Part shown: positions 1 through 64,000 of the stretch, in pieces
Layout of the letters: each line of letters starts with the position of its first letter
Position numbering within the stretch: position 1 is the first letter of the stretch
Assembly: GCA_003222895.1 (NCBI GenBank)
Contig: QHXI01000078.1
Span: 1-64,000, forward strand
Direction: 5' to 3'
DNA length: 64,000 bases
Source: Acidobacteriota bacterium
GTDB lineage: Bacteria; Acidobacteriota; Blastocatellia; Pyrinomonadales; Pyrinomonadaceae
Made by a program: the position numbers and the translations under genes
Notes under the pieces: model-generated
The model's database searches: none
The model's input: only the letters and a program-made list of their open reading frames with translations
What the model was told of the DNA's origin: nothing

Positions 1-1643
1 TTTGGGAAGGCGAACCCGGCGACACGCGCACGCTGACTTATCAGCAACTGCACACCGAAGTTTGTCGCTTTGCGAACGTCCTCAAGAAAGTTGGCGTCGA
101 GAAAGGCGATCGCGTCGCCCTCTACATGCCGCTGATTCCTGAGCTGGCGATCTCGATGCTGGCGTGCGCGCGCATCGGCGCAACCCATTCAATCGTGTTC
201 GGCGGATTCTCGAGCACCGCTCTCATCGATCGCATCAACGATGCGCAATGCAAAGTCGTAGTGACCGCGGACGGAGGCTGGCGTCGCGGCAGCGAAGTGA
301 AGTTGAAAGCGGCGGTAGATGAAGCGCTAAAAGAAACTCCGTCAGTTGAATCCTGCATCGTCGTGCAGCGAACCGGAAGCAATATTCACATGGAGCCCGG
401 TCGCGATCATTGGTGGCATGAACTTATGACCACGGTCGATGCAAATTGCGCGGCCGAGGAGCTTGACAGCGAGCATCCGCTCTTCATCTTGTACACGTCA
501 GGGACGACGGGTAAGCCGAAAGGCATTCTGCACACGAGCGGCGGCTATCTTTTGCAAACTCACCTGACTACGAAATGGATTTTCGATCTCAAAGATCAGG
601 ACATCTACTGGTGCACCGCGGATATTGGCTGGGTGACGGGTCACAGCTACGTTGTCTATGGCCCGCTATCCAACGGCGCGACCGCGTTGATGTATGAAGG
701 CGCGCCGAACTGGCCCGAGCCGGACCGCTTTTGGGACATTATCGAACGTCATAGTGTCAATACGCTTTACACCGCCCCGACGGCGATTCGCGCGTTCATC
801 AAATGGGGCGAGCAGTGGCCTTTGAAACATGATCTGTCGTCGCTTCGTCTGCTCGGAACAGTTGGAGAGCCAATCAACCCGGAAGCGTGGATGTGGTATC
901 ACCGGGTTATCGGAAAAGAGAAATGTCCGATCGTCGACACGTGGTGGCAGACTGAGACGGGCGCGATCATGATCACGCCTCTGCCCGGTGCCACCCCGAC
1001 GAAGCCGGGCTCTGGCACGAAACCATTTCCGGGAATCGAAGTCGATGTGGTGACTCGCGACGGAAAGTCTGTCGGCCCAAACGAGGGCGGATATCTGGTC
1101 ATCACGCGCCCGTGGCCATCGATGCTGCGCACGATCTACGGCGACGATGCGCGTTATCAGCAGCAGTACTGGTCGCAGATTCCCGGCCTTTATTTCGCGG
1201 GCGATGGTGCGCGAAAAGATCAGGATGGCTACTTCTGGATCATGGGACGCATCGACGACGTGATCAATGTCGCTGGCCATCGCCTGGGAACTGCAGAGAT
1301 TGAAAGCGCACTCGTGTCACATGAGGCAGTTGCCGAAGCAGCGATTGTCGCCAAGCCGGACGATCTCAAAGGCTCGGCAATTGTCGCGTTTGTAACTCTG
1401 GAAGGTGGTCGAACGCCGAACGATCCATTGAAAGAAGAACTCCGCCAGCACGTGGCGAAGGAAATCGGGGCGTTGGCGAGACCCGACGACATTCGCTTTG
1501 CCGATGCGTTGCCAAAGACTCGCTCAGGAAAAATCATGCGTCGTCTGTTGCGCGAAATCGCCACGAGCGGATCCGTCGCAGGCGACGTTACGACGCTCGA
1601 AGATTTTTCTGTGCTCGAAAAGTTGAGAGGCGACGAAGAGTAA
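1..1643 (+). CDS. acs: Acetyl-CoA synthetase (AMP-forming), 5' end cut by window start
   Basis: Open frame runs from the window edge ([17 protein letters not shown]...); contains [21 protein letters not shown] and the C-terminal TRSGKIMRR motif. Confidence 0.95.
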
Positions 1644-1649
1644 CTGCCG

Positions 1650-1757
1650 AGGGGATGGTGTGTAGGGGATGGGGGTGGGTTTCGCTCCCATCTTGTTTCT
1701 GTGGGTCTAGCGACTGCGCTCTAATGTTGACCCCTAACCCCCACACCCCTGACCCCC
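1650..1757. repeat. Heptad-phased G-rich/C-rich intergenic repeat with facing arms (AGGGGAT GGTGTGT AGGGGAT GGGGGTG / GACCCCT AACCCCC A CACCCCT GACCCCC)
   Basis: 7-nt phasing read directly, with one extra base in the right arm. Confidence 0.7.
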
Positions 1758-1806
1758 GGTGTTGGGATACTAGATTGTTGCTGAACAGAATGCGGCGTAA
1801 CAGATC

Positions 1807-2530
1807 TTAGGCGGCTATCGCGTCGATGAACTCGTCCGGTCTTGACCATCTTGTAATAACCGAAAGATTCCCCAAAAGATTTAAATCCTCTTGAGTCCAT
1901 ACGTCCATCGTGTCATCGAACAACGAGACAAACTGGAGAGCTTCGGGGCCAACAAGGTGATTGTTTAGGTCGTACCATGACGCAAGAACGTGTTCCGTAA
2001 CGGAGTGAGCGGCGGCTCGGCTTCCGGTACTTAAAACTTGGACGAGTGAGCTTCGCCTTGGGGGTCTGGTGTGAAAATCCGGCCGCCATACTCGGCCGGA
2101 TCGTCCTAATAACTGTTCGCTTCGTTGAAATGGAATGAGCCGTTCAGTTAGCAGTTGTTCTACTTCGTCAGTGACGGATTCCACTGAACGCGTTCGCATC
2201 GTAAACCAGATGTCAGCCACGCGTAGCGCACCCTGTGCTGTCCTTAGAAGGACGGGAGTAAGCTCATCAGGTGTTCTAGCTGACGTCCTCAATTAGCTTT
2301 TGTTGCTTGGGCGAACGTTTTGGCGAGGTACTTTGCATTCTTAGCCAGCGTAGAGACTCTCCAAGATCAGTAATGGTGAATACACCGTCTTGTTCACTAA
2401 TAAAAAGGTCAATTATGTCGCCATCGGGATACAGAAATGGTGTACGAACACGCGTATAGCCATTCACGAGAGCGCATGAAAACAACTCTCCGAGACCTTG
2501 AGTGATTACGTCGCAAGGAGCTATGCTCAT
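1807..2530 (-). pseudogene. DUF1828/DUF1829-like protein split by an internal deletion/frameshift
   Basis: ORF 2276..2530 (DITDLGESLRWL-type DUF1828-like half) ends KLIEDVS*; ORF 1807..2292 (TPDELTPVLLRTAQGALRVADIWFT..., DUF1829-like half) continues in another frame. Confidence 0.6.
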
Positions 2531-2531
2531 A

Positions 2532-2978
2532 TTACGGAAACCTTACCGGCGCAGGTGGTGGATGCATTTCGCCGTTGTGATGGATGCTCGCCTCAGCGCA
2601 AAACTGCTCCCAGACTTGTAACGGATCATTTACAGGGGCATCAAGGTCGAGCGGTACGTACGCTTCCTTGTCTCTTACTGGTTCGCGCCATCTGTGCTTG
2701 TGACGCTCTCCCACATTCTGACAATCGGGATTATGGTGGTCTTTGCCTAAGTCAAGCGCGTATATCCGGCCACTACCGCGATGGATTAGCGCATAGGTTA
2801 ACGTCTGGGCAAGCGCGTTATAGCTGCCCCTGATAAAGATTGGATGACCAGTTTCCGAATCCACTTCTGCCCTAAATTCGACGGATGGCGAATGATCCTC
2901 GTCATCAGCCCATCGAATGTCGCCCTGTATGACCTTACTCTGATCATCAAGCAGGGCTTCAAAGTCGGCTTGGTTCAC
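2532..2978 (-). CDS. Hypothetical protein, upstream partner of the DUF1828/1829 gene
   Basis: 148-aa ORF; its TAA is one base from the next ATG, consistent with coupling. Confidence 0.5.
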   Translation of the reverse strand: MNQADFEALLDDQSKVIQGDIRWADDEDHSPSVEFRAEVDSETGHPIFIRGSYNALAQTLTYALIHRGSGRIYALDLGKDHHNPDCQNVGERHKHRWREPVRDKEAYVPLDLDAPVNDPLQVWEQFCAEASIHHNGEMHPPPAPVRFP

Positions 2979-3180
2979 GAGTGGCTTTTAGCACAAAAAG
3001 TTGGCTACTTCAACGGCCCCATCGGGTCAACTAAAGTATACAGGCTTTCAGACCAAAGCCGTGACTAATCTAGCACGGTCTGCAAGGAAGGCTCTTTATC
3101 AAGACTAGAGCGAAACCGGCAGAGAACCGCAAACAAAATCAGAGGGCCACCAAACAGCACCAATCTAATATCCGAACGCC

Positions 3181-3217
3181 TAACACTCTAACACCCTAAC
3201 CCCTATCCCCTGACTCC
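3181..3217. repeat. Degenerate CTAACAC/CCTAACC/CCTATCC/CCTGACT array
   Basis: T-A-A/T-G-A cores at 3181, 3189, 3197, 3204, 3211 (spacing 8,8,7,7). Confidence 0.55.
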
Positions 3218-3280
3218 TTTTCCTTGTATCATACGCCCGGTTGCCTCAAACCATCTTCGGTCAGAAGAGGAGAACACTTA

Positions 3281-3667
3281 ATGCCCCAGGATGTAGCTAT
3301 TGAAAATCGATCCGGACCACGTTACGTTCACGCCTTTCCCGTCCGTGCAGAGTGGGACACCAACGACGGCACACACATAGTTGCCGAAGGCGAAACGGAA
3401 AACATCGGCCCCGAAGGCACGCTCATCCATCTGCAGCGTGAGTTGCCGCCGGTCGGCGGGCGGGTAAATCTGCGGGTGATGGGTGACAGTGGCGAGAAGT
3501 TGAGCGTGATCACGGAAGTAATTCGCATCGAGCGTAACCCGGCCCATCCCCAGGCGGCGCTCCAGCTTTTGGGCGAAACGGACGAGTGGCGCGGTTTGGT
3601 TTGGGAAGAGGCCGGAGTAAAGATGTCCGAAGCCGACAATGATTACGACGAAGACGAACTCTACTAG
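3281..3667 (+). CDS. PilZ-domain-like protein
   Basis: MPQDVAIENRSGPRYVHAFPVRAEW...TENIGPEGTLIHLQRELPPVGGRVNLRV pattern; start chosen after an AGAGGAG RBS. Confidence 0.7.
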   Translation: MPQDVAIENRSGPRYVHAFPVRAEWDTNDGTHIVAEGETENIGPEGTLIHLQRELPPVGGRVNLRVMGDSGEKLSVITEVIRIERNPAHPQAALQLLGETDEWRGLVWEEAGVKMSEADNDYDEDELY

Positions 3668-3693
3668 CGCAAGCCGCCAACACTGAACGCTTC

Positions 3694-4944
3694 TTGATGA
3701 ATCAACATCAACCTGCAACGAAAGAAGTCGCCGCCTGGATCCAGACGCGCATTGTACTGCGCATCATTTTCATCCTGCTTGCGGTCGCGGCCTTGTTGTG
3801 GGTGGTCTACAAGCTCACCACCGTTCTTCTGCTGCTGGTCTTGTCGATCTTTTTCGCGTATCTCGTAGCGCCGCTCGTCGATCTCGTCGAGCGACCGGTT
3901 CGTCTTGGTGGGCGCGAGCGAAGATTGCCGCGGGGTCTGGCGATTGGAATCGTTTATGTTGTGATCTTTGCCGCCATCGGTTTAGCAATTTATTTTCTTG
4001 CGCCGCAGCTGGCCTCGCAATTTCCTGAATTCAAGCAGCAGGCCGCAGCCTATTACAAGACGATCACCAGCACATCCGATCGCGTGAATCAATATTTCAT
4101 GCAGCACCGGATGCCGGAAGGCATCGTCAAGGCGGTCAACAATACGATTCTTGGCCTGATTGAAAAGAGCGGAGAAATTGCCAGCGCGGCGTTCGAGAAG
4201 ATGCTCGGCTTAATAATTTTTCTGCCCTGGCTGGTGTTGATTCCAATTCTCGCGTTCTTTTTGTTAAAGGATGCAGACAGCTTTCGTCGTTCAGTTTTGG
4301 CGATGCTGCCGCGCGGTCGCTTGCGCTGGCGTGGCGACGAATTCTTTCAGGACGTTAACAGCACGCTGGCCGCTTACATTCGCGCACAGCTTACTGCGTG
4401 CCTGGTGATCGGCGTAATTTGCAGCATCGGATTTGCCTTGATCGGTTTTCCCAGCCCGCTCGTGCTCGGACTGATTGCCGGCATGTTGGAATTCGTTCCG
4501 CTGGTTGGACCGCTGGTGGTCGCGATTTTGGTTGCGCTGCTTGCGCTGTTGCATTCAGGAATCGGTATGGCGTTTGTAGTGCTGCTATTCCTCGGCGTGC
4601 TGCGCGTCGTGCAAGATTATGTGCTTTATCCGCGCATCATCGGGCAGGGAATTCATCTGCATCCGCTGGCAGTGATTCTCGCGATTCTCGCCGGAGCTGA
4701 GATCGCCGGCGTGGCCGGGATCTTTTTAGCGATTCCGGTGATTGCAATCCTCACTGTTAGTTACCGTCACTGGCTCGAGCATCGTGGTAGCGACACGATC
4801 GCGGAAGTGATCGAGGAAGCAGTCGTCGATGTGCAAATTGAGAGTGTCGAGGCGATTCACCCCACCGCTCTAACTACGCCTGAAGAAATGGCGCGGGTTC
4901 GCCCGGATCTGTTGACTGGCGAACTGAAACTGCCGAATGAGTGA
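3694..4944 (+). CDS. AI-2E family transporter
   Basis: Multi-TM protein; GFPSPLVLGLIAGMLEFVPLVGPLV and DYVLYPRIIGQGIHLHPLAVIL motifs. Confidence 0.9.
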   Translation: MMNQHQPATKEVAAWIQTRIVLRIIFILLAVAALLWVVYKLTTVLLLLVLSIFFAYLVAPLVDLVERPVRLGGRERRLPRGLAIGIVYVVIFAAIGLAIYFLAPQLASQFPEFKQQAAAYYKTITSTSDRVNQYFMQHRMPEGIVKAVNNTILGLIEKSGEIASAAFEKMLGLIIFLPWLVLIPILAFFLLKDADSFRRSVLAMLPRGRLRWRGDEFFQDVNSTLAAYIRAQLTACLVIGVICSIGFALIGFPSPLVLGLIAGMLEFVPLVGPLVVAILVALLALLHSGIGMAFVVLLFLGVLRVVQDYVLYPRIIGQGIHLHPLAVILAILAGAEIAGVAGIFLAIPVIAILTVSYRHWLEHRGSDTIAEVIEEAVVDVQIESVEAIHPTALTTPEEMARVRPDLLTGELKLPNE

Positions 4945-5036
4945 GTAAGCTTAGGCCGCAGATTCACACGGGTTAACAAAGATCAGCTCAGAAGAAAGGC
5001 CTTTTCTAAATCAGTGTTATCTGTGTTCAGCTGTGG

Positions 5037-6140
5037 CTAATTTAGGTCGGCCCTTTTCGTCTCCATCAATTCGATGAAATCTTGGAAGTGATGTTCAGCA
5101 TCGTGCGGGCCCGGTGCGGCTTCCGGATGATACTGAACTGAAATAATCGGAAGCGTCTTGTGACGCATGCCTTCGACGCAGTTGTCGTTGAGGTTAATGT
5201 GAGTGACCTCGACTTCAGCCGGCAGTGTGTCGGCCTTTACCGCAAAGCCATGATTGTGTGAAGTGATTTCGATGTGGCCATCGCGAAAATCTTTCACCGG
5301 TTGATTGCCGCCGCGATGCCCGAACATCAGTTTGAAAGTTTTCCCGCCGAACGCGCGTCCGAGCAGTTGATGTCCAAAGCAAATTCCAAACGTTGGCGTG
5401 CCTGATTGCGCGACGCGTTTCACCTCTTCAACTTCTTTTATCATTGACGCCGGATCGCCCGGACCGTTCGACAGAAACACGCCGTCCGGTTTCATGGCCA
5501 TGACTTCCTTCGCGGGCGTCGACGCAGGCACGACCGTGACGCGACAACCGGCCTGCGAAAGTTCGCGCAGCGAATTTGTCTTCACGCCAAAGTCGTAACA
5601 GACGACGTGGAAACGCTCGTGATTAGCGGCCGGAACTTCGTAAGGTTGCCTGGTCGTGACGACGCTCGCGAGTTCGCGATTTTCCATCGGCGGCGACTCG
5701 CGCGCTTTCTCGATCACGCTGTCTGTGTCGCTGTCGACCGTTGAAAGACAAGCGCGCATCGCACCCTTGTCGCGGATGTGTCGCACCAACGCCCGCGTGT
5801 CAATGTGATCGATGCCGACGATGTTCCAACGCTTCAGATAAGCATCGAGCGATTCTTCCGAACGCCAGTTTGAAGCGACCCGACTTGCTTCGCGCACCAC
5901 AAAGCCTTCTACCCATGGCCGCGCCGATTCGGTATCTTCATTGTTGACGCCATAGTTGCCGATCAGCGGGTAAGTCATGCAGACGATCTGGCCGGCGTAG
6001 GAAGGATCGGTGAGCACCTCCTGGTAGCCAGTCATAGAGGTATTAAAGACCATCTCGCCTACGCTACAACCTTCGGCAGCCCACGAGCGGCCGCGCCAGA
6101 CGCGACCATCTTCAAGGGCCAGGATTGCTGAGTTGCTCAT
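5037..6140 (-). CDS. carA: Carbamoyl-phosphate synthase small subunit
   Basis: [57 protein letters not shown]. Confidence 0.97.
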
Positions 6141-6172
6141 CTAGTTTTGTTGCTCGTCGGGCTAACCGAAAT

Positions 6173-7507
6173 TCAATGCCGGCTGCTTACGGCTTCCTGC
6201 CGCTTGCCTTTGAGAAACTGTTGCGCTTCATTCAGCCAACGCTTCTCAGTGCGATACTTATAAGCGGGAGCGGTCTTCACAGCTTCAATGCAAGCCTGCA
6301 TCGAGGTCGCAGCTTCCTGGTTGTCGCCTAGCCCGGCATGCGCGCGGCCCATCAGATACAAACCCTCGGGATCGTTTGTGCGGCGATCGAGAAACTTCTC
6401 GAGCGCTTCGCGCGCATCGCTATATTGGCCGGCGGCGATGTAGGTCGCGCCGATCTCGCGCCAGATTTCGTTCTGGGCGTGAAACTGATCGCGCTGCACG
6501 ACTTGCTCGAAATGACCGATTGCTTCCGCCAAACGATTCTGGGCGCGCCCGATGCGGCCGAGCTGATAATGCGCATCCAGCTCGTCCGGATCGATTTCGA
6601 TCGCCCGCTGGAAACGTTCACGCGCCTGATCAAGCTCGCCGCGCTGCTGATGAATCAATCCGAGATTGTAATGCGCTGACGAGTCGCGCGGATTGATCGT
6701 GGCTGCCTCGAGATTCTGCTTGAAGGCCGCACGCGCGCGTTGGCCACTGACGATACCGGTGAAATACCCGCGCAGCAGGAGAAAAAGCATTAACAAGATG
6801 AAAGGCGAACCGATTACGCGCGTGAACAGCAAAGTCCAGATCGGCGAAAGCACAATCGCGCCGATGTAGCTCAACACGACGACGGCAATTGAGCGCACGA
6901 ACGAAAGACGGAAAACTTTTCTGACGGATTCGATCGCGCCGACTGAAAAAATTCCGATCTTCACGGTGCGAAACAAACTGCTTGCGATGAACGCAGGATC
7001 CTTCAGTTCGATTTCCAATTGCCTCTGGACTTCCGCGGGCAGTCTGAACATTGACTTGATTTGCTCAGCCGATTGCATGGAATTAGCTATATAAGCTGCC
7101 TGCACGCCGCTGAAATGGAAGAAGATCGAGATCAAGATCGCGACAAGATTCGCCGCGATTAGCGCATAAAAAATAACCGAGCCGAGCGAGGCGTACTCCT
7201 GCTGTAGCACCAGGCCAAAGCTTCCGCGACGATCGAAAAGATTCGAGGTCAGCGCGAGCAGAGGCACCAGCACGATCACGATTGGCAGAAGCGAAGTCGC
7301 CGCCTGAAAGAGATTACCGGCGATTACCTGTGGGCGAGTGAGCAGCGACGCATTCCCAACGAGCCACTGAATTACGAAAGCATAAAGGACCTGCGAGATG
7401 TAGGCGCAGACGATTGCCGGGAACAAAGCTCCGCGATCGCGCACTTCGCGCATGCCGCGCAGCGGCGCGTAGAAGATCATTAAGATGAGTCGCGGCCAGT
7501 CGGTCAT
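6173..7507 (-). CDS. Yip1-like membrane domain fused to TPR repeats
   Basis: N-terminal multi-TM region, then SSAHYNLGLIHQQRGELDQARERFQRAIEIDPDELDAHYQLG TPRs. Confidence 0.75.
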   Translation of the reverse strand: MTDWPRLILMIFYAPLRGMREVRDRGALFPAIVCAYISQVLYAFVIQWLVGNASLLTRPQVIAGNLFQAATSLLPIVIVLVPLLALTSNLFDRRGSFGLVLQQEYASLGSVIFYALIAANLVAILISIFFHFSGVQAAYIANSMQSAEQIKSMFRLPAEVQRQLEIELKDPAFIASSLFRTVKIGIFSVGAIESVRKVFRLSFVRSIAVVVLSYIGAIVLSPIWTLLFTRVIGSPFILLMLFLLLRGYFTGIVSGQRARAAFKQNLEAATINPRDSSAHYNLGLIHQQRGELDQARERFQRAIEIDPDELDAHYQLGRIGRAQNRLAEAIGHFEQVVQRDQFHAQNEIWREIGATYIAAGQYSDAREALEKFLDRRTNDPEGLYLMGRAHAGLGDNQEAATSMQACIEAVKTAPAYKYRTEKRWLNEAQQFLKGKRQEAVSSRH

Positions 7508-7626
7508 AGGTTCAGTGTCAGAAGCCCGACCATAAGGGAGGGCAACATAGACAATCTTGCCCTTAATGGCGCCCCACGCGAGATGCTCGCGCGGGACCCC
7601 GCCGTGACGCGCGGGCTTCTAATGCT

Positions 7627-8265
7627 TCACCGGTCATCCGCATCCGGCGTGTTGTCGGCATCACGCCGATAGTTTGCTCCAGGCGGAACCGATGTATTGT
7701 GCGTATCGCGCGTGATCACTTTGGCAGCACCCAATGGCCAGTACCGAAACAGCGCCTTCCCGTAAATGTATTTCTTCGGCACCAGACCCCAAATACGCGA
7801 ATCGCTGGAGTTATCGCGATTGTCGCCCATCACGAAATAGTAGCCGGGCTTGACGTAAGTCGGCGGCTTACTCGCGTGCGACATGTTCAAATGCTGGTCG
7901 AGATACTCTTCGTCGAGGTCGCGGCCGTTGACGCTCACGCGCCCTTCGTGCACTTCCACCGTATCGCCGGGCAAACCGATCACGCGCTTGATGTAACTCT
8001 TTGAAGGATCTTCGGGGAACCAGAATACAACGATGTCGCCCCGATAAATTTTCGGCGCCCAGCCATAATCATCGTAGTAGACAAGTTTGACCATAACCAG
8101 CGCCAGGACCATCAGCGCGAAAATTAGATCGCGAACCAGCAGGCGCGATTCCTGCCACAAATGTTTTCGCGCCGCGTCTTTCGGACGCCGAATTTCTATG
8201 TCGCGATCGTCGTCGGGATCAACTGTGCCGAACGGCGGCGGTTGGATTGATTGGTTGCCAAACAT
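7627..8265 (-). CDS. lepB: Signal peptidase I
   Basis: GDIVVFWFPEDPSKSYIKRVIGLPGDTVE, YFVMGDNRDNSSDSRIWGLVP. Confidence 0.93.
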   Translation of the reverse strand: MFGNQSIQPPPFGTVDPDDDRDIEIRRPKDAARKHLWQESRLLVRDLIFALMVLALVMVKLVYYDDYGWAPKIYRGDIVVFWFPEDPSKSYIKRVIGLPGDTVEVHEGRVSVNGRDLDEEYLDQHLNMSHASKPPTYVKPGYYFVMGDNRDNSSDSRIWGLVPKKYIYGKALFRYWPLGAAKVITRDTHNTSVPPGANYRRDADNTPDADDR

Positions 8266-8530
8266 CTTTCGCTAATACGACGGAAGCTGGAGGTTCGTTC
8301 GAGCCGGCGCCGATCCGTCGCGCCTTCCAATCGAGGTTATCTGTCGGCTGCTTTTATTGTCAAACCATTCGATGCGGATGCGCGATAAGTTGTCGCCTGC
8401 CCGCGTTCCCAAACGATTCCGGCAAACGCTTGACAGTCGGCGTCGTGCTTTCTATTATCGCCGCGCATATTCGAAAAGCTTTCCCAACCTGAAAGTCTGC
8501 GAATCTTTCGCCAAGCTGGAGGCCACGCTC

Positions 8531-8830
8531 GTGATTAAGCTCGATATCATCAACCGACTTGCCGATGAAACGGGAATTCCAAAGTTAAAGGCCGAACAAG
8601 CGGTTGAAGCGCTCTTCAATTCGATGAAGGATGCGCTGTCGCGAGGCGATCGGATCGAGTTACGCGGCTTTGGCGTCTTCATCGTCAAGCCACGGAAACG
8701 CGGTGTCGGCCGCAATCCGCGCACGGGCGAAGAAGTAGCAATTCCTCTCGGCAAGACGATTCGATTCAAGCCCGGCAAAGAACTTCAGAGCCACGACAGT
8801 GACGGTTCACACGATGGTGATGGAGTCTAG
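8531..8830 (+). CDS. HU/IHF-family DNA-binding protein
   Basis: IKLDIINRLADETGIPKLKAEQAVEALFNSMKDALSRGDRIELRGFGVFIVKPRKRGVGRNPRTGE; GTG start at 8531. Confidence 0.9.
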   Translation: MIKLDIINRLADETGIPKLKAEQAVEALFNSMKDALSRGDRIELRGFGVFIVKPRKRGVGRNPRTGEEVAIPLGKTIRFKPGKELQSHDSDGSHDGDGV

Positions 8831-8878
8831 ATTTGCGTTAGCGACGCCCATCGCGAATCGCAAAAACTTCAATGCTGA

Positions 8879-8913
8879 TCGCGGGAGTGGAAGCGATATT
8901 TTCACTCTCGCGA
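8879..8913. terminator. 11-bp stem hairpin downstream of the HU gene (possible terminator)
   Basis: TCGCGGGAGTG / CACTCTCGCGA with one wobble; no clear U-tract. Confidence 0.4.
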
Positions 8914-8952
8914 TTTGCTTTAGAGAATCAGTTTGAGGACTATTGACTTTCC

Positions 8953-10041
8953 GTGCCCGATGGCACGAGCGATTTCCAGCGAAACCATCTGCGATCGATG
9001 TCTCAACTTACGGAAACCATTAATCCCACTACCGAGGTCGTCAGAGACATTCCGCGAACGGCCGCCAAACCAACAGCCCGTCAATGGCTTTTGCACGCCG
9101 GGTTATTTCTGATTACGGGCCTTACTACCACGATTTGCGGAATCGTGATGGCTGGTCCTGACTTGGACTTAGCCGGCGGCAGTCCGCCAGTTGTTCGAGG
9201 TTTCTCCGGCACGTTGCTGATGCTTCCTTGGTTGTATGTGGGGACGATCCTTGCGGTTCTTCGATATGCGCTCATGCATCCGTACGTTCTGAAAGAAGGG
9301 CTCATCTTTTCTGGTTCACTGCTCGCTATCCTAACTTCGCACGAGTTCGGCCATTATCTTTTCTGTCGTTATTACGGGGTCGATGCGACGCTGCCGTTTT
9401 TCATTCCGCAACCACCATTGCTGATTCCGGGTACGTTTGGGGCATTCATTCGCATGAAGTCGCCCGTGCCTTCTCGGCGCGCGTTGTTCGATATCGGTTT
9501 GGCGGGACCGCTCGCCGGGTTCGTCGTGATTCTTCCGATCGCGTTAGCGGGAGTGCTCACTTTGCAGCACGCGCCACAGCTTGCGAACGCCGTCGCGAAC
9601 ACCGGCGGCAACCTGACTTTCAACGATCCGCTTCTGTTTAGATTGATTGCGCGAGCGTTCAAGATCGATTTGGATAATTCAGTCGCGAACTCGTTTTACC
9701 TCGCCGCCTGGGTTGGCGCGCTGGTAACAAGTTTGAATCTGATGCCGGTGGGCCAGCTAGATGGCGGGCACGGCACGTTTTCGATCTTCGGTAAGAATGC
9801 GCACCGTTGGATCGGCATGACCGCGTTTGTCGCGATGGCATTTATCTCCGTGCTCGGTTGGACGTGGCACGGCAGCCCGAGCGGTTTTGTTTATGTGGTG
9901 CTGCTCGCGATTATGTTGCGCGTGCGCCATCCGGAGCCGGAACAGATGGAGCCGCTCGGCTTGGCGCGAACCGTCATCGCTATTGTGACCTTGATCGTGT
10001 TTGCACTTTGCTTCCTGCCGTTTCCGATCACGATCACATAA
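8953..10041 (+). CDS. Site-2 protease family (M50-like) membrane metallopeptidase
   Basis: LTSHEFGHYLFCRYYGV (HExxH) and NLMPVGQLDGGHG motif; multiple TMs. Confidence 0.85.
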   Translation: MPDGTSDFQRNHLRSMSQLTETINPTTEVVRDIPRTAAKPTARQWLLHAGLFLITGLTTTICGIVMAGPDLDLAGGSPPVVRGFSGTLLMLPWLYVGTILAVLRYALMHPYVLKEGLIFSGSLLAILTSHEFGHYLFCRYYGVDATLPFFIPQPPLLIPGTFGAFIRMKSPVPSRRALFDIGLAGPLAGFVVILPIALAGVLTLQHAPQLANAVANTGGNLTFNDPLLFRLIARAFKIDLDNSVANSFYLAAWVGALVTSLNLMPVGQLDGGHGTFSIFGKNAHRWIGMTAFVAMAFISVLGWTWHGSPSGFVYVVLLAIMLRVRHPEPEQMEPLGLARTVIAIVTLIVFALCFLPFPITIT

Positions 10042-10104
10042 ACCATGCGCCAGCTTCGCGCACTCTTTGAGTATTCTTGGACAATTAGAATGATGATATG
10101 ATCT

Positions 10105-10398
10105 TTGTCCGTGGTCATCCGCAAAATCATTTGGAAAGACCAGTTCGTTGAGAAGCTCGAACAAAAGCACGGCGTCTCGGTCTCGGAAGTTGAGGATGTA
10201 CTCAGCAGCAAACCGCTCGTTCGCAGAGTTGCTAGAGGTCGAATCAAGAATGAGGATGTTTATTCCGCGCTCGGACAAACGTATGGTGGTAGATACTTGA
10301 TCATCTTCCATATACACAAGGGTCACGGCATGATCTTACCGATCTCAGCTCGCGACATGAACCCGTCTGAAAGGAAATATTATGAAAAGCATCGATAA
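10105..10398 (+). CDS. BrnT-like type II toxin
   Basis: [28 protein letters not shown]...[34 protein letters not shown]; overlaps the downstream small gene. Confidence 0.6.
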
Positions 10399-10648
10399 GA
10401 AAATTGATCCATTGCCCGACGCATTTGCGAGTGAAGAAGCGGCAGGTGAATTTTGGGACACCCATAGTTTGATTGACTACGAAGAGCATCTAGAGTCGGC
10501 TGATGATGTAACCTTCGAAATCAGCGAGCGCGTGTTCGAAGTGCAGATCGCCGAAGATGTATTCAAGAAGCTACAGGCGCAGGCTGAGTCCCTTCATCAA
10601 CCCGTTCCAAAAATCGTTGATAAGATACTGAGAAAAGAACTAACTTGA
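10382..10648 (+). CDS. CopG/BrnA-like antitoxin
   Basis: [48 protein letters not shown]; overlaps the toxin gene by 17 bp. Confidence 0.6.
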
Positions 10649-10673
10649 TGTCGGCAAGCTGGAGGTTAACGAA

Positions 10674-11155
10674 ATGAGCGGTGAGTGTGCGCAAGCTGCG
10701 GATGATGAAACAGAGAAGGCAGATAGTTTTGTAAGATGGCAAAAATATACCATCGATCAACTTACGTATGCCATAGGCCTTATTTTAACGTTAACAACAG
10801 CGTCTCTTGGTTTCGCGTATCTCTCCTAGTTAACAAAGACTTTCCGCCATCTTCGTCAACCACCTCTTATGTCAAAACCTTTTTCTTGCTCACTATGCTA
10901 GCGCTCTTGATTTCAATATTGTTGGGAATCTTCTGTGTAATAAACAGGCTTTACGATTTCAGGACAACGAAAGAGGTTGCGAAAAGAAGAGAAAAGGGAG
11001 CCTCAAAAGAAGAATTAGAAGAGCTACGTTTGAAGTATGAGGATCAAGGCGGAAGAACGTGGAAACTTTTTTGGTGGCAGATTGGTATGTTTGCTTTTGC
11101 TATTCTGACTTTCATTATAAGCATCGCCATTTTTTATCAGCAAAAACTCTTTTGA
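10674..11155 (+). pseudogene. Small membrane protein interrupted by a frameshift near 10826
   Basis: Frame A: MSGECAQAADDETEKADSFVRWQKYTIDQLTYAIGLILTLTTASLGFAYLS*; frame B continues LLVNKDFPPSSSTTSYVKTFFLLTMLALLISILLGIFCVINRLYDFRTTKEVAKRR. Confidence 0.6.
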
Positions 11156-11174
11156 TTGCGTCCATTTAAGTTCG

Positions 11175-12170
11175 TTACGCAGCCGGCAGTAATCCCTTAA
11201 TCTCCCGCACCACACGATTCACTTCCTCCTGATCCGCCAGCGCGATCATGAAAAACTTGTAGCCCTGGTGGAAGCAAATCACGCCGTTAGCGAATAGCCA
11301 AACGCCGTCGAGGAACGGATTGCCTCCGAGAATCCAGCTGATCGGCGCGCCGGTGATTCCGACGGGATTGACGATCTGCGCGAACAGCGTGGCGCCCATC
11401 GCGCAACTGAATGCGCCGAGCAAAGGCGCGCCCACGTACTTGGCCATCTTGCGTTGGAACTCGACGCGCTCGCGTGCGGCTTCGTCCAATTCACCCGCTG
11501 CGACTCGCGCTTCCTGCTTCTTCAGATACTCGTCGAATTTTTCGCTGGCCTTTTTCAATCCCCAAACCGGGAGCGCAGAATGCGTCAGCCAATGCGGATG
11601 AGTTCCCAGAAGAACTACGTCCAAGCCCGGTAGGGCCGCGCCCGCGCGAATGCCGAGCACGAGCGAAGCCGTCACCATCGCAGCTTTGCCCGGGTTCTCT
11701 TTGACCCAATCTTTAGCTTTGATGATGCCGGCCGTCGCTGCAGCCGTTGCGCGCGTCGCTTTCATTCCTTTCCCGGCCATCTTCGCAGCCGAACCGACGT
11801 AGCTCGCCGCTTCGTCGAAAACTTCTTCAGCTTTTTTTCCGGCTGGGCCGGCAGCATCGCGAATAATTTTTCCTGCGTCAGTTGCCGCGTCGCGAATAGC
11901 TTTGCCTGCGCCCTTAGCGTGGCGCTTTGCTTCGTCCGATGCGCGACGCGCGTTCTCGCGCAGCTTTGGATCGTCGGTGAGCGCGGCAGCTTCGGCGCGC
12001 AAATGCTCCGCGCCCTCGGCAATCGTCTTGGCGCCGCGTCGCGCTGCGTCGCCGGCAACGCGTGCGGTATCTTCCACGATGCCGCTCACACCGAGCTTCT
12101 CGTCCAGTTCCTTGGCCTTTTGCTTGGCCGCGCGATGCAGGTCGTCAAATTTCTCTTTGTAGTCAGACAT
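11175..12170 (-). CDS. Hypothetical protein: Ala/Lys-rich helical N-terminus plus C-terminal TM segments
   Basis: 331-aa ORF; long amphipathic Ala-rich region, then hydrophobic segments. Confidence 0.65.
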   Translation of the reverse strand: MSDYKEKFDDLHRAAKQKAKELDEKLGVSGIVEDTARVAGDAARRGAKTIAEGAEHLRAEAAALTDDPKLRENARRASDEAKRHAKGAGKAIRDAATDAGKIIRDAAGPAGKKAEEVFDEAASYVGSAAKMAGKGMKATRATAAATAGIIKAKDWVKENPGKAAMVTASLVLGIRAGAALPGLDVVLLGTHPHWLTHSALPVWGLKKASEKFDEYLKKQEARVAAGELDEAARERVEFQRKMAKYVGAPLLGAFSCAMGATLFAQIVNPVGITGAPISWILGGNPFLDGVWLFANGVICFHQGYKFFMIALADQEEVNRVVREIKGLLPAA

Positions 12171-12272
12171 GCTTCAATGCTCCCTTCCCATTCTACGCCA
12201 ATGCGCGAACGTAAGTTCAGCGAGAGTCCGCTCCACCTTTACTTTTGCCTGCATCCTTCTTAACTTTGCTAT

Positions 12273-12476
12273 GTGCGCAAGTGCCCCACATGTGGCAAGG
12301 CGGTTGAGCGGGAAGAAAATCCGTGGCGGCCTTTTTGTTCCGAGCGCTGCAAGCTGATCGATTTCGACAAATGGACGAGTGAAGAGTACCGCGTCGCGGG
12401 ACGACAAATCAGTCGCGCTGAGATTTCTGAAGATCCAAACGGAGTTCAGAGTGAGAACGATAGCGGCGATGAATAA
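12273..12476 (+). CDS. yacG: DNA gyrase inhibitor YacG-like zinc protein
   Basis: [41 protein letters not shown]. Confidence 0.87.
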
Positions 12477-13053
12477 CTACGGATTCAAAATCGTCTGGGT
12501 TGCGCTGATGACTGCGCTACTCTCGGCTTGCAGCGCGTGCAGAAAGCCGACTGTGCAGCCGGCGAATTCCTCGCCAACCGGCAAAGCCTTGCCGACGCCA
12601 AAGCGGATCACTAAACTCGGCTCGATCGAAATTAACAACCAGCGCATAACGCTCGACAACTTCAAGGGCAAGGTGGTCGTGCTGGATTTTTACGCGACCT
12701 GGTGTGAACCGTGCCGCGCAGAGACGCCGCATCTGGTGAAGCTGCAGCAGCAATATTCGAATCAGGGACTACAGGTGATTGGGCTGAATGTTGGCGGCGA
12801 AGATGATCGCGACAAGGTCCCCGCATACGCGAAAGAGTTTTTGATTCAGTATCCGCTCGGATTTCCAGACGATGATTTCGCCGATCAATATTTGAGTGAC
12901 AATCAGAACATCCCACAGTCATTCCTCTTTGATCGAAATGGAACGCTGGTCAAGCGATTCATCGGTTACGACGAAGGCGCCGGCGCGGAACTCGAGCGGT
13001 TGATCCAAGGTGCTCTGGCTTCTAATTCATCCGTCACGCAATCGGGAAAATAG
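12469..13053 (+). CDS. TlpA/ResA-like thioredoxin lipoprotein
   Basis: Lipobox-like [34 protein letters not shown]. Confidence 0.85.
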
Positions 13054-13065
13054 ATCTCTTCCGGT

Positions 13066-13851
13066 ATGATTCGCGAAAAACTAATCGACCGTGGAATAGG
13101 CGACGACAACCAGTTTCGCTGGCGCAGCCATGAAGTCTCACGCACGGAAGGTCTGAGTGACGCGGTATTCGGATTTGCGATCACCTTGCTGGTCGTGTCG
13201 CTTGAAGTTCCGAGAACTTATGGCGAACTAATGCAAACGATGCGCGGCTTCGGCGCCTTTGCGATTAGCTTCACGCTGCTTTTCATTGTCTGGTACAACC
13301 AATACAAATTCTTTCGTCGTTATGGCTTGCAGGACAACCTCACGATGTTGCTCAATGGCGTGCTGCTGTTCGTCGTGATCTTCTATGTCTACCCGCTGAA
13401 GTTCGTCTTTACGCTGGTCGTCAATCTGTTTACTGGAGGCCGCGGCGACTTCACGCTGACGGATGGAAGAATTGGACATATGGTTGAAAGCAACGATCAA
13501 ATCGCCCGGGTGATGCTGATTTTTGGCGCAGGATATGTGGCCGTATTCGGAGTATTCGTTCTGCTTTACTGGCACGCTTATCGACAGCGCGCTGCGTTGA
13601 AATTAAATGAACTCGAAGCATTCGACACGCGCGTGGACGTGCAGGAGAGCGCGCTCAATGTTGGCATAGGTACGCTGTCAATCGGATTAGCCGCGTTAGG
13701 CAGAGGGGCCCTTGCGAGTCTTTCAGGGTTCACCTATATGCTTTGTCCGATCGTGCTGTCAATCCACGGGACCATGATGGGCAAGCGGCGAAGGAAAATT
13801 GAAAACGAATTCGATCGCCTACGACAGAAAAGCGCGGGGGCTGACGGATGA
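13066..13851 (+). CDS. TMEM175/DUF1211 family membrane protein
   Basis: RTEGLSDAVFGFAITLLVVSLEVP and SFTLLFIVWYNQYKFFRRYGLQDN. Confidence 0.85.
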   Translation: MIREKLIDRGIGDDNQFRWRSHEVSRTEGLSDAVFGFAITLLVVSLEVPRTYGELMQTMRGFGAFAISFTLLFIVWYNQYKFFRRYGLQDNLTMLLNGVLLFVVIFYVYPLKFVFTLVVNLFTGGRGDFTLTDGRIGHMVESNDQIARVMLIFGAGYVAVFGVFVLLYWHAYRQRAALKLNELEAFDTRVDVQESALNVGIGTLSIGLAALGRGALASLSGFTYMLCPIVLSIHGTMMGKRRRKIENEFDRLRQKSAGADG

Positions 13852-14444
13852 TCATTCATTTGAACTTCTGGCCCACACTCGCGTTCGTCATGACGATGCT
13901 CTCGTGGTTCGCCTTCGTCATTACTTTTCTAGTTCACAAGAAACCTCCTTCGCCGCCCGATAAGAAACGCGATCCCTCCTCGATCATTGGTATCGTTCTG
14001 CAAGGTGTAGGTTACGGAATTGTTTGGACCATTCGAAGGGTGTGGTTCACGCCGATGTTTGGATCCAACAAGTATCTCGAAATCGCCTTGGCGATCGTAA
14101 CCATGCTTTTGGCGATCGGCTCAGTCTGGTTTTGTTCTACTGCGATCCGCACGCTCGGCGAGCAATGGAGCCTCGCCGCGCGCGTTGTCGAAGGACACAA
14201 GTTAGTGACAGAAGGGCCATATAATATCGTCCGAAATCCGATTTATACCGGGATGTTCGGCATGTTGTTGGCGACCGGGCTCGCCGTCAGCCACTGGATC
14301 GGACTCGCGATCGCAGTAGTCGTTTTTGCGATTGGAACTTTTATTCGTGTGCGCAGCGAAGAGAAATTGCTACGTGAAATGTTCGGCCAGGAATTCGATG
14401 AGTACGCTCATGATGTTCCCGCGGTCATTCCTTATTTAATCTGA
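13848..14444 (+). CDS. Isoprenylcysteine carboxylmethyltransferase-like protein
   Basis: HKLVTEGPYNIVRNPIYTGMFGMLLATGLAV...RVRSEEKLLREMFGQEFDEY. Confidence 0.8.
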   Translation: MIIHLNFWPTLAFVMTMLSWFAFVITFLVHKKPPSPPDKKRDPSSIIGIVLQGVGYGIVWTIRRVWFTPMFGSNKYLEIALAIVTMLLAIGSVWFCSTAIRTLGEQWSLAARVVEGHKLVTEGPYNIVRNPIYTGMFGMLLATGLAVSHWIGLAIAVVVFAIGTFIRVRSEEKLLREMFGQEFDEYAHDVPAVIPYLI

Positions 14445-14455
14445 GAAACCAGGTT

Positions 14456-15892
14456 TTGAGAAGAGCAAAGATACTCGCAACCATCGGCCCCGCATCGCGC
14501 GATCAAGAAACCTTCGAAGCGATGTTGGCGGCCGGTATCGACGGCGTGCGCATTAACATGTCGCACGGCACGATCGAAGAGAAGACTGCTGACGTGCAAA
14601 TGGCCCGTACCACGGCTGCGAAAATGAATCGTCCGCTGGCTCTGTTGGTCGATCTGTCGGGGCCCAAGATTCGCACCCGGACGTTGAGGGATCATCAGAA
14701 AGTAGAACTAAAAACTGGTCAGGTGTTTACGATCACCACGCGCCAGATTGAAGGCGATTCAACGCAAGTTGCAACGAATTACCCCGGTATGCCCAACGAC
14801 GTCAAGCCGGGCGATCGCATCCTTTTGGATGACGGCGCGATTGAACTGCAAGTCGAAAGCACAGGCGAAACTGACGTCGTTACGCGGGTCATTAACGGTG
14901 GGATGCTGGGCGAGCGAAAAGGAATTAACTTGCCTGGAATCAAGTTGCCCATTCTCTCGCTCACGGAAAAAGATCGGGAAGATCTAAAGTGGGCCGCGCA
15001 ACAAGGTGTCGACTATGTTGCTTTGTCATTCGTGCGCAGCGCTGAAGACTGCGAGCAGGCGAAGGAGTTAATCAAACAAGCCGGCAGCTCTGCGCCTTTG
15101 ATCGCAAAAATCGAAAAGGCAGAGGCCATCGATCACCTCGAAGCGATAATCGCGGTTGCTGATGGCGTCATGGTTGCACGCGGCGATCTTGGAGTGGAGA
15201 CGAGCGTTGAGTTGGTACCGGTCTATCAAAAACAGATTATTGAGCAAGCAAACGAAGCCGGGAAGCTGGTCATTACGGCCACGCAGATGCTGCAATCGAT
15301 GGTCGACAACCCGCGGCCGACGCGCGCGGAAGCGACCGACGTCGCGAATGCAGTTTGGGACGGATCGGATTGTGTGATGCTGTCGGGTGAAACGGCCACG
15401 GGCGCCTATCCGGTGGCAGCGGTGGCCACTATGGCGCGGATTATTAAGACGGCCGAGACTCGGCGCGAGAACCAGTCTATTGTTAGCAAACTCGTGGGCC
15501 GACAGAGCGGCCGCGTCAGTCGTGCGCTGTGCGAAGCGGCGGCCTTTGCGGCAGATGAAATGAACACACGCATCATCGCCGTCTTCACCGAATCCGGATT
15601 GATGGCCCGACGGCTGTCATCACTAAGGCCCGATCAGCGCATCATCGCACTTACTTCATCGCGCCAAGCAATCAACGAATTATCGCTCATCTGGGGCGTT
15701 GATTCAGTGATCACAACACCTTCCCGGAGCACTGAAGAACTTCTAAAACTAGGCGAGCAGGCCTTGCTGCAAAACGATCTGGTGGATTTGGGAGAAACGA
15801 TCGTGATTATGGCTGGAAGATTATCGGGCTTGGGCTTGTCGAGTTCAGTGACACTTTATAAGGTCGAAGGCGATATTCACGAAACGGTTTAG
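14456..15892 (+). CDS. pyk: Pyruvate kinase
   Basis: RRAKILATIGPASRD, LVDLSGPKIRTR, ADGVMVARGDLGVE, TATQMLQSMVDNPRPTRAEATDVANAV. Confidence 0.97.
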   Translation: MRRAKILATIGPASRDQETFEAMLAAGIDGVRINMSHGTIEEKTADVQMARTTAAKMNRPLALLVDLSGPKIRTRTLRDHQKVELKTGQVFTITTRQIEGDSTQVATNYPGMPNDVKPGDRILLDDGAIELQVESTGETDVVTRVINGGMLGERKGINLPGIKLPILSLTEKDREDLKWAAQQGVDYVALSFVRSAEDCEQAKELIKQAGSSAPLIAKIEKAEAIDHLEAIIAVADGVMVARGDLGVETSVELVPVYQKQIIEQANEAGKLVITATQMLQSMVDNPRPTRAEATDVANAVWDGSDCVMLSGETATGAYPVAAVATMARIIKTAETRRENQSIVSKLVGRQSGRVSRALCEAAAFAADEMNTRIIAVFTESGLMARRLSSLRPDQRIIALTSSRQAINELSLIWGVDSVITTPSRSTEELLKLGEQALLQNDLVDLGETIVIMAGRLSGLGLSSSVTLYKVEGDIHETV

Positions 15893-16829
15893 CTAGTCAG
15901 CACGCAGGGCCTGTCCGAGGCGCTCTTTGTCTTGGCGCGCTTTCTCTTTTCGCAACTCACCCTCTGACATTTGCGGGTCGCGCCAGTTATCGAGGATGCC
16001 TACCTGGTGCACGCATTGAATAGTGCAAGTGGGGGCGCACCATTTTTCGGTTTTGTATTCGCGTTTGAAGTCTTCCATCGTATAGTCCGCAAGCGGAGTG
16101 CCCGGATAGCCGCGCTGTTGCGAGCACCAGTGGACTTTGCCTTCTTCGCAGATGTACAGATAACGCGAGCCTGAGCGGCAACGCCATTCGTAAGGTTTGC
16201 CTTCGGCGATGCTGTCCTGAAACCAGTTCAGCCGCGCGTGATCTTTATTGCCTAGCTTCTTCACCGCATGAAAAATTTCCTTCTCTTTTTCCGTCAGCGG
16301 CTTCAGCGTGCCGTCGTTATCGTGAATCACGCCCACAGTTGTTGAGAAGCCAAGCTCAGTGGCGCGTTGCGCGACCGCCAGGGCGTCCTCAGGCTGCTTG
16401 ATGCCGCCGCCGATGACTGAATTAATGTTGATGTGAAAGTCTGCGTGCTCGGCGAGGTAGCGCAATTTCTTGTCGAGCACGCGCAGGCTCTTGCGCGACA
16501 CTTCGTCGGGGTCGACGTTGTCGATACTGATTTGCAGGTATTCCAGTCCGGCCTCATTCAGGCGCTTGATTCGATCCGGCGTGAAGCTCGCCGCCGGAAA
16601 TCGTAACGACCGAAGTGCCGAGTTCGGCGAGTTTATCGAGCCGCTGCTTCATTAATTCGAGCGGCACCGGCTTTGAATCGTGATCGTATTCGTTGCAGTA
16701 ACCGCAGGCGAGATTGCAGCGCCGCATCGGGATGATGTGCGCCAGCACGACGTGATTCGTCGACAGCAGCGCCTTTGAAATGAAGGCGGCTTCGCGAAGT
16801 TTTAGCCTGAGAAAGGTGGTAGCTCGCAC
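15893..16829 (-). pseudogene. Radical SAM protein with internal deletion and frameshift
   Basis: N-half ...[14 protein letters not shown]...[13 protein letters not shown] (frame A); C-half ...[40 protein letters not shown] (frame B); roughly 25 residues expected between SGGE and TPDRI are absent. Confidence 0.8.
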
Positions 16830-16870
16830 AGCGTTCAGTTACGAAAGAATATGCCGAGGTCTTGCGGTAG

Positions 16871-16889
16871 CGCAAGTTGTTAACTTGCG
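16871..16889. repeat. REP-like hairpin CGCAAGTT-GTT-AACTTGCG
   Basis: Perfect 8-bp palindrome arms in an intergenic gap. Confidence 0.5.
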
Positions 16890-16902
16890 TTACAACGCGG
16901 TA

Positions 16903-16938
16903 CAAAAATCGAAGGGCTTCAGTTTCCCGAAGCCCTTC
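16903..16938 (-). terminator. Rho-independent terminator of the 16965..17666 gene
   Basis: GAAGGGCTTC / GAAGCCCTTC stem followed by GATTTTTG on the minus strand. Confidence 0.75.
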
Positions 16939-16964
16939 TCAACCGAAGTTGGACCAGTAGAGAC

Positions 16965-17666
16965 TTAACCCTTGACTCTCTTGACGCTTGAATCAAGCTT
17001 CAGCTCGAAGACGCTCTTATCGATCGTTTGGTTCCTGGCCACATTCGTCAGACGGACGGTCGTCGAGTCGTCATTCTTCTCAACCATTTTCGTCTGCACT
17101 GGCATGCCTTCCTTATCGACCCAAACTTCGATGTACTTGTAGCTGGCCGCGGCTTTCGGAATCGCCTTAAAGTGCGTTGCTGAGACTCCTCCCCAAAGCG
17201 TTTCGTCACGTACGTCCTGCAATTCGTCGAATCTCGATCGCAGTTGGGCCGCCGACATGTTCAGCAGCGCAAGCACATCGCTGTCTTTTTGGCTTTTAAC
17301 CGAACTGGTGTTGCCGACGTAACACATATTCAGGCGCAAGCGACAAAGTGTATACGCCCCATTGGCAACCACTAGAATTTCGTGCTGTGGCTTCGTCCAT
17401 TCAAGACGAACGAAAGCGCTACGGCCACCAACCGGTATATATTTTACGGTGCCATAGTACTTATCTGAATCACGAAGTTGAGCGTTGTATTTATCCATGT
17501 TGATGTCAGCGCTCAGCGACTTCAGATTCTGTCGATTCTTTTCGAGCCTCGTGTAAAGCGAACTCACCAATCCTGCCTGCGCGTCTACCTTATGAACCGG
17601 GATGACAAGCAGCGAGATCGCTAGCAACGCAATCATTAGAATCGAGGGAATAACTTTTTTCATCAT
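16965..17666 (-). CDS. LolA-like periplasmic protein
   Basis: Signal peptide; LEKNRQNLKSLSADINM...YGTVKYIP...KYIEVWVDKEGMPVQTKMVEKNDDSTTVRLTNV. Confidence 0.65.
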   Translation of the reverse strand: MMKKVIPSILMIALLAISLLVIPVHKVDAQAGLVSSLYTRLEKNRQNLKSLSADINMDKYNAQLRDSDKYYGTVKYIPVGGRSAFVRLEWTKPQHEILVVANGAYTLCRLRLNMCYVGNTSSVKSQKDSDVLALLNMSAAQLRSRFDELQDVRDETLWGGVSATHFKAIPKAAASYKYIEVWVDKEGMPVQTKMVEKNDDSTTVRLTNVARNQTIDKSVFELKLDSSVKRVKG

Positions 17667-17770
17667 AGCTCCTTACTAAAACTTAAGGCCCCTGCGGGCC
17701 CCATTGAAAACGCGACACGCGTCGTTGAATGCGCTCACGGCGAATTATTCTGCAAAATTATAAAGCATGG

Positions 17771-18178
17771 TCATTTGATGTCAACCTCATATGCAATGAC
17801 CTTGCCAGATGAGTCCTTCAATTCACGAACCGCGCTAACCTGACCACTTGGCCTGCTACTCCGCAGCCTCGCGCGACGCTCGATTTCCGCCCTATCTAGT
17901 TGATTTCCCACGATATCGACAGCCACAGCAACCGTGCTTGGCGCGGCTTCGGTTTGCCGGTAAGCGGTGTTCGCAAACCAGCTTTTTGGCGTCAAAAAGA
18001 TGAAAACCAGGATCAAAACGCACAATACATCCCACTGCCACGATGTGCGTGAATAGTTCCAGAAAGCGATTTTCTTTGAGGTGTTGGCGACGAATCCCAT
18101 AAAAAATTGCGCCAGAATTATCGGTCGAGTGTCGTAACCTGTCGCGTTGAATTTACTGCGGCGGTGGCCATCAAACAA
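17771..18178 (-). CDS. Hypothetical single-TM protein (true start may be internal)
   Basis: ORF with one hydrophobic segment ([20 protein letters not shown]). Confidence 0.4.
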
Positions 18179-18839
18179 TGTGACCGTCGCGCATTTGGAT
18201 GATGCGTTGGCAGGCCGCGGCTGCCTCAGGATTGTGCGTAATCATGATGATCGTTTGATTGAACCGATCATTCAGCTCACGAAACATCTTCAGAACTAAT
18301 TCGGAATTTTCCGTGTCGAGATTTCCGGTAGGTTCGTCTGCAAGCACAATCGCGGGTCGATTGACCACGGCACGCGCCAACGCGACGCGTTGCTGTTCAC
18401 CGCCAGAAAGTTCCAAAGGCTTATGATGCATTTTGTCTTCGAGGCGAAGCATGCGCAGGATTTCGCGGCGCCGATCCGGATCGTCAGCGCCGTTACCGTG
18501 AATGCGTTCGGCGAGACGCAGATTTCCTTCAGCCGTCAGCGTTGGAAAAAGATTGAATCGTTGAAAGACAAAACCAATTTTTCGCCGGCGAATGTCTGTG
18601 CGCTTGGCATCAGAGGCGGCGGTTAGGTCTTCACCGTCGATGACGATGCGTCCGCTTGTCGGGGTCAACAATCCACCCATCAGGTGCAGCATTGTAGACT
18701 TACCGCAACCTGACGGTCCCATGACGGCGACAAACTCACCTTCCAGCACGGATAGCGACACGCCGCGCAACGCCGGCACGTCTACTTTACCGACGCGATA
18801 GACTTTCTCGAGCTTCTCAGCTTTTAAGATAGTTGCCAT
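18171..18839 (-). CDS. ABC transporter ATP-binding protein (MacB/LolD type)
   Basis: [51 protein letters not shown]. Confidence 0.94.
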
Positions 18840-18877
18840 TAAGATTTCACAGCCGAGTCATCAATCAACAGCTCCGA

Positions 18878-19969
18878 TTATTCGTACGCCAGCGCGGTAA
18901 CCGGATCCAAATTCGCAGCGCGGGCGGCCGGATAAAATGCACCCAACGCGCCGCCTAACAATCCAATTGCGGCAGCTGTCAAAGCCCACTTCCAGCCGAA
19001 TTCAAATATCAAGCCAGTGGCTTTGTGAATTCCGAAACCAGCAACAGCCGACAGCGCAAACCCAACCAGCAACCCCAGAAAGCTAATCAACAAGGCCTCG
19101 CGTTCAATCTCGCTGATGATGTAGGTGCGCGATGCGCCCATTGCTTTCAGGATTCCGATTTCGCGAGTGCGTTCAGTAATCGTGGTGTGCATCGCCAGCA
19201 TCACGACCAGCGCGCTAACGACAGCCGCGAGTACCACCAGGACCCGCATGAAGATGCTCAATCCGGGAATTGAATTTTCAATCGTCGCGAAAACTTCGCG
19301 CGTCAACTGAATTTTGTTTCCGGGAAACTGCTGATCGATCCTCTTGGCTACCGCGATCTGATCCGCGGGGTTCTTAACCTTCACATAAATGAAAGTACAT
19401 TTGCCCGGAGCTTCGAGCGCATCCTGCAAGGACGCCAATGTCAGCTTCGCGCGCGCGCCTGATTCCGGAGCGTAGATTCCGGCGACGCGATACAACTTAT
19501 CGCCAAAAAGTTTCAGCGTGCTGCCGACCGGATGATTTTTCTTTGCCTTGGTCTCGTCGATGACAACTTCGTCCGGACCCTGCGGCGCGTGCCCTTGAAT
19601 GATGCGGATGTTGTTCATCTTCGAGAAGCTGTCCCATTCCACACCTTCGACCTGGTCCACGCCCCACGTTCCGCTCGGATAGAAGTAGCGAATGATGGGC
19701 GTTGCAGATTCGACGCCTTCGACGTTTCGCAGCAGTTCGACATACTTCGTATTCAAGTTAGCCGAGGACGAGGTCAACTGCATCGAGCCCGGGCGCGTAA
19801 AGATGATTTCCGCGCTCACGTTCGAGGAACGTTTTTGCAGATCGTCGGACATGCCGTGCGCCAGCCCGGTGAATAGCATCACCAGCGCCACGCCAAGCGC
19901 GACGCCAAGTACGCTGATCGCTGATCGCAGCGGTCTTTGTCGAAGATTTGAGACGACTATGCTGTCCAA
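18878..19969 (-). CDS. ABC transporter permease (FtsX/MacB type)
   Basis: SNLRQRPLRSAISVLGVALGVALV; TERTREIGILKAMGASR; GGALGAFYPAARAANLDPVTALAYE. Confidence 0.92.
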   Translation of the reverse strand: MDSIVVSNLRQRPLRSAISVLGVALGVALVMLFTGLAHGMSDDLQKRSSNVSAEIIFTRPGSMQLTSSSANLNTKYVELLRNVEGVESATPIIRYFYPSGTWGVDQVEGVEWDSFSKMNNIRIIQGHAPQGPDEVVIDETKAKKNHPVGSTLKLFGDKLYRVAGIYAPESGARAKLTLASLQDALEAPGKCTFIYVKVKNPADQIAVAKRIDQQFPGNKIQLTREVFATIENSIPGLSIFMRVLVVLAAVVSALVVMLAMHTTITERTREIGILKAMGASRTYIISEIEREALLISFLGLLVGFALSAVAGFGIHKATGLIFEFGWKWALTAAAIGLLGGALGAFYPAARAANLDPVTALAYE

Positions 19970-20056
19970 GTAGGCCTCTTCCGAACGCGCAATATTAATA
20001 CAACGAGGAAGTAAAGCCCTAACTTCAATTGTCGCGGAGCGGATGATTTCCCGGTG

Positions 20057-21100
20057 CTATTGCTTCGGCGGGTTGGGCTTTTTCGCGTCCAGATCCACTT
20101 CCGTCAAGCCCCATTTGTTGATGAGGACGAAAGCGTCGTCCGCATACTCTTTGTCGATCGTGATCGATTCAGGCGCTTGATACGTGATTGAGATCTTATA
20201 GTGCTCTTGCGGACGAGTCAGCGAAACTTGTGTTGGCATTAAAGTATTGCCCTCGCTCACCTTTGTCAGCGGGCCATAGGAAATATCGTCGATGAGGCCG
20301 CCTTTTTCATCGAAAGTTTGCAAGCGAGCCAGGCGTATGCCGCCAACACGATCAAACCAGAATCGGCGCAGCACACGCATGGTGTTGTCTGTCGATGCCT
20401 GCAACTCGTCGAGCAAATAATATCCGCGCACGATTCGTTTGGTGGTGTCGGTCTTGGCCGGATCTTTTTCAGATTCGAACGCTTCGCTTTGCGCATAGAA
20501 AATTCCGGCCGCGTGCGGATCGATTGGGCGCAACAGCAGCGCATCTGTCAGATGCTGCGGCCGCAAGTTGGAAAGCGCATTCACAGTTTGCGCTTCGGAA
20601 GTTTTCTTCTTGTCCGCAGACGACTCGCCGTCCATGTCCAGCTTCGGATAGACGGCGTCGTTCGTTCCTTTGACGAATCGTCGATATTTCTCGTCGCCTT
20701 TCAAAATCGCGATGCGAAAATGCTCGCCGTCGGATGTCATTTGCGCGATGTCGATGGCCAGCGGACCTTGAATTGCCAGAAAGACTTTGCCTGGTCGCTG
20801 AAGATAGATCGAACCATCCGCGGTTCGGTACTTCTCTGCAATGCCGGCGGTCGCAAACGAAGTATCTTCGAATTGAATATCAATGCGGCCGTGAATCGAA
20901 CGCACGCCGGTAGACTTTTTCACCATCGCAATCAGATCGGCCGTGTTGGCTTCGGCAAGCGGCGTCAAGAGCCGTTCGACTTCAACCTTCTTATGCACGA
21001 GGCTGCACGCCGATGCCAAAACGAGCATCGCGCAAAGCGTGATCGGGATAACGGATTTGAATCTTGTGAATGAATGAAGGCGAGTACGTATATGCATCAA
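20057..21100 (-). CDS. Outer-membrane lipoprotein (DUF4292/LolA-like)
   Basis: Lipobox LVLASACS; downstream fold resembles lipoprotein-sorting proteins; operonic with ABC/FtsX. Confidence 0.6.
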   Translation of the reverse strand: MMHIRTRLHSFTRFKSVIPITLCAMLVLASACSLVHKKVEVERLLTPLAEANTADLIAMVKKSTGVRSIHGRIDIQFEDTSFATAGIAEKYRTADGSIYLQRPGKVFLAIQGPLAIDIAQMTSDGEHFRIAILKGDEKYRRFVKGTNDAVYPKLDMDGESSADKKKTSEAQTVNALSNLRPQHLTDALLLRPIDPHAAGIFYAQSEAFESEKDPAKTDTTKRIVRGYYLLDELQASTDNTMRVLRRFWFDRVGGIRLARLQTFDEKGGLIDDISYGPLTKVSEGNTLMPTQVSLTRPQEHYKISITYQAPESITIDKEYADDAFVLINKWGLTEVDLDAKKPNPPKQ

Positions 21101-21289
21101 CGATCAATAATGCCGGCCTGAGGCAGCTGGGCCGGCTTTGTACGGGTGATTCAGTTAGCGCAGTCACGCTAACAAAGCGAGTTCGCCGTTGTCAACGCGA
21201 GTGATGTCTGCAAAAGATGAGGCAGCGCGGATGCCCACGCTGCCTTCAACTGCTGAAAACAGCCAATAGCGTCTATGAAACGGCCTGAT

Positions 21290-21571
21290 TTACTGAGGGC
21301 CGCCCACACTCGTTGAGTTACTAACTGCGAGATTGAAAGTTGTTCCGCTTTCCAAACGCAGATTGCCACCGGTTAAGCTCAAGGTCGAACCGCCGTCGAC
21401 GGAAGCATTGCTCGACTGAAAAATCTGCAATCCGCTGAGCGACCCGGTCAGGTTCCCAGCCGTGCTCGTCGTTGTGCCGACTGTGCTGCCGACCGCGCTC
21501 GTCGTCGTGCCACCGACGTTCCCGACACTAGATGTGATGAGGAAGACAGAGCTTTGCCAAGAGACGCCCAC
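21290..21571 (-). CDS. Low-complexity Ser/Thr/Gly-rich ORF, uncertain
   Basis: 93-aa ORF; TTTSAVGSTVGTTTSTAGNLTG composition. Confidence 0.25.
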   Translation of the reverse strand: MGVSWQSSVFLITSSVGNVGGTTTSAVGSTVGTTTSTAGNLTGSLSGLQIFQSSNASVDGGSTLSLTGGNLRLESGTTFNLAVSNSTSVGGPQ

Positions 21572-21614
21572 AGGTTGGGGGATAAATCGACCTAACGCCC
21601 GCGCCGCCTGATGA

Positions 21615-21767
21615 CTAGCGACAGGCCGCGTGCTCGCAGCCGCAGCCGATCTCCATCACCTTCGACTGTTCGGCCTCTTTGCAGTACTCGCTGCAGTACT
21701 TGCTGCCTTGCTCGGCGCTACAATCACATGGGCCATGCGCACATTTTCCGGAAGTTTGTTCCGCCAT
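21615..21767 (-). CDS. Bacterial metallothionein-like small Cys-rich protein (50 aa)
   Basis: MAEQTSGKCAHGPCDCSAEQGSKYCSEYCKEAEQSKVMEIGCGCEHAACR; 8 Cys; GAGAGGAGG RBS upstream; too short for the ORF track. Confidence 0.8.
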   Translation of the reverse strand: MAEQTSGKCAHGPCDCSAEQGSKYCSEYCKEAEQSKVMEIGCGCEHAACR

Positions 21768-21900
21768 TTTTGAGTAAACCTCCTCTCAGAAAAACTTCGG
21801 GGGTTATTAAGTTGTAAGGGGATTTGTAACCATGCTAGGCGCGTCGAGAAGACAGGTCAAGGCAAGACTCGACGAAGCCGAACTGGTTTCTGATTAGCTC

Positions 21901-22515
21901 GTGATATTCTCTTGCGCCGTGCGCGAACTCTCGACCACAAAGTTTCGTTTGCTTGGACTTCTGCCGCTGATCTTTTTCCTGGCGCAAACCTTTCATTACT
22001 GGCGCTACGGCGGCATGGGAAATCTTCTATGGATGTGCAACGTCGGCAATCTGCTGCTGGCGATCGGATTATTACTGAATCATCGTGAGCTGATTCGGGC
22101 TGCGGCCATTTGGACAATTCCGGGTTTGGGAGTTTGGTTCTGGTATGTGTGGCTGAGCGGGGACACCGCGGTCTCTTCAACGCTGGCCCATGTCGGCGGA
22201 TTGATAGTCGCGCTGATCGTTTTACGCCGCGTGCGCATGGATCGTTTGGCGTGGCTTTACGCGTTCGCCTGGTATCTCTTCTTGCAACTTGTTTCGCGCT
22301 TGACGACGGCGCCCGAGCTTAATGTGAACGTGGCCCATCACATTCAAACCGGATGGGAAAGCGCATTCGGCAGTTTCTGGAAATTCTGGTTGGTGATGAC
22401 CGCGGTCGTTGCCGTTGGATTGTGGGCAATTGGAAAAGTTCTTTCGCTGCTTTGGCCGGCAGGCCATGTCACAACCGGAAGCAGTAGCGACGCGATTGAT
22501 GCGAATGTTCGTTGA
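21901..22515 (+). CDS. Hypothetical polytopic membrane protein
   Basis: 204-aa ORF with several TM segments. Confidence 0.6.
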   Translation: MIFSCAVRELSTTKFRLLGLLPLIFFLAQTFHYWRYGGMGNLLWMCNVGNLLLAIGLLLNHRELIRAAAIWTIPGLGVWFWYVWLSGDTAVSSTLAHVGGLIVALIVLRRVRMDRLAWLYAFAWYLFLQLVSRLTTAPELNVNVAHHIQTGWESAFGSFWKFWLVMTAVVAVGLWAIGKVLSLLWPAGHVTTGSSSDAIDANVR

Positions 22516-22537
22516 TTATCCCTCGCGATCCAACAGC

Positions 22538-23821
22538 TTAACGCTTGAGTACTGCGGCCTGCGGACTTAGCGCAATTAGATGCCAACGCGCGAAGGTCTT
22601 AATCAACTCGCTTCGTAAGCTCACGTAGGCAGTTTCAACGTAGAGTTTGTCCGGCGTGGGCCATTCCAATCGCACCACTGGATTAAAAGAAATGGGCAAA
22701 TCGCCCAAGGGCACCGTCGGGGCGGTGTTCTTGTTCGATGGATCGGCCGCTTTCTTTTTTCCCGTAGACTTTTCATCAAACGTTGCAGACGCAGTCAGCA
22801 GTTGCTCGCGCAAAGTAATGCGCGCTTGCGTCGGGGCTTTGCTCGCCGCGTCGTAGATTCCGATGCTGACGTCAAACGCGGTCGCCACTTTCGACGAATC
22901 AGGTGACCAAACAGGCGGCGCCTGCGCGAGCTGATCATCGAGCAGACGCTCCTGGCCATCGATCGTAAGCAGACGCGGGCGACCGGCAGGAGTTTTGAAC
23001 TCTTTCTCGCGCGCATCCCATTCGCTCTCTTTGCACGCGAGGGCAACCAGTGCGTGGCTGTCGGGCGCCCACGACAAACCAAAATAGATCAGCCCGTCGC
23101 GCGTCGTTAGCGGATGCAGGTTGTATCCGTCGCGGTCGCACATGTAAACCTGCTCAGTACTGAAGACCGCGAGCGGCGCGAACGCGGGCAGCACAGCGGG
23201 CGTCGGCGTCTCTGACGCAGAAGGCAACGCGGGCTCTGGTTCGAGCTCCAACGGCGTCGGGGTGGCTTCCGCTGCGGCGCTCTTGCGGCCGACAAAGGCG
23301 ATCGAAGTGCTATCGCCGGACCAGACAACTGAATCCTGAAATACGACTGCGAGAGTCGGGGGCGTCACGTTGCGGATGAACGTTCCGTCAGACGAATAAA
23401 GATCGATCCGGAATGTTGTCGTCGGCTCGTCCGCGATCGCATACAACGCCAGCGCGCGCTGGCCGTCCGGCGATGCGACCGTGCGCAACAGGGCCTCATC
23501 CTTTCGGCGCGTGTCGAAATCCTGCTGAATCGCGGGAAGAGATTTCGCTTCGTCGCCGGCGAGGCCTTGTGGGGGTTGCACATCCGCCTGGAAACTAAAT
23601 GCGAGCCGGTTCGCCGGTACGTCGCGCAACTGTCTCGGGCGCACACTCTGCGAATCGCTATCAGTGCGACACGAAATCGCCAAAAGTAACAGCGCGAGAT
23701 TGAAAATCGAAAGCACGAAAGCCTTCCAGAAAATCGAGCGAGAAGGTTGTGCGTGGTTAAGAGCGCGTCGCATTCGATGTTTGCGCGCCAGCTCTTTCAA
23801 TTTGCGAACGTCAGACGGCAT
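22538..23821 (-). CDS. Lipoprotein with TolB-like repeats
   Basis: Start MPSDVRKLKELARKHRMRR...LLLLAISCRTD; WSGDSTSIAFVGR, WAPDSHALVALAC, WSPDSSKVATAFD beta-propeller-like motifs. Confidence 0.6.
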   Translation of the reverse strand: MPSDVRKLKELARKHRMRRALNHAQPSRSIFWKAFVLSIFNLALLLLAISCRTDSDSQSVRPRQLRDVPANRLAFSFQADVQPPQGLAGDEAKSLPAIQQDFDTRRKDEALLRTVASPDGQRALALYAIADEPTTTFRIDLYSSDGTFIRNVTPPTLAVVFQDSVVWSGDSTSIAFVGRKSAAAEATPTPLELEPEPALPSASETPTPAVLPAFAPLAVFSTEQVYMCDRDGYNLHPLTTRDGLIYFGLSWAPDSHALVALACKESEWDAREKEFKTPAGRPRLLTIDGQERLLDDQLAQAPPVWSPDSSKVATAFDVSIGIYDAASKAPTQARITLREQLLTASATFDEKSTGKKKAADPSNKNTAPTVPLGDLPISFNPVVRLEWPTPDKLYVETAYVSLRSELIKTFARWHLIALSPQAAVLKR

Positions 23822-23832
23822 CCGCGGTGATC

Positions 23833-24846
23833 TTAGAAACCGGTTGCGGACGCTGTCAATGTGATTGCCGGAGCGGCTGGCGCGATCCGACGTTGGCCGA
23901 TTGAAGTTTCTGATACAAGTTCGCTTGCCAGCGACACGTCCAGCGCAAACAGGGCTCGAATCGTGCTGCGCGGCGAAAGGTGATCTTCGTCGGAAGAATC
24001 GTCGTCGACGCAATTGTGCTCGAAGGCCCGGGCCAATCGGCGCGGTAAAGGTTCCCAGCTCGCCGTTTGATTGATAAATTCGCGGGTCGCAATGACGCCG
24101 ACCAGATCGCACCCCAACTCCTCGGCGCGCTGACCCTGAATGCGCAGACCAGTTCGCGTCGCCGCGCGTCGCGCGATCGCTTTGAAAAGCGGACGAAGCG
24201 AATTAGTTTGACCGCTGGCGATATGCGTTAGCTCATGCGCGAGCACGCTAATCATCGCTTCGTCGGAACGCAAACCGGCGAGAAAGATCGTGCCGAATTC
24301 GATCGTGCGCGGCTCGCGCAAAACCACCGAGGCGTTGTCGCGCGCATCGACGTCGGGCTTAACGCGCCTCACTGATTGAACGCGGGCAACCGAGCCGTTG
24401 ATTTTGCCGCGTGAAACAGCTCCGCCGTACAAGTCGTACTCTTTCGCGAGTTTGATAATTGTTTCAGTGACTAATTTCCGCGTGGCCGGCAGCAAGCGGT
24501 CGGCACGACGTGCGCCATCGACGGCGTCAGGATTGTTCACCGGCAACGAAGGCCGCGACTGCATCTCATCGATCGGCATGCTGCCCTGCGGATCGCGAGT
24601 GCGTTCGGCACAGGTCGCGCCGATCGCGCGTTCGACCAGTCGTCGATCGGAAGCCGTGAACGTGTCGCGCGCAACGGTGGAGTGGGCACCGCTTCGTTGT
24701 TGAGCGTTGGACGCGAAATTGATGACAAACGCGAACAGCGCCACGCAAGGGATGAAGGATGAAGGATGAAGGATGAAATGCGAGGCTCGCCGATACCAAG
24801 CAACTCTTCGGCTCCTACGCCTCTTCGCTGATAGAAAGATATTCAT
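23833..24846 (-). CDS. M48-like metallopeptidase with N-terminus encoded by a heptad array
   Basis: ISVLAHELTHIASGQTN (HExxH); N-terminus HFILHPSSFIP is the translation of TTCATCC repeats. Confidence 0.65.
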   Translation of the reverse strand: MNIFLSAKRRRSRRVAWYRRASHFILHPSSFIPCVALFAFVINFASNAQQRSGAHSTVARDTFTASDRRLVERAIGATCAERTRDPQGSMPIDEMQSRPSLPVNNPDAVDGARRADRLLPATRKLVTETIIKLAKEYDLYGGAVSRGKINGSVARVQSVRRVKPDVDARDNASVVLREPRTIEFGTIFLAGLRSDEAMISVLAHELTHIASGQTNSLRPLFKAIARRAATRTGLRIQGQRAEELGCDLVGVIATREFINQTASWEPLPRRLARAFEHNCVDDDSSDEDHLSPRSTIRALFALDVSLASELVSETSIGQRRIAPAAPAITLTASATGF

Positions 24847-24869
24847 CCTTCCGCCTTCATCCTTCCTAC
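24750..24869. repeat. Heptad array: (GGATGAA)x4 facing TTCATCC TTCCGCC TTCATCC TTCCTAC
   Basis: Arms at 24750-24777 and 24842-24869, exact 7-nt phase. Confidence 0.85.
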
Positions 24870-25642
24870 TTGCCTTTCCACTCCGGCTTTCGCTTTTCCA
24901 TAAACGACTTCAGCCCTTCGATTGCGTCTTCGGTTTTCATCAGCTTGTTCAAATAAAGATTTTCAACTTCTTTCAGCGACTGCTCGAATCCATCACCGGC
25001 CGCGATATCCAAAGCCTTCAGCGTCATGGCCAACGATGCAGACGAAAGTTCGCGCAGGGGGGCCAGCAATTCATTCGTCTTTTGTTGCAGCTCGCCACTC
25101 GGCATCACGTAGTTTGCAAGACCAAGTCGCAGCGCTTCAGTGGCATCGATCGTTTCGCCAATCAGGATCATCTCGCGCGCTTTCTTCTCACCTATGATGC
25201 GCGGCAACAGAATCGCGGCCACGGGCGGGAAGACGCCAAGTTTAATTTCCGGCTGCCCAAACCTGGCGCGCTCGCCGGCAATCACGATATCGCACGCGGC
25301 GACGAGTTCACAGCCTCCGCCCAATGCTGCTCCATCAACCACCGCGATCGCCGGTCTTGAAATCTTGCGCAGCATGCGAAATATATTGTGAAACGAATCG
25401 AGCATTTCGACGATTGTTTCCGGCAAGTGCTCTTCGATGGCGACGCCCGCACTGAACGCGCGCGATCCTCCGGCGGCCTCAAATACGATTGCGACTAGAT
25501 CGGTTTGCTGGGCGCATTCAGTCAGCGCCTCGCCAATCTCTTTCATCATTTCGATGTTGAGAACGTTCAGCGGCGGCCGCGACAACATAATCCGCGCGAC
25601 GCGATCTTCAATGGCGAACTTGATGTTCTGAAAGACAGGCAT
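24866..25642 (-). CDS. Enoyl-CoA hydratase/isomerase family protein
   Basis: GSRAFSAGVAIEEHLPE, AVVDGAALGGGCELVAACDIVIAGERARFGQPEIKLGVFP. Confidence 0.9.
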   Translation of the reverse strand: MPVFQNIKFAIEDRVARIMLSRPPLNVLNIEMMKEIGEALTECAQQTDLVAIVFEAAGGSRAFSAGVAIEEHLPETIVEMLDSFHNIFRMLRKISRPAIAVVDGAALGGGCELVAACDIVIAGERARFGQPEIKLGVFPPVAAILLPRIIGEKKAREMILIGETIDATEALRLGLANYVMPSGELQQKTNELLAPLRELSSASLAMTLKALDIAAGDGFEQSLKEVENLYLNKLMKTEDAIEGLKSFMEKRKPEWKGK

Positions 25643-25650
25643 CGTCTGGG

Positions 25651-25779
25651 TTTCAAGTTTCAAGTTTCAAGTTTCAAGTTTCAAGTTCCAAGTCGCAAGT
25701 CTGAGCTGTTAATTTCTCACGTTCAACTGAACAGGAATCAGAGAATTAAGACTTGAAACTTGAAACTTGGAACCTGAAA
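25651..25779. repeat. Heptad array: (TTTCAAG)x5 TTCCAAG TCGCAAG facing (CTTGAAA)x2 CTTGGAA CCTGAAA
   Basis: Arms at 25651-25699 and 25752-25779, exact 7-nt phase. Confidence 0.9.
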
Positions 25780-25784
25780 CTCAT

Positions 25785-26068
25785 TTACTGCCCCGCTGGC
25801 TCAGTCACCAGCGGCGCATTTAAATATTTCGAAAAGAACTTCACATAACGCCGCACGCGGTCCATCTGATGGCGCGGCTCAGTGAAGCCGTGGTTCTCGC
25901 GCGGATACACCATGAACTGCACCGGCACTTTCATTTCCGTAAGCGCGTGATTCATCCCGTAGGGATGAAATGTTTATAGAGACGTTTAGAAGAAGTTGTG
26001 ATCTTCGTCGCTTGAACATTTGGTGCCAGCATTAGCATCAAACCGACAATGAAGGAACAACGACTCAT
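25785..26068 (-). pseudogene. Remnant of a secreted S9-type peptidase: signal peptide stub plus C-terminal 56 codons, with a REP-like unit at the junction
   Basis: MSRCSFIVGLMLMLAPNVQATKITTSSKRLYKHFIPTG* from 26068 (AGGAGGT RBS) and ...MKVPVQFMVYPRENHGFTEPRHQMDRVRRYVKFFSKYLNAPLVTEPAGQ* ending at 25785. Confidence 0.65.
25950..25980. repeat. REP-like unit ATTCATCCCGTAGGGATGAAATGTTTATAGA
   Basis: CATCCC-GTA-GGGATG palindrome plus an AAATGTTTATAGA tail; related unit near 58000. Confidence 0.65.
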
Positions 26069-26079
26069 TGCTGTACCTC

Positions 26080-27729
26080 CTACTGCATCATCGGAATCTT
26101 CACACCCTTCTCTCGCGCCGTCTCAATCGCTTCTTCATATCCCGCATCGACGTGACGTGCGACGCCCAGGCCCGGATCGTTTGTCAATACGCGATTAAGG
26201 CGCTTCGCTGCTTCGTCAGTGCCATCGGCGACTGAGACTTGTCCCGCGTGCAAAGAATAGCCGATGCCGACACCGCCGCCGTGATGAAATGATACCCAGC
26301 TGGCGCCGCTCGCAGTGTTCAAAAGCGCATTAAGTATTGGCCAATCGGCGACGGCGTCTGAACCATCTTTCATCGCTTCGGTTTCACGATAAGGTGAAGC
26401 CACGGATCCGGTGTCGAGATGATCGCGACCAATCGCGATCGGCGCTTTCAAATCGCCGCGCCGGACCATTTCATTGATTGCTTCTCCCATCTCTGCGCGT
26501 TCGCCGTAGCCGAGCCAGCAAATTCGCGCGGGCAGTCCCTGAAACTTCACGCGATCGCGCGACAAACGAAGCCAACGATTCAAAGTCTGGTCGTCGGGAA
26601 ATAATTCGAGCGCGAGATCGTCAGTCTTGCGAATGTCTTCGGCTTCACCAGACAGCGCGACCCAACGAAACGGGCCCTTGCCTTGGCAGAAGAGCGGGCG
26701 AATGTATTCGGGCACGAAGCCTGGAATTTCAAAAGCATCCGTCGCGCCCGCATCGAAGGCCATCTTGCGAATGTTGTTCCCATAATCAAACGCGACCGCG
26801 CCATTGCGTTTGAGCGCGAGCATTGCTTCGACGTGACGGGCCATCGACTGCATCGAGCGCTCGACGTAGCCTTTCGGATCGGTGCGGCGCAACTCAGCGG
26901 CTTCATCAAGAGACAAACCGGCAGGCACGTAACCATTCAAAGGATCATGCGCGCTGGTTTGATCGGTAACCGCGTCAATCTCGATACCGCGACGAACAAT
27001 TTCCGGAAGGATTTCAGCGCAATTGCCGACGAGCCCAACTGAAACGGCGCGCTTTTGTTCGCGCGCGCTTTCGCAGATGGCGAGCGCTTCATCGAGATCG
27101 CGTGCGATCCGATCGCAGTAACGCGTGCGCAAGCGCCTTTCAATTCGTTCGGGATCGACTTCGATTCCCAGAAACACCGCGCCATTTAACGTGGCCGCCA
27201 GCGGCTGCGCGCCACCCATGCCGCCGAGGCCGCCAGACAGCAGAAGTTTTCCGCTCAGGTCTCCGCCGAAATGTTTGTCGGCCATCGACGCAAATGTCTC
27301 GAACGTACCTTGCACGATGCCTTGCGTGCCGATATAGATCCAACTGCCCGCGGTCATCTGGCCGTACATCATCAGGCCCTTGCGCTCGAGTGCATGGAAA
27401 TGATCCCAGTTGGCCCACGCGCCGACGAGATTCGAATTCGCGATCAAAACTCGCGGCGCGTATTCATGCGTGCGAAAAATGCCGACGGGTTTTCCTGACT
27501 GAACCAAGAGGGTCTCGTCATTCTCAAGATTTTGAAGCGATCGCACGATCGCATCGAAAGATTCCCAGTTACGCGCGGCTTTGCCGGCGCCGCCGTAGAC
27601 GATCAGCTCATCCGGTTTCTCAGCGACCTCGCGGTCGAGGTTATTCATCAGGCAGCGCAGGGCTGCTTCCTGGTGCCATCCTTTGCAATTAAGAGTCGCG
27701 CCGCGCGGCGCGCGAATGTTTCGGGTCAT
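26080..27729 (-). CDS. hutU: Urocanate hydratase
   Basis: [73 protein letters not shown]. Confidence 0.96.
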
Positions 27730-27787
27730 GAGCGGCTTAGATTAATAACAGAAAAGCTAATCGCCGAGAAGTGTTTGAATTTCACCG

Positions 27788-27864
27788 GGAGTTAGAGTAC
27801 CAACTTTAGTTGGGATCTTCGTTTGTCGCGGAAAATGCCCGACTGAAGTCGGCACTCTAACTCC
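27788..27864. repeat. 77-bp compound-hairpin element with 11-bp perfect terminal inverted repeats
   Basis: GGAGTTAGAGT ... ACTCTAACTCC enclosing CCAACTttAGTTGG and CCGACTgaAGTCGG. Confidence 0.75.
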
Positions 27865-27965
27865 GCCGTTGCAAGTACGAGATTCTCAAAAGCGCGAAGT
27901 GTTTGCGGCGAAGGCACGAAGCGTTAGAATAGCTACAATACTTTGAGGAGTATCGGGGTAAGCTG

Positions 27966-29861
27966 ATGAAAGCAATACTTGTCTTCAAACACGGCGAAGT
28001 CGACCGGCGAGCGCGATCGATCGCAGCTGTTTTACTGTCAATTCTGTTACTTCAAACTTCGATCGGTTTCATGGCGAGCGCGCAGGCGTCGCAACGCGCG
28101 CCAAAGAAAACCGGCAAGATGACGGATGACCAGCGGATCGCTCAAGTGCTGTCTAGGCTCACGTTTGGCGCGCGGCCAGGAGATTTCGAGCGCGTGAAAG
28201 CGATGGGCGTCGACTCTTTCATTAATCAGCAACTTGACCCGGATTCGATCGACAACAGCGCGATGATTGCGAAGCTACGCCGGTTGCCGACAATCGGAAT
28301 GGCAACGCCGGTAATCATCGAACAGTACACGCCGCCGAAACCTGTAGCTTCTCCTGCGCCGGCTCCAGCCAAGAGTCCTGAGAAATCCACTCCTCAGATG
28401 CCTAACTTGCTGAATCAAGATCAAGAAGCCGGCAAGATGACCGCGCTCCCAAACGCGATGCAGAACGAAATGCAGATGGACGCGAAGAAAGACGATGCGG
28501 CCAAGATGTCCGCGATCAAAGGTCTGCAAGAAGAAGCAGGCAAGATGCCTGCGCTCCCGGCAGCCTCACCAAAGCCGACACCGCCGCCGAAGAATCCGCA
28601 GATGGTGGTGACTGATCTGCAGCGCGCGAAACTCTTGCGTGCGGTTTACAGCGACCAGCAGCTTTACGAAGTAATGGTTGATTTTTGGGAGAACCACTTC
28701 AGCATTTTCGCTAACAAGGACGACGATCGTTACCTGCTTACAGCGTTTGATCGCGAAACGATTCGGCCGTTTGCCTTGGGACGTTTCCGCGATTTGCTCG
28801 GCGCGACCGCGCACTCGCCGGCGATGCTGTTCTATCTCGACAACTGGCGCTCGAGCGTGCCGCGGCCTTATCCGGCGAAAGGCGACAAACCTGCGGGTGT
28901 CGATGGTGGGTTCAACGAAAACTACGCACGCGAGTTGATGGAGCTGCATACGCTGGGCGTCGACGGCGGCTACGCGCAGAAAGATGTGCAGGAAGTCGCG
29001 CGCTGCTTTTCAGGTTGGACAATTCAAAAGCCGAACGAGCAGGGATTGTTTCTTTATCGTCCGGGCTTGCACGATGACGGCGAGAAAGTTGTTCTGGGTC
29101 ACAAGATTCTGCCCGGTGGCGGCATCGCTGACGGTGAACGCGTGCTTGACATTCTGGCGACTCAACCATCGACCGCGAAATTCATCGCGACTAAGCTCGC
29201 GCGGCGTTTCATCAGCGACGATCCGCCGCAATCCGTAATCGATCGCGCAGCTGCGGTTTTCCTTAAGACCGATGGATCGATTCGCGAGACGCTGCGCGCT
29301 ATTATCAGTTCACCGGAATTCTTCTCGCTGGTTTCGTATCGCGCCAAAACGCGCTCGCCGCTCGAATATGTCGCCGCTTCCATGCGCGCGCTGAACGCTG
29401 AGACCGACGGCGATCGTCCGGTACTCGATTTCATCAGCCGCATGGGCCAGCCGCTTTTCGGACGCATCACGCCGGATGGTTACTCCGATCGCGCTGAGCA
29501 ATGGCTTTCGAGTGGCGCGATGATAGCGCGGCTGAACTTCGCTGGCGCGCTCGCTGCGAATCGCATTAAAGGCACGACTGTAAGCTATCAGAAATTGTTC
29601 GGCGGCACCGATGAATCCAACAAAGAAGCTGTCGCATTGAAACTCACCCAGTTGATTGTTCCGTCCGATTTATCCGACGCGAGTCGCGCTGTTTTGGACA
29701 AGGTTGTGCGATCGGATTCGCCGGCTGCCACGTTGCCACAACCAGCGACGCTGTCTGCCGCATACGATCCGAAAGCGGCGCAAACGCCGGTTGCTCCGGC
29801 CGCATACGTTTCAGAATTGGTGACTCTCCTGATTGGCTCGCCGGAGTTTCAGCACCGCTAG
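27966..29861 (+). CDS. DUF1800 domain-containing secreted protein
   Basis: LSRLTFGARPGDFERVKAMGVDSFINQQLDP; VDFWENHFSIFANKDDDRYLLTAFDRETIRPFALGRFRDLLGATAHSPAMLFYLDN; FNENYARELMELHTLGVDGGY. Confidence 0.88.
   Translation: MKAILVFKHGEVDRRARSIAAVLLSILLLQTSIGFMASAQASQRAPKKTGKMTDDQRIAQVLSRLTFGARPGDFERVKAMGVDSFINQQLDPDSIDNSAMIAKLRRLPTIGMATPVIIEQYTPPKPVASPAPAPAKSPEKSTPQMPNLLNQDQEAGKMTALPNAMQNEMQMDAKKDDAAKMSAIKGLQEEAGKMPALPAASPKPTPPPKNPQMVVTDLQRAKLLRAVYSDQQLYEVMVDFWENHFSIFANKDDDRYLLTAFDRETIRPFALGRFRDLLGATAHSPAMLFYLDNWRSSVPRPYPAKGDKPAGVDGGFNENYARELMELHTLGVDGGYAQKDVQEVARCFSGWTIQKPNEQGLFLYRPGLHDDGEKVVLGHKILPGGGIADGERVLDILATQPSTAKFIATKLARRFISDDPPQSVIDRAAAVFLKTDGSIRETLRAIISSPEFFSLVSYRAKTRSPLEYVAASMRALNAETDGDRPVLDFISRMGQPLFGRITPDGYSDRAEQWLSSGAMIARLNFAGALAANRIKGTTVSYQKLFGGTDESNKEAVALKLTQLIVPSDLSDASRAVLDKVVRSDSPAATLPQPATLSAAYDPKAAQTPVAPAAYVSELVTLLIGSPEFQHR
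28424..28558 (+). repeat. Three in-frame palindromic units (..GGCAAGATG..GCGCTCCC) inside the DUF1800 gene
   Basis: Encode EAGKMTALPN, DAAKMSAIKG, EAGKMPALPA; third unit carries perfect GCAGGC-AAGAT-GCCTGC. Confidence 0.65.
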
Positions 29862-29865
29862 ATGC

Positions 29866-30031
29866 TTGGAGTGCGCCGGCAGAGCGTAGCGGCGACGGCG
29901 CTTTGGATTTTTGTTCGATGAGCTTTAGCTTGTCGTTAATGATCGGTCACCGACCTCCTGACAGACGACAAACTCAAGTTTGTCGCACATCCAAAGCGCC
30001 GTCGCCGCTACGCTCTGCCGGCGCACTCCAA
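29866..30031. mobile_element. MITE-like 166-bp element with perfect 43-bp terminal inverted repeats
   Basis: TTGGAGTGCGCCGGCAGAGCGTAGCGGCGACGGCGCTTTGGAT and its exact reverse complement; inner hairpins CGATGAGCT-TT-AGCTTGTCG and CGACAAACT-CA-AGTTTGTCG. Confidence 0.8.
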
Positions 30032-32164
30032 ATTCGTCTCATTTGCTTCTGTTTACTCTTTCAACCTATTGCCGTCATAGCTCAGCGACGCGCCACGATC
30101 ACCGTTGACATTTCTCATCCGACAAATCGGATCGTTCCATCGCACGCGCTCGGCGCAGCGATCGATGGTCATGAAAAAGGCGTCAACGATCTGCAGCTCA
30201 CACAAACGAATATTCAGGCGATGCTGTCGGCTGGACTCAAGCCGTTAACTTACCGACTGCGCACGGAGTTGGCCGGCGACGTGTGGCATTGGAATCCCGC
30301 CGGGTCGTGGAGCGACGCGCAAAATCGGCAGGGCTATTGGACTTCAGACGCGAAACTCAGCGATCCGATTTCGCTCTCTTATGGTTACAGTTTGCCGCGA
30401 CGGGGCAACACGATCGATCAAGCGACCAACGCGGGATATTCGCGAATTGATGACGGCGACAGGGACACGTTTTGGAAAAGTAATCCTTATCTCGATCGGC
30501 GATTTACCGGTGAAGACAACGCGCTTCATCCGCAATGGATCGTGATCGATTTCCAACGACCGGTCCCCATCAACGCAATTGAGATTCTTTGGGGACAACC
30601 GTTTGCCGAGACGTTTCGCATTGAGTATGGAAATTTCGACGATGTCAGCGACATCGCGCTGAATACGCCGGGCATGTGGAAAGATTTCCCCACGGGCGTC
30701 TTCGCCGGAGGCGTCAGCCGAGCGCCGAAATTCAAAGGCGATAAGTTGCGCGTTTCCGGAAATCCGATAAGAGTGCGTTGGCTTCGCATCGTGATGACGC
30801 AGTCATCCGGCACGAGCGCAGAACCGGCGAATGACGTGCGCGATCGTGTCGGATTTGCAGTGCGGGAACTGTCTGCCGGCGTCGTCGATGCCCGGGGAAA
30901 TTTCCACGATCGGATGCGTCATGGAACTGCTCTACCGAAGCAAACGATCATCTATGTCTCATCGACCGATCCCTGGCATCGTGATTCCGATTTGCATCCG
31001 GATGTCGAGCAAGCCGGTCTGGATCGCATCTATGCGAGCGGCCTCACCAACAACCTGCCGATGCTCTTGCCAACGGGGCTTTTGTACGACACGCCTGAGA
31101 ATGCGGCGAATGAAATTCGCTACCTGCGCGCGCGCGGCTACAAATTCAATCGCGTCGAGTTGGGTGAAGAGCCCGATGGACAATACGTGACGCCCGAAGA
31201 TTTCGGCGCGCTTTACTTGCAGTGGGCCAGCGCGATTCATGCAGTTGATCCAAACGTGAATGTTGGTGGGCCAAGCTTTCAGGAAATTTCTATCGACCAA
31301 GAGGCGAGCAAAGCGAATCGCGGCAACGGCGAATGGATGCGGCGTTTTCTCGATTATTTGAAGCGGCACGGGCGGTCTTCGGATTTTTCGTTCTTCTCGT
31401 TCGAGTGGTATCCGTTCGATGAGGTTTGCGAGGCGACTGCGCCGCAATTGGCGCAAGCGCCGAAACTACTCGACGACGCCTGGAAGGAGATGCAGCACCG
31501 CGGCGTGCCGCGCAATATTCCCTGGATTATTTCGGAATACGGCTATTCGGCATTCGCCGCACGCGCCGAAATCGATATTGAAGGCGCGCTGCTGAACGCA
31601 GACATTGTCGGAAAATTTCTGACGCTGGGCGGTGACCAGGCTTTCTTGTTTGGCTACACTCCCGCCGAAATTTTACGCGAGGTGCCGTGCACCGCAGGAA
31701 ACAATATGCTGTTTTTGATGGATGAAGACGGAAACATTACGCATCGTTTCGCGACTTACTTTGGCGCGCGGCTGCTGACACAGGAATGGCTGGCACCGGG
31801 CGATGAAGTTCACGAAATTTACCCGGCCAGCGCAGACGTGCGCGGTGTAAATGGGAATGAATTGATCACAGCTTACGCCGTTCATCGTCCTGATGGATTG
31901 TGGTCGGTGCTGCTGATTAATAAAGATTCGAAGCGAGCGTTTCCGTTAACTCTCGTGATCAAAAGCAGTGACGGATCGAAGAAAGGATTTGTCGGAGCAG
32001 CAGATGTCTATCAATACTCGCCGCGGCAGTATGCGCTTGGCGGGAGCGGCATGCGGTCTTATCCGATCAGAGCCGACGAGCCTGAACACCGACTGACAAA
32101 CGATGCGTCGCCGGTTTCGCTTCCGCCTTACTCGCTGACGGTTATGCGCGGCAAACTAAAGTGA
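29918..32164 (+). CDS. Secreted glycoside-hydrolase-like protein with F5/8-type (discoidin-like) insert; start uncertain, lies in the repeat element
   Basis: IDDGDRDTFWKSNP...PQWIVIDFQRPVPINAIEILWGQPFAETFRIEYG; YKFNRVELGEEPDGQYVTPEDFGALYLQWASAIHAVDPNVNVGGPSFQ. Confidence 0.7.
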   Translation: MSFSLSLMIGHRPPDRRQTQVCRTSKAPSPLRSAGALQIRLICFCLLFQPIAVIAQRRATITVDISHPTNRIVPSHALGAAIDGHEKGVNDLQLTQTNIQAMLSAGLKPLTYRLRTELAGDVWHWNPAGSWSDAQNRQGYWTSDAKLSDPISLSYGYSLPRRGNTIDQATNAGYSRIDDGDRDTFWKSNPYLDRRFTGEDNALHPQWIVIDFQRPVPINAIEILWGQPFAETFRIEYGNFDDVSDIALNTPGMWKDFPTGVFAGGVSRAPKFKGDKLRVSGNPIRVRWLRIVMTQSSGTSAEPANDVRDRVGFAVRELSAGVVDARGNFHDRMRHGTALPKQTIIYVSSTDPWHRDSDLHPDVEQAGLDRIYASGLTNNLPMLLPTGLLYDTPENAANEIRYLRARGYKFNRVELGEEPDGQYVTPEDFGALYLQWASAIHAVDPNVNVGGPSFQEISIDQEASKANRGNGEWMRRFLDYLKRHGRSSDFSFFSFEWYPFDEVCEATAPQLAQAPKLLDDAWKEMQHRGVPRNIPWIISEYGYSAFAARAEIDIEGALLNADIVGKFLTLGGDQAFLFGYTPAEILREVPCTAGNNMLFLMDEDGNITHRFATYFGARLLTQEWLAPGDEVHEIYPASADVRGVNGNELITAYAVHRPDGLWSVLLINKDSKRAFPLTLVIKSSDGSKKGFVGAADVYQYSPRQYALGGSGMRSYPIRADEPEHRLTNDASPVSLPPYSLTVMRGKLK

Positions 32165-33658
32165 ATCGAATTCACGATCACGAATTGCGGTGGCGACCCG
32201 CTCAATCTCACCAGACATTGCGCGATCGTTGGTTAGGCGCGGGACGTAACGACGAATGATTTCGTGCGCTTGCTTCACGCCTCGTCCGGATTGCAGCGGC
32301 GCGCGATATTCCAAACCCTCGGCAGCTGCGATCAATTCGATCGCGACGACCGTCTCTGTCAGCGCGACGATCGAACGCAGCTTCGTTGCGGCAGTCATAC
32401 CCATCGAAACGTGATCTTCCTTGCCTCCATCGGTGGGCACGTTGTCGATGCTGGCCGGGTGCGCGAGAACTTTCGCCTCGCTTAATAAAGACGCAGCCAC
32501 GATTTGCAGCATCATGAAACCGGAAGCAGCGCCGGGATGTGAGGTCAGAAACGGCGGCAGGTCTTCGTTCGAGTCAGGATTTACGAGTCGATCGATGCGG
32601 CGTTCGGTGATGCTCATCAAGTCGGTCAGCGCCATCGCCGCGTAATCAAACGCGAGAGCGAGCGGCGCGCCGTGAAAGTTTCCGCCTGAGAAAACTTCTC
32701 CGGTTTCGGCGAACACCAAAGGATTGTCTGTCGCGCTGCCTGATTCGATCTCTACGATCTCGCGTGCATGTCGCAGCGCGCCGCGCACCGTGCCGTGAAC
32801 CTGCGGCATGCAGCGCAGCGAGTAGGCATCCTGCACGCGCGGGTCGTTTTCGAGGTGCGACTCGCGAATCTGGCTGTCTTGCAGGAGTGTGCGCAGGTGG
32901 GCCGCGACTTCGATTTGTCCGTGATGTGGCCGCGCCTTGTGTATCCGCTCGTCGAAGGCGACCGGCGTCCCTTTCAAAGCTTCGAGCGTCATCGCGCCCG
33001 CGACATCGGCGAGACGCGTAACACGCTCGGCGCGATGCAAAGCGAGTCCCCCAACGGCGCCCATCGCCTGCGTCCCGTTCAGCAGCGCGATGCCTTCCTT
33101 TGCTTCGAGTTGCAGCGGTTCGATTCCTGCGCGTTCTAGTGCGTCGGCGCTGGGGATTCTTTCGTTTTGATAGAACGCTTCGCCTTCACCAATCACTGCC
33201 AAGGCGAGATGGGCCAGTGGAGCTAGATCGCCGCTGGCTCCCACTGATCCTTTTTCGGGAATCACGGGCGTGACACCGCGCCCGAGCAGCTCGATCAATT
33301 TTTCGATCACGATTGGGCGACAACCGCTGTAACCGAGCGCGAGCACATTCGCGCGCAACAGAAGCATCGCGCGCGCTTCTTCGATCGAAAGCGGCGGACC
33401 AACTCCGCATGAATGACTGCGCACGAGGTTTAGCTGTAGTGCGCGAAGCTCATTCGGTTCGATGCGCATATCGGACAAGCGCCCGAAGCCAGTGTTCACG
33501 CCGTAAACGGTGCGACCTTCATCGACGATTTGTTCGACGACGCGGCGCGATCGCTCGACGCGTTCACGAGCGGCTGGTGAAAGCGCGACTTGCTCGCTCC
33601 CGAGGGCTACCGTTGCGATTTCTGTTAGCGAGAGTCTTTGACCGTTAAGTTCCAACAT
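32156..33658 (-). CDS. hutH: Histidine ammonia-lyase
   Basis: YGVNTGFGRLSD; GSVGASGDLAPLAHLALAVIGEGEA; TDNPLVFAETGEVFSGGNFHG. Confidence 0.97.
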   Translation of the reverse strand: MLELNGQRLSLTEIATVALGSEQVALSPAARERVERSRRVVEQIVDEGRTVYGVNTGFGRLSDMRIEPNELRALQLNLVRSHSCGVGPPLSIEEARAMLLLRANVLALGYSGCRPIVIEKLIELLGRGVTPVIPEKGSVGASGDLAPLAHLALAVIGEGEAFYQNERIPSADALERAGIEPLQLEAKEGIALLNGTQAMGAVGGLALHRAERVTRLADVAGAMTLEALKGTPVAFDERIHKARPHHGQIEVAAHLRTLLQDSQIRESHLENDPRVQDAYSLRCMPQVHGTVRGALRHAREIVEIESGSATDNPLVFAETGEVFSGGNFHGAPLALAFDYAAMALTDLMSITERRIDRLVNPDSNEDLPPFLTSHPGAASGFMMLQIVAASLLSEAKVLAHPASIDNVPTDGGKEDHVSMGMTAATKLRSIVALTETVVAIELIAAAEGLEYRAPLQSGRGVKQAHEIIRRYVPRLTNDRAMSGEIERVATAIRDREFDSL

Positions 33659-33721
33659 GAATTAGCAAGCAATGAGCGGGTAAGCAGTAAGCAGTTGGCC
33701 GGGACTGCGATTGCTCGCAGC

Positions 33722-34810
33722 TCATTTCAGAATGCGATCGGGCAATTCAGTAGTGTGGCTGCGGCGATCGGGCGTCTCAGATGTGTGAATCCTGCGATCG
33801 GGCGTTTGGGTCATATCGATCTTTCGAAATTCGCCGGCGCCACCGCGCAAACGATGGCGTGCGCGCTTAGCGCGTCGCACCGTCGCTTTCGTTCCCGATG
33901 AAGCCGCGCGTGTCCAACTCGACACGCGTTGCAACGGGTGCAAAGAGAATTGATGGCGGGGTAAGACTTCGCCGGTCGCTTCGCGCAGACGGATTGTTCC
34001 CACCGCAAAGATGAACAAGGCGGCATTGAAAATAAAGCCGACCAGAAAAACCGCCCAGCCGGGAACTAATCCAACCTGTGCGCGCGAAATGAACTCGTCA
34101 AAGCTTTGGGCCAGCGTCGGGTATAGATAAACCTTCAGATTCCAACTCAATGCCAGCAAGGCAAACAACCAAATATAATTTCGCCGCAGACGCCGGCCGA
34201 TCGCTTCCCAAACACTAATCGTAAAATGCGGAGTCAGCAGATCCGACGCGAGATGCGACGCCCAGTCCCGATCGCGCGGGACACTTTCAGGCGCGAGCAT
34301 CGGGGCGAGATATCCGGTTTCGATGACGCGCACGCGGCTCGACCAAATTTCGTAATAGCGATAGCGCCGCGCTTCCATTACCAAAAACACTGCCACCAAA
34401 ATCGAATCGACGGGAATCACGAAATGTGGCGTGGTGGATGAACTGAACGCGAAGGACAACATCGCACCTGCGCTGAGTACCGCCCAGTTTGTTGTCGTGT
34501 CCAGGCGGTTGCGCCAGGTGTTAGAACGCTGCACCTCGCCGCGATAGAAGTGGGCCATCGCAGTATTGAACTCGGCCGGCGAAAATTTTCGCCCGGCCTC
34601 AATCGGCTTGTCGGCAGTGACTGTTTCGTGAATTGGGGAGACCGGACGCAACCGATTTGTAGTTCGCTCTGCTGAAAAACTCGACATGGAATTGTCGCGG
34701 CTGGGGCTCGCGGGCGGCCGGCGCATGCGGGCGGTGACCTGGGACTCGTGAATGCTCTCGCGGCGAAGTTGGGCCGTATCGGTTTGAGTTGGTTCCGTCT
34801 TTATCGCCAT
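33722..34810 (-). CDS. DUF2270-like membrane protein with C-terminal 10-aa repeats
   Basis: AMAHFYRGEVQRSNTWRNRLDTTTNWAVLSAGAMLSFAFSS; C-terminus TPDRRIHTSE TPDRRSHTTE LPDRILK. Confidence 0.7.
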   Translation of the reverse strand: MAIKTEPTQTDTAQLRRESIHESQVTARMRRPPASPSRDNSMSSFSAERTTNRLRPVSPIHETVTADKPIEAGRKFSPAEFNTAMAHFYRGEVQRSNTWRNRLDTTTNWAVLSAGAMLSFAFSSSTTPHFVIPVDSILVAVFLVMEARRYRYYEIWSSRVRVIETGYLAPMLAPESVPRDRDWASHLASDLLTPHFTISVWEAIGRRLRRNYIWLFALLALSWNLKVYLYPTLAQSFDEFISRAQVGLVPGWAVFLVGFIFNAALFIFAVGTIRLREATGEVLPRHQFSLHPLQRVSSWTRAASSGTKATVRRAKRARHRLRGGAGEFRKIDMTQTPDRRIHTSETPDRRSHTTELPDRILK

Positions 34811-34954
34811 GTTGGACCGCAAAGTGCGAGTGTGGGTTAGCTCGCGGACCGCGCGAGATAATATCACGGATTGCGAGTTGATGGCCCAGAGAACCCTTGG
34901 GAACGGCATCCTTGACAGTGATTTTTTCGAAACCTATAGTTTGAGTTTCGCTTT

Positions 34955-35437
34955 TTGAAGAGAATGTTTGCTGTGCAAGCCGCATCATCGAAAGAGCACG
35001 AGTGTTGGATGCGCGAGGCATTACGGGCAGCTCGCGAAGCACGGGAGCGCGATGAAGTTCCGATTGGAACGTGCATCGTCATCGGCGATCAGGTCGCAAT
35101 TGCCGGCAATCGCACGCGCACCGATTGCGATCCGACGGCCCATGCAGAGATAGTGGCGTTGCGCGAAGCTGCCAGGAAAGTTGGCAATTACCGGCTGGCT
35201 GACGCGGTCGTTTATTCAACGATTGAGCCGTGCGCGATGTGCGCCGGAGCATTGATTCAGGCGAGAGTTCGCTTGCTGGTGTACGGCGCGACGGACGAAA
35301 AAGCCGGCGCAGTCGAATCTCATTTCGGCATCTGCGACGCGCCTCATTTGAATCATCGGGTTGAAGTCCTCAAAGGCGTTCTGGATTCAGAGTGCCGCGA
35401 GTTGATGCAGCAGTTCTTTCTAGCACGAAGAGGTTAG
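34955..35437 (+). CDS. tadA: tRNA adenosine deaminase
   Basis: DPTAHAEIVALREAARK; YSTIEPCAMCAGALIQARVRLLVYGA. Confidence 0.94.
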   Translation: MKRMFAVQAASSKEHECWMREALRAAREARERDEVPIGTCIVIGDQVAIAGNRTRTDCDPTAHAEIVALREAARKVGNYRLADAVVYSTIEPCAMCAGALIQARVRLLVYGATDEKAGAVESHFGICDAPHLNHRVEVLKGVLDSECRELMQQFFLARRG

Positions 35438-35494
35438 AGATTAGAGGCTAGAGGTTAGTGCGTTTTCTAACCTCCAATCTCTGACATCTAACAT
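35434..35494. repeat. Heptad array: (T/C)TAG cores at 35434/41/48/55 facing CTAACCT CCAATCT CTGACAT CTAACAT
   Basis: Exact 7-nt phase in both arms; the tadA stop codon lies in the first unit. Confidence 0.85.
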
Positions 35495-35507
35495 CTGTTT
35501 TTATTGC

Positions 35508-35597
<90 letters not shown>

Positions 35598-35601
35598 TGT
35601 C

Positions 35602-35705
35602 ATTGCCGATTGCCAATTGATGATTGCCGATTGGCTCGTTATAAGAAACGCGCTCGCGTCTGAACTGATCAATCGGCAATTGGCAATCGAAAATCGGCAA
35701 TCTCT
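35602..35705. repeat. Heptad array between tRNA-Ser genes: ATTGCCG ATTGCCA ATTGATG ATTGCCG ATTGGCT facing AATCGGC AATTGGC AATCGAA AATCGGC AATCTCT
   Basis: Five units per arm in exact 7-nt phase. Confidence 0.9.
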
Positions 35706-35707
35706 TG

Positions 35708-35797
35708 GGAGAGGTGCAAGAGTGGTTGAATTGGCAGCACTGGAAATGCTGTGAACGGGGAACCGTTCCGTGGGTTCGAATCCCACCCTCTCCGCCA
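35708..35797 (+). tRNA. tRNA-Ser(GGA)
   Basis: GGAGAGG/CCTCTCC acceptor; anticodon loop CTGGAAA; long variable arm; encoded CCA. Confidence 0.93.
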
Positions 35798-35907
35798 TTA
35801 AATGCAGAAGTCAGAGATCAGAGGTTAGTCACGGGCGGTCTGCCATTTCGACGTCCTACTTATTTCAAGTTCTCCATTTAAGAAAAACTCAAAAGGATCG
35901 CAGATAA

Positions 35908-36444
35908 ATGAAATCAACCGTGACGTTAAGAACCCTTTCCTTTGCTTTGCTGGTGACAGTTTGTGTTGCGTTCGTTGGCGTGACAACTTCAGCTCAAAGA
36001 CGCCGCCGTCCGCCCGCAAAACCTGCGAAGCATCTTACTATTTGTGGCAACCCTAATGTCTCGTGCGTGACGTCGCTTACCTTCGAGCCCTATGCTCTGC
36101 CCTTTCAGATGCCGCCGAGTTCGGTGATCTACGACACTGAATTTTTCTACGCTGTGATCCTCAAGACGGTTTCTACAGCCAATAATAACTGCGACAATTA
36201 CATTCCTGAGCCGGAGAGACTCGTAGCCCAGACGTTGTTTCCCAATCAAAAGGTTTTCGCGTCGCGCTGCGCTGCGCCCGGCGAAGTGTCGTATTCAGAC
36301 ACAAACCCCAATACGAATTTCCTGGCGGTGTATGCCGGAGCAACGCTGGCCGACGCGAATCGAATGCTCGCGACTGTGCTGGCAACGAGAAAATTTTCCG
36401 GCGCAAACATCCGCCGCATGCGGGCGACGATTAACGGAACGTAA
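35908..36444 (+). CDS. Hypothetical secreted protein
   Basis: Signal peptide MKSTVTLRTLSFALLVTVCVAFVGVTTSAQ; 178-aa ORF. Confidence 0.55.
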   Translation: MKSTVTLRTLSFALLVTVCVAFVGVTTSAQRRRRPPAKPAKHLTICGNPNVSCVTSLTFEPYALPFQMPPSSVIYDTEFFYAVILKTVSTANNNCDNYIPEPERLVAQTLFPNQKVFASRCAAPGEVSYSDTNPNTNFLAVYAGATLADANRMLATVLATRKFSGANIRRMRATINGT

Positions 36445-36538
36445 AAAACGAGTTTGGTCCTTTGTATTTTCTTTCCGTGTTCATCAAGGCGCGTCGCATT
36501 CACTTCAACACCAAAGCACGAAGTAAAAAGCACGCTTC

Positions 36539-36573
36539 CAATCGACAATTGGCAATAGGGAATCTACAATGAC
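36539..36573 (+). repeat. Heptad array CAATCGA CAATTGG CAATAGG GAATCTA CAATGAC
   Basis: AAT cores at 36540/47/54/61/68. Confidence 0.85.
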
Positions 36574-36577
36574 TTAT

Positions 36578-36681
36578 CAGACTTCGGGCTCCGCACAACG
36601 TAGGTTCGGTGAACCCCGCCAGGCCGGGAACGGAGCAACGGTAGCCAGTGCCGCGTGTGTTGCGGGTAAGTCCGGAGTCTG
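36578..36681 (+). ncRNA. ffs: Signal recognition particle RNA, small bacterial type
   Basis: GGTGAACCCCGCCAGGCCGGGAACGGAGCAACGGTAG core; CAGACT/AGTCTG closing stem; directly upstream of dnaX. Confidence 0.87.
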
Positions 36682-36690
36682 ACTCTTCTT

Positions 36691-36756
36691 GATTTGCGAT
36701 TAACTCATGGACTGGCGCTTTCAAATTGAAAATCGGCAATCGCAAATCTAAAATGA
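36691..36756 (+). repeat. Heptad arrays GATTTGC GATTAAC and CAAATTG AAAATCG GCAATCG CAAATCT AAAATGA
   Basis: AAT cores at 36724/31/38/45/52; ends 4 bp before the dnaX ATG. Confidence 0.85.
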
Positions 36757-36760
36757 CAAC

Positions 36761-38521
36761 ATGTCCTACCAGGTAATCGCGCGCAAGTGGCGCCCACAAA
36801 AATTCGAGGACGTAACCGGCCAGGAAATTCTGACGCGGACGCTGCAGAACTCGATCGCGCACGATCGTTTGCATCACGCGTATCTCTTTTCCGGCGCGCG
36901 CGGAGTTGGCAAGACGACGACGGCGCGGCTGGTTGCACGCGCGCTGAACTGTCATAAGTTCGATAAGCCCACGGCGACGCCCTGCGCGCCGATCGACGAT
37001 AAAGCCTGCGCTTCATGTCGCGAGATCGCCGAAGGACGATCGATGGACGTGCTTGAGATTGACGCCGCGTCGCACACTCAGGTTGAGAATGTGCGCGAAG
37101 TAATCATCGCCGGTATCAACATCAAACCTGCGCGCGATCGCTACAAGGTGTTCATCATCGACGAAGTTCACATGTTGTCGGGTCACTCGTTCAATGCACT
37201 GCTAAAGACGATCGAGGAGCCGCCCAGCGACGTCGTCTTTATTATGGCCACGACCGACGAGCACAAAGTTCCTGAGACGATCACTTCGCGTTGCCAGCTT
37301 TTTGAATTTCGCACGATCGCGACCGCGAAGATTGCCGAGCGCCTGCAAGAGATTGCTAAAGCAGAAGAGATCTCGATTTCAAAAGAAGCAATTCGCGAAA
37401 TCGCGCGCGCCGGTGACGGCTCGATGCGCGACGCGCAGTCGGCCTTCGATCAAGTCATCAGCTACGCCGGCGAGAAGATTGAAACGGAAGACGTCGAAAA
37501 GGCGCTGGGGATCGCCGGCGCAGACGTTCTGGCGCGAGTCATCAACGGCATCGCCGAAAACAAACCGGCCGACGCCCTGGCGATCGTCGACGATCTGGTG
37601 ATGCGCGGCCACAACCTGCGTAACTTCTGTCGCGACGTGTTGGGCCATCTGCGCGATTTGCTGGTGGTGAAAGTTTCCGGGGATGCGAAGCTGCTCGATT
37701 CATCGTCGGCGCAAACTGATGAGTTGAAGAAACAAGCATCGCTGTTTTCCGAATCGGATTTAGTTCGCTTCTTCCATTCACTGGCGGAAACCGAAGCGAG
37801 CTTGAAAGACGCTGCCAACCCGCGTTACCAGGTCGAGGTTGGCCTGGTGAAATTGATGGAGATGCGGCGGCTTGCTTCGTTGAGCGATCTCGTCGCGCGC
37901 CTTGCTGAATTGGAGAGCGCCTTACGCACCGGCCGGCCACCTGCCGAGCGAAGCAGTCCGGAATCAACTCCGGCCCCAGGTTCGAGCACCTCAGGTTCGC
38001 GCCCGGCAACACGCGGCAGTTCGCGGAGCGCAAACGCTGGTGAACTCATAAACGTGAGCAGCAGTGAACCGGTTGAAGAAGCGACTGGAGTCGTTCAGTC
38101 ATCCGCACCAGCCGTCGCCGCATCAACTTCGGCCAGTGGCTCGCTCGTGGATCAAATCAAAGCTGAACTCGAGAAGCGCAAGAAAAAACTTCTTATCGTG
38201 GCGGTTGACGCTGCGTCACGCATGGAACTCGAAGGCGATGAGCTGCTGATTGAATTCGCATCTGGTACGAAGCATTCGCGCGATACGCTGGCGAAGCCTG
38301 ATAACGCAAAGATTCTGCGCGAAGCGTGCGCCGCAGTTTGCGGACGTGAAGTTGGGATTCGATTTACGATTCGCGACGGCGAGGATGACGCACCATCTGC
38401 ACCCGAAGAAGATCAGCGTCGTGCGAAACAACGGGCGCGCCAGACCGCGGCGCAAAATCCGTCCGTGCAACAGGTCCTGCGCGCTTTCGGCGGCGAGATC
38501 GTCGACGTCAAGACCAATTGA
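36761..38521 (+). CDS. dnaX: DNA polymerase III gamma/tau subunit
   Basis: YQVIARKWRPQKFEDVTGQE; FSGARGVGKTTTARLVARALNC; FIIDEVHMLSGHSFNALLKTIEEPP. Confidence 0.97.
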   Translation: MSYQVIARKWRPQKFEDVTGQEILTRTLQNSIAHDRLHHAYLFSGARGVGKTTTARLVARALNCHKFDKPTATPCAPIDDKACASCREIAEGRSMDVLEIDAASHTQVENVREVIIAGINIKPARDRYKVFIIDEVHMLSGHSFNALLKTIEEPPSDVVFIMATTDEHKVPETITSRCQLFEFRTIATAKIAERLQEIAKAEEISISKEAIREIARAGDGSMRDAQSAFDQVISYAGEKIETEDVEKALGIAGADVLARVINGIAENKPADALAIVDDLVMRGHNLRNFCRDVLGHLRDLLVVKVSGDAKLLDSSSAQTDELKKQASLFSESDLVRFFHSLAETEASLKDAANPRYQVEVGLVKLMEMRRLASLSDLVARLAELESALRTGRPPAERSSPESTPAPGSSTSGSRPATRGSSRSANAGELINVSSSEPVEEATGVVQSSAPAVAASTSASGSLVDQIKAELEKRKKKLLIVAVDAASRMELEGDELLIEFASGTKHSRDTLAKPDNAKILREACAAVCGREVGIRFTIRDGEDDAPSAPEEDQRRAKQRARQTAAQNPSVQQVLRAFGGEIVDVKTN

Positions 38522-38525
38522 GAAT

Positions 38526-39416
38526 TTATTCGGCCTCCTTGCCAGCCCCGCGCGCAACTCTCAAAAAAGCCCTGGCCGCGTGCGACAGCGTCGCGCCCCT
38601 TCGATAGATTAAGTGCAGTCGCCGCTCGAGCTTCATTTCTCGCACCACCAATCCCACCAGCTGCTTTCGTTCGATCTCGATCTGGGCCGCGAGCCGCGGC
38701 ACCAGCGCCACGCCGATGCCTTGCTCAACCAAGCGCTTGATCGATTCGATCGTTGGCATCTCCATCGAAATGTTCAGCGGCGTGCGATGCTTTTCGAAAG
38801 TGCGAATAACTTTCTCGCGGTAGGGCGAAGGAACGTTGTGAGCGATGAACGCTTCAGCGCCGAGTTCCCGTACGGACACGATCTTGTTCGCCGCGAGCGG
38901 ATGGTTCGGCGCCACGATCAAAGCTATTTCGTCGGCCACGAGCGACAGAGACTTAATCGCAGGATCGCTGGGCTTGAAAGTGACGATGCCGATCTCTACG
39001 CCGCGGCCAATGATTTCGCTCGGGATGCGGCTGGCCAGGGCGCGCCTCACTTCAATCTTGATGTGTGGATGGCGCGCGCGAAAGATCGGAATCAGCGGCA
39101 ACAACGACATGACTGTGTATTCGTTTGCGCCGAGTGAGAGCTTGCCGCGAGTCAAATCGCGCAGCTCGCGAATCGCGGAATGCGCGTGATGCCGAAGATT
39201 CAGCATCTGCTGCGAAAAGTCGAGTAAAACGCGGCCGGCCGCGGTTAAGGTTCCGTCTTTTGAAGAGCGATCGAACAGAGGCTCGCCCAGTTCCAACTCG
39301 AGGCGACGGATCGCCTGGCTCACCGCCGGCTGGGTGCGATGCAGACTCTCGGCAGCGCGCGAAAAACTCTTTTCCCGCGCCACCGCCAAAAACACTTCCA
39401 ACTGATTAATATCCAT
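38526..39416 (-). CDS. LysR-family transcriptional regulator, divergent from leuA
   Basis: MDINQLEVFLAVAREKSFSRAAESLHRTQPAVSQAIRRLELELGEPLFDRSS. Confidence 0.94.
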   Translation of the reverse strand: MDINQLEVFLAVAREKSFSRAAESLHRTQPAVSQAIRRLELELGEPLFDRSSKDGTLTAAGRVLLDFSQQMLNLRHHAHSAIRELRDLTRGKLSLGANEYTVMSLLPLIPIFRARHPHIKIEVRRALASRIPSEIIGRGVEIGIVTFKPSDPAIKSLSLVADEIALIVAPNHPLAANKIVSVRELGAEAFIAHNVPSPYREKVIRTFEKHRTPLNISMEMPTIESIKRLVEQGIGVALVPRLAAQIEIERKQLVGLVVREMKLERRLHLIYRRGATLSHAARAFLRVARGAGKEAE

Positions 39417-39564
39417 TCGCGGATTCGCCTCGAAAGTTATGACCTGTGACGGGCGCGCTTATAGTATCAGGCTCGGTTATCTTTTCATAGAAATTATAAC
39501 TTTGACTTTTGCGCCGCCAATTCTTAAGCTGTCCACTTTTCAGTGAGAGCCGGGAGGCCCATGA

Positions 39565-40740
39565 ATGAGCGCTGAACGAGTGAGAATCTTCGACACGACG
39601 TTGCGCGACGGCGAGCAGTCGCCCGGCTGCTCGATGAATCTCGACGAAAAGGTGCGGCTGGCGCGGAAGCTTCAGTCGCTCGGCGTCGACATCATCGAAG
39701 CGGGATTCCCGATCGCGTCGGATGGCGATTTCGCGGCGGTCAAAGCGGTCGCGGCCGAATGTCGCAACGTCACGGTCGCAGCGCTCTGCCGAACTTCCGA
39801 GCAAGACGTGCTGCGCGCGGCTGAAGCTTTGCGCGCCGCCGCGCACCCGCGCATTCACACGTTTGTGGCGACGTCTGACATTCATCTCGAATACAAACTG
39901 AAAAAGACGCGCGCTGAAGTCATCGGAATGACTCGAAAGGCAATCCGCCTGGCGCGTGATTTCGCTGAAGAGATTGAGTTCTCGGCCGAGGACGCAACCC
40001 GCAGCGATGTTGGTTACTTGTGCGAAGTGTTTGCGGCGGTGGTGGAAGAAGGCGCGACGATCCTGAACGTACCCGACACGGTTGGTTATACTCTCCCCAA
40101 TGAATTCTCTGAGTTGATCCAAACCGTCCGCAGACGCGTGGTTGGCGAGCGAGTCGATATTACGATCAGCGTTCACTGTCACAATGATCTCGGATTGGCT
40201 GTAGCGAACAGTCTCGCCGCGGTTGCGGCCGGCGCGCGACAAATCGAATGTACGATCAACGGGATTGGTGAACGCGCCGGCAATGCCTCGCTGGAAGAAG
40301 TCGTGATGGCGATGAATGTGCGCGCGGACAGCCTGCCGTTTGAAACTAGAATCGACACGCGACAGATTTATTCGACCAGTCAGTTGTTGTCGCGAGTCAT
40401 CGGCTTTGGCGTACAGCCGAACAAGGCGATCGTCGGCCGCAACGCGTTCGCGCACGAGGCCGGCATTCATCAACACGGAGTAATCAGCAATCCGCTGTGT
40501 TACGAAATCATGACACCTGAATCGGTAGGCGTGCCGGCAAACGAACTGGTACTTGGTAAGCACTCAGGCCGGCACGCTCTGGCGCTGCGGTACGAAGGAT
40601 TGGGATACGCGCTCGATGCGCGGGAACTCGAAGCTGCGTATCGATCATTTACTGAGTTGGCGGATCGGAAGAAGTGCATTTACGATCAGGATCTGATTTC
40701 GCTGATCGCTGCTGAGAGTACGTTCTCAGCCGCTGCGTAA
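39565..40740 (+). CDS. leuA: 2-isopropylmalate synthase
   Basis: [76 protein letters not shown]. Confidence 0.95.
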
Positions 40741-40765
40741 TTTTGAGTCTGTTATCAAAGGGATC

Positions 40766-41875
40766 ATGCAATTAAGAATTGTTGTGCTTCCGGGCGACGG
40801 AGTTGGACCGGAAGTAACTGAGCAGGCCGTGCGTGTCTTGCGTGAAGTCGCAGGCATTCACGGCCACAATTTTCATTTCGAAGAACACGTCGTGGGCGGC
40901 GGAGCGATCAATCTGAACGGGTTGCCTTTGCCGACGACGACGCTCGATGCTTGTCTTGCGGCCGATGCGGTTTTGCTGGGCGCGATCGGCTCGCCGGAAT
41001 TCGATCACCTGCCGGCGGATCGCCGGCCAGAAGCCGGATTGTTGATGCTGAGAAGAAAGCTCGGCGGGTTCGCAAATCTGCGGCCGATCATTTCTTATCC
41101 CGCGCTTATTGATGCGTCACCGTTGCGCAGCGAGATCGTCAAAGGCGCGAATATTCTGTTCGTGCGCGAGCTGCTCGGCGGGCTTTATTTTGGAGAGCCG
41201 CGCGGCATCCTGTCGAGCAACGGAAGTTCAGCGGCGTTCAATACGATGCGCTATTCGGTTAGCGAGATTGAACGGGTGGCGCGCGTAGCCTTTGAAGCGG
41301 CGATGAAGCGCAAGCGGAAAGTTACTTCGGTGGATAAAGCGAATGTGCTTGAGACTTCACAGCTTTGGCGACAGACGGTCACCCGCATCGCCGCTGATTA
41401 TCCGGAAGTCGAACTCGATCATCTCTACGTCGACGCCGCGGCGATGCACATCATCACCAACCCGCGACGATTCGATGTGATACTCACGGAAAATTTGTTT
41501 GGCGACATTCTTTCAGACGAAGCCGCGGTAATCGCGGGATCGTTGGGAATGCTCGCGTCGGGAACGATTGGCGGCGCGATCGATCTTTACGAGCCCGTGC
41601 ATGGTTCGGCGCCGGACATTGCGGGACGCGGGATTGCGAATCCTTTGGGCGCGATTGCGTCCGCCGCGATGATGCTTCGTTACACGGCGCGCCTGGCCGA
41701 CGAAGCCGACGATATTGAAGCCGCGATCGATAACGTGCTCGATGCTGGTTATCGCACTCGCGACATCGCGACTGGTGATAACCGTCGCGTAATTTCAACC
41801 TCCGAAATGGGCGGACTTGTTTGTGACACCGTTGCGCAGGTTGCCGATATCCGGCACGCTTATCATGCGGTGTGA
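40766..41875 (+). CDS. leuB: 3-isopropylmalate dehydrogenase
   Basis: VVLPGDGVGPEVTEQAVRVL; VTSVDKANVLETSQLWR; TENLFGDILSDEAAVIAGSLGMLASG; EPVHGSAPDIAG. Confidence 0.97.
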   Translation: MQLRIVVLPGDGVGPEVTEQAVRVLREVAGIHGHNFHFEEHVVGGGAINLNGLPLPTTTLDACLAADAVLLGAIGSPEFDHLPADRRPEAGLLMLRRKLGGFANLRPIISYPALIDASPLRSEIVKGANILFVRELLGGLYFGEPRGILSSNGSSAAFNTMRYSVSEIERVARVAFEAAMKRKRKVTSVDKANVLETSQLWRQTVTRIAADYPEVELDHLYVDAAAMHIITNPRRFDVILTENLFGDILSDEAAVIAGSLGMLASGTIGGAIDLYEPVHGSAPDIAGRGIANPLGAIASAAMMLRYTARLADEADDIEAAIDNVLDAGYRTRDIATGDNRRVISTSEMGGLVCDTVAQVADIRHAYHAV

Positions 41876-41877
41876 AG

Positions 41878-41980
41878 TTAGAGACTAGAGACTAGAGACT
41901 AGAGATTAGAGATTAGAGATTAGAGATTAGAGACTAGAGATTAGAGATTAGAGATTAGAGACTAGAGACTAGAGATTAGA
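41878..41980 (+). repeat. Heptad array TTAGA-(GAYTAGA)x14 between leuB and leuC
   Basis: 14 contiguous GAYTAGA units differing only C/T at one position. Confidence 0.97.
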
Positions 41981-41982
41981 CC

Positions 41983-43335
41983 GAAAACGAGCCGGCGCTG
42001 CTCTACATCGATCTGCATCTCGTGCACGAAGTGACTTCACCACAGGCGTTCGATGGTTTGCGCTCGGCCAGTCGCAAAGTGCGGCGTTCTGATCTCACCG
42101 TCGCCACGATCGATCATAACGTGCCAACGACTGATCGAAGCTTGCCGATAGCAGATGAAATCGCCGCGAAGCAAATTGAAGTACTGCGCTCAAACTGCGC
42201 CGAATTCGGCGTTCAGTTATTCGACATCGATTCGAAAGAGCAGGGAATAGTTCACGTAATCGGGCCGGAACTCGGACTCACTCAGCCCGGCATGACAATC
42301 GTTTGCGGCGACAGTCACACCAGCACGCACGGCGCGTTTGGCGCGCTCGCTTTCGGAATCGGCACCAGCGAAGTCGAACACGTCCTGGCGACACAATGCC
42401 TGCCGCAAAACAAACCGCGAACGATGCTCGTCAATATAAGCGGCAAGTTGGCGGAAGGCGTGACGGCAAAGGATCTCGCGCTGGGAATCATCGGGCAGAT
42501 CGGAACAGATGGCGCAACCGGTCACGTCATCGAGTATGCCGGTGAAGCGGTCCGCGCGCTTTCGATGGAAGGCCGCATGACGCTCTGCAACATGAGCATC
42601 GAGGCGGGCGCGCGCGCCGGAATGATTGCGCCTGATGAAACGACTTTCGACTATCTAAAAGGAAAACGTTTCGCTCCGCGCGATGAAAAATGGGACGCTG
42701 CCGTTGATTATTGGCGAACGTTGCCTTCGGATACTGACGCTTCGTTCGATCGAGTCGTCGAGATCGATGCTGCTACGATCGCGCCATGCGTCACATGGGG
42801 AACAAATCCGGGAATGGTCACATCGATCGAAGGCCTCGTTCCCGATCCTTCTGATGCGAACAATGATAACGAACGACGGTCAATTGAACGCGCGCTTGAA
42901 TACATGGCTTTGGAGCCGCACAAAAAGATTTCCGAGATTCCGATCGATCGGGTCTTTATCGGATCTTGTACTAACTCGCGGATCGAAGATTTGCGCGCGG
43001 CCGCGCGAGTGGTCAACGGACATCGGGTAAAAGAATCCGTGCGCGGCATGGTCGTTCCCGGATCTCAAAACATAAAGCACGCGGCAGAAGCAGAAGGCTT
43101 GGATCGAATATTCATCGACGCAGGTTTCGAGTGGCGTGAATCAGGGTGCTCGATGTGTCTGGGGATGAATCCGGATATTTTGCAGCCCGGCGAGCGTTGT
43201 GCTTCGACCAGCAATCGCAACTTCGAAGGAAGACAAGGCCGCGGCGGTCGCACGCATCTGGTCAGTCCAGCGATGGCGGCTGCGGCGGCAATCGCCGGGC
43301 ACTTTGTTGATGTGAGGCAGTGGGAATATAGATAA
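41983..43335 (+). CDS. leuC: 3-isopropylmalate dehydratase large subunit, N-terminus truncated at the heptad array
   Basis: Homology-like reading starts at [23 protein letters not shown] directly after the array; in-frame TAG at 41977; C-terminus [32 protein letters not shown]. Confidence 0.93.
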
Positions 43336-43419
43336 GTTTCAAGTTTGAAGTTTCAGGTTTCAAGTTAATAGAACGGACCTGAAACCTGAAACTTGAAACC
43401 TTAAACCTGAAACTTGAGA
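43334..43419. repeat. Heptad array filling the leuC-leuD gap: AAGTTTC AAGTTTG AAGTTTC AGGTTTC AAGTTAA facing CCTGAAA CCTGAAA CTTGAAA CCTTAAA CCTGAAA CTTGAGA
   Basis: Exact 7-nt phase; begins in the leuC stop codon and ends at the leuD ATG. Confidence 0.92.
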
Positions 43420-44024
43420 TGAACCCTTTTCGAATTCATACCGGTCTGGTAGCCGTTCTTGATCGACCCAACGTCGATACGGATCAGATTATTCCGAAGC
43501 AATTCCTGAAGCGCGTCGAGCGCACGGGCTTCGGTCAATTTCTCTTCTACGATTGGCGCTTCACGTCGGACGGCGAGACTGATCCTTCGTTCCCACTAAA
43601 CGATCCGCGCTATCGCGGAGCCTCGATTCTGATTGCTGGAAAGAATTTTGGCTGTGGCTCGTCACGCGAACATGCGCCTTGGGCTCTGGCTGATTTCGGT
43701 TTTCGCGCGATCGTCGCGCCTTCTTTTGCCGACATCTTTGCGAACAATTGCATGAAGAACGGTTTGTTGCCGCTCGCGCTCACTGAGGCCGAAGTTGGCG
43801 AACTAATCCGTCGATCAAGCGAAGTCGAGAGTTATCAACTAACAGTCGATCTTGAAAAACAGTCGGTGACCGACGCTGCTGGTTTCTCGGCCCCGTTTCG
43901 AATTGGAGACTTTCAACGCTATTGCTTGCTGGAAGGTTTGGACGACATTGGTCTAACTTTGAGCCACGAACCTGAAATAACCGCCTACGAAAACCAACGG
44001 TCGGCTTGGATCACCTCAGCGTGA
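43419..44024 (+). CDS. leuD: 3-isopropylmalate dehydratase small subunit
   Basis: [72 protein letters not shown]. Confidence 0.96.
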
Positions 44025-44068
44025 ACTTGATCGCACTGCTCGTCGTATGTTTCTGCTGAGGTAGAACG

Positions 44069-44278
44069 ATGCGGAATCCGTTAATTGCTGGAACCCTCAG
44101 TTTGTTAATTCCCGGACTCGGCCAGATCTATAACGGCCGAATTCTTTTCGGAATCATTTGGATGCTTGTGTTCGGCGTTTCCTGGATTGGATCGGTAGGT
44201 TTGTTCGGTCTAATTATTCACGCCATTTCCGCCTGGTGTGCGTACTCGTACGCGAAGGACCATCCGGTGCGAGTCTAG
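44069..44278 (+). CDS. Small membrane protein
   Basis: MRNPLIAGTLSLLIPGLGQIYNGRILFGIIWML. Confidence 0.6.
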   Translation: MRNPLIAGTLSLLIPGLGQIYNGRILFGIIWMLVFGVSWIGSVGLFGLIIHAISAWCAYSYAKDHPVRV

Positions 44279-44284
44279 ATATTC

Positions 44285-44914
44285 TTAGACCTTGAGAAAA
44301 TTTTCCAGGATTGTTCGGCCGTGCGGATGTTCTTCATCGAACAGCTCGGGATGAAACTGCACGGCATAGAGCGGCAGCGACGTGTGTTGCATCGCCTGGA
44401 TCTCTGACACCTCGTTCCTCGCCGTCTGAGTGAAATCCGGCGGCAAGGTCTTCACTTCGTCGCAATGCGACTCCCAAACAGTCATTTTGTCCGGCAAGCC
44501 TTCGAATAACGGACTGCGCGCTTCTGAACTCAACTCAACTTCGCAATACCCTCGTTCGCGAAAAGCCCCGTCATAGTTTTCACCCGGCGTAATCCGCTCG
44601 ATTAAGTCGACGGGCGCGCCAAACGCCAGCGCCATCTGTTGATGTCCGCCGCAGACGCCGAGTATCGGCTGACGCGCCGCGCGGATCACATAAAAAACTC
44701 CGGCGAGCGATTGCGAAGAATAACGATCCCAGGGATGGCTTTGACCGCTCAGGATGATGTGCGAAGGTTTGAGTGTCTTGACGAACTCCGGCGTTATGTT
44801 TTGAAACGGCTCGGTCACCACGCGCATGTTAGGCTCGATGCGTTGCAGCGCGGCGCGAATCTCTCGCGGGCTGGAACCGACGCCTTCAATTGTGTTGTCA
44901 ACCAATAGGATCAT
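44285..44914 (-). CDS. Class I glutamine amidotransferase-like protein
   Basis: PILGVCGGHQQMALAFGA nucleophile motif; YAVQFHPELFDEEHPHG. Confidence 0.85.
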   Translation of the reverse strand: MILLVDNTIEGVGSSPREIRAALQRIEPNMRVVTEPFQNITPEFVKTLKPSHIILSGQSHPWDRYSSQSLAGVFYVIRAARQPILGVCGGHQQMALAFGAPVDLIERITPGENYDGAFRERGYCEVELSSEARSPLFEGLPDKMTVWESHCDEVKTLPPDFTQTARNEVSEIQAMQHTSLPLYAVQFHPELFDEEHPHGRTILENFLKV

Positions 44915-45016
44915 CTGTAAGAATTAGTCTCGCTACGTTCGGCACAACTCTACTAAATTATTCCGCGAGTGGCGAACGTTTCTGATGCTGGATTAACGTG
45001 AGCTGAAGCTGAAAGT

Positions 45017-46210
45017 TTGACTGACGAACTTCTCAAATATCGCACTGAGTTTCCGATCCTGGACCAGACTGTCTATCTGATTTCGCACAGTCTCGGCGCG
45101 ATGCCGCGGGCAACGTACGAACGACTGCACGAGTACGCTGACCGTTGGGCGACGCGGGGCGTGCGCGCGTGGGCCGAAGGCTGGTGGGACATGCCGGTGA
45201 CGATCGGAAATCAGATCGCGCGCATTATCGGCGCCGGCGAGAACACCGTGGTCATGCATCAGAATGTTTCGATCTGCCAGTCTCTGGTTCTTTCATGTCT
45301 ACTGCCCCAGAAAAATTCGACGCGTAACAAGATAGTTTATGAAGAGCTGAACTTTCCGTCGGTGATGTACGTGTACGAAGCGCATGCCCGCGCGCACGGC
45401 TTGCGAATTGAAAGAGTGAAGAGCGATGACGGTATCACCATGCCGTTGGAAAGAATGCTGGCGGCGATTGATGAAGAGACTTTGCTCGTTCCGATATCGC
45501 ACGTTCTTTTCAAGAGCGCCTTCCTGCAAGATGCGAAAGCGATCACGGAACGCGCACATGAAGTCGGCGCGCTGGTCGTGCTCGACACTTATCAATCGGC
45601 CGGGACCGTGCCGTTCAGCGTTAAAGAATTGAACGTGGACTTTGCAACTGGCGGTTCCGTCAAATGGCTTTGCGGCGGGCCGGGCGCGGGCTATCTTTAC
45701 GTGCGACCGGACTTGATCGATCAACTGCAACCGAAGACCACCGGTTGGATGGCCCACGAGCATCCATTCGCTTTCGAAACTGAGATGCATTACGCGCCCA
45801 ACATCACGCGATTTCTGCACGGCTCGCCGGCAATTCCCGCTTTGTACGCGGCTGAATCAGGCTACAAGATCATCAATGAAATTGGCGTCGACGCGATTCG
45901 TAAAAAGAGCATTCGTCAAACTGAATATTTGATCAAATTGGCGAAGGAAGCAGGTTTTCACGTTACCAGTCCGCAAGATGCCGCGCGGCGAGGCGGCACG
46001 ATTTCAGTTTGGGACGACAACGCCGCGGCGATCGCGAAAGAATTAATTCGGCGCGAGTTCATCGTCGATTATCGGCCGGGCGCGGGCGTGCGCATTTCGC
46101 CGCATTTTTATACGAAAGACGAAGAACTTGAATTGGTCATCGCTGAGATGAAAAAGATTCGCGACAATCGCGAATACGCGACCGCTGAGAAAGCGGGAGC
46201 CGCGTTTTGA
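45017..46210 (+). CDS. kynU: Kynureninase-like PLP enzyme
   Basis: YLISHSLGAMPRATYERLHEYADRWATRGVRAWAEGWW; DFATGGSVKWLCGGPGAGYLYVRPDL; adjacent tryptophan dioxygenase. Confidence 0.87.
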   Translation: MTDELLKYRTEFPILDQTVYLISHSLGAMPRATYERLHEYADRWATRGVRAWAEGWWDMPVTIGNQIARIIGAGENTVVMHQNVSICQSLVLSCLLPQKNSTRNKIVYEELNFPSVMYVYEAHARAHGLRIERVKSDDGITMPLERMLAAIDEETLLVPISHVLFKSAFLQDAKAITERAHEVGALVVLDTYQSAGTVPFSVKELNVDFATGGSVKWLCGGPGAGYLYVRPDLIDQLQPKTTGWMAHEHPFAFETEMHYAPNITRFLHGSPAIPALYAAESGYKIINEIGVDAIRKKSIRQTEYLIKLAKEAGFHVTSPQDAARRGGTISVWDDNAAAIAKELIRREFIVDYRPGAGVRISPHFYTKDEELELVIAEMKKIRDNREYATAEKAGAAF

Positions 46211-46213
46211 AAA

Positions 46214-47068
46214 ATGCCTAACGACTACGGCAAAAACAATCCGCTCTCGTACAACAAATATCTCCGCGTGCCGGAGCTGATCGATCTGCAGGCTTGTCTG
46301 TCTACGCCGGCGCAGCACGATGAATTGCTTTTCATCACGGTGCATCAGGCATACGAGCTTTGGTTCAAGCAGATTCTTCATGAGATCGACGCGGCGATTA
46401 TTTCGATGAAAGAAGATCGCATCGCGGAAGCCGTGCAAGCAATGCGGCGAATTGGTGAGATCGAGAAACTGCTCATCTCGCAAATTCACATTCTCGAGAC
46501 GATGATGCCGCTGCGGTTTCTTAGCTTTCGCGACGAGCTGAATCCCGCGAGCGGCTTTCAATCGATGCAATTTCGCGAGATCGAATTCTCTTCCGGCCTG
46601 AAGGATGAGAAGATTCTGCGGCAATTTGCGACAGACGACTATGCGCATAGACGTCTGCAGGCGCGGATGAACATGCCGTCGTTGTCCGAAACTTTTTTTG
46701 CGCTGTTGCGACGACGCGGTTTTGACACGCCCTCGAGCGATTCGCCGCGCGATGCAAAGGAGCGTCGCAGTAATTACGGCAAACGGCAGCGCGCCATAGT
46801 TGAACTCCTCACGCATCACGAACAGTTTCATAGAGAGTACGATCTGGCGGAAGCGCTGCTCGATCATGACGAGTACTTTTCACTTTGGCGTTCGCATCAC
46901 GTCAAGATGGTCGAGCGAATGGTTGGGGCAAAGCGCGGCACCGGTGGTTCGGAAGGCATCGGCTATTTGCTTACAACACTCGATAAAAAATTTTTTCCCG
47001 AGATGTGGGAAGCGCGCACTTATCTCAGCACGGAGCACGATGATAAGGGATGCCCGTTTGCGAAATAG
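46214..47068 (+). CDS. kynA: Tryptophan 2,3-dioxygenase
   Basis: LSYNKYLRVPELIDLQACLS; DELLFITVHQAYELWFKQILHEID; FRDELNPASGFQSMQFREIEFSSG; GTGGSEGIGYLLTTLDKKFFPEMW. Confidence 0.95.
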   Translation: MPNDYGKNNPLSYNKYLRVPELIDLQACLSTPAQHDELLFITVHQAYELWFKQILHEIDAAIISMKEDRIAEAVQAMRRIGEIEKLLISQIHILETMMPLRFLSFRDELNPASGFQSMQFREIEFSSGLKDEKILRQFATDDYAHRRLQARMNMPSLSETFFALLRRRGFDTPSSDSPRDAKERRSNYGKRQRAIVELLTHHEQFHREYDLAEALLDHDEYFSLWRSHHVKMVERMVGAKRGTGGSEGIGYLLTTLDKKFFPEMWEARTYLSTEHDDKGCPFAK

Positions 47069-47107
47069 CGCGTGCTAGAATATTTGGATTGGAAAGGAGT
47101 GGCTCGC

Positions 47108-47302
47108 ATGTCCAGTAATGTTCAATACGTCGTTGACGCAAACGGCGAGAAAACCGCGGTGATCCTTCCACTCGACGAATATCGAGAATGGCGTGAGGAC
47201 CAGCACGTAATCAGAGTCGCCGAAGAGACCAAAGATGAGCCAACTCGTCCGTTGAGCGAAGTACTTGACGAGCTGCGCCGTGCCGGTGAGATCGATGTAT
47301 GA
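47108..47302 (+). CDS. Phd/YefM-like antitoxin
   Basis: NVQYVVDANGEKTAVILPLDEYREWREDQ; overlaps a RelE-like gene. Confidence 0.65.
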   Translation: MSSNVQYVVDANGEKTAVILPLDEYREWREDQHVIRVAEETKDEPTRPLSEVLDELRRAGEIDV

Positions 47303-47548
47303 AGTCGTCCTTACTTCACATGCGCAGCGCGAACTAAACAGGCTCGATCGACCGGTCAAAAATAGAATTCTCTCAGCAGCGATAGCACTCACTAACAATC
47401 CGAGACCACCAGGTTGCATTAAGATAAGAGGCGAAGAAAACCGATGGCGGATTCGTGTAGGCGATTGGCGCATTGGTTACGAGATAGATGACCGGTCGCA
47501 ACCGTAACCGTCATAACGATCGGCCACAGGCGCGAGTTTTACCACTGA
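47295..47548 (+). pseudogene. RelE-family toxin with C-terminal -1 frameshift
   Basis: MYEVVLTSHAQRELNRL...RVGDWRIGYEIDDRSQ then P* in frame; the other frame continues TVTVITIGHRREFYH*. Confidence 0.7.
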
Positions 47549-47550
47549 CA

Positions 47551-49134
47551 ATGCCTGTCGAATTTCCCGAACGCTTCAACATGGCCGATTACTTCCTCTA
47601 TCACAATTTAGAGGAAGGGCGCGAAGACAAAGTCTGCCTGTACTTCAAAGATCAAAGCTTCACCTATGGCGAGGCTGCGCGCATGTCGAACGCAACGGGC
47701 AATGCGCTGCGCATGCTGGGTGTCAGGATCGAAGATCGCGTGCTGATCGTTTTGCCGGATTGCCCCGAGTTCGTCTGGACCTGGTTTGGCGCCGCGCGCA
47801 TCGGCGCGGTGATCACAATGGTTAACCCGCTGCTGCCGGCGGATGATTATCGATACTATTTGAATTACACGCGGGCGCGCGCCGCAATTGTTCACGAAGC
47901 CTTTCTCAGACCTTTTGCCGAGGCTGTGGCTGATGCGAACTACTTGCGTTCGGTGATAGTCGTGCGGAACGAAGAAGCGATCGACGGCGAGCTGATCGAT
48001 TCACGCAGCAGCCTGAAATCGTTTTCGTTTTCTGAAGTCGTCTCTACCCAGCCAACCGCGTGCCGTGCCGCCGAGACGCATCGCGACGACATCGCCATCT
48101 GGCTGTTCACATCCGGCTCGACTGGCCATCCGAAAGGCGCAGTTCATCTTCAGCACGACCTGCCTTATAACACGGAAGTTTTCGCGAAGCGCTCAATGAG
48201 CGTTAACGAAAACGATCTGACGGTTTCCGTTCCCAAACTTTTCTTTGGCTATGCGACGGGAACGAACCTGCTGTTTCCGTTTGCGGTGGGCGGCGCAACG
48301 GCGCTTTTCTCTGAGCGCTCAACTCCGGAAAAGATGTTCGAAGTGATCGAGCGCTATCGTCCGACGATTCTCACGACAGTGCCGACTATGATCAATTCGA
48401 TGTTGAATGCCGAAGACGCCAGTTCGCATGACTTATCAAGCATTCGTTTCTGTTATTCAGCCGGCGAAGCTCTGCCCGTAGAGCTTTATCATCGCTGGAA
48501 AGAAAAGTTTGGTGTTGAGATTTGCGACGGCATCGGCTCGGCCGAGATGTTTCATATCTACATCACGAATCGCCCCGGCGATGTGAAGCCGGGCAGCCTC
48601 GGCCGCATCGTCGAAGGTTACGAAGCAAAGATTGTCGATGCTGAAGGAAACGAAGTGCCGACCGGCGACATCGGCACCTTGAAAATCAAAGGTGACTCAG
48701 CCGCGTTGTGTTATTGGAACGCGCACGAGAAATCGAAAGCGACTTTCGCCGGCGATTGGTGCACCAGCGGCGATCAGTTTCACGTTGATGAAGAAGGCTA
48801 CTACTGGTATCACGGCCGCACGGATGACATGCTGAAAGTCGGTGGCGTGTTTGTGGCGCCGAGCGAAATCGAAAACTGTCTGCTGCAACACGAAGCTGTG
48901 CTGGAGTGCGCAGTAGTGGGCCAGGCAGACAGCGATGGGTTGGTCAAACCAAAAGCGTTCATCGTCGCTCGCAACGGCCAGCCGGCTAATGAAGCACAGG
49001 CTAACGCGATTAAGGATTTTGTAAAGACGCGCCTCGCGCTTTACAAGTATCCACGTTGGATTGAGTTTGTTGATTCGCTGCCGAAAAATGATCGCGGGAA
49101 AGTAGAGCGAAAGCTATTAAAGAATCTCGAGTAA
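47551..49134 (+). CDS. Benzoate/2-aminobenzoate-CoA ligase-type AMP-dependent synthetase
   Basis: FNMADYFLYHNLEEGREDKVCLYF; FTSGSTGHPKGAVHLQHDL; GIGSAEMFHIYITNRPGDVKPGSLG; LPKNDRGKVERKLL; follows kynU/kynA. Confidence 0.85.
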   Translation: MPVEFPERFNMADYFLYHNLEEGREDKVCLYFKDQSFTYGEAARMSNATGNALRMLGVRIEDRVLIVLPDCPEFVWTWFGAARIGAVITMVNPLLPADDYRYYLNYTRARAAIVHEAFLRPFAEAVADANYLRSVIVVRNEEAIDGELIDSRSSLKSFSFSEVVSTQPTACRAAETHRDDIAIWLFTSGSTGHPKGAVHLQHDLPYNTEVFAKRSMSVNENDLTVSVPKLFFGYATGTNLLFPFAVGGATALFSERSTPEKMFEVIERYRPTILTTVPTMINSMLNAEDASSHDLSSIRFCYSAGEALPVELYHRWKEKFGVEICDGIGSAEMFHIYITNRPGDVKPGSLGRIVEGYEAKIVDAEGNEVPTGDIGTLKIKGDSAALCYWNAHEKSKATFAGDWCTSGDQFHVDEEGYYWYHGRTDDMLKVGGVFVAPSEIENCLLQHEAVLECAVVGQADSDGLVKPKAFIVARNGQPANEAQANAIKDFVKTRLALYKYPRWIEFVDSLPKNDRGKVERKLLKNLE

Positions 49135-49135
49135 G

Positions 49136-49228
49136 CTCCCTCTCCCTCTGGGAGAGGGCTGGGGTGAGAGTTTACGCGAGTGCTCCACTAGACCCTCACC
49201 CTAACCCTCTCCCAGAGGGAGAGGGAAC
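49136..49228. repeat. Inverted CT/GA-rich heptad-type repeat (CTCCCTC TCCCTCT GGGAGAG GGCTGGG GTGAGAG / reverse arm)
   Basis: About 35-bp arms with three mismatches; sits between convergent genes. Confidence 0.85.
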
Positions 49229-49235
49229 TCTGTAC

Positions 49236-50642
49236 TTATCGCAGTCTTCCCTCCAAATTATAATCCCGCAAACGCCGATACAATGTCGAAGGTGAAATGC
49301 CGAGCACTTCCGCGGCTTTGCCTCGATGCCAGCCTACACGCTCAAGCGCGGTGATAATCTGTTGCTTCTCAATGTCGCGCAGCGAACCCGTCACTGCTCC
49401 TGAGTCTTCAGCGCCGGGCGTTGCCGTGGCAGATGGTTGCGCCGCGACGTAAAGCATCGAGCCGTTGGTGCGCGCGATCTCCGGCGGCAGCTCGCGCGCA
49501 GTAATTTTCCCCTCATTCGATAACAACACCGCGCGCTCAAGACAGTTGCGAAGCTGACGCACGTTGCCGGGCCAGCCATACGAACGCATCTGGGCCAGCG
49601 CGTCAGGCATAACCTCCGGCGGATTCGCGCCGCCGAGTTGTTTCAGCATGTGATGCATCAACGGCTCGATGTCCTCAGGCCGTTCACGTAGCGGCGCCAG
49701 GTGAATTTGAAAGCTGTTGATGCGATACAGCAGGTCCGCACGGAACGCTCCGTCATTAACCACGGTATCAAGATTTCGATTCGTTGCGGCCACAATGCGC
49801 ACGTTCACTTCGACCTTACGCACCCCGCCAACCCGGAAGAAGGTTCGCGTTTCGATCGCGCGCAGAAGTTTCGCTTGCAGATTGGCAGGCAGCTCAGTCA
49901 CTTCATCGAGGAACAAGGTTCCGCCGTCGGCTAACTCGATCAACCCGAGCTTGCGGGCTTTCGCTCCTGAGAACGCACCGGCTTCATAGCCGAATAATTC
50001 TGATTCAAGCAAAGACTCCTGGAAGGCAGCGCAGTTCAGATCGATGAACGATCCGTTGGCGCGACTCGACAGCCGATGAATTGCCTGCGCGATCAATTCT
50101 TTGCCGGTGCCTGACTCGCCGGTAATCAAAACGGAAGCGTCCGAGGGCGCGACGCGCTCAACCAAGCGAATCGCTTCGGCCATCGCTTGCGATTGGCTCA
50201 CGATTTCCGGCATCGCTGATTGTCTTTGAATTTGCGCGCGCAACCTTTGGTTATCAACACGCAGGTTTCTTTTTTCGGCTGCTTGCCGGACTCGTACGTC
50301 CAGCTCGTTTATGCTATAGGGCTTTGTCAGGTAATCGTAGGCGCCGAGTCGCATTGCTTCGACCGCAGTTTCGATCGTTCCCTGGCCGGTCAGCATGATG
50401 ACTTCCGGCGGATTCGGCCGTTCATGCACGCGCCGCAGCAGTTCCATCCCGTCAATGTGCGGCATGTTGATGTCGCACAGCAGAACATCGACGTTGCTCT
50501 CTTCGAGTTTGCGCAGCGCCGCTTCACCATCGGGCGCAGCCTGCACTCGATAACCGAGCCGCTGAAGCTCCTTTTGCAACACGAGCCGAAGGTTCGATTC
50601 GTCTTCGGCGATCAGAAGTCTTGCATCACGCTGTTCGTTCAC
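49236..50642 (-). CDS. NtrC-family sigma54-dependent response regulator
   Basis: Receiver domain; GESGTGKELIAQAIHRLS; ESELFGYEAGAFSGAKARKLGLIELADGGTLFLDEV (GAFTGA-like motif reads GAFSGA); Fis-type HTH. Confidence 0.96.
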   Translation of the reverse strand: MNEQRDARLLIAEDESNLRLVLQKELQRLGYRVQAAPDGEAALRKLEESNVDVLLCDINMPHIDGMELLRRVHERPNPPEVIMLTGQGTIETAVEAMRLGAYDYLTKPYSINELDVRVRQAAEKRNLRVDNQRLRAQIQRQSAMPEIVSQSQAMAEAIRLVERVAPSDASVLITGESGTGKELIAQAIHRLSSRANGSFIDLNCAAFQESLLESELFGYEAGAFSGAKARKLGLIELADGGTLFLDEVTELPANLQAKLLRAIETRTFFRVGGVRKVEVNVRIVAATNRNLDTVVNDGAFRADLLYRINSFQIHLAPLRERPEDIEPLMHHMLKQLGGANPPEVMPDALAQMRSYGWPGNVRQLRNCLERAVLLSNEGKITARELPPEIARTNGSMLYVAAQPSATATPGAEDSGAVTGSLRDIEKQQIITALERVGWHRGKAAEVLGISPSTLYRRLRDYNLEGRLR

Positions 50643-50672
50643 TGTTATTACCCCGCACTTGGAAGGATGGTA

Positions 50673-52706
50673 CTAATCAGTTGCGACTGGCAATGTAATC
50701 GTGAAGGTCGTGCCGGCGCCGACAGTGGATCGCACGTCGAGGCGTCCTCCATGATCACATAAAATACCATAACAAACGGCCAGTCCCAGACCGGTTCCCC
50801 GGCCGACGTCCTTGGTAGTGAAGAACGGATCGAAAATCTTGGTCATGTTTTCTGGAGGAATTCCAAATCCAGTGTCCTTAACTTGGATCAGCACACGCGA
50901 GCCATCTTGGGTCGCGCGCAAAGTCAATTTTCCGCCATTGGGCATCGCATCAATCCCGTTCGTTGCCAAAGCGACCACAGCTTGCTGCAACTGACCGACA
51001 TCGCCGAGCACCATCGGAAGATTTTCAGCGGCCTCGATCTCAATACCCACGTTGTCGCCGCGCTGTTGGTGTGTAACCAGGCGCGCAGTCGCCTTAATCA
51101 CGTCAGTTATGTCTACGGGCACACGCTGGCCCGCGCGCAAGCGGCTGAAATCGAGTAAGCCGTTCGTGATCGATTTGCAGCGGAAAGCTTCGTCTCGAAT
51201 CAAACCGAGATATTCGCGCAAGTCTTCAGCGTCGGGCGAATCACCGAACGCTCCTTCCTCAATTCTTTTCTCCAGCGATTCAGCGCACGCGGCGATCGTT
51301 GCCAGAGGGTTGTTGATTTCGTGAACGACTCCGGCTGCGAGACGTCCGACGGCAGCGAGCTTCTCTGCGCGGCCGACGGCGCGTTGGGCTTTCACGCGCT
51401 GCGTGATGTTTTCGCCGACGGTGATCACGTGACTTACTTGATTACTCTCGCGCGCTCGCATCGGAATTTTACTGATCAGCCAGTGATTGGTGTCGCCCTT
51501 GCCAGTCACGGTTTCCTGCTCGACGCGATGAATTTCGCCAGTGGCGAAGACTCTGCCGAACTCGTGCGCCAGAAGTTCGCGATTTTGTTTCGTGAGGACC
51601 TCAAAGACGTTCTTTCCGAGCACCTTCTTCCGCGGCAGTCCGAGTTCGCCCAGCTCACGATTGCGATTCCAGGCCACAATTTTGTAGTCACGATCGATCG
51701 CGTAAAGCGATAATGGCAGCGTATCGATAATCGCTTCCGTAAAGCGCTGATGCATCTCAGATTCGATTGTGCGTCGATCGACCTCTTCGGCGAGCGTTGC
51801 GGCGGATTCGCGGGCCTTCAAATAAAGCGTCGAGATATGCGCAGCGAATGCCGCCTGTTGAGCTGCCGTATCGAGCAAATGAGTTTCCTCATCCGTACAG
51901 TCTTCGATGGACGCAAATGCGACGATCAAGGCGCCGAAGTTGTGCCGGTTGAAGCGGATTGGAACGACGTATTCGATTGCATGCTGAGCATCGCACAGAA
52001 AGAAGTCGCGTTTCTTCGTTAATTTGGCCGCAACGACAGAATCAAGCGAATCGATCCATCCGTTGAGTCGCGGCAGATCGACGAGCGACTGATTGCCCGC
52101 GCTTCCTTCTCGATCAAAAACACAAACTGCCAATCCCTTGCCATTGTTCTTGATCGCGCATGCAGTTTGTTCGGCGTTCGTGCCTTCGTAGATCGCCCCG
52201 GCGACGCGTCGCGAAACCTGCTCGGGATAGAGCGTTTGCAACAGGCCTCGTCCCAGATCGGCGAGGAAACCCAGTTCGCGATTCGTGCCGATAAGATCCG
52301 ATTCCCGCTGCGCAAAATTCAAATGAGAGTTGACCCGCGAAATCAATTCGCCGGGTGACGAAGGCTTGACGATGTAATCGTCAGCGCCGGCTGTGAACGC
52401 ATCGACTTTGCGGCCTTCGCTGTCGTTAGCGGAAAAGATAACCAGCGGCAGTTGTCTGAGGTTCGGCTGGGCGCGTAGCAGACGACATAGCGCGACACCA
52501 TCGACGTCTGGCAGTTCGACATCGACCATCACTAGATCGCAGACCTGCTTGCGCAGAAGTTTTAGCGCCGACGGCGCATCCTCGACAGTAATCGTGCGGT
52601 GGCCGGCGCCTTCGAAAATGCTGCGCAGACCTTCGCGCGCAGATCGGTCGTCATCGACGATTAGCAAAGTCGCGCCGGGTGTTGGCTCTAATTGTGCAAC
52701 GGACAT
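50673..52706 (-). CDS. Hybrid protein: receiver, PAS, histidine kinase
   Basis: Receiver [31 protein letters not shown]-box; [38 protein letters not shown]. Confidence 0.94.
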
Positions 52707-52935
52707 TCGTTAAATAATGCGTTCAATCTCCGACAGTGGAGTTCGGGAAAAATCCGAGGAAAGGCGCAGCAGTCGACACCGTCTACTCGATTGGCAGTGC
52801 GGTCTAGGACAAGGCGCTGGATTTGACGGTCGTCAGAACGGCAACCGCTTGCGGGATAGATGATTGTGGTCCCGCATTACCACTCTTCCAATTTGACTGG
52901 TCGAGGGGCGTATTGTCAAGAAATTTCCGCGAAAA

Positions 52936-55449
52936 TTAGTTAATTGAGCGCGTGGCGAGCGAGCTGCGCGGGGGTTGTTCGAAATTAGTGCTTGCGGGTT
53001 TGGAGGCCGGAAAAATGCTGGATTTGTGGTTCGACTTTGCCCGATACATCGCCCGATCAGCCGCAATTAACAGTTGATCGAGCGTCTCGCCGTCGGTTCC
53101 GTATAGCGAGGCGCCGACACTGATGCCAACCCGGGCCTGGCCCTGGCCGCGCACTTCGATTGAAAAGCCCGAGACCATGCGCTCAATTCGCTCGCGCAGT
53201 TCCTCGACCTGATCTAGTGGGACGTCGGGGACAAGGGCCACGAATTCGTCGCCGGCATAACGTGCGAGGAAATCATATTCTCGTAACTGGCCGTGAACGA
53301 GATGGGCGACTTCGTGCAGCATCCGATCCCCGAGCTTGTGACCGAACGTATCGTTCACGAGTTTGAAGTCGTCGAGGTCCAGCATAACCACCTGGAAGGG
53401 GCGTCCGGTGCGTTGCGCGCGCGCAACTTCTTCATCGAATCGTACCTGCAGGCTGCGAGCATTGGGCAGTCCGGTCAGCGAATCAGTCAACGCATTCGAT
53501 TCTGCGCGTGCGTGACTCATTGCGTTGGCCAACGCGTCGGATGCCAGTCGCGTCACGGTTTCGAGCAAGCGAATTTGATCGTCGCTATATTCTCTCAGCG
53601 ACATTGAGTAGATCGACAGCGCACCCAACAAACGTTCATCTTTGAAGAGCGGCAACGCCGCCATCGAGCGATAGCTATGATCCGATGACGATTCGGCTGG
53701 TGAGAATTCCAGGCTCGGATGAATTCGATTTACCGCGCGCCGATTTGCCAGGGCGTAGCCAGTTCCCCCTTCTCCGAGAGCGATGCAGCGACCGCGCATC
53801 GATTCAGCATTCAAACCAACCGTTAGGGTCGCGCGTGCATGGCCTTGCTTCTCATCGAAAATGTAGACGACACAGGTATCAAACGGCACGATGTTTCCAA
53901 CGCGATCGACCAAAACCGATAGGGTGTTTTCAACCCCGAGCGACGAGCCAAAAGTGCGCGCCATTTCGTAGAGCGCATACACTTCACGATGGGCGTTGCG
54001 AATTTGATCGTACGCCGCAAACGAACGATTGTCCGAGTGTGAACTCATTTCGTCTCTCGATGGAACAATCGGATTGCGCGGCGTGTTGAGGTGGATTTCA
54101 TCGGCGAGACCGAGCGCGGCAATCTGAGCTTCAAACTCCGGCAAGTTCGTAATGAATAGATCGACTATGCGGGAATCGAAATGAGTGCCCGCGCCTTCGT
54201 TGAGTAAGGCAATCGCCTGCGGTCGCGACATGCCGGGGCGGAAGGGTCGATCCTCTCGAACTGAATCGAAACAATCGATCACCGATAACACGCGCGCGGT
54301 GATCGGAATCTGCTCGCCCTTCAACCCATCAGGATAGCCGCCGCCGTCCCAATGCTCGTGATGATGCCGAACGATGGGAACTACCGGATAAGGAAAATTG
54401 CAGCGGCTTAGGATCTCGGCGCCGACGACGGTGTGAATCTTTGTCTTCTCGAATTCAGCGCGCGTCAGCGTGCCGGGCTTGTTGAGAATGTGATCGGGAA
54501 CCGCGAGTTTTCCCACGTCGTGCAGCAGCGCGCCGGCCTTCAGAGCAGCTAACTCTGCGTCAGACAAATCCAGGATTTTGCCCAGGCCTTCCGCATAAAT
54601 CTGCATGCGACGAACATGGCAGTGCGTCGTTTGATCCTTAGCGTCGATCGCCGTGGCCAACGCCTCAACCGTGGCGAGGTGCAAGCGGCTTAGTTCTTCA
54701 GCTTCGCGCGTCCTGGTGTTAACTCGCTTGAAATAGACTTTGTAAGTCGCGAACGTCGCCGCGATGATGGGAAAACCCAAGAGCGCGTATCCCCAGCCGA
54801 AATGCGAAATTGCCGAGTAAGCGACTGCGGCGGCGGTAGCGGACGCCAAGAACGACCACCAGGTCCAGAGATAACCCTCGCGCCACAACTTGACGATCGA
54901 TTGTCGTCCTTTCAGCGCGTAAATCGTCGAGACTGTCATACCATTGACGCAGTAATGCGTTAACGCGAGCAATGCCAAACACGAAATCAGGGAATCAGGG
55001 CGAACGGCTGAGTTGCCGAGTGGATAAACCGAAATGGCAGCATAATGACTCAGCGCAAGGTAAAACACATTGCCTGAAATGAAAACTGTCACGGCCATCA
55101 TCGCAGGCGCCGCGATCCAGCTCGAGAGTTTTTTCGAAGTGCCACGCGAGCTGACAAACACATCTACGACGCCGACCAATACCGCTGCGGGCACGCCTAA
55201 AATCAGCACCGCGAGAAACGTGAAGACGTCACCGGCAGTGAAGCTCGATTTTGTATTTGGGATGCGGATGGGATGCGCGCTGGTAACGACGGCGAAAAGC
55301 GCGAACGCGGCGAGCTCGCCACTCTGAATCTGAGTGAGCGAAAGGCAGCGCGCGATTGCCCACACAAACACGACTGCGCCGGCAGCGACCATGAAAATCC
55401 AATAGGTCTTTGCCGCGCGATTGTAATCAGACATGTCGAGCAGCTTCAT
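52936..55449 (-). CDS. Membrane HD-GYP + GAF + GGDEF protein (c-di-GMP turnover)
   Basis: LLHDVGKLAVPDHIL, HHHEHWDGGGYPDGLKGEQIP; GGDEF-domain signature LARYAGDEFVALVPDV. Confidence 0.94.
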   Translation of the reverse strand: MKLLDMSDYNRAAKTYWIFMVAAGAVVFVWAIARCLSLTQIQSGELAAFALFAVVTSAHPIRIPNTKSSFTAGDVFTFLAVLILGVPAAVLVGVVDVFVSSRGTSKKLSSWIAAPAMMAVTVFISGNVFYLALSHYAAISVYPLGNSAVRPDSLISCLALLALTHYCVNGMTVSTIYALKGRQSIVKLWREGYLWTWWSFLASATAAAVAYSAISHFGWGYALLGFPIIAATFATYKVYFKRVNTRTREAEELSRLHLATVEALATAIDAKDQTTHCHVRRMQIYAEGLGKILDLSDAELAALKAGALLHDVGKLAVPDHILNKPGTLTRAEFEKTKIHTVVGAEILSRCNFPYPVVPIVRHHHEHWDGGGYPDGLKGEQIPITARVLSVIDCFDSVREDRPFRPGMSRPQAIALLNEGAGTHFDSRIVDLFITNLPEFEAQIAALGLADEIHLNTPRNPIVPSRDEMSSHSDNRSFAAYDQIRNAHREVYALYEMARTFGSSLGVENTLSVLVDRVGNIVPFDTCVVYIFDEKQGHARATLTVGLNAESMRGRCIALGEGGTGYALANRRAVNRIHPSLEFSPAESSSDHSYRSMAALPLFKDERLLGALSIYSMSLREYSDDQIRLLETVTRLASDALANAMSHARAESNALTDSLTGLPNARSLQVRFDEEVARAQRTGRPFQVVMLDLDDFKLVNDTFGHKLGDRMLHEVAHLVHGQLREYDFLARYAGDEFVALVPDVPLDQVEELRERIERMVSGFSIEVRGQGQARVGISVGASLYGTDGETLDQLLIAADRAMYRAKSNHKSSIFPASKPASTNFEQPPRSSLATRSIN

Positions 55450-55511
55450 TGGTTCGTCCTAACCCGGCGAATGGTTTGGCAAACATCAAAACCGTCGAAC
55501 ACCAGACGTTG

Positions 55512-55584
55512 AATTCGCATCACGCGAATGAGCCTGCGCCGAAAGCAAAACGCCAGAGCAACCTGGCTGTTCGCTTTCGGCGCA
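55512..55584. other. Hairpin-rich leader segment of the HD-GYP/GGDEF gene
   Basis: ATTCGC/GCGAAT and TGCGCCGAAAGC/GCTTTCGGCGCA (12 bp, enclosing GCCAG/CTGGC). Confidence 0.5.
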
Positions 55585-55685
55585 TGACTGGGCAAGTTGA
55601 CGGAGCCGGCACGCATCCGTCACCTGGGGTGTTGCAGTCGAAAATCTTTGGGGCGGCCTGCGACAGGTGAAATCGCGAATTCAAG

Positions 55686-55741
55686 GCGGCTAGCGGGCCC
55701 AGTGCGGTGGGCCCGTCCAGCGGTTAACGCTACCTAGCCGC
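55686..55741. ncRNA. Candidate three-way-junction structured RNA
   Basis: GCGGCTAG/CTAGCCGC outer stem enclosing CGGGCCC/GGGCCCG and AGCG/CGCT stems. Confidence 0.4.
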
Positions 55742-56003
55742 AATCAACGCATTACAAAGCCTGTGCCGGTGAGGAAAGCGCGAGTTTATTGGAGTTTCGC
55801 GGCTGTCGGGCGCCACCAATTCCGATTGAGTTCAATGTGACAGGTCAGAGTGAGAGAACAGGAATACGCCGGCGTTCCGCCTGCTTATGTCCGTCACCGT
55901 GCGCGGCGTAGGAAACAAATGCGCGAGGGCGGTTGCGTGCCCAGATGAAAGTTGACAAACATTCTCGCGGCAGTGCACCTTTCAGCAATCTTTTTTTCGA
56001 TAA

Positions 56004-57359
56004 GTGAGCGAACGAATTTCTAAAAAGAGATCGCCGGCGACAAATCTCGGCTATGGCGAGCTGCTGCGATCAAATCGCAGCTTTCGCTTTCTTTGGTTGG
56101 GCCAGGTCGTCAGCCAGATGGGCGATTGGTTCGACACGATCGCCGTCTACACCATTGCGCTGCGGCTTACCGGCTCGAGCCGCTCAGTCGCGCTGATCAT
56201 GGTCGCGCGCTTTCTGCCGAGCGTCGTGATGGGCCCGCTGTCCGGTGTCGTCGCGGATCGATTCAGCCGTCGCTCGATCATGATTGCGTCCGATTTGGTG
56301 CGCGCAGTCGTGGTGCTCGGATTTCTTTTCGTGCGCCGGCCGGATCAGATGTGGCTGATCTACGTGCTGACGGTCTTGCAACTTGCCTTCTCGACATTTT
56401 TTGAGCCGGCAAAGACTGCTGCCATTCCTTCGATCGTTTCTCCGCGAGAGTTGTTAGCAGCGAACGCGATAGCCGGTGTCACCTGGTCGGTGATGTTGAC
56501 GCTCGGTGCTGCTATCGGCGGGTTCATCGCGGGATGGTTTGGAACTAATGCCGCGTTCGTGCTGGATTCGATGACGTTCATTGCCTCGGCTCTTTTGATC
56601 TCGACGGTGCACTTTCCTAAACGAGCGGAGCGCGACAGAACGAAACTCACGATCGGCAAAGCACTCGGAATCACCGACACGATCGAAGGAGGACATTACG
56701 TACGGCATCGGCCGCGCGTGTTTGCTTATTTGATGGTGAAGCCTGCTTGGGGAATTGGCGGAGGCATCCTGACTTTGCTGGCTGTGTTCGGCGAAAGAGT
56801 TTTTCCAGTCGGCGGAAAGACCGCGACTGGCATAGGCGTCCTGTTTACCGCGCGGGGCATTGGCACCGCGTTCGGCCCCATCGTTGCTCGCCGGTGGGCC
56901 GGCGAAACACGAAGGCAAATGCAAATCGCAATCGGCATCGCCTTTTTGATCGGCGGAACCTTCTACTTCGCATTTGCGGTATCGCGAAGCTTTGCTTTTG
57001 CACTCTTGTTTCTGGCAATCGCACACTGCGGCGGAAGTATTCTGTGGGTCTTTTCGACCGTGCTGCTACAGCAGAATGTGGAAGATCAATTTCGTGGACG
57101 CATGTTCGCGGCTGAGATGGCCCTGGTGACTTTGACGATGGCCGCGTCAAATTATTTGGTCGGCGAATTAATGGATAGATTTGGATTTTCACCGCGAGTG
57201 GTGACGGCGGGTGTGGGAGCGTTCTTTCTGTTGCCGGGACTGATCTGGTTTGCGACTGAGAAACGGTGGGATCGCAAAGACCTATTTGCTGCGCCGGCGA
57301 TTACGAAGCCGGAAGAACTTAAAGCCGCTGCGTTGGAAACAGAGCACTTCGAAATTTGA
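56004..57359 (+). CDS. MFS transporter
   Basis: SNRSFRFLWLGQVVSQMGDWFDTIAVYTIALRLTGSS; 12-TM pattern. Confidence 0.93.
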   Translation: MSERISKKRSPATNLGYGELLRSNRSFRFLWLGQVVSQMGDWFDTIAVYTIALRLTGSSRSVALIMVARFLPSVVMGPLSGVVADRFSRRSIMIASDLVRAVVVLGFLFVRRPDQMWLIYVLTVLQLAFSTFFEPAKTAAIPSIVSPRELLAANAIAGVTWSVMLTLGAAIGGFIAGWFGTNAAFVLDSMTFIASALLISTVHFPKRAERDRTKLTIGKALGITDTIEGGHYVRHRPRVFAYLMVKPAWGIGGGILTLLAVFGERVFPVGGKTATGIGVLFTARGIGTAFGPIVARRWAGETRRQMQIAIGIAFLIGGTFYFAFAVSRSFAFALLFLAIAHCGGSILWVFSTVLLQQNVEDQFRGRMFAAEMALVTLTMAASNYLVGELMDRFGFSPRVVTAGVGAFFLLPGLIWFATEKRWDRKDLFAAPAITKPEELKAAALETEHFEI

Positions 57360-57889
57360 TGAAGATCAAAATCGGCATTATGGGATCGGCTGGGGAAGCA
57401 GCTTCGCCGAAGATCGCTGAAGCAGCGAACACCCTGGGCAAAGCGATCGCTGCGCGCGATCTCATTTTGCTCACTGGCGCGACGACGGGCCTGGTGCATC
57501 TGGTGGGCAAGGCTGCGCGCGACGCAGGTGCCTTTCACATCGGCATTTCGCCCGCTGAAGATGAACACGAGCACATTGAAACGTTCGAATTGCCGACCGA
57601 TGCTTGCGACGCGATTGTTTACACCGGCTTCGGATTGAAAGGCCGCAATGTTGTGCTCGTGCGTTCATGCGATGTCGTGCTGTTTATCGCGGGTTCGATT
57701 GGCTCGCTGAATGAATTCACGATCGCGTACGATGAAGGAAAAGTTATTGGCTGCTTGACGGGAACAGGCGGTGTCGCCGATGAAGCAAAGCAAATTGTGA
57801 CGCGTCTTCAAAAGCAGACGAATGCGCGGATTGTATCTGATGAAGATCCGGTGCGACTGATTGAAGCGTGTCTGGCTGGAGCACCGTAG
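57356..57889 (+). CDS. SLOG/LOG-like Rossmann protein (TIGR00725-like)
   Basis: KIGIMGSAGEAASPKIAEAANTLGKAIAARDLILLTGATTGLVHLVGKAARDAG; FIAGSIGSLNEFTIAYDEGKVIG. Confidence 0.75.
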   Translation: MMKIKIGIMGSAGEAASPKIAEAANTLGKAIAARDLILLTGATTGLVHLVGKAARDAGAFHIGISPAEDEHEHIETFELPTDACDAIVYTGFGLKGRNVVLVRSCDVVLFIAGSIGSLNEFTIAYDEGKVIGCLTGTGGVADEAKQIVTRLQKQTNARIVSDEDPVRLIEACLAGAP

Positions 57890-57930
57890 GAAGGAGATAT
57901 TTACAGTTCCGGCTGATTGTTATTAGTTCA

Positions 57931-58025
57931 GCCCATTTATGGGCGCAACATATGTCGCTCCTCCGGAGCTTAGATCCATTACCTCCCGGAATGGTCTATA
58001 AATATTTCACCACTACGTGGCTTAG
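57931..58025. repeat. REP-like cluster of four mini-hairpins
   Basis: GCCCAT-TT-ATGGGC, GCTCC-TCC-GGAGC, CCATT..AATGG, CCAC-TAC-GTGG; shares TATAAAYATTTCA with the 25950 unit. Confidence 0.65.
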
Positions 58026-58056
58026 GAACACACGCTTAGCTGAAAAGAAAAAGATC

Positions 58057-58848
58057 ATGGACTTCGGATTAAAAGACAAAGTTGCCCTAGTCGCCGCCGC
58101 GAGCAGCGGCATCGGCTTCGCTTGTGCGCGTGAACTCGCTCGCGAAGGCGCGCAGGTATTTTTGTGCTCGCGCGGCGCACAGCATGCGTCGCAAGCGGCT
58201 GAGAAAATTCACAAAGAAACAGGCGTGGACGTCGCCGGCATCGCGTGCGATGTCACAAGCGATTCCGCGGTTCAGGCATTTGTGAATTTGGCGGTCGAGC
58301 GCGCGGGGAAGATCGATATTTGCGTGACTAATGCCGGCGGCCCTCCGGCGAAGACTTTCGCGGAAACCGATCTCGATACGTTTCGTCAGGCATTTGAACT
58401 GAACGCGTTGTCGGCGATCAGATTCGCAAAGCTCGTCCTGCCGGGAATGCTCGAACGCAAGTGGGGGCGCATCATCAACATCACTTCGGTTTCCGTCAAA
58501 CAGCCTATCGATGGTCTATTGCTGTCGAATACGGTGCGTGCTGGTTTGACTGGCTGGGCCAAAACGGTTTCGAACGAAGTCGCCGCGCACGGCGTCACCG
58601 TCAATAACGTCGCTCCCGGTTACACGCTGACTGAGCGTCAGGATTATTTGGCAGAAGTTCGCGCAAAAGCTTTGGGAAAATCAAAGCAGGAAATAATCGA
58701 TTCGTGGGCCGATCAAGCGCCAATACGACGCATGGCCCAACCTGAAGAAATCGGCGCGGCTGTCGCGTTTCTCGCCTCGGAGCGCGCGTCCTATATCACC
58801 GGCGTCACCCTGCAAGTTGATGGCGGCTGGGTGAAAAGTCTTTTCTAA
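58057..58848 (+). CDS. SDR-family oxidoreductase (3-oxoacyl-ACP reductase-like)
   Basis: ALVAAASSGIGFACARELAREGAQVFLCSR; TNAGGPP; LLSNTVRAGLTGWAKTVSNE; SYITGVTLQVDGGW. Confidence 0.9.
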   Translation: MDFGLKDKVALVAAASSGIGFACARELAREGAQVFLCSRGAQHASQAAEKIHKETGVDVAGIACDVTSDSAVQAFVNLAVERAGKIDICVTNAGGPPAKTFAETDLDTFRQAFELNALSAIRFAKLVLPGMLERKWGRIINITSVSVKQPIDGLLLSNTVRAGLTGWAKTVSNEVAAHGVTVNNVAPGYTLTERQDYLAEVRAKALGKSKQEIIDSWADQAPIRRMAQPEEIGAAVAFLASERASYITGVTLQVDGGWVKSLF

Positions 58849-58875
58849 TTTGCGCATCGCGCTATACTCCTCGGC

Positions 58876-59121
58876 ATGGCGCGCGGATGGGAGAGCAAAT
58901 CAGTCGAGGATCAAATCGGAGCGGCTGAGGCTGAACGAGAAATTCGCGCTGCTCAAAAGCTTTCGGCAGAGCAGCGCGAACGAAGCGAGCACAAACAATC
59001 CTTGATGCTATCGCGTTCGCTAATTCTGAGCCGCATCAAAGCCGCTAGAGATCCTCGTTACCGCGCTCAGCTTCAACTAGCTCTCGATCAACTCGACGAG
59101 CAACTGCGGGAGTTCGAATAA
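58876..59121 (+). CDS. Small coiled hypothetical protein
   Basis: 81-aa ORF MARGWESKSVEDQIGAAEAEREIRAAQKLSAEQRERSEHKQ. Confidence 0.5.
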   Translation: MARGWESKSVEDQIGAAEAEREIRAAQKLSAEQRERSEHKQSLMLSRSLILSRIKAARDPRYRAQLQLALDQLDEQLREFE

Positions 59122-59132
59122 AGAACTCAGCG

Positions 59133-60314
59133 CTACGGCTTGGCGGCGGCCGCCGGCATTTTGAACTTCGAATCATCGACCGGCACGTTGATCTTCACTT
59201 CGGTGAACGTCCGCGTTGAAGTTGGATTACCTGCCTCGACTGTCGCTGAGCGACCGACGAATGCGAACTTCACACCATCGAGGTCGCGGTAATCCTCAAA
59301 GTCCACCTGGTCGGGGATTAGACCGATCACCGTTGTCAGGATCGTTACGCGCCGCAGCAGCAAACCCGTCGTTGCATCAAAATACAATCTCATGCGCCGG
59401 CCGTCTGTGGTCTGGCCATCGAGAACATAAACATCGCGATCGTTGAGCTTGTCTCTGCGAACTCTGGGTGGCCGCGAGTATTGCGCTTTCAGGTTGATGA
59501 AACTGAACAGACTATTTGCGGCGCGAAAGTTGGCTAATTCAACCCCGCTGATTTCTCGCACGCCAAACTTGTCCGGGCCGGACTGATAGAGTTCAAACTG
59601 AAAAGAGTTTCCGTTGGCTTGAGCAATCGTTCCCTTCGCGACCCGCGAAGTCAGTTTGTCGACGGCGCCTTGTCCACCTATTGCCGCGACGTATTTGTTG
59701 AAAATGTCGTCGGCCGAAGGCAATGCGGGCGTAGGAACTGGCGATGCTTGCGCCGCGGCGCCTGGAGTTCCCGCGCCAGTTGGTGCTGCGCCGGCGCTAC
59801 GGTTCGCCGGAGGAGGCGATGGCAACGGCAATGGCAAAGTCGGCAGTGATTGTGGAGTGTTTCGCCCACGATGACAGGTGTAGCAGGCTATTGGGTCCAG
59901 TTTAAGACCGGCCAATGTCTTGTTCGTGTCCAACACTAGTCTGATCATCTCGCGCGCGGTGTTCTTCTCTGGCTTTGTGTCCGAAGCATAATCCCACTGG
60001 CCCTGATTGTTCACGTGGCAGAAATTGCAGCGGCGGCCCATTGAAGCTGCGAAATAATTCATCACCGGAATAAGCTGTGACGCCGGCATTCCGTTCAGAA
60101 TTTTGATGTTCTTCTCGACCTGCTCAACGGTTGGCTCTTGCGAAGCAGTGCTCACGGGCGTTTGCGCGGGCTTCGGCGCGCCCAGCGCGAACGAGGAATT
60201 CGCAAACTGTTTCTGAACTGGGAAAGATTTTTGAGCGCGCACGCGCGTAATTACGACGAAGGCCGTGGCGCAGGCCAGGCTGACGATGACAAGTCGCAGG
60301 ACGTTAAGTTTCAT
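59133..60314 (-). CDS. Secreted c-type cytochrome resembling the photosynthetic reaction-centre cytochrome c subunit domain
   Basis: Signal peptide; MNYFAASMGRRCNFCHVNNQGQWDYASDTKPEKNTAREMIRLV...PIACYTCHRGRNTPQ (two CxxCH). Confidence 0.82.
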   Translation of the reverse strand: MKLNVLRLVIVSLACATAFVVITRVRAQKSFPVQKQFANSSFALGAPKPAQTPVSTASQEPTVEQVEKNIKILNGMPASQLIPVMNYFAASMGRRCNFCHVNNQGQWDYASDTKPEKNTAREMIRLVLDTNKTLAGLKLDPIACYTCHRGRNTPQSLPTLPLPLPSPPPANRSAGAAPTGAGTPGAAAQASPVPTPALPSADDIFNKYVAAIGGQGAVDKLTSRVAKGTIAQANGNSFQFELYQSGPDKFGVREISGVELANFRAANSLFSFINLKAQYSRPPRVRRDKLNDRDVYVLDGQTTDGRRMRLYFDATTGLLLRRVTILTTVIGLIPDQVDFEDYRDLDGVKFAFVGRSATVEAGNPTSTRTFTEVKINVPVDDSKFKMPAAAAKP

Positions 60315-60447
60315 TTTCGCTCCGATAGTTATGCTGTCGCATGAAATTAGATAGACAAAGTCAGGGAAGACTAACGGCCCGGATCTTATAGACTGAAAGC
60401 GGCGAATGATGCAAATAGCAGAAGAGCATAACAGCGCCAAAACAAAA

Positions 60448-60476
60448 AACACCCGGCAAGACTCACCGGGTGTTTG
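60448..60476 (-). terminator. Rho-independent terminator of the 60499..61722 gene
   Basis: AAACACCCGG/CCGGGTGTTT stem followed by TTTTTTG on the minus strand. Confidence 0.85.
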
Positions 60477-60498
60477 GCTAAAGCATTATCGATCGGCG

Positions 60499-61722
60499 CT
60501 ATCGTTTGCGCGCGTGATTCTCTTTCGCTTTCATTAGCACGTCGAGCGACTGATAAATCTGCAGGTAGAGTTGCGTCTCGCGCGGAATTAAGGTGCGCCA
60601 ACCGCTGCCGGCGCGACGAATGTATCCAGGAATCTTTGCCGCGTTCGAGTTGTAACCGGCCGCCACGAGTTCAGTGACCGTCGCCTGCTTCGCAGTAAGC
60701 GCGCTCTGCACGTCTTCATTTGCCGACAAATCATTCCAGGTATCCTGCATGTAAAGCAGCATTGCTTCCAGCGCGTTGCCGTGATTGCGCATGCCGACGA
60801 CGAAGTCAGGATTCAATCCGACGCCTGGATGACGCTGCCGCATCAGCGCGTAACTCCAGGGAATCATCTGCACCATGCCGCCGGCGCCGGCTGAGCTGAC
60901 TGAATAGCGATAAGTGTCGAGTTCGTTCAGCGCATAGAGCGTGTAAATCTCTTCGAACAGCGCAATGCGATTTTCATTGCGGAAGCGATCGTGATCGACG
61001 TGCTCGACGACGCACAGTCGTTTTGCAATTTCGACCAGGTTTGGGGCGATTGGATTGCCGCGTTCGCGCAACCGCTTCGCGGCGAGATCGATCATCGCAT
61101 TGACGTACGTCTGGCCGGTCTTCATCAACTCCGGCGACAACAGAGCCGGATGCGCCGACGTGTAGTAGGCCATTTCCTTGAACACGCCGCGGCGCTCGAT
61201 CGGGAACTCAACCGCCAAAGGCAGGAGCGAACGGTTTTGATTATCGAAGATGTTGACGGCCGTGTTGACGCCGTTTGCGCGGACAATTCGCACCTGAACA
61301 GGCAGGCCGAGTGAACTAATCGCTGAAACTTGAGAACCTTTTGTCAGGAAAGTGCGCTTGTCGACGCGAATCAAATGAATCTTGGACGTTTCCGGCATCA
61401 CCGCCGCCACCGTCACGTATTCGATCGAAGGCGTCATCGCCGTCAAAACCGGACGTGCTTTCATCAACCTTTCAGCTTCATTAATGCGCAGGCGCAAACG
61501 ATTCGGCGAAAGATGACGCGAGTTTTCCCCGCGCCGATCTTCATCCTGAGCCGATCGATTCGAGACGTTCGCAGGCTCCTGGTACTTCGAAGTCTGGGCT
61601 CGCGTGGCGGCAACCAAACGCGGACGAGTTTCGGATTTGATCGATCGCGGTTGTTGAGCTTGAGCCGTGCCGGTGACCGAGAGTACAAACGCAAAAAGGA
61701 TTAGACTGGAGGGCAGTTTCAT
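60499..61722 (-). CDS. Secreted lytic-transglycosylase-like protein
   Basis: Signal peptide; EEIYTLYALNELDTYRYSVSSAGAGGMVQMIPWSYALMRQRHP. Confidence 0.65.
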   Translation of the reverse strand: MKLPSSLILFAFVLSVTGTAQAQQPRSIKSETRPRLVAATRAQTSKYQEPANVSNRSAQDEDRRGENSRHLSPNRLRLRINEAERLMKARPVLTAMTPSIEYVTVAAVMPETSKIHLIRVDKRTFLTKGSQVSAISSLGLPVQVRIVRANGVNTAVNIFDNQNRSLLPLAVEFPIERRGVFKEMAYYTSAHPALLSPELMKTGQTYVNAMIDLAAKRLRERGNPIAPNLVEIAKRLCVVEHVDHDRFRNENRIALFEEIYTLYALNELDTYRYSVSSAGAGGMVQMIPWSYALMRQRHPGVGLNPDFVVGMRNHGNALEAMLLYMQDTWNDLSANEDVQSALTAKQATVTELVAAGYNSNAAKIPGYIRRAGSGWRTLIPRETQLYLQIYQSLDVLMKAKENHARKR

Positions 61723-61807
61723 GATGACGAAATTTCAAGAAGGAGTTCTTCGCGGGAGTTCGAAGACGACCTCAGATTCGCGTAACGACACGCGCTTGTC
61801 AACCACT

Positions 61808-61939
61808 TTTTTTCTGGAAGATCGCGCGATCTTTTCCAGAATTTTTCTGGAAGATCACGACGCAATTTCCAAAAACGTTTTGGAAGGTTCGAAGGCGATT
61901 TCCAGAATTATTCTGGAACATATTACGTGCTGTTCCAAC
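61808..61939. repeat. Four 33-bp direct repeats built from TTCTGGAA/TTCCAGAA palindromes
   Basis: Units 61808-61840, 61841-61873, 61874-61906, 61907-61939. Confidence 0.88.
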
Positions 61940-61976
61940 TTTTTCCAAACGCGCAAAAACACAAGTGAGAACGCGC

Positions 61977-63029
61977 TCATCGATCGCGTTTGAGCAATTG
62001 TTGTTCCAACTCTTTCACGCGATCTTTTAGTTCTTTCAATTCGTCGCGCATCGCCGGAACGCGGCTGAGATGAGCATTTAAACGTTTGTATTCGTCGAGC
62101 GGTTGAATAGGAATGCCCCACCAAACTCCGGGACGGACAATCTTCCCGGGCAGAACTCCCGCCTTCGACCCAATGACGGCGCCGCTCTGCACGCGAATGT
62201 GATCGCCGAATCCGACCTGGCCACCGATCACGCAATCATCTTCGATCGTAACGCTGCCGCTGATTCCCGTTTGGGCGGCGATCACCACGCGCTCGCCGAT
62301 GTCGCAGTTGTGCCCCACATGAACCATGTTATCGAGCTTTGTTCCACGGCCTATGCGCGTTAGACCTAACGCGCCGCGATCAACCGTCGTGTTCGCGCCC
62401 AATTCGACATCGTCTTCGATCACAACCGTGCCGATCTGCGGAAACTTGTGATAGCCCATGTCACTGCGAACATATCCGAATCCATCTGCGCCGATAACCA
62501 CGCCGGCGTGAAGAATTACCCGGTCACCGATTGTCACGCCGTCTTCGAGGAACACGTTTGGATGAATGACGCAATCAGCACCGACGGTTACGTTGTCGCC
62601 AAGTTTTGCGCCGGCTCGAATTTGAGTTCCCGATCCGACCGTAGAATTTTCGCCGACGCAGACAAAAGCGCCGATGAAGACTTCGAGAGCGATGTCCGCA
62701 GTTTCAGCGATGACTGCGGATTGATGAATTTCCGGCTCGCGCTGCTTCGGTGGGTGCAAGACTTCAGCAATTAATGCGAAGGCCAGCTTTGGATTCTTAA
62801 CCGCAATCTGGCAGCGAAGTGACAAGCTCGAATTTTCCGGCACGATCAGGCACGAAGCCCGACTGTTGGTCGCTGCTTCGAAAAACTTTTCATCTTCGAC
62901 ATACGAGATATCGCCTTTAGCGGCGGTGTCGAGACTTGCAACCCGTTGAATTTGCGTCTCGGCCTTGCCGGCAACTCGGCCGCCGACAAGCGCCGCGAGT
63001 TCGGAAACTGACTTTGCTGATTGACTCAT
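61977..63029 (-). CDS. lpxD: UDP-3-O-(3-hydroxyacyl)glucosamine N-acyltransferase
   Basis: Left-handed beta-helix hexapeptides; GVVIGADGFGYVRSDMGYHKFPQIGTVVIEDDVELGANTTVDRGALGLTRIGRGTKLDNMVHVGHNC. Confidence 0.96.
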   Translation of the reverse strand: MSQSAKSVSELAALVGGRVAGKAETQIQRVASLDTAAKGDISYVEDEKFFEAATNSRASCLIVPENSSLSLRCQIAVKNPKLAFALIAEVLHPPKQREPEIHQSAVIAETADIALEVFIGAFVCVGENSTVGSGTQIRAGAKLGDNVTVGADCVIHPNVFLEDGVTIGDRVILHAGVVIGADGFGYVRSDMGYHKFPQIGTVVIEDDVELGANTTVDRGALGLTRIGRGTKLDNMVHVGHNCDIGERVVIAAQTGISGSVTIEDDCVIGGQVGFGDHIRVQSGAVIGSKAGVLPGKIVRPGVWWGIPIQPLDEYKRLNAHLSRVPAMRDELKELKDRVKELEQQLLKRDR

Positions 63030-63302
63030 GTGGATGCTGAATTCGAGGCCAGATAGTACAACGTCCTTACCACATTGGCGAAGTGTGAATCGATTCGAGA
63101 ACTGTGAAAAATACTGAGGTTTTATGTGAAGAGTCCGTGAAGAGCACCGACGGGCGGCCTTTTGTCTTGCCATGTTCGACCCGGCAAACTATCATGGCTC
63201 GAGTTGTTCATAGCTTAATCGATTGACGACGGTCATAAATTCATCAGCTTTGCGAACCATAGCAGCGTCTAACTGCGTTTAGAAACAAGAGGAGAGCTTT
63301 CA

Positions 63303-64000
63303 TTGTTCAGCGATCAATTTCGCCGCGGCGAGTCCGACAAGAATAAGTTAGCCGGGTTGACCGGTTCGAAAATCATTTCGACGTTGTCGGACGTCGCTTG
63401 GAAAGCATTCCAATCCGTTAACAAGCTGCTGCCCGAAGGCGAGGCTATTCGGCCCAAATGGGCGCCCGGGCCGCTGCTAAAATCCTACGAACGAACCGCG
63501 CCGCCACTTGGTTTTCCCAGAGAGACTGACTCGCTTTGTCCGCGCTGCGTGAAGGAAGTGCGCACCGCCGTGATTACTGGCGAAACGACGCTCGAGACGT
63601 TGATGCACCAGCATCCCGGCGAACTCAAAGCGCAGATTCTCGAAGAGAACGGCCAAGTCATTATGCGCAAGACTTGCCCGAAGCACGGCGAGTTCACGGA
63701 CGTGATGGCTACCGATCCGGCCTTCCTCGAAAGAATTGAATCGCTCTTCTTCGGTCGCGACTTTCGCGCCGCTGAAGACGCCAACGTTCACAAGCATGGA
63801 ACGTCGAACATCAAGTTCGGTCGCGGCGCGGTACTGACAGTTGACCTAACGAATCGGTGCAACATGATGTGCGACCCGTGCTTCATGGATGCAAACCAGG
63901 TCGGCTATGTGCACGAACCGACTTTCGAAGATACGAAAGCAATTCTCGATCGCGCAGTTTCATTCAAACCAAAACGACAAGTCATTATTCTTTTCTCGGG
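63303..64000 (+). CDS. Radical SAM protein with Cys-rich N-terminus (Mj0619/Tes-like), 3' end outside window
   Basis: Open from TTG 63303 (AGAGGAG RBS) to window end; CPRCVKE...CPKHGEF...LTNRCNMMCDPCFMDANQVGYVHEPTFED. Confidence 0.82.
   Translation, partial: MFSDQFRRGESDKNKLAGLTGSKIISTLSDVAWKAFQSVNKLLPEGEAIRPKWAPGPLLKSYERTAPPLGFPRETDSLCPRCVKEVRTAVITGETTLETLMHQHPGELKAQILEENGQVIMRKTCPKHGEFTDVMATDPAFLERIESLFFGRDFRAAEDANVHKHGTSNIKFGRGAVLTVDLTNRCNMMCDPCFMDANQVGYVHEPTFEDTKAILDRAVSFKPKRQVIILFS

Follow-up and report, generated by a model that had tools for sequence, protein, structure and literature searches.

In the control regions of Lrp-type regulators, imperfect dyads line one face of the DNA at intervals of two or three helical turns (PMC2995911). 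The sites of class I activators are centred at -61.5, in the case of CRP, or further upstream (PMC2859248). The proximal subsite for the C-terminal domain of the RNA polymerase alpha subunit (alphaCTD), or proximal UP subsite, is AAAAAARNR at -46 to -38 (PMC2801614).

We analysed a 64,000-nucleotide stretch of contig QHXI01000078.1 (hereafter the window; its genome is G000), from an uncultured soil acidobacterium of the Pyrinomonadaceae / Blastocatellia group, in which an array of dyads separates lpxD from a gene for a secreted protein resembling soluble lytic transglycosylases (SLT-like). The closest architectural analogue of the array would be the multi-site operators of the Lrp/AsnC family (Ss-LrpB, E. 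coli Lrp), which also show dyads about three turns apart in the control region, in AT-rich DNA. The 33-bp spacing of the array fits this comparison. Lrp sites, however, measure 13-17 bp with an AT-rich dyad centre, whereas here the dyad is 24 bp long, its N14 centre is variable and not AT-rich, and the linkers are AT-rich; read in the less likely N9 register, the array would have 19-bp sites, close to the 13-17 bp of Lrp. The Lrp effector domain PF01037 (AsnC_trans_reg) was found in 0 of 7 genomes of the genus, versus 11 of 14 control genomes, and Lrp/AsnC was rejected as regulator of the array on this ground.

At the locus, as in class I promoters of the CRP type, a dimer-sized dyad is centred some 60 bp ahead of the start, here a predicted one, and leaves space for alphaCTD before the -35 box. 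The CRP target is TGTGA-N6-TCACA. Both the half-sites and the N14 gap seen here differ from it, and there are four tandem sites instead of one. Sigma-70 UP elements share with the locus an A6-A7 tract at about -46 to -40 adjoining TTGACA, but lack the CCA/TGG half-sites and the dyad symmetry that are conserved in the array. Finally, TTCcaGAA-like letters at the linker dyads recall the eukaryotic heat-shock element (GAAnnTTC). This likeness is coincidental, since we know of no bacterial HSF and since, in G002 and G005, two other genomes of the genus, the symmetry does not extend beyond TTCCA/TGGAA.

Anatomy of the array

The array occupied positions 61815-61937 on the minus strand, which is that of the gene, and consisted of four 24-bp TGGAA-N14-TTCCA dyads with a period of 33 bp, joined by 9-bp A-rich linkers (Table 1). 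The TTCCA/TGGAA half-sites started at 61815, 61834, 61848, 61867, 61881, 61900, 61914 and 61933, in strict alternation and with gaps of 14/9/14/9/14/9/14. The original prediction had counted about eight of them; exactly eight were in phase, and a ninth, at 61943, was out of phase with these. The whole window contained 121 half-sites, with a density of 9 per 140 bp over the array and a maximum of 3 per 140 bp anywhere else. Tandem Repeats Finder gave a period of 33 and a score of 90, and together with the half-site map it bore out the sequence, period and place initially described for the repeats. The units had been said to repeat exactly, which was correct for the period but not for the sequence, as their mutual identity was 64-76%. 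The junctions had been described as TTCCAGAATTNTTCTGGAA palindromes, which consist of the linkers and the half-sites on either side. Two of the three fitted this pattern, while the middle one was TTCCAAAAACGTTTTGGAA. There were 4 matches to the junction pattern against 0.03 expected, indicating that the array is not a product of chance.

Table 1. Features of the lpxD-SLT intergenic region and its two genes. Dyad centres are counted from the predicted +1 near 61767.
Feature	Position in window	Strand	Remarks
Dyad 4 (distal), TGGAA-N14-TTCCA	61914-61937	-	centre about -158; conserved in G006, G001
9-bp A-rich linker, dyads 3/4	61905-61913	.	
Dyad 3, TGGAA-N14-TTCCA	61881-61904	-	centre about -125; conserved in five congeneric genomes
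9-bp A-rich linker, dyads 2/3	61872-61880	.	10 bp in G005
Dyad 2, TGGAA-N14-TTCCA	61848-61871	-	centre about -92; conserved in five congeneric genomes
9-bp A-rich linker, dyads 1/2	61839-61847	.	10 bp in G002
Dyad 1 (promoter-proximal), TGGAA-N14-TTCCA	61815-61838	-	centre about -60; conserved in five; only the TTCCA half left in G004
12-nt linker GAAAAAAAGTGG, dyad 1 to -35	61803-61814	-	A7 at about -46 to -40 (predicted +1)
-35 box TTGACA	61797-61802	-	conserved in nearly all family orthologues
-10 box GAATCT	61774-61779	-	spacer of 17 bp, 18 bp in most relatives; predicted +1 near 61767
Predicted leader-RNA 5'-end hairpin	61747-61766	-	structure kept in six congeneric genomes
Gene for secreted SLT-like (lytic transglycosylase-like) protein	60499-61722	-	407 aa
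lpxD, upstream neighbour	61977-63026	-	TIGR01853, E 1.6e-99; seen adjacent to SLT-like gene in this genus only

An 11-aa periodic peptide, encoded by the repeats on the plus strand, had been suggested as an alternative. In the window, the plus strand does have an open frame of 108 aa (61667-61993). In G006 and G001, however, the orthologous frame contains stops, and a period of 11 codons is not maintained across the 34-bp steps of G002 and G005. The suggestion is refuted by these two features, and its likelihood is practically nil.

Other tandem repeats were observed in the window. Arrays of 7-bp units (TTAGAGA x14.7, GTTTCAA x6.3, ACCTGAA x5.9 and others) were located at 24750-24777, 25650-25700, 35429-35702, 41878-41980 and 43334-43417, and heptamers appeared to be in excess.

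Conservation of the array in the genus

The array was present at the lpxD-to-SLT locus in five congeneric genomes, that of the window included, with four dyads in the window, G006 and G001 and three in G002 and G005. The comparison genomes were mostly draft assemblies, and these five array-bearing species are a small sample. The SLT locus of G004 retained no full dyad, but only the final TTCCA together with the A-tract and promoter; the array is consequently not essential. The tree did not discriminate between loss of the array in G004 and its original absence there. The sequence and spacing of the half-sites are kept within the genus upstream of the orthologues, which is the conservation check proposed with the original prediction. 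The N14 gap was constant in 18 of 18 dyads of the five genomes (17 exact, one with TTACA). The other gap was mostly 9, with a single 10 in each of G002 and G005. The distance from the final dyad to TTGACA was 12 nt in all five array-bearing genomes.

The half-sites were identical to those of the window at 35/35 positions in G001 and 34/35 in G006. By comparison, the fourfold-degenerate sites of the SLT-like gene were identical at 72/167 (43%) and 106/185, respectively (Fisher test of half-sites versus fourfold sites, p = 1.3e-11 for G001 and 7e-7 for G006). Between the arrays of the window and G001, 22/27 positions were identical in the centres and 37/56 in the spacers. Judged by these comparisons, constraint on the half-sites is far above that on neutral sites.

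We searched 119 genomes of the family with a sequence model built on the final 60 bp. It scored far above background at this locus in this genus only; background scores were met from about 22 bits, and the G004 remnant was about there (20.9). No array was found upstream of SLT-like orthologues outside the genus, and neither other loci of the genus genomes nor the remaining genomes of the family yielded a further array. A dispersed repeat or a regulon of arrays was rejected for this reason; repeats of the REP or MITE type come in many copies, and there was one array per genome.

A single array per genome, with full dyads varying from 0 to 4, would suit a site that serves chromosome structure or partition, or else a tandem duplication that is neutral and devoid of function. 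We give scarcely any credence to either. The constraint far exceeds that of neutral sites, and the 12-nt register to the promoter is fixed in all array-bearing genomes. Moreover, the array shows no homogenisation: in the window, G006 and G001 the middle junction retains a sequence of its own (TTCCAAAA..TTTTGGAA).

Register of the dyads and isolated sites

The half-sites can be paired in two ways. The unit is more likely the 24-bp TGGAA-N14-TTCCA dyad than the TTCCA-N9-TGGAA junction palindrome, for three reasons drawn from the aligned arrays and the rest of the genome. The arrays of all five genomes begin and end on whole N14 dyads, every one with TGGAA first and TTCCA last and with no in-phase half-site left over. 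The length of N14 never changes, whereas N9 does (9 or 10). Finally, the genome of the window has one more N14 dyad, exact and isolated, outside the array. The N9 palindrome as unit was superseded by this register.

The isolated dyad, TTCTGGAA-N14-TTCCAGAA, occurred exactly once more in the genome of the window, in an intergenic segment (G000:C163:15358-15387), for 0.0007 occurrences expected in 4.77 Mb from base composition. The sister species G006 retains it with one mismatch, and the other five congeneric genomes lack it. Between G000 and G006 the arms are preserved and the inner sequence is not, the pattern that a protein site would be expected to show. Counted from the putative promoter at that site, the centre of this dyad is near -75, which is not in helical phase with -60. 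In total, such sites near a gene for an NAD(P)HX repair-like protein (loci L167 and L168) numbered one in G000 and two, with one mismatch each, in G006. These were the only other intergenic sites found; the other isolated N14-like matches that were inspected lay in open frames or in a single genome, and were discarded. The dyads upstream of the NAD(P)HX repair-like gene are possibly a second target of the same putative regulator. Among the papers searched, no bacterial one joined the octamers TTCTGGAA/TTCCAGAA to a palindrome or a regulator.

Two further elements were noticed in these searches. A stretch of about 90 nt (CTATCCCGAAAAGACGGATCGG...GCAGCGGCGGCGGGGAAA...GGCCGC-TTTT) upstream of the NAD(P)HX repair-like gene was conserved in all seven genomes of the genus (L167, G000:C163, within the matched stretch 1501-1921; orthologues L168-L174). 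Its end is terminator-like and no Rfam match was obtained at the three loci tested; it is a candidate for an unnamed RNA. A different dyad, TTCCACAG-NNN-CTGTGGAA, resembling facing DnaA-box-like sequences, was present as a single site in several genomes (G001:C188, G006:C45, G004:C508 and other genomes of the family).

Promoter of the SLT-like gene

The promoter, TTGACA-17-GAATCT at 61802-61774, directly follows the array. The -10 box is weak and non-canonical, and the +1 is a predicted position, placed seven bases past it. A TTGACAA...CGAATCT pair, with small changes, was found upstream of nearly all of the family orthologues examined, in differing gene neighbourhoods, which suggests that the SLT-like gene is probably its own transcription unit. 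This promoter, TTGACAAC-N-GCGAATCT, is unusually well conserved in nearly every family orthologue and is rare elsewhere in the genus genomes. In G004 the predicted leader hairpin has a different stem (GGGCUU/AAGCC) at the same place, suggesting a compensatory change.

Relative to this predicted start, dyad 1 is centred at about -59.5, outside the core promoter, as is the case for class I activators. In the window, no half-site was found between the end of dyad 1 and the ATG, a segment comprising the core promoter and the leader. This bears on the alternative that a repressor or a dual regulator uses these dyads as operators, wrapping or looping the DNA and blocking RNA polymerase. Lrp-type regulators, repressors among them, also have multi-site arrays with a three-turn spacing of the dyads (PMC2995911), and the sign of regulation cannot be read from the anatomy of the sites alone. 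In the window, however, no half-site covers the -35, the -10 or the start region; 12 nt separate the nearest one from the -35, and the A-tract in this gap is kept. We regard such a repressor or dual regulator as rather unlikely.

The A-tract itself, A6-A7 ahead of the -35 box, was kept in six of six congeneric genomes. In the window it reads AAAAAAAGT, which agrees with the proximal UP subsite AAAAAARNR at 8 of 9 positions, counted from the predicted +1. The array could in principle be an extended UP element or a segment of curved DNA that acts with no dedicated regulator, its A-tracts binding alpha subunits or bending the DNA. A-rich linkers are present at every unit, the last one giving the 8/9 match at -46, and AA/TT steps show a 33-bp periodicity, with a weak 11-bp periodicity in most array-bearing genomes. 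Yet TGG/CCA, for which A-tracts have no need, is among the near-invariant letters, and the A-rich centres are less conserved than the half-sites. The AA/TT power at 10.5 bp is not in excess, and curved DNA was rejected for lack of this phasing. Taken as a whole, a regulator-free element of this kind seems quite unlikely.

The SLT-like gene and its neighbour lpxD

The assignment of lpxD upstream of the array was confirmed by TIGR01853 (Table 1). Orthologues of the SLT-like gene adjoin lpxD in six genomes of the genus; outside it, lpxD was not in the retrieved flank of the SLT-like gene. The label "lytic-transglycosylase-like" given to the downstream product was a fair one by way of distant homologues, but the relationship is remote and the protein of the window has no Pfam match of its own, nor any NCBIfam match. 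Sequence searches gave no convincing PDB match, and an AlphaFold model (pLDDT 77) submitted to Foldseek gave no PDB match with E < 0.001. Among the orthologues, PF01464 (SLT) was matched weakly by 3 of 16, with a best E of 0.029. Distant homologues matched it with E values of 8e-5 to 4e-4, of which one passed the cut-off and two fell just short of it, and carried SSAGARGLVQMIPSTY...AAAYNGGVGRV. These two features make a remote SLT relationship likely.

The array lies 3' of lpxD on the same strand, and its sequence in the window folds strongly (z of about -6.6). Hairpins at the 3' end of the lpxD transcript could on this basis serve as a terminator, a stabiliser or a processing site. The fold strength, however, is not kept in other species (z of -0.65 in G005, -2.9 in G002 and -1.9 in G004), although G005 and G002 keep the half-sites. 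No T-run follows the array on the lpxD strand. The sites are in register with the downstream promoter and not with the lpxD stop codon, from which they are separated in G005 by nearly 900 bp of other sequence. An intrinsic terminator or RNA hairpin was rejected, as the structure is not conserved between species and has no T-run, and to an RNA-level role in general we give little credence.

A proposed upstream activator array

We propose that the array is the upstream activating region of the SLT-like gene, a multi-site region bound by a putative regulator; we hold this reading with modest confidence. The sites, their spacing and conservation, the position of the promoter and the occurrence at a single locus were observed directly. 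The conservation of sites and spacing, at one locus and directly against a conserved promoter, points to a multi-site regulatory array. Protein binding at the dyads is suggested by their constraint and symmetry, and activation by their position relative to the promoter, which favours an activator; the dimeric state of the regulator and its co-operative binding we infer in turn. The multi-site operator of the original prediction thus survives as a regulatory array, with the register of its unit changed to N14 and with a position that favours an activator over a repressor operator.

In this model, each 24-bp TGGAA-N14-TTCCA dyad would bind one dimer of a sequence-specific regulator. Four dimers, 33 bp or about three helical turns apart, would occupy roughly the same face of the helix; the phasing is approximate, as 33 bp correspond to 3.14 turns at 10.5 bp per turn. 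Binding would probably be co-operative, with A-rich bendable linkers between the dimers. The promoter-proximal dimer, at about -60, would contact alphaCTD and recruit the polymerase, with alphaCTD placed on the A7 tract (-46 to -40) beside sigma on TTGACA.

The locus offers a natural multi-site array in which the number of sites and the length of the linkers vary between related species while the half-sites stay fixed. More tentatively, a regulator to which no site has yet been assigned might recognise TGGAA-N14-TTCCA and form a co-operative complex of four dimers, with an Lrp-like architecture but no Lrp protein, that controls peptidoglycan cleavage in this uncultured Pyrinomonadaceae-type genus, and the number of dyads (3 or 4) might be an evolving setting of response strength. 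To our knowledge, few regulators with known sites have been described in the phylum Acidobacteriota. The analysis yields a precise, testable motif (TGGAA-N14-TTCCA), a promoter as its target, and natural variants in which the number of full dyads is 4, 3 or none. The motif would allow a regulator to be fished out by pulldown, which would link it to cell-wall turnover.
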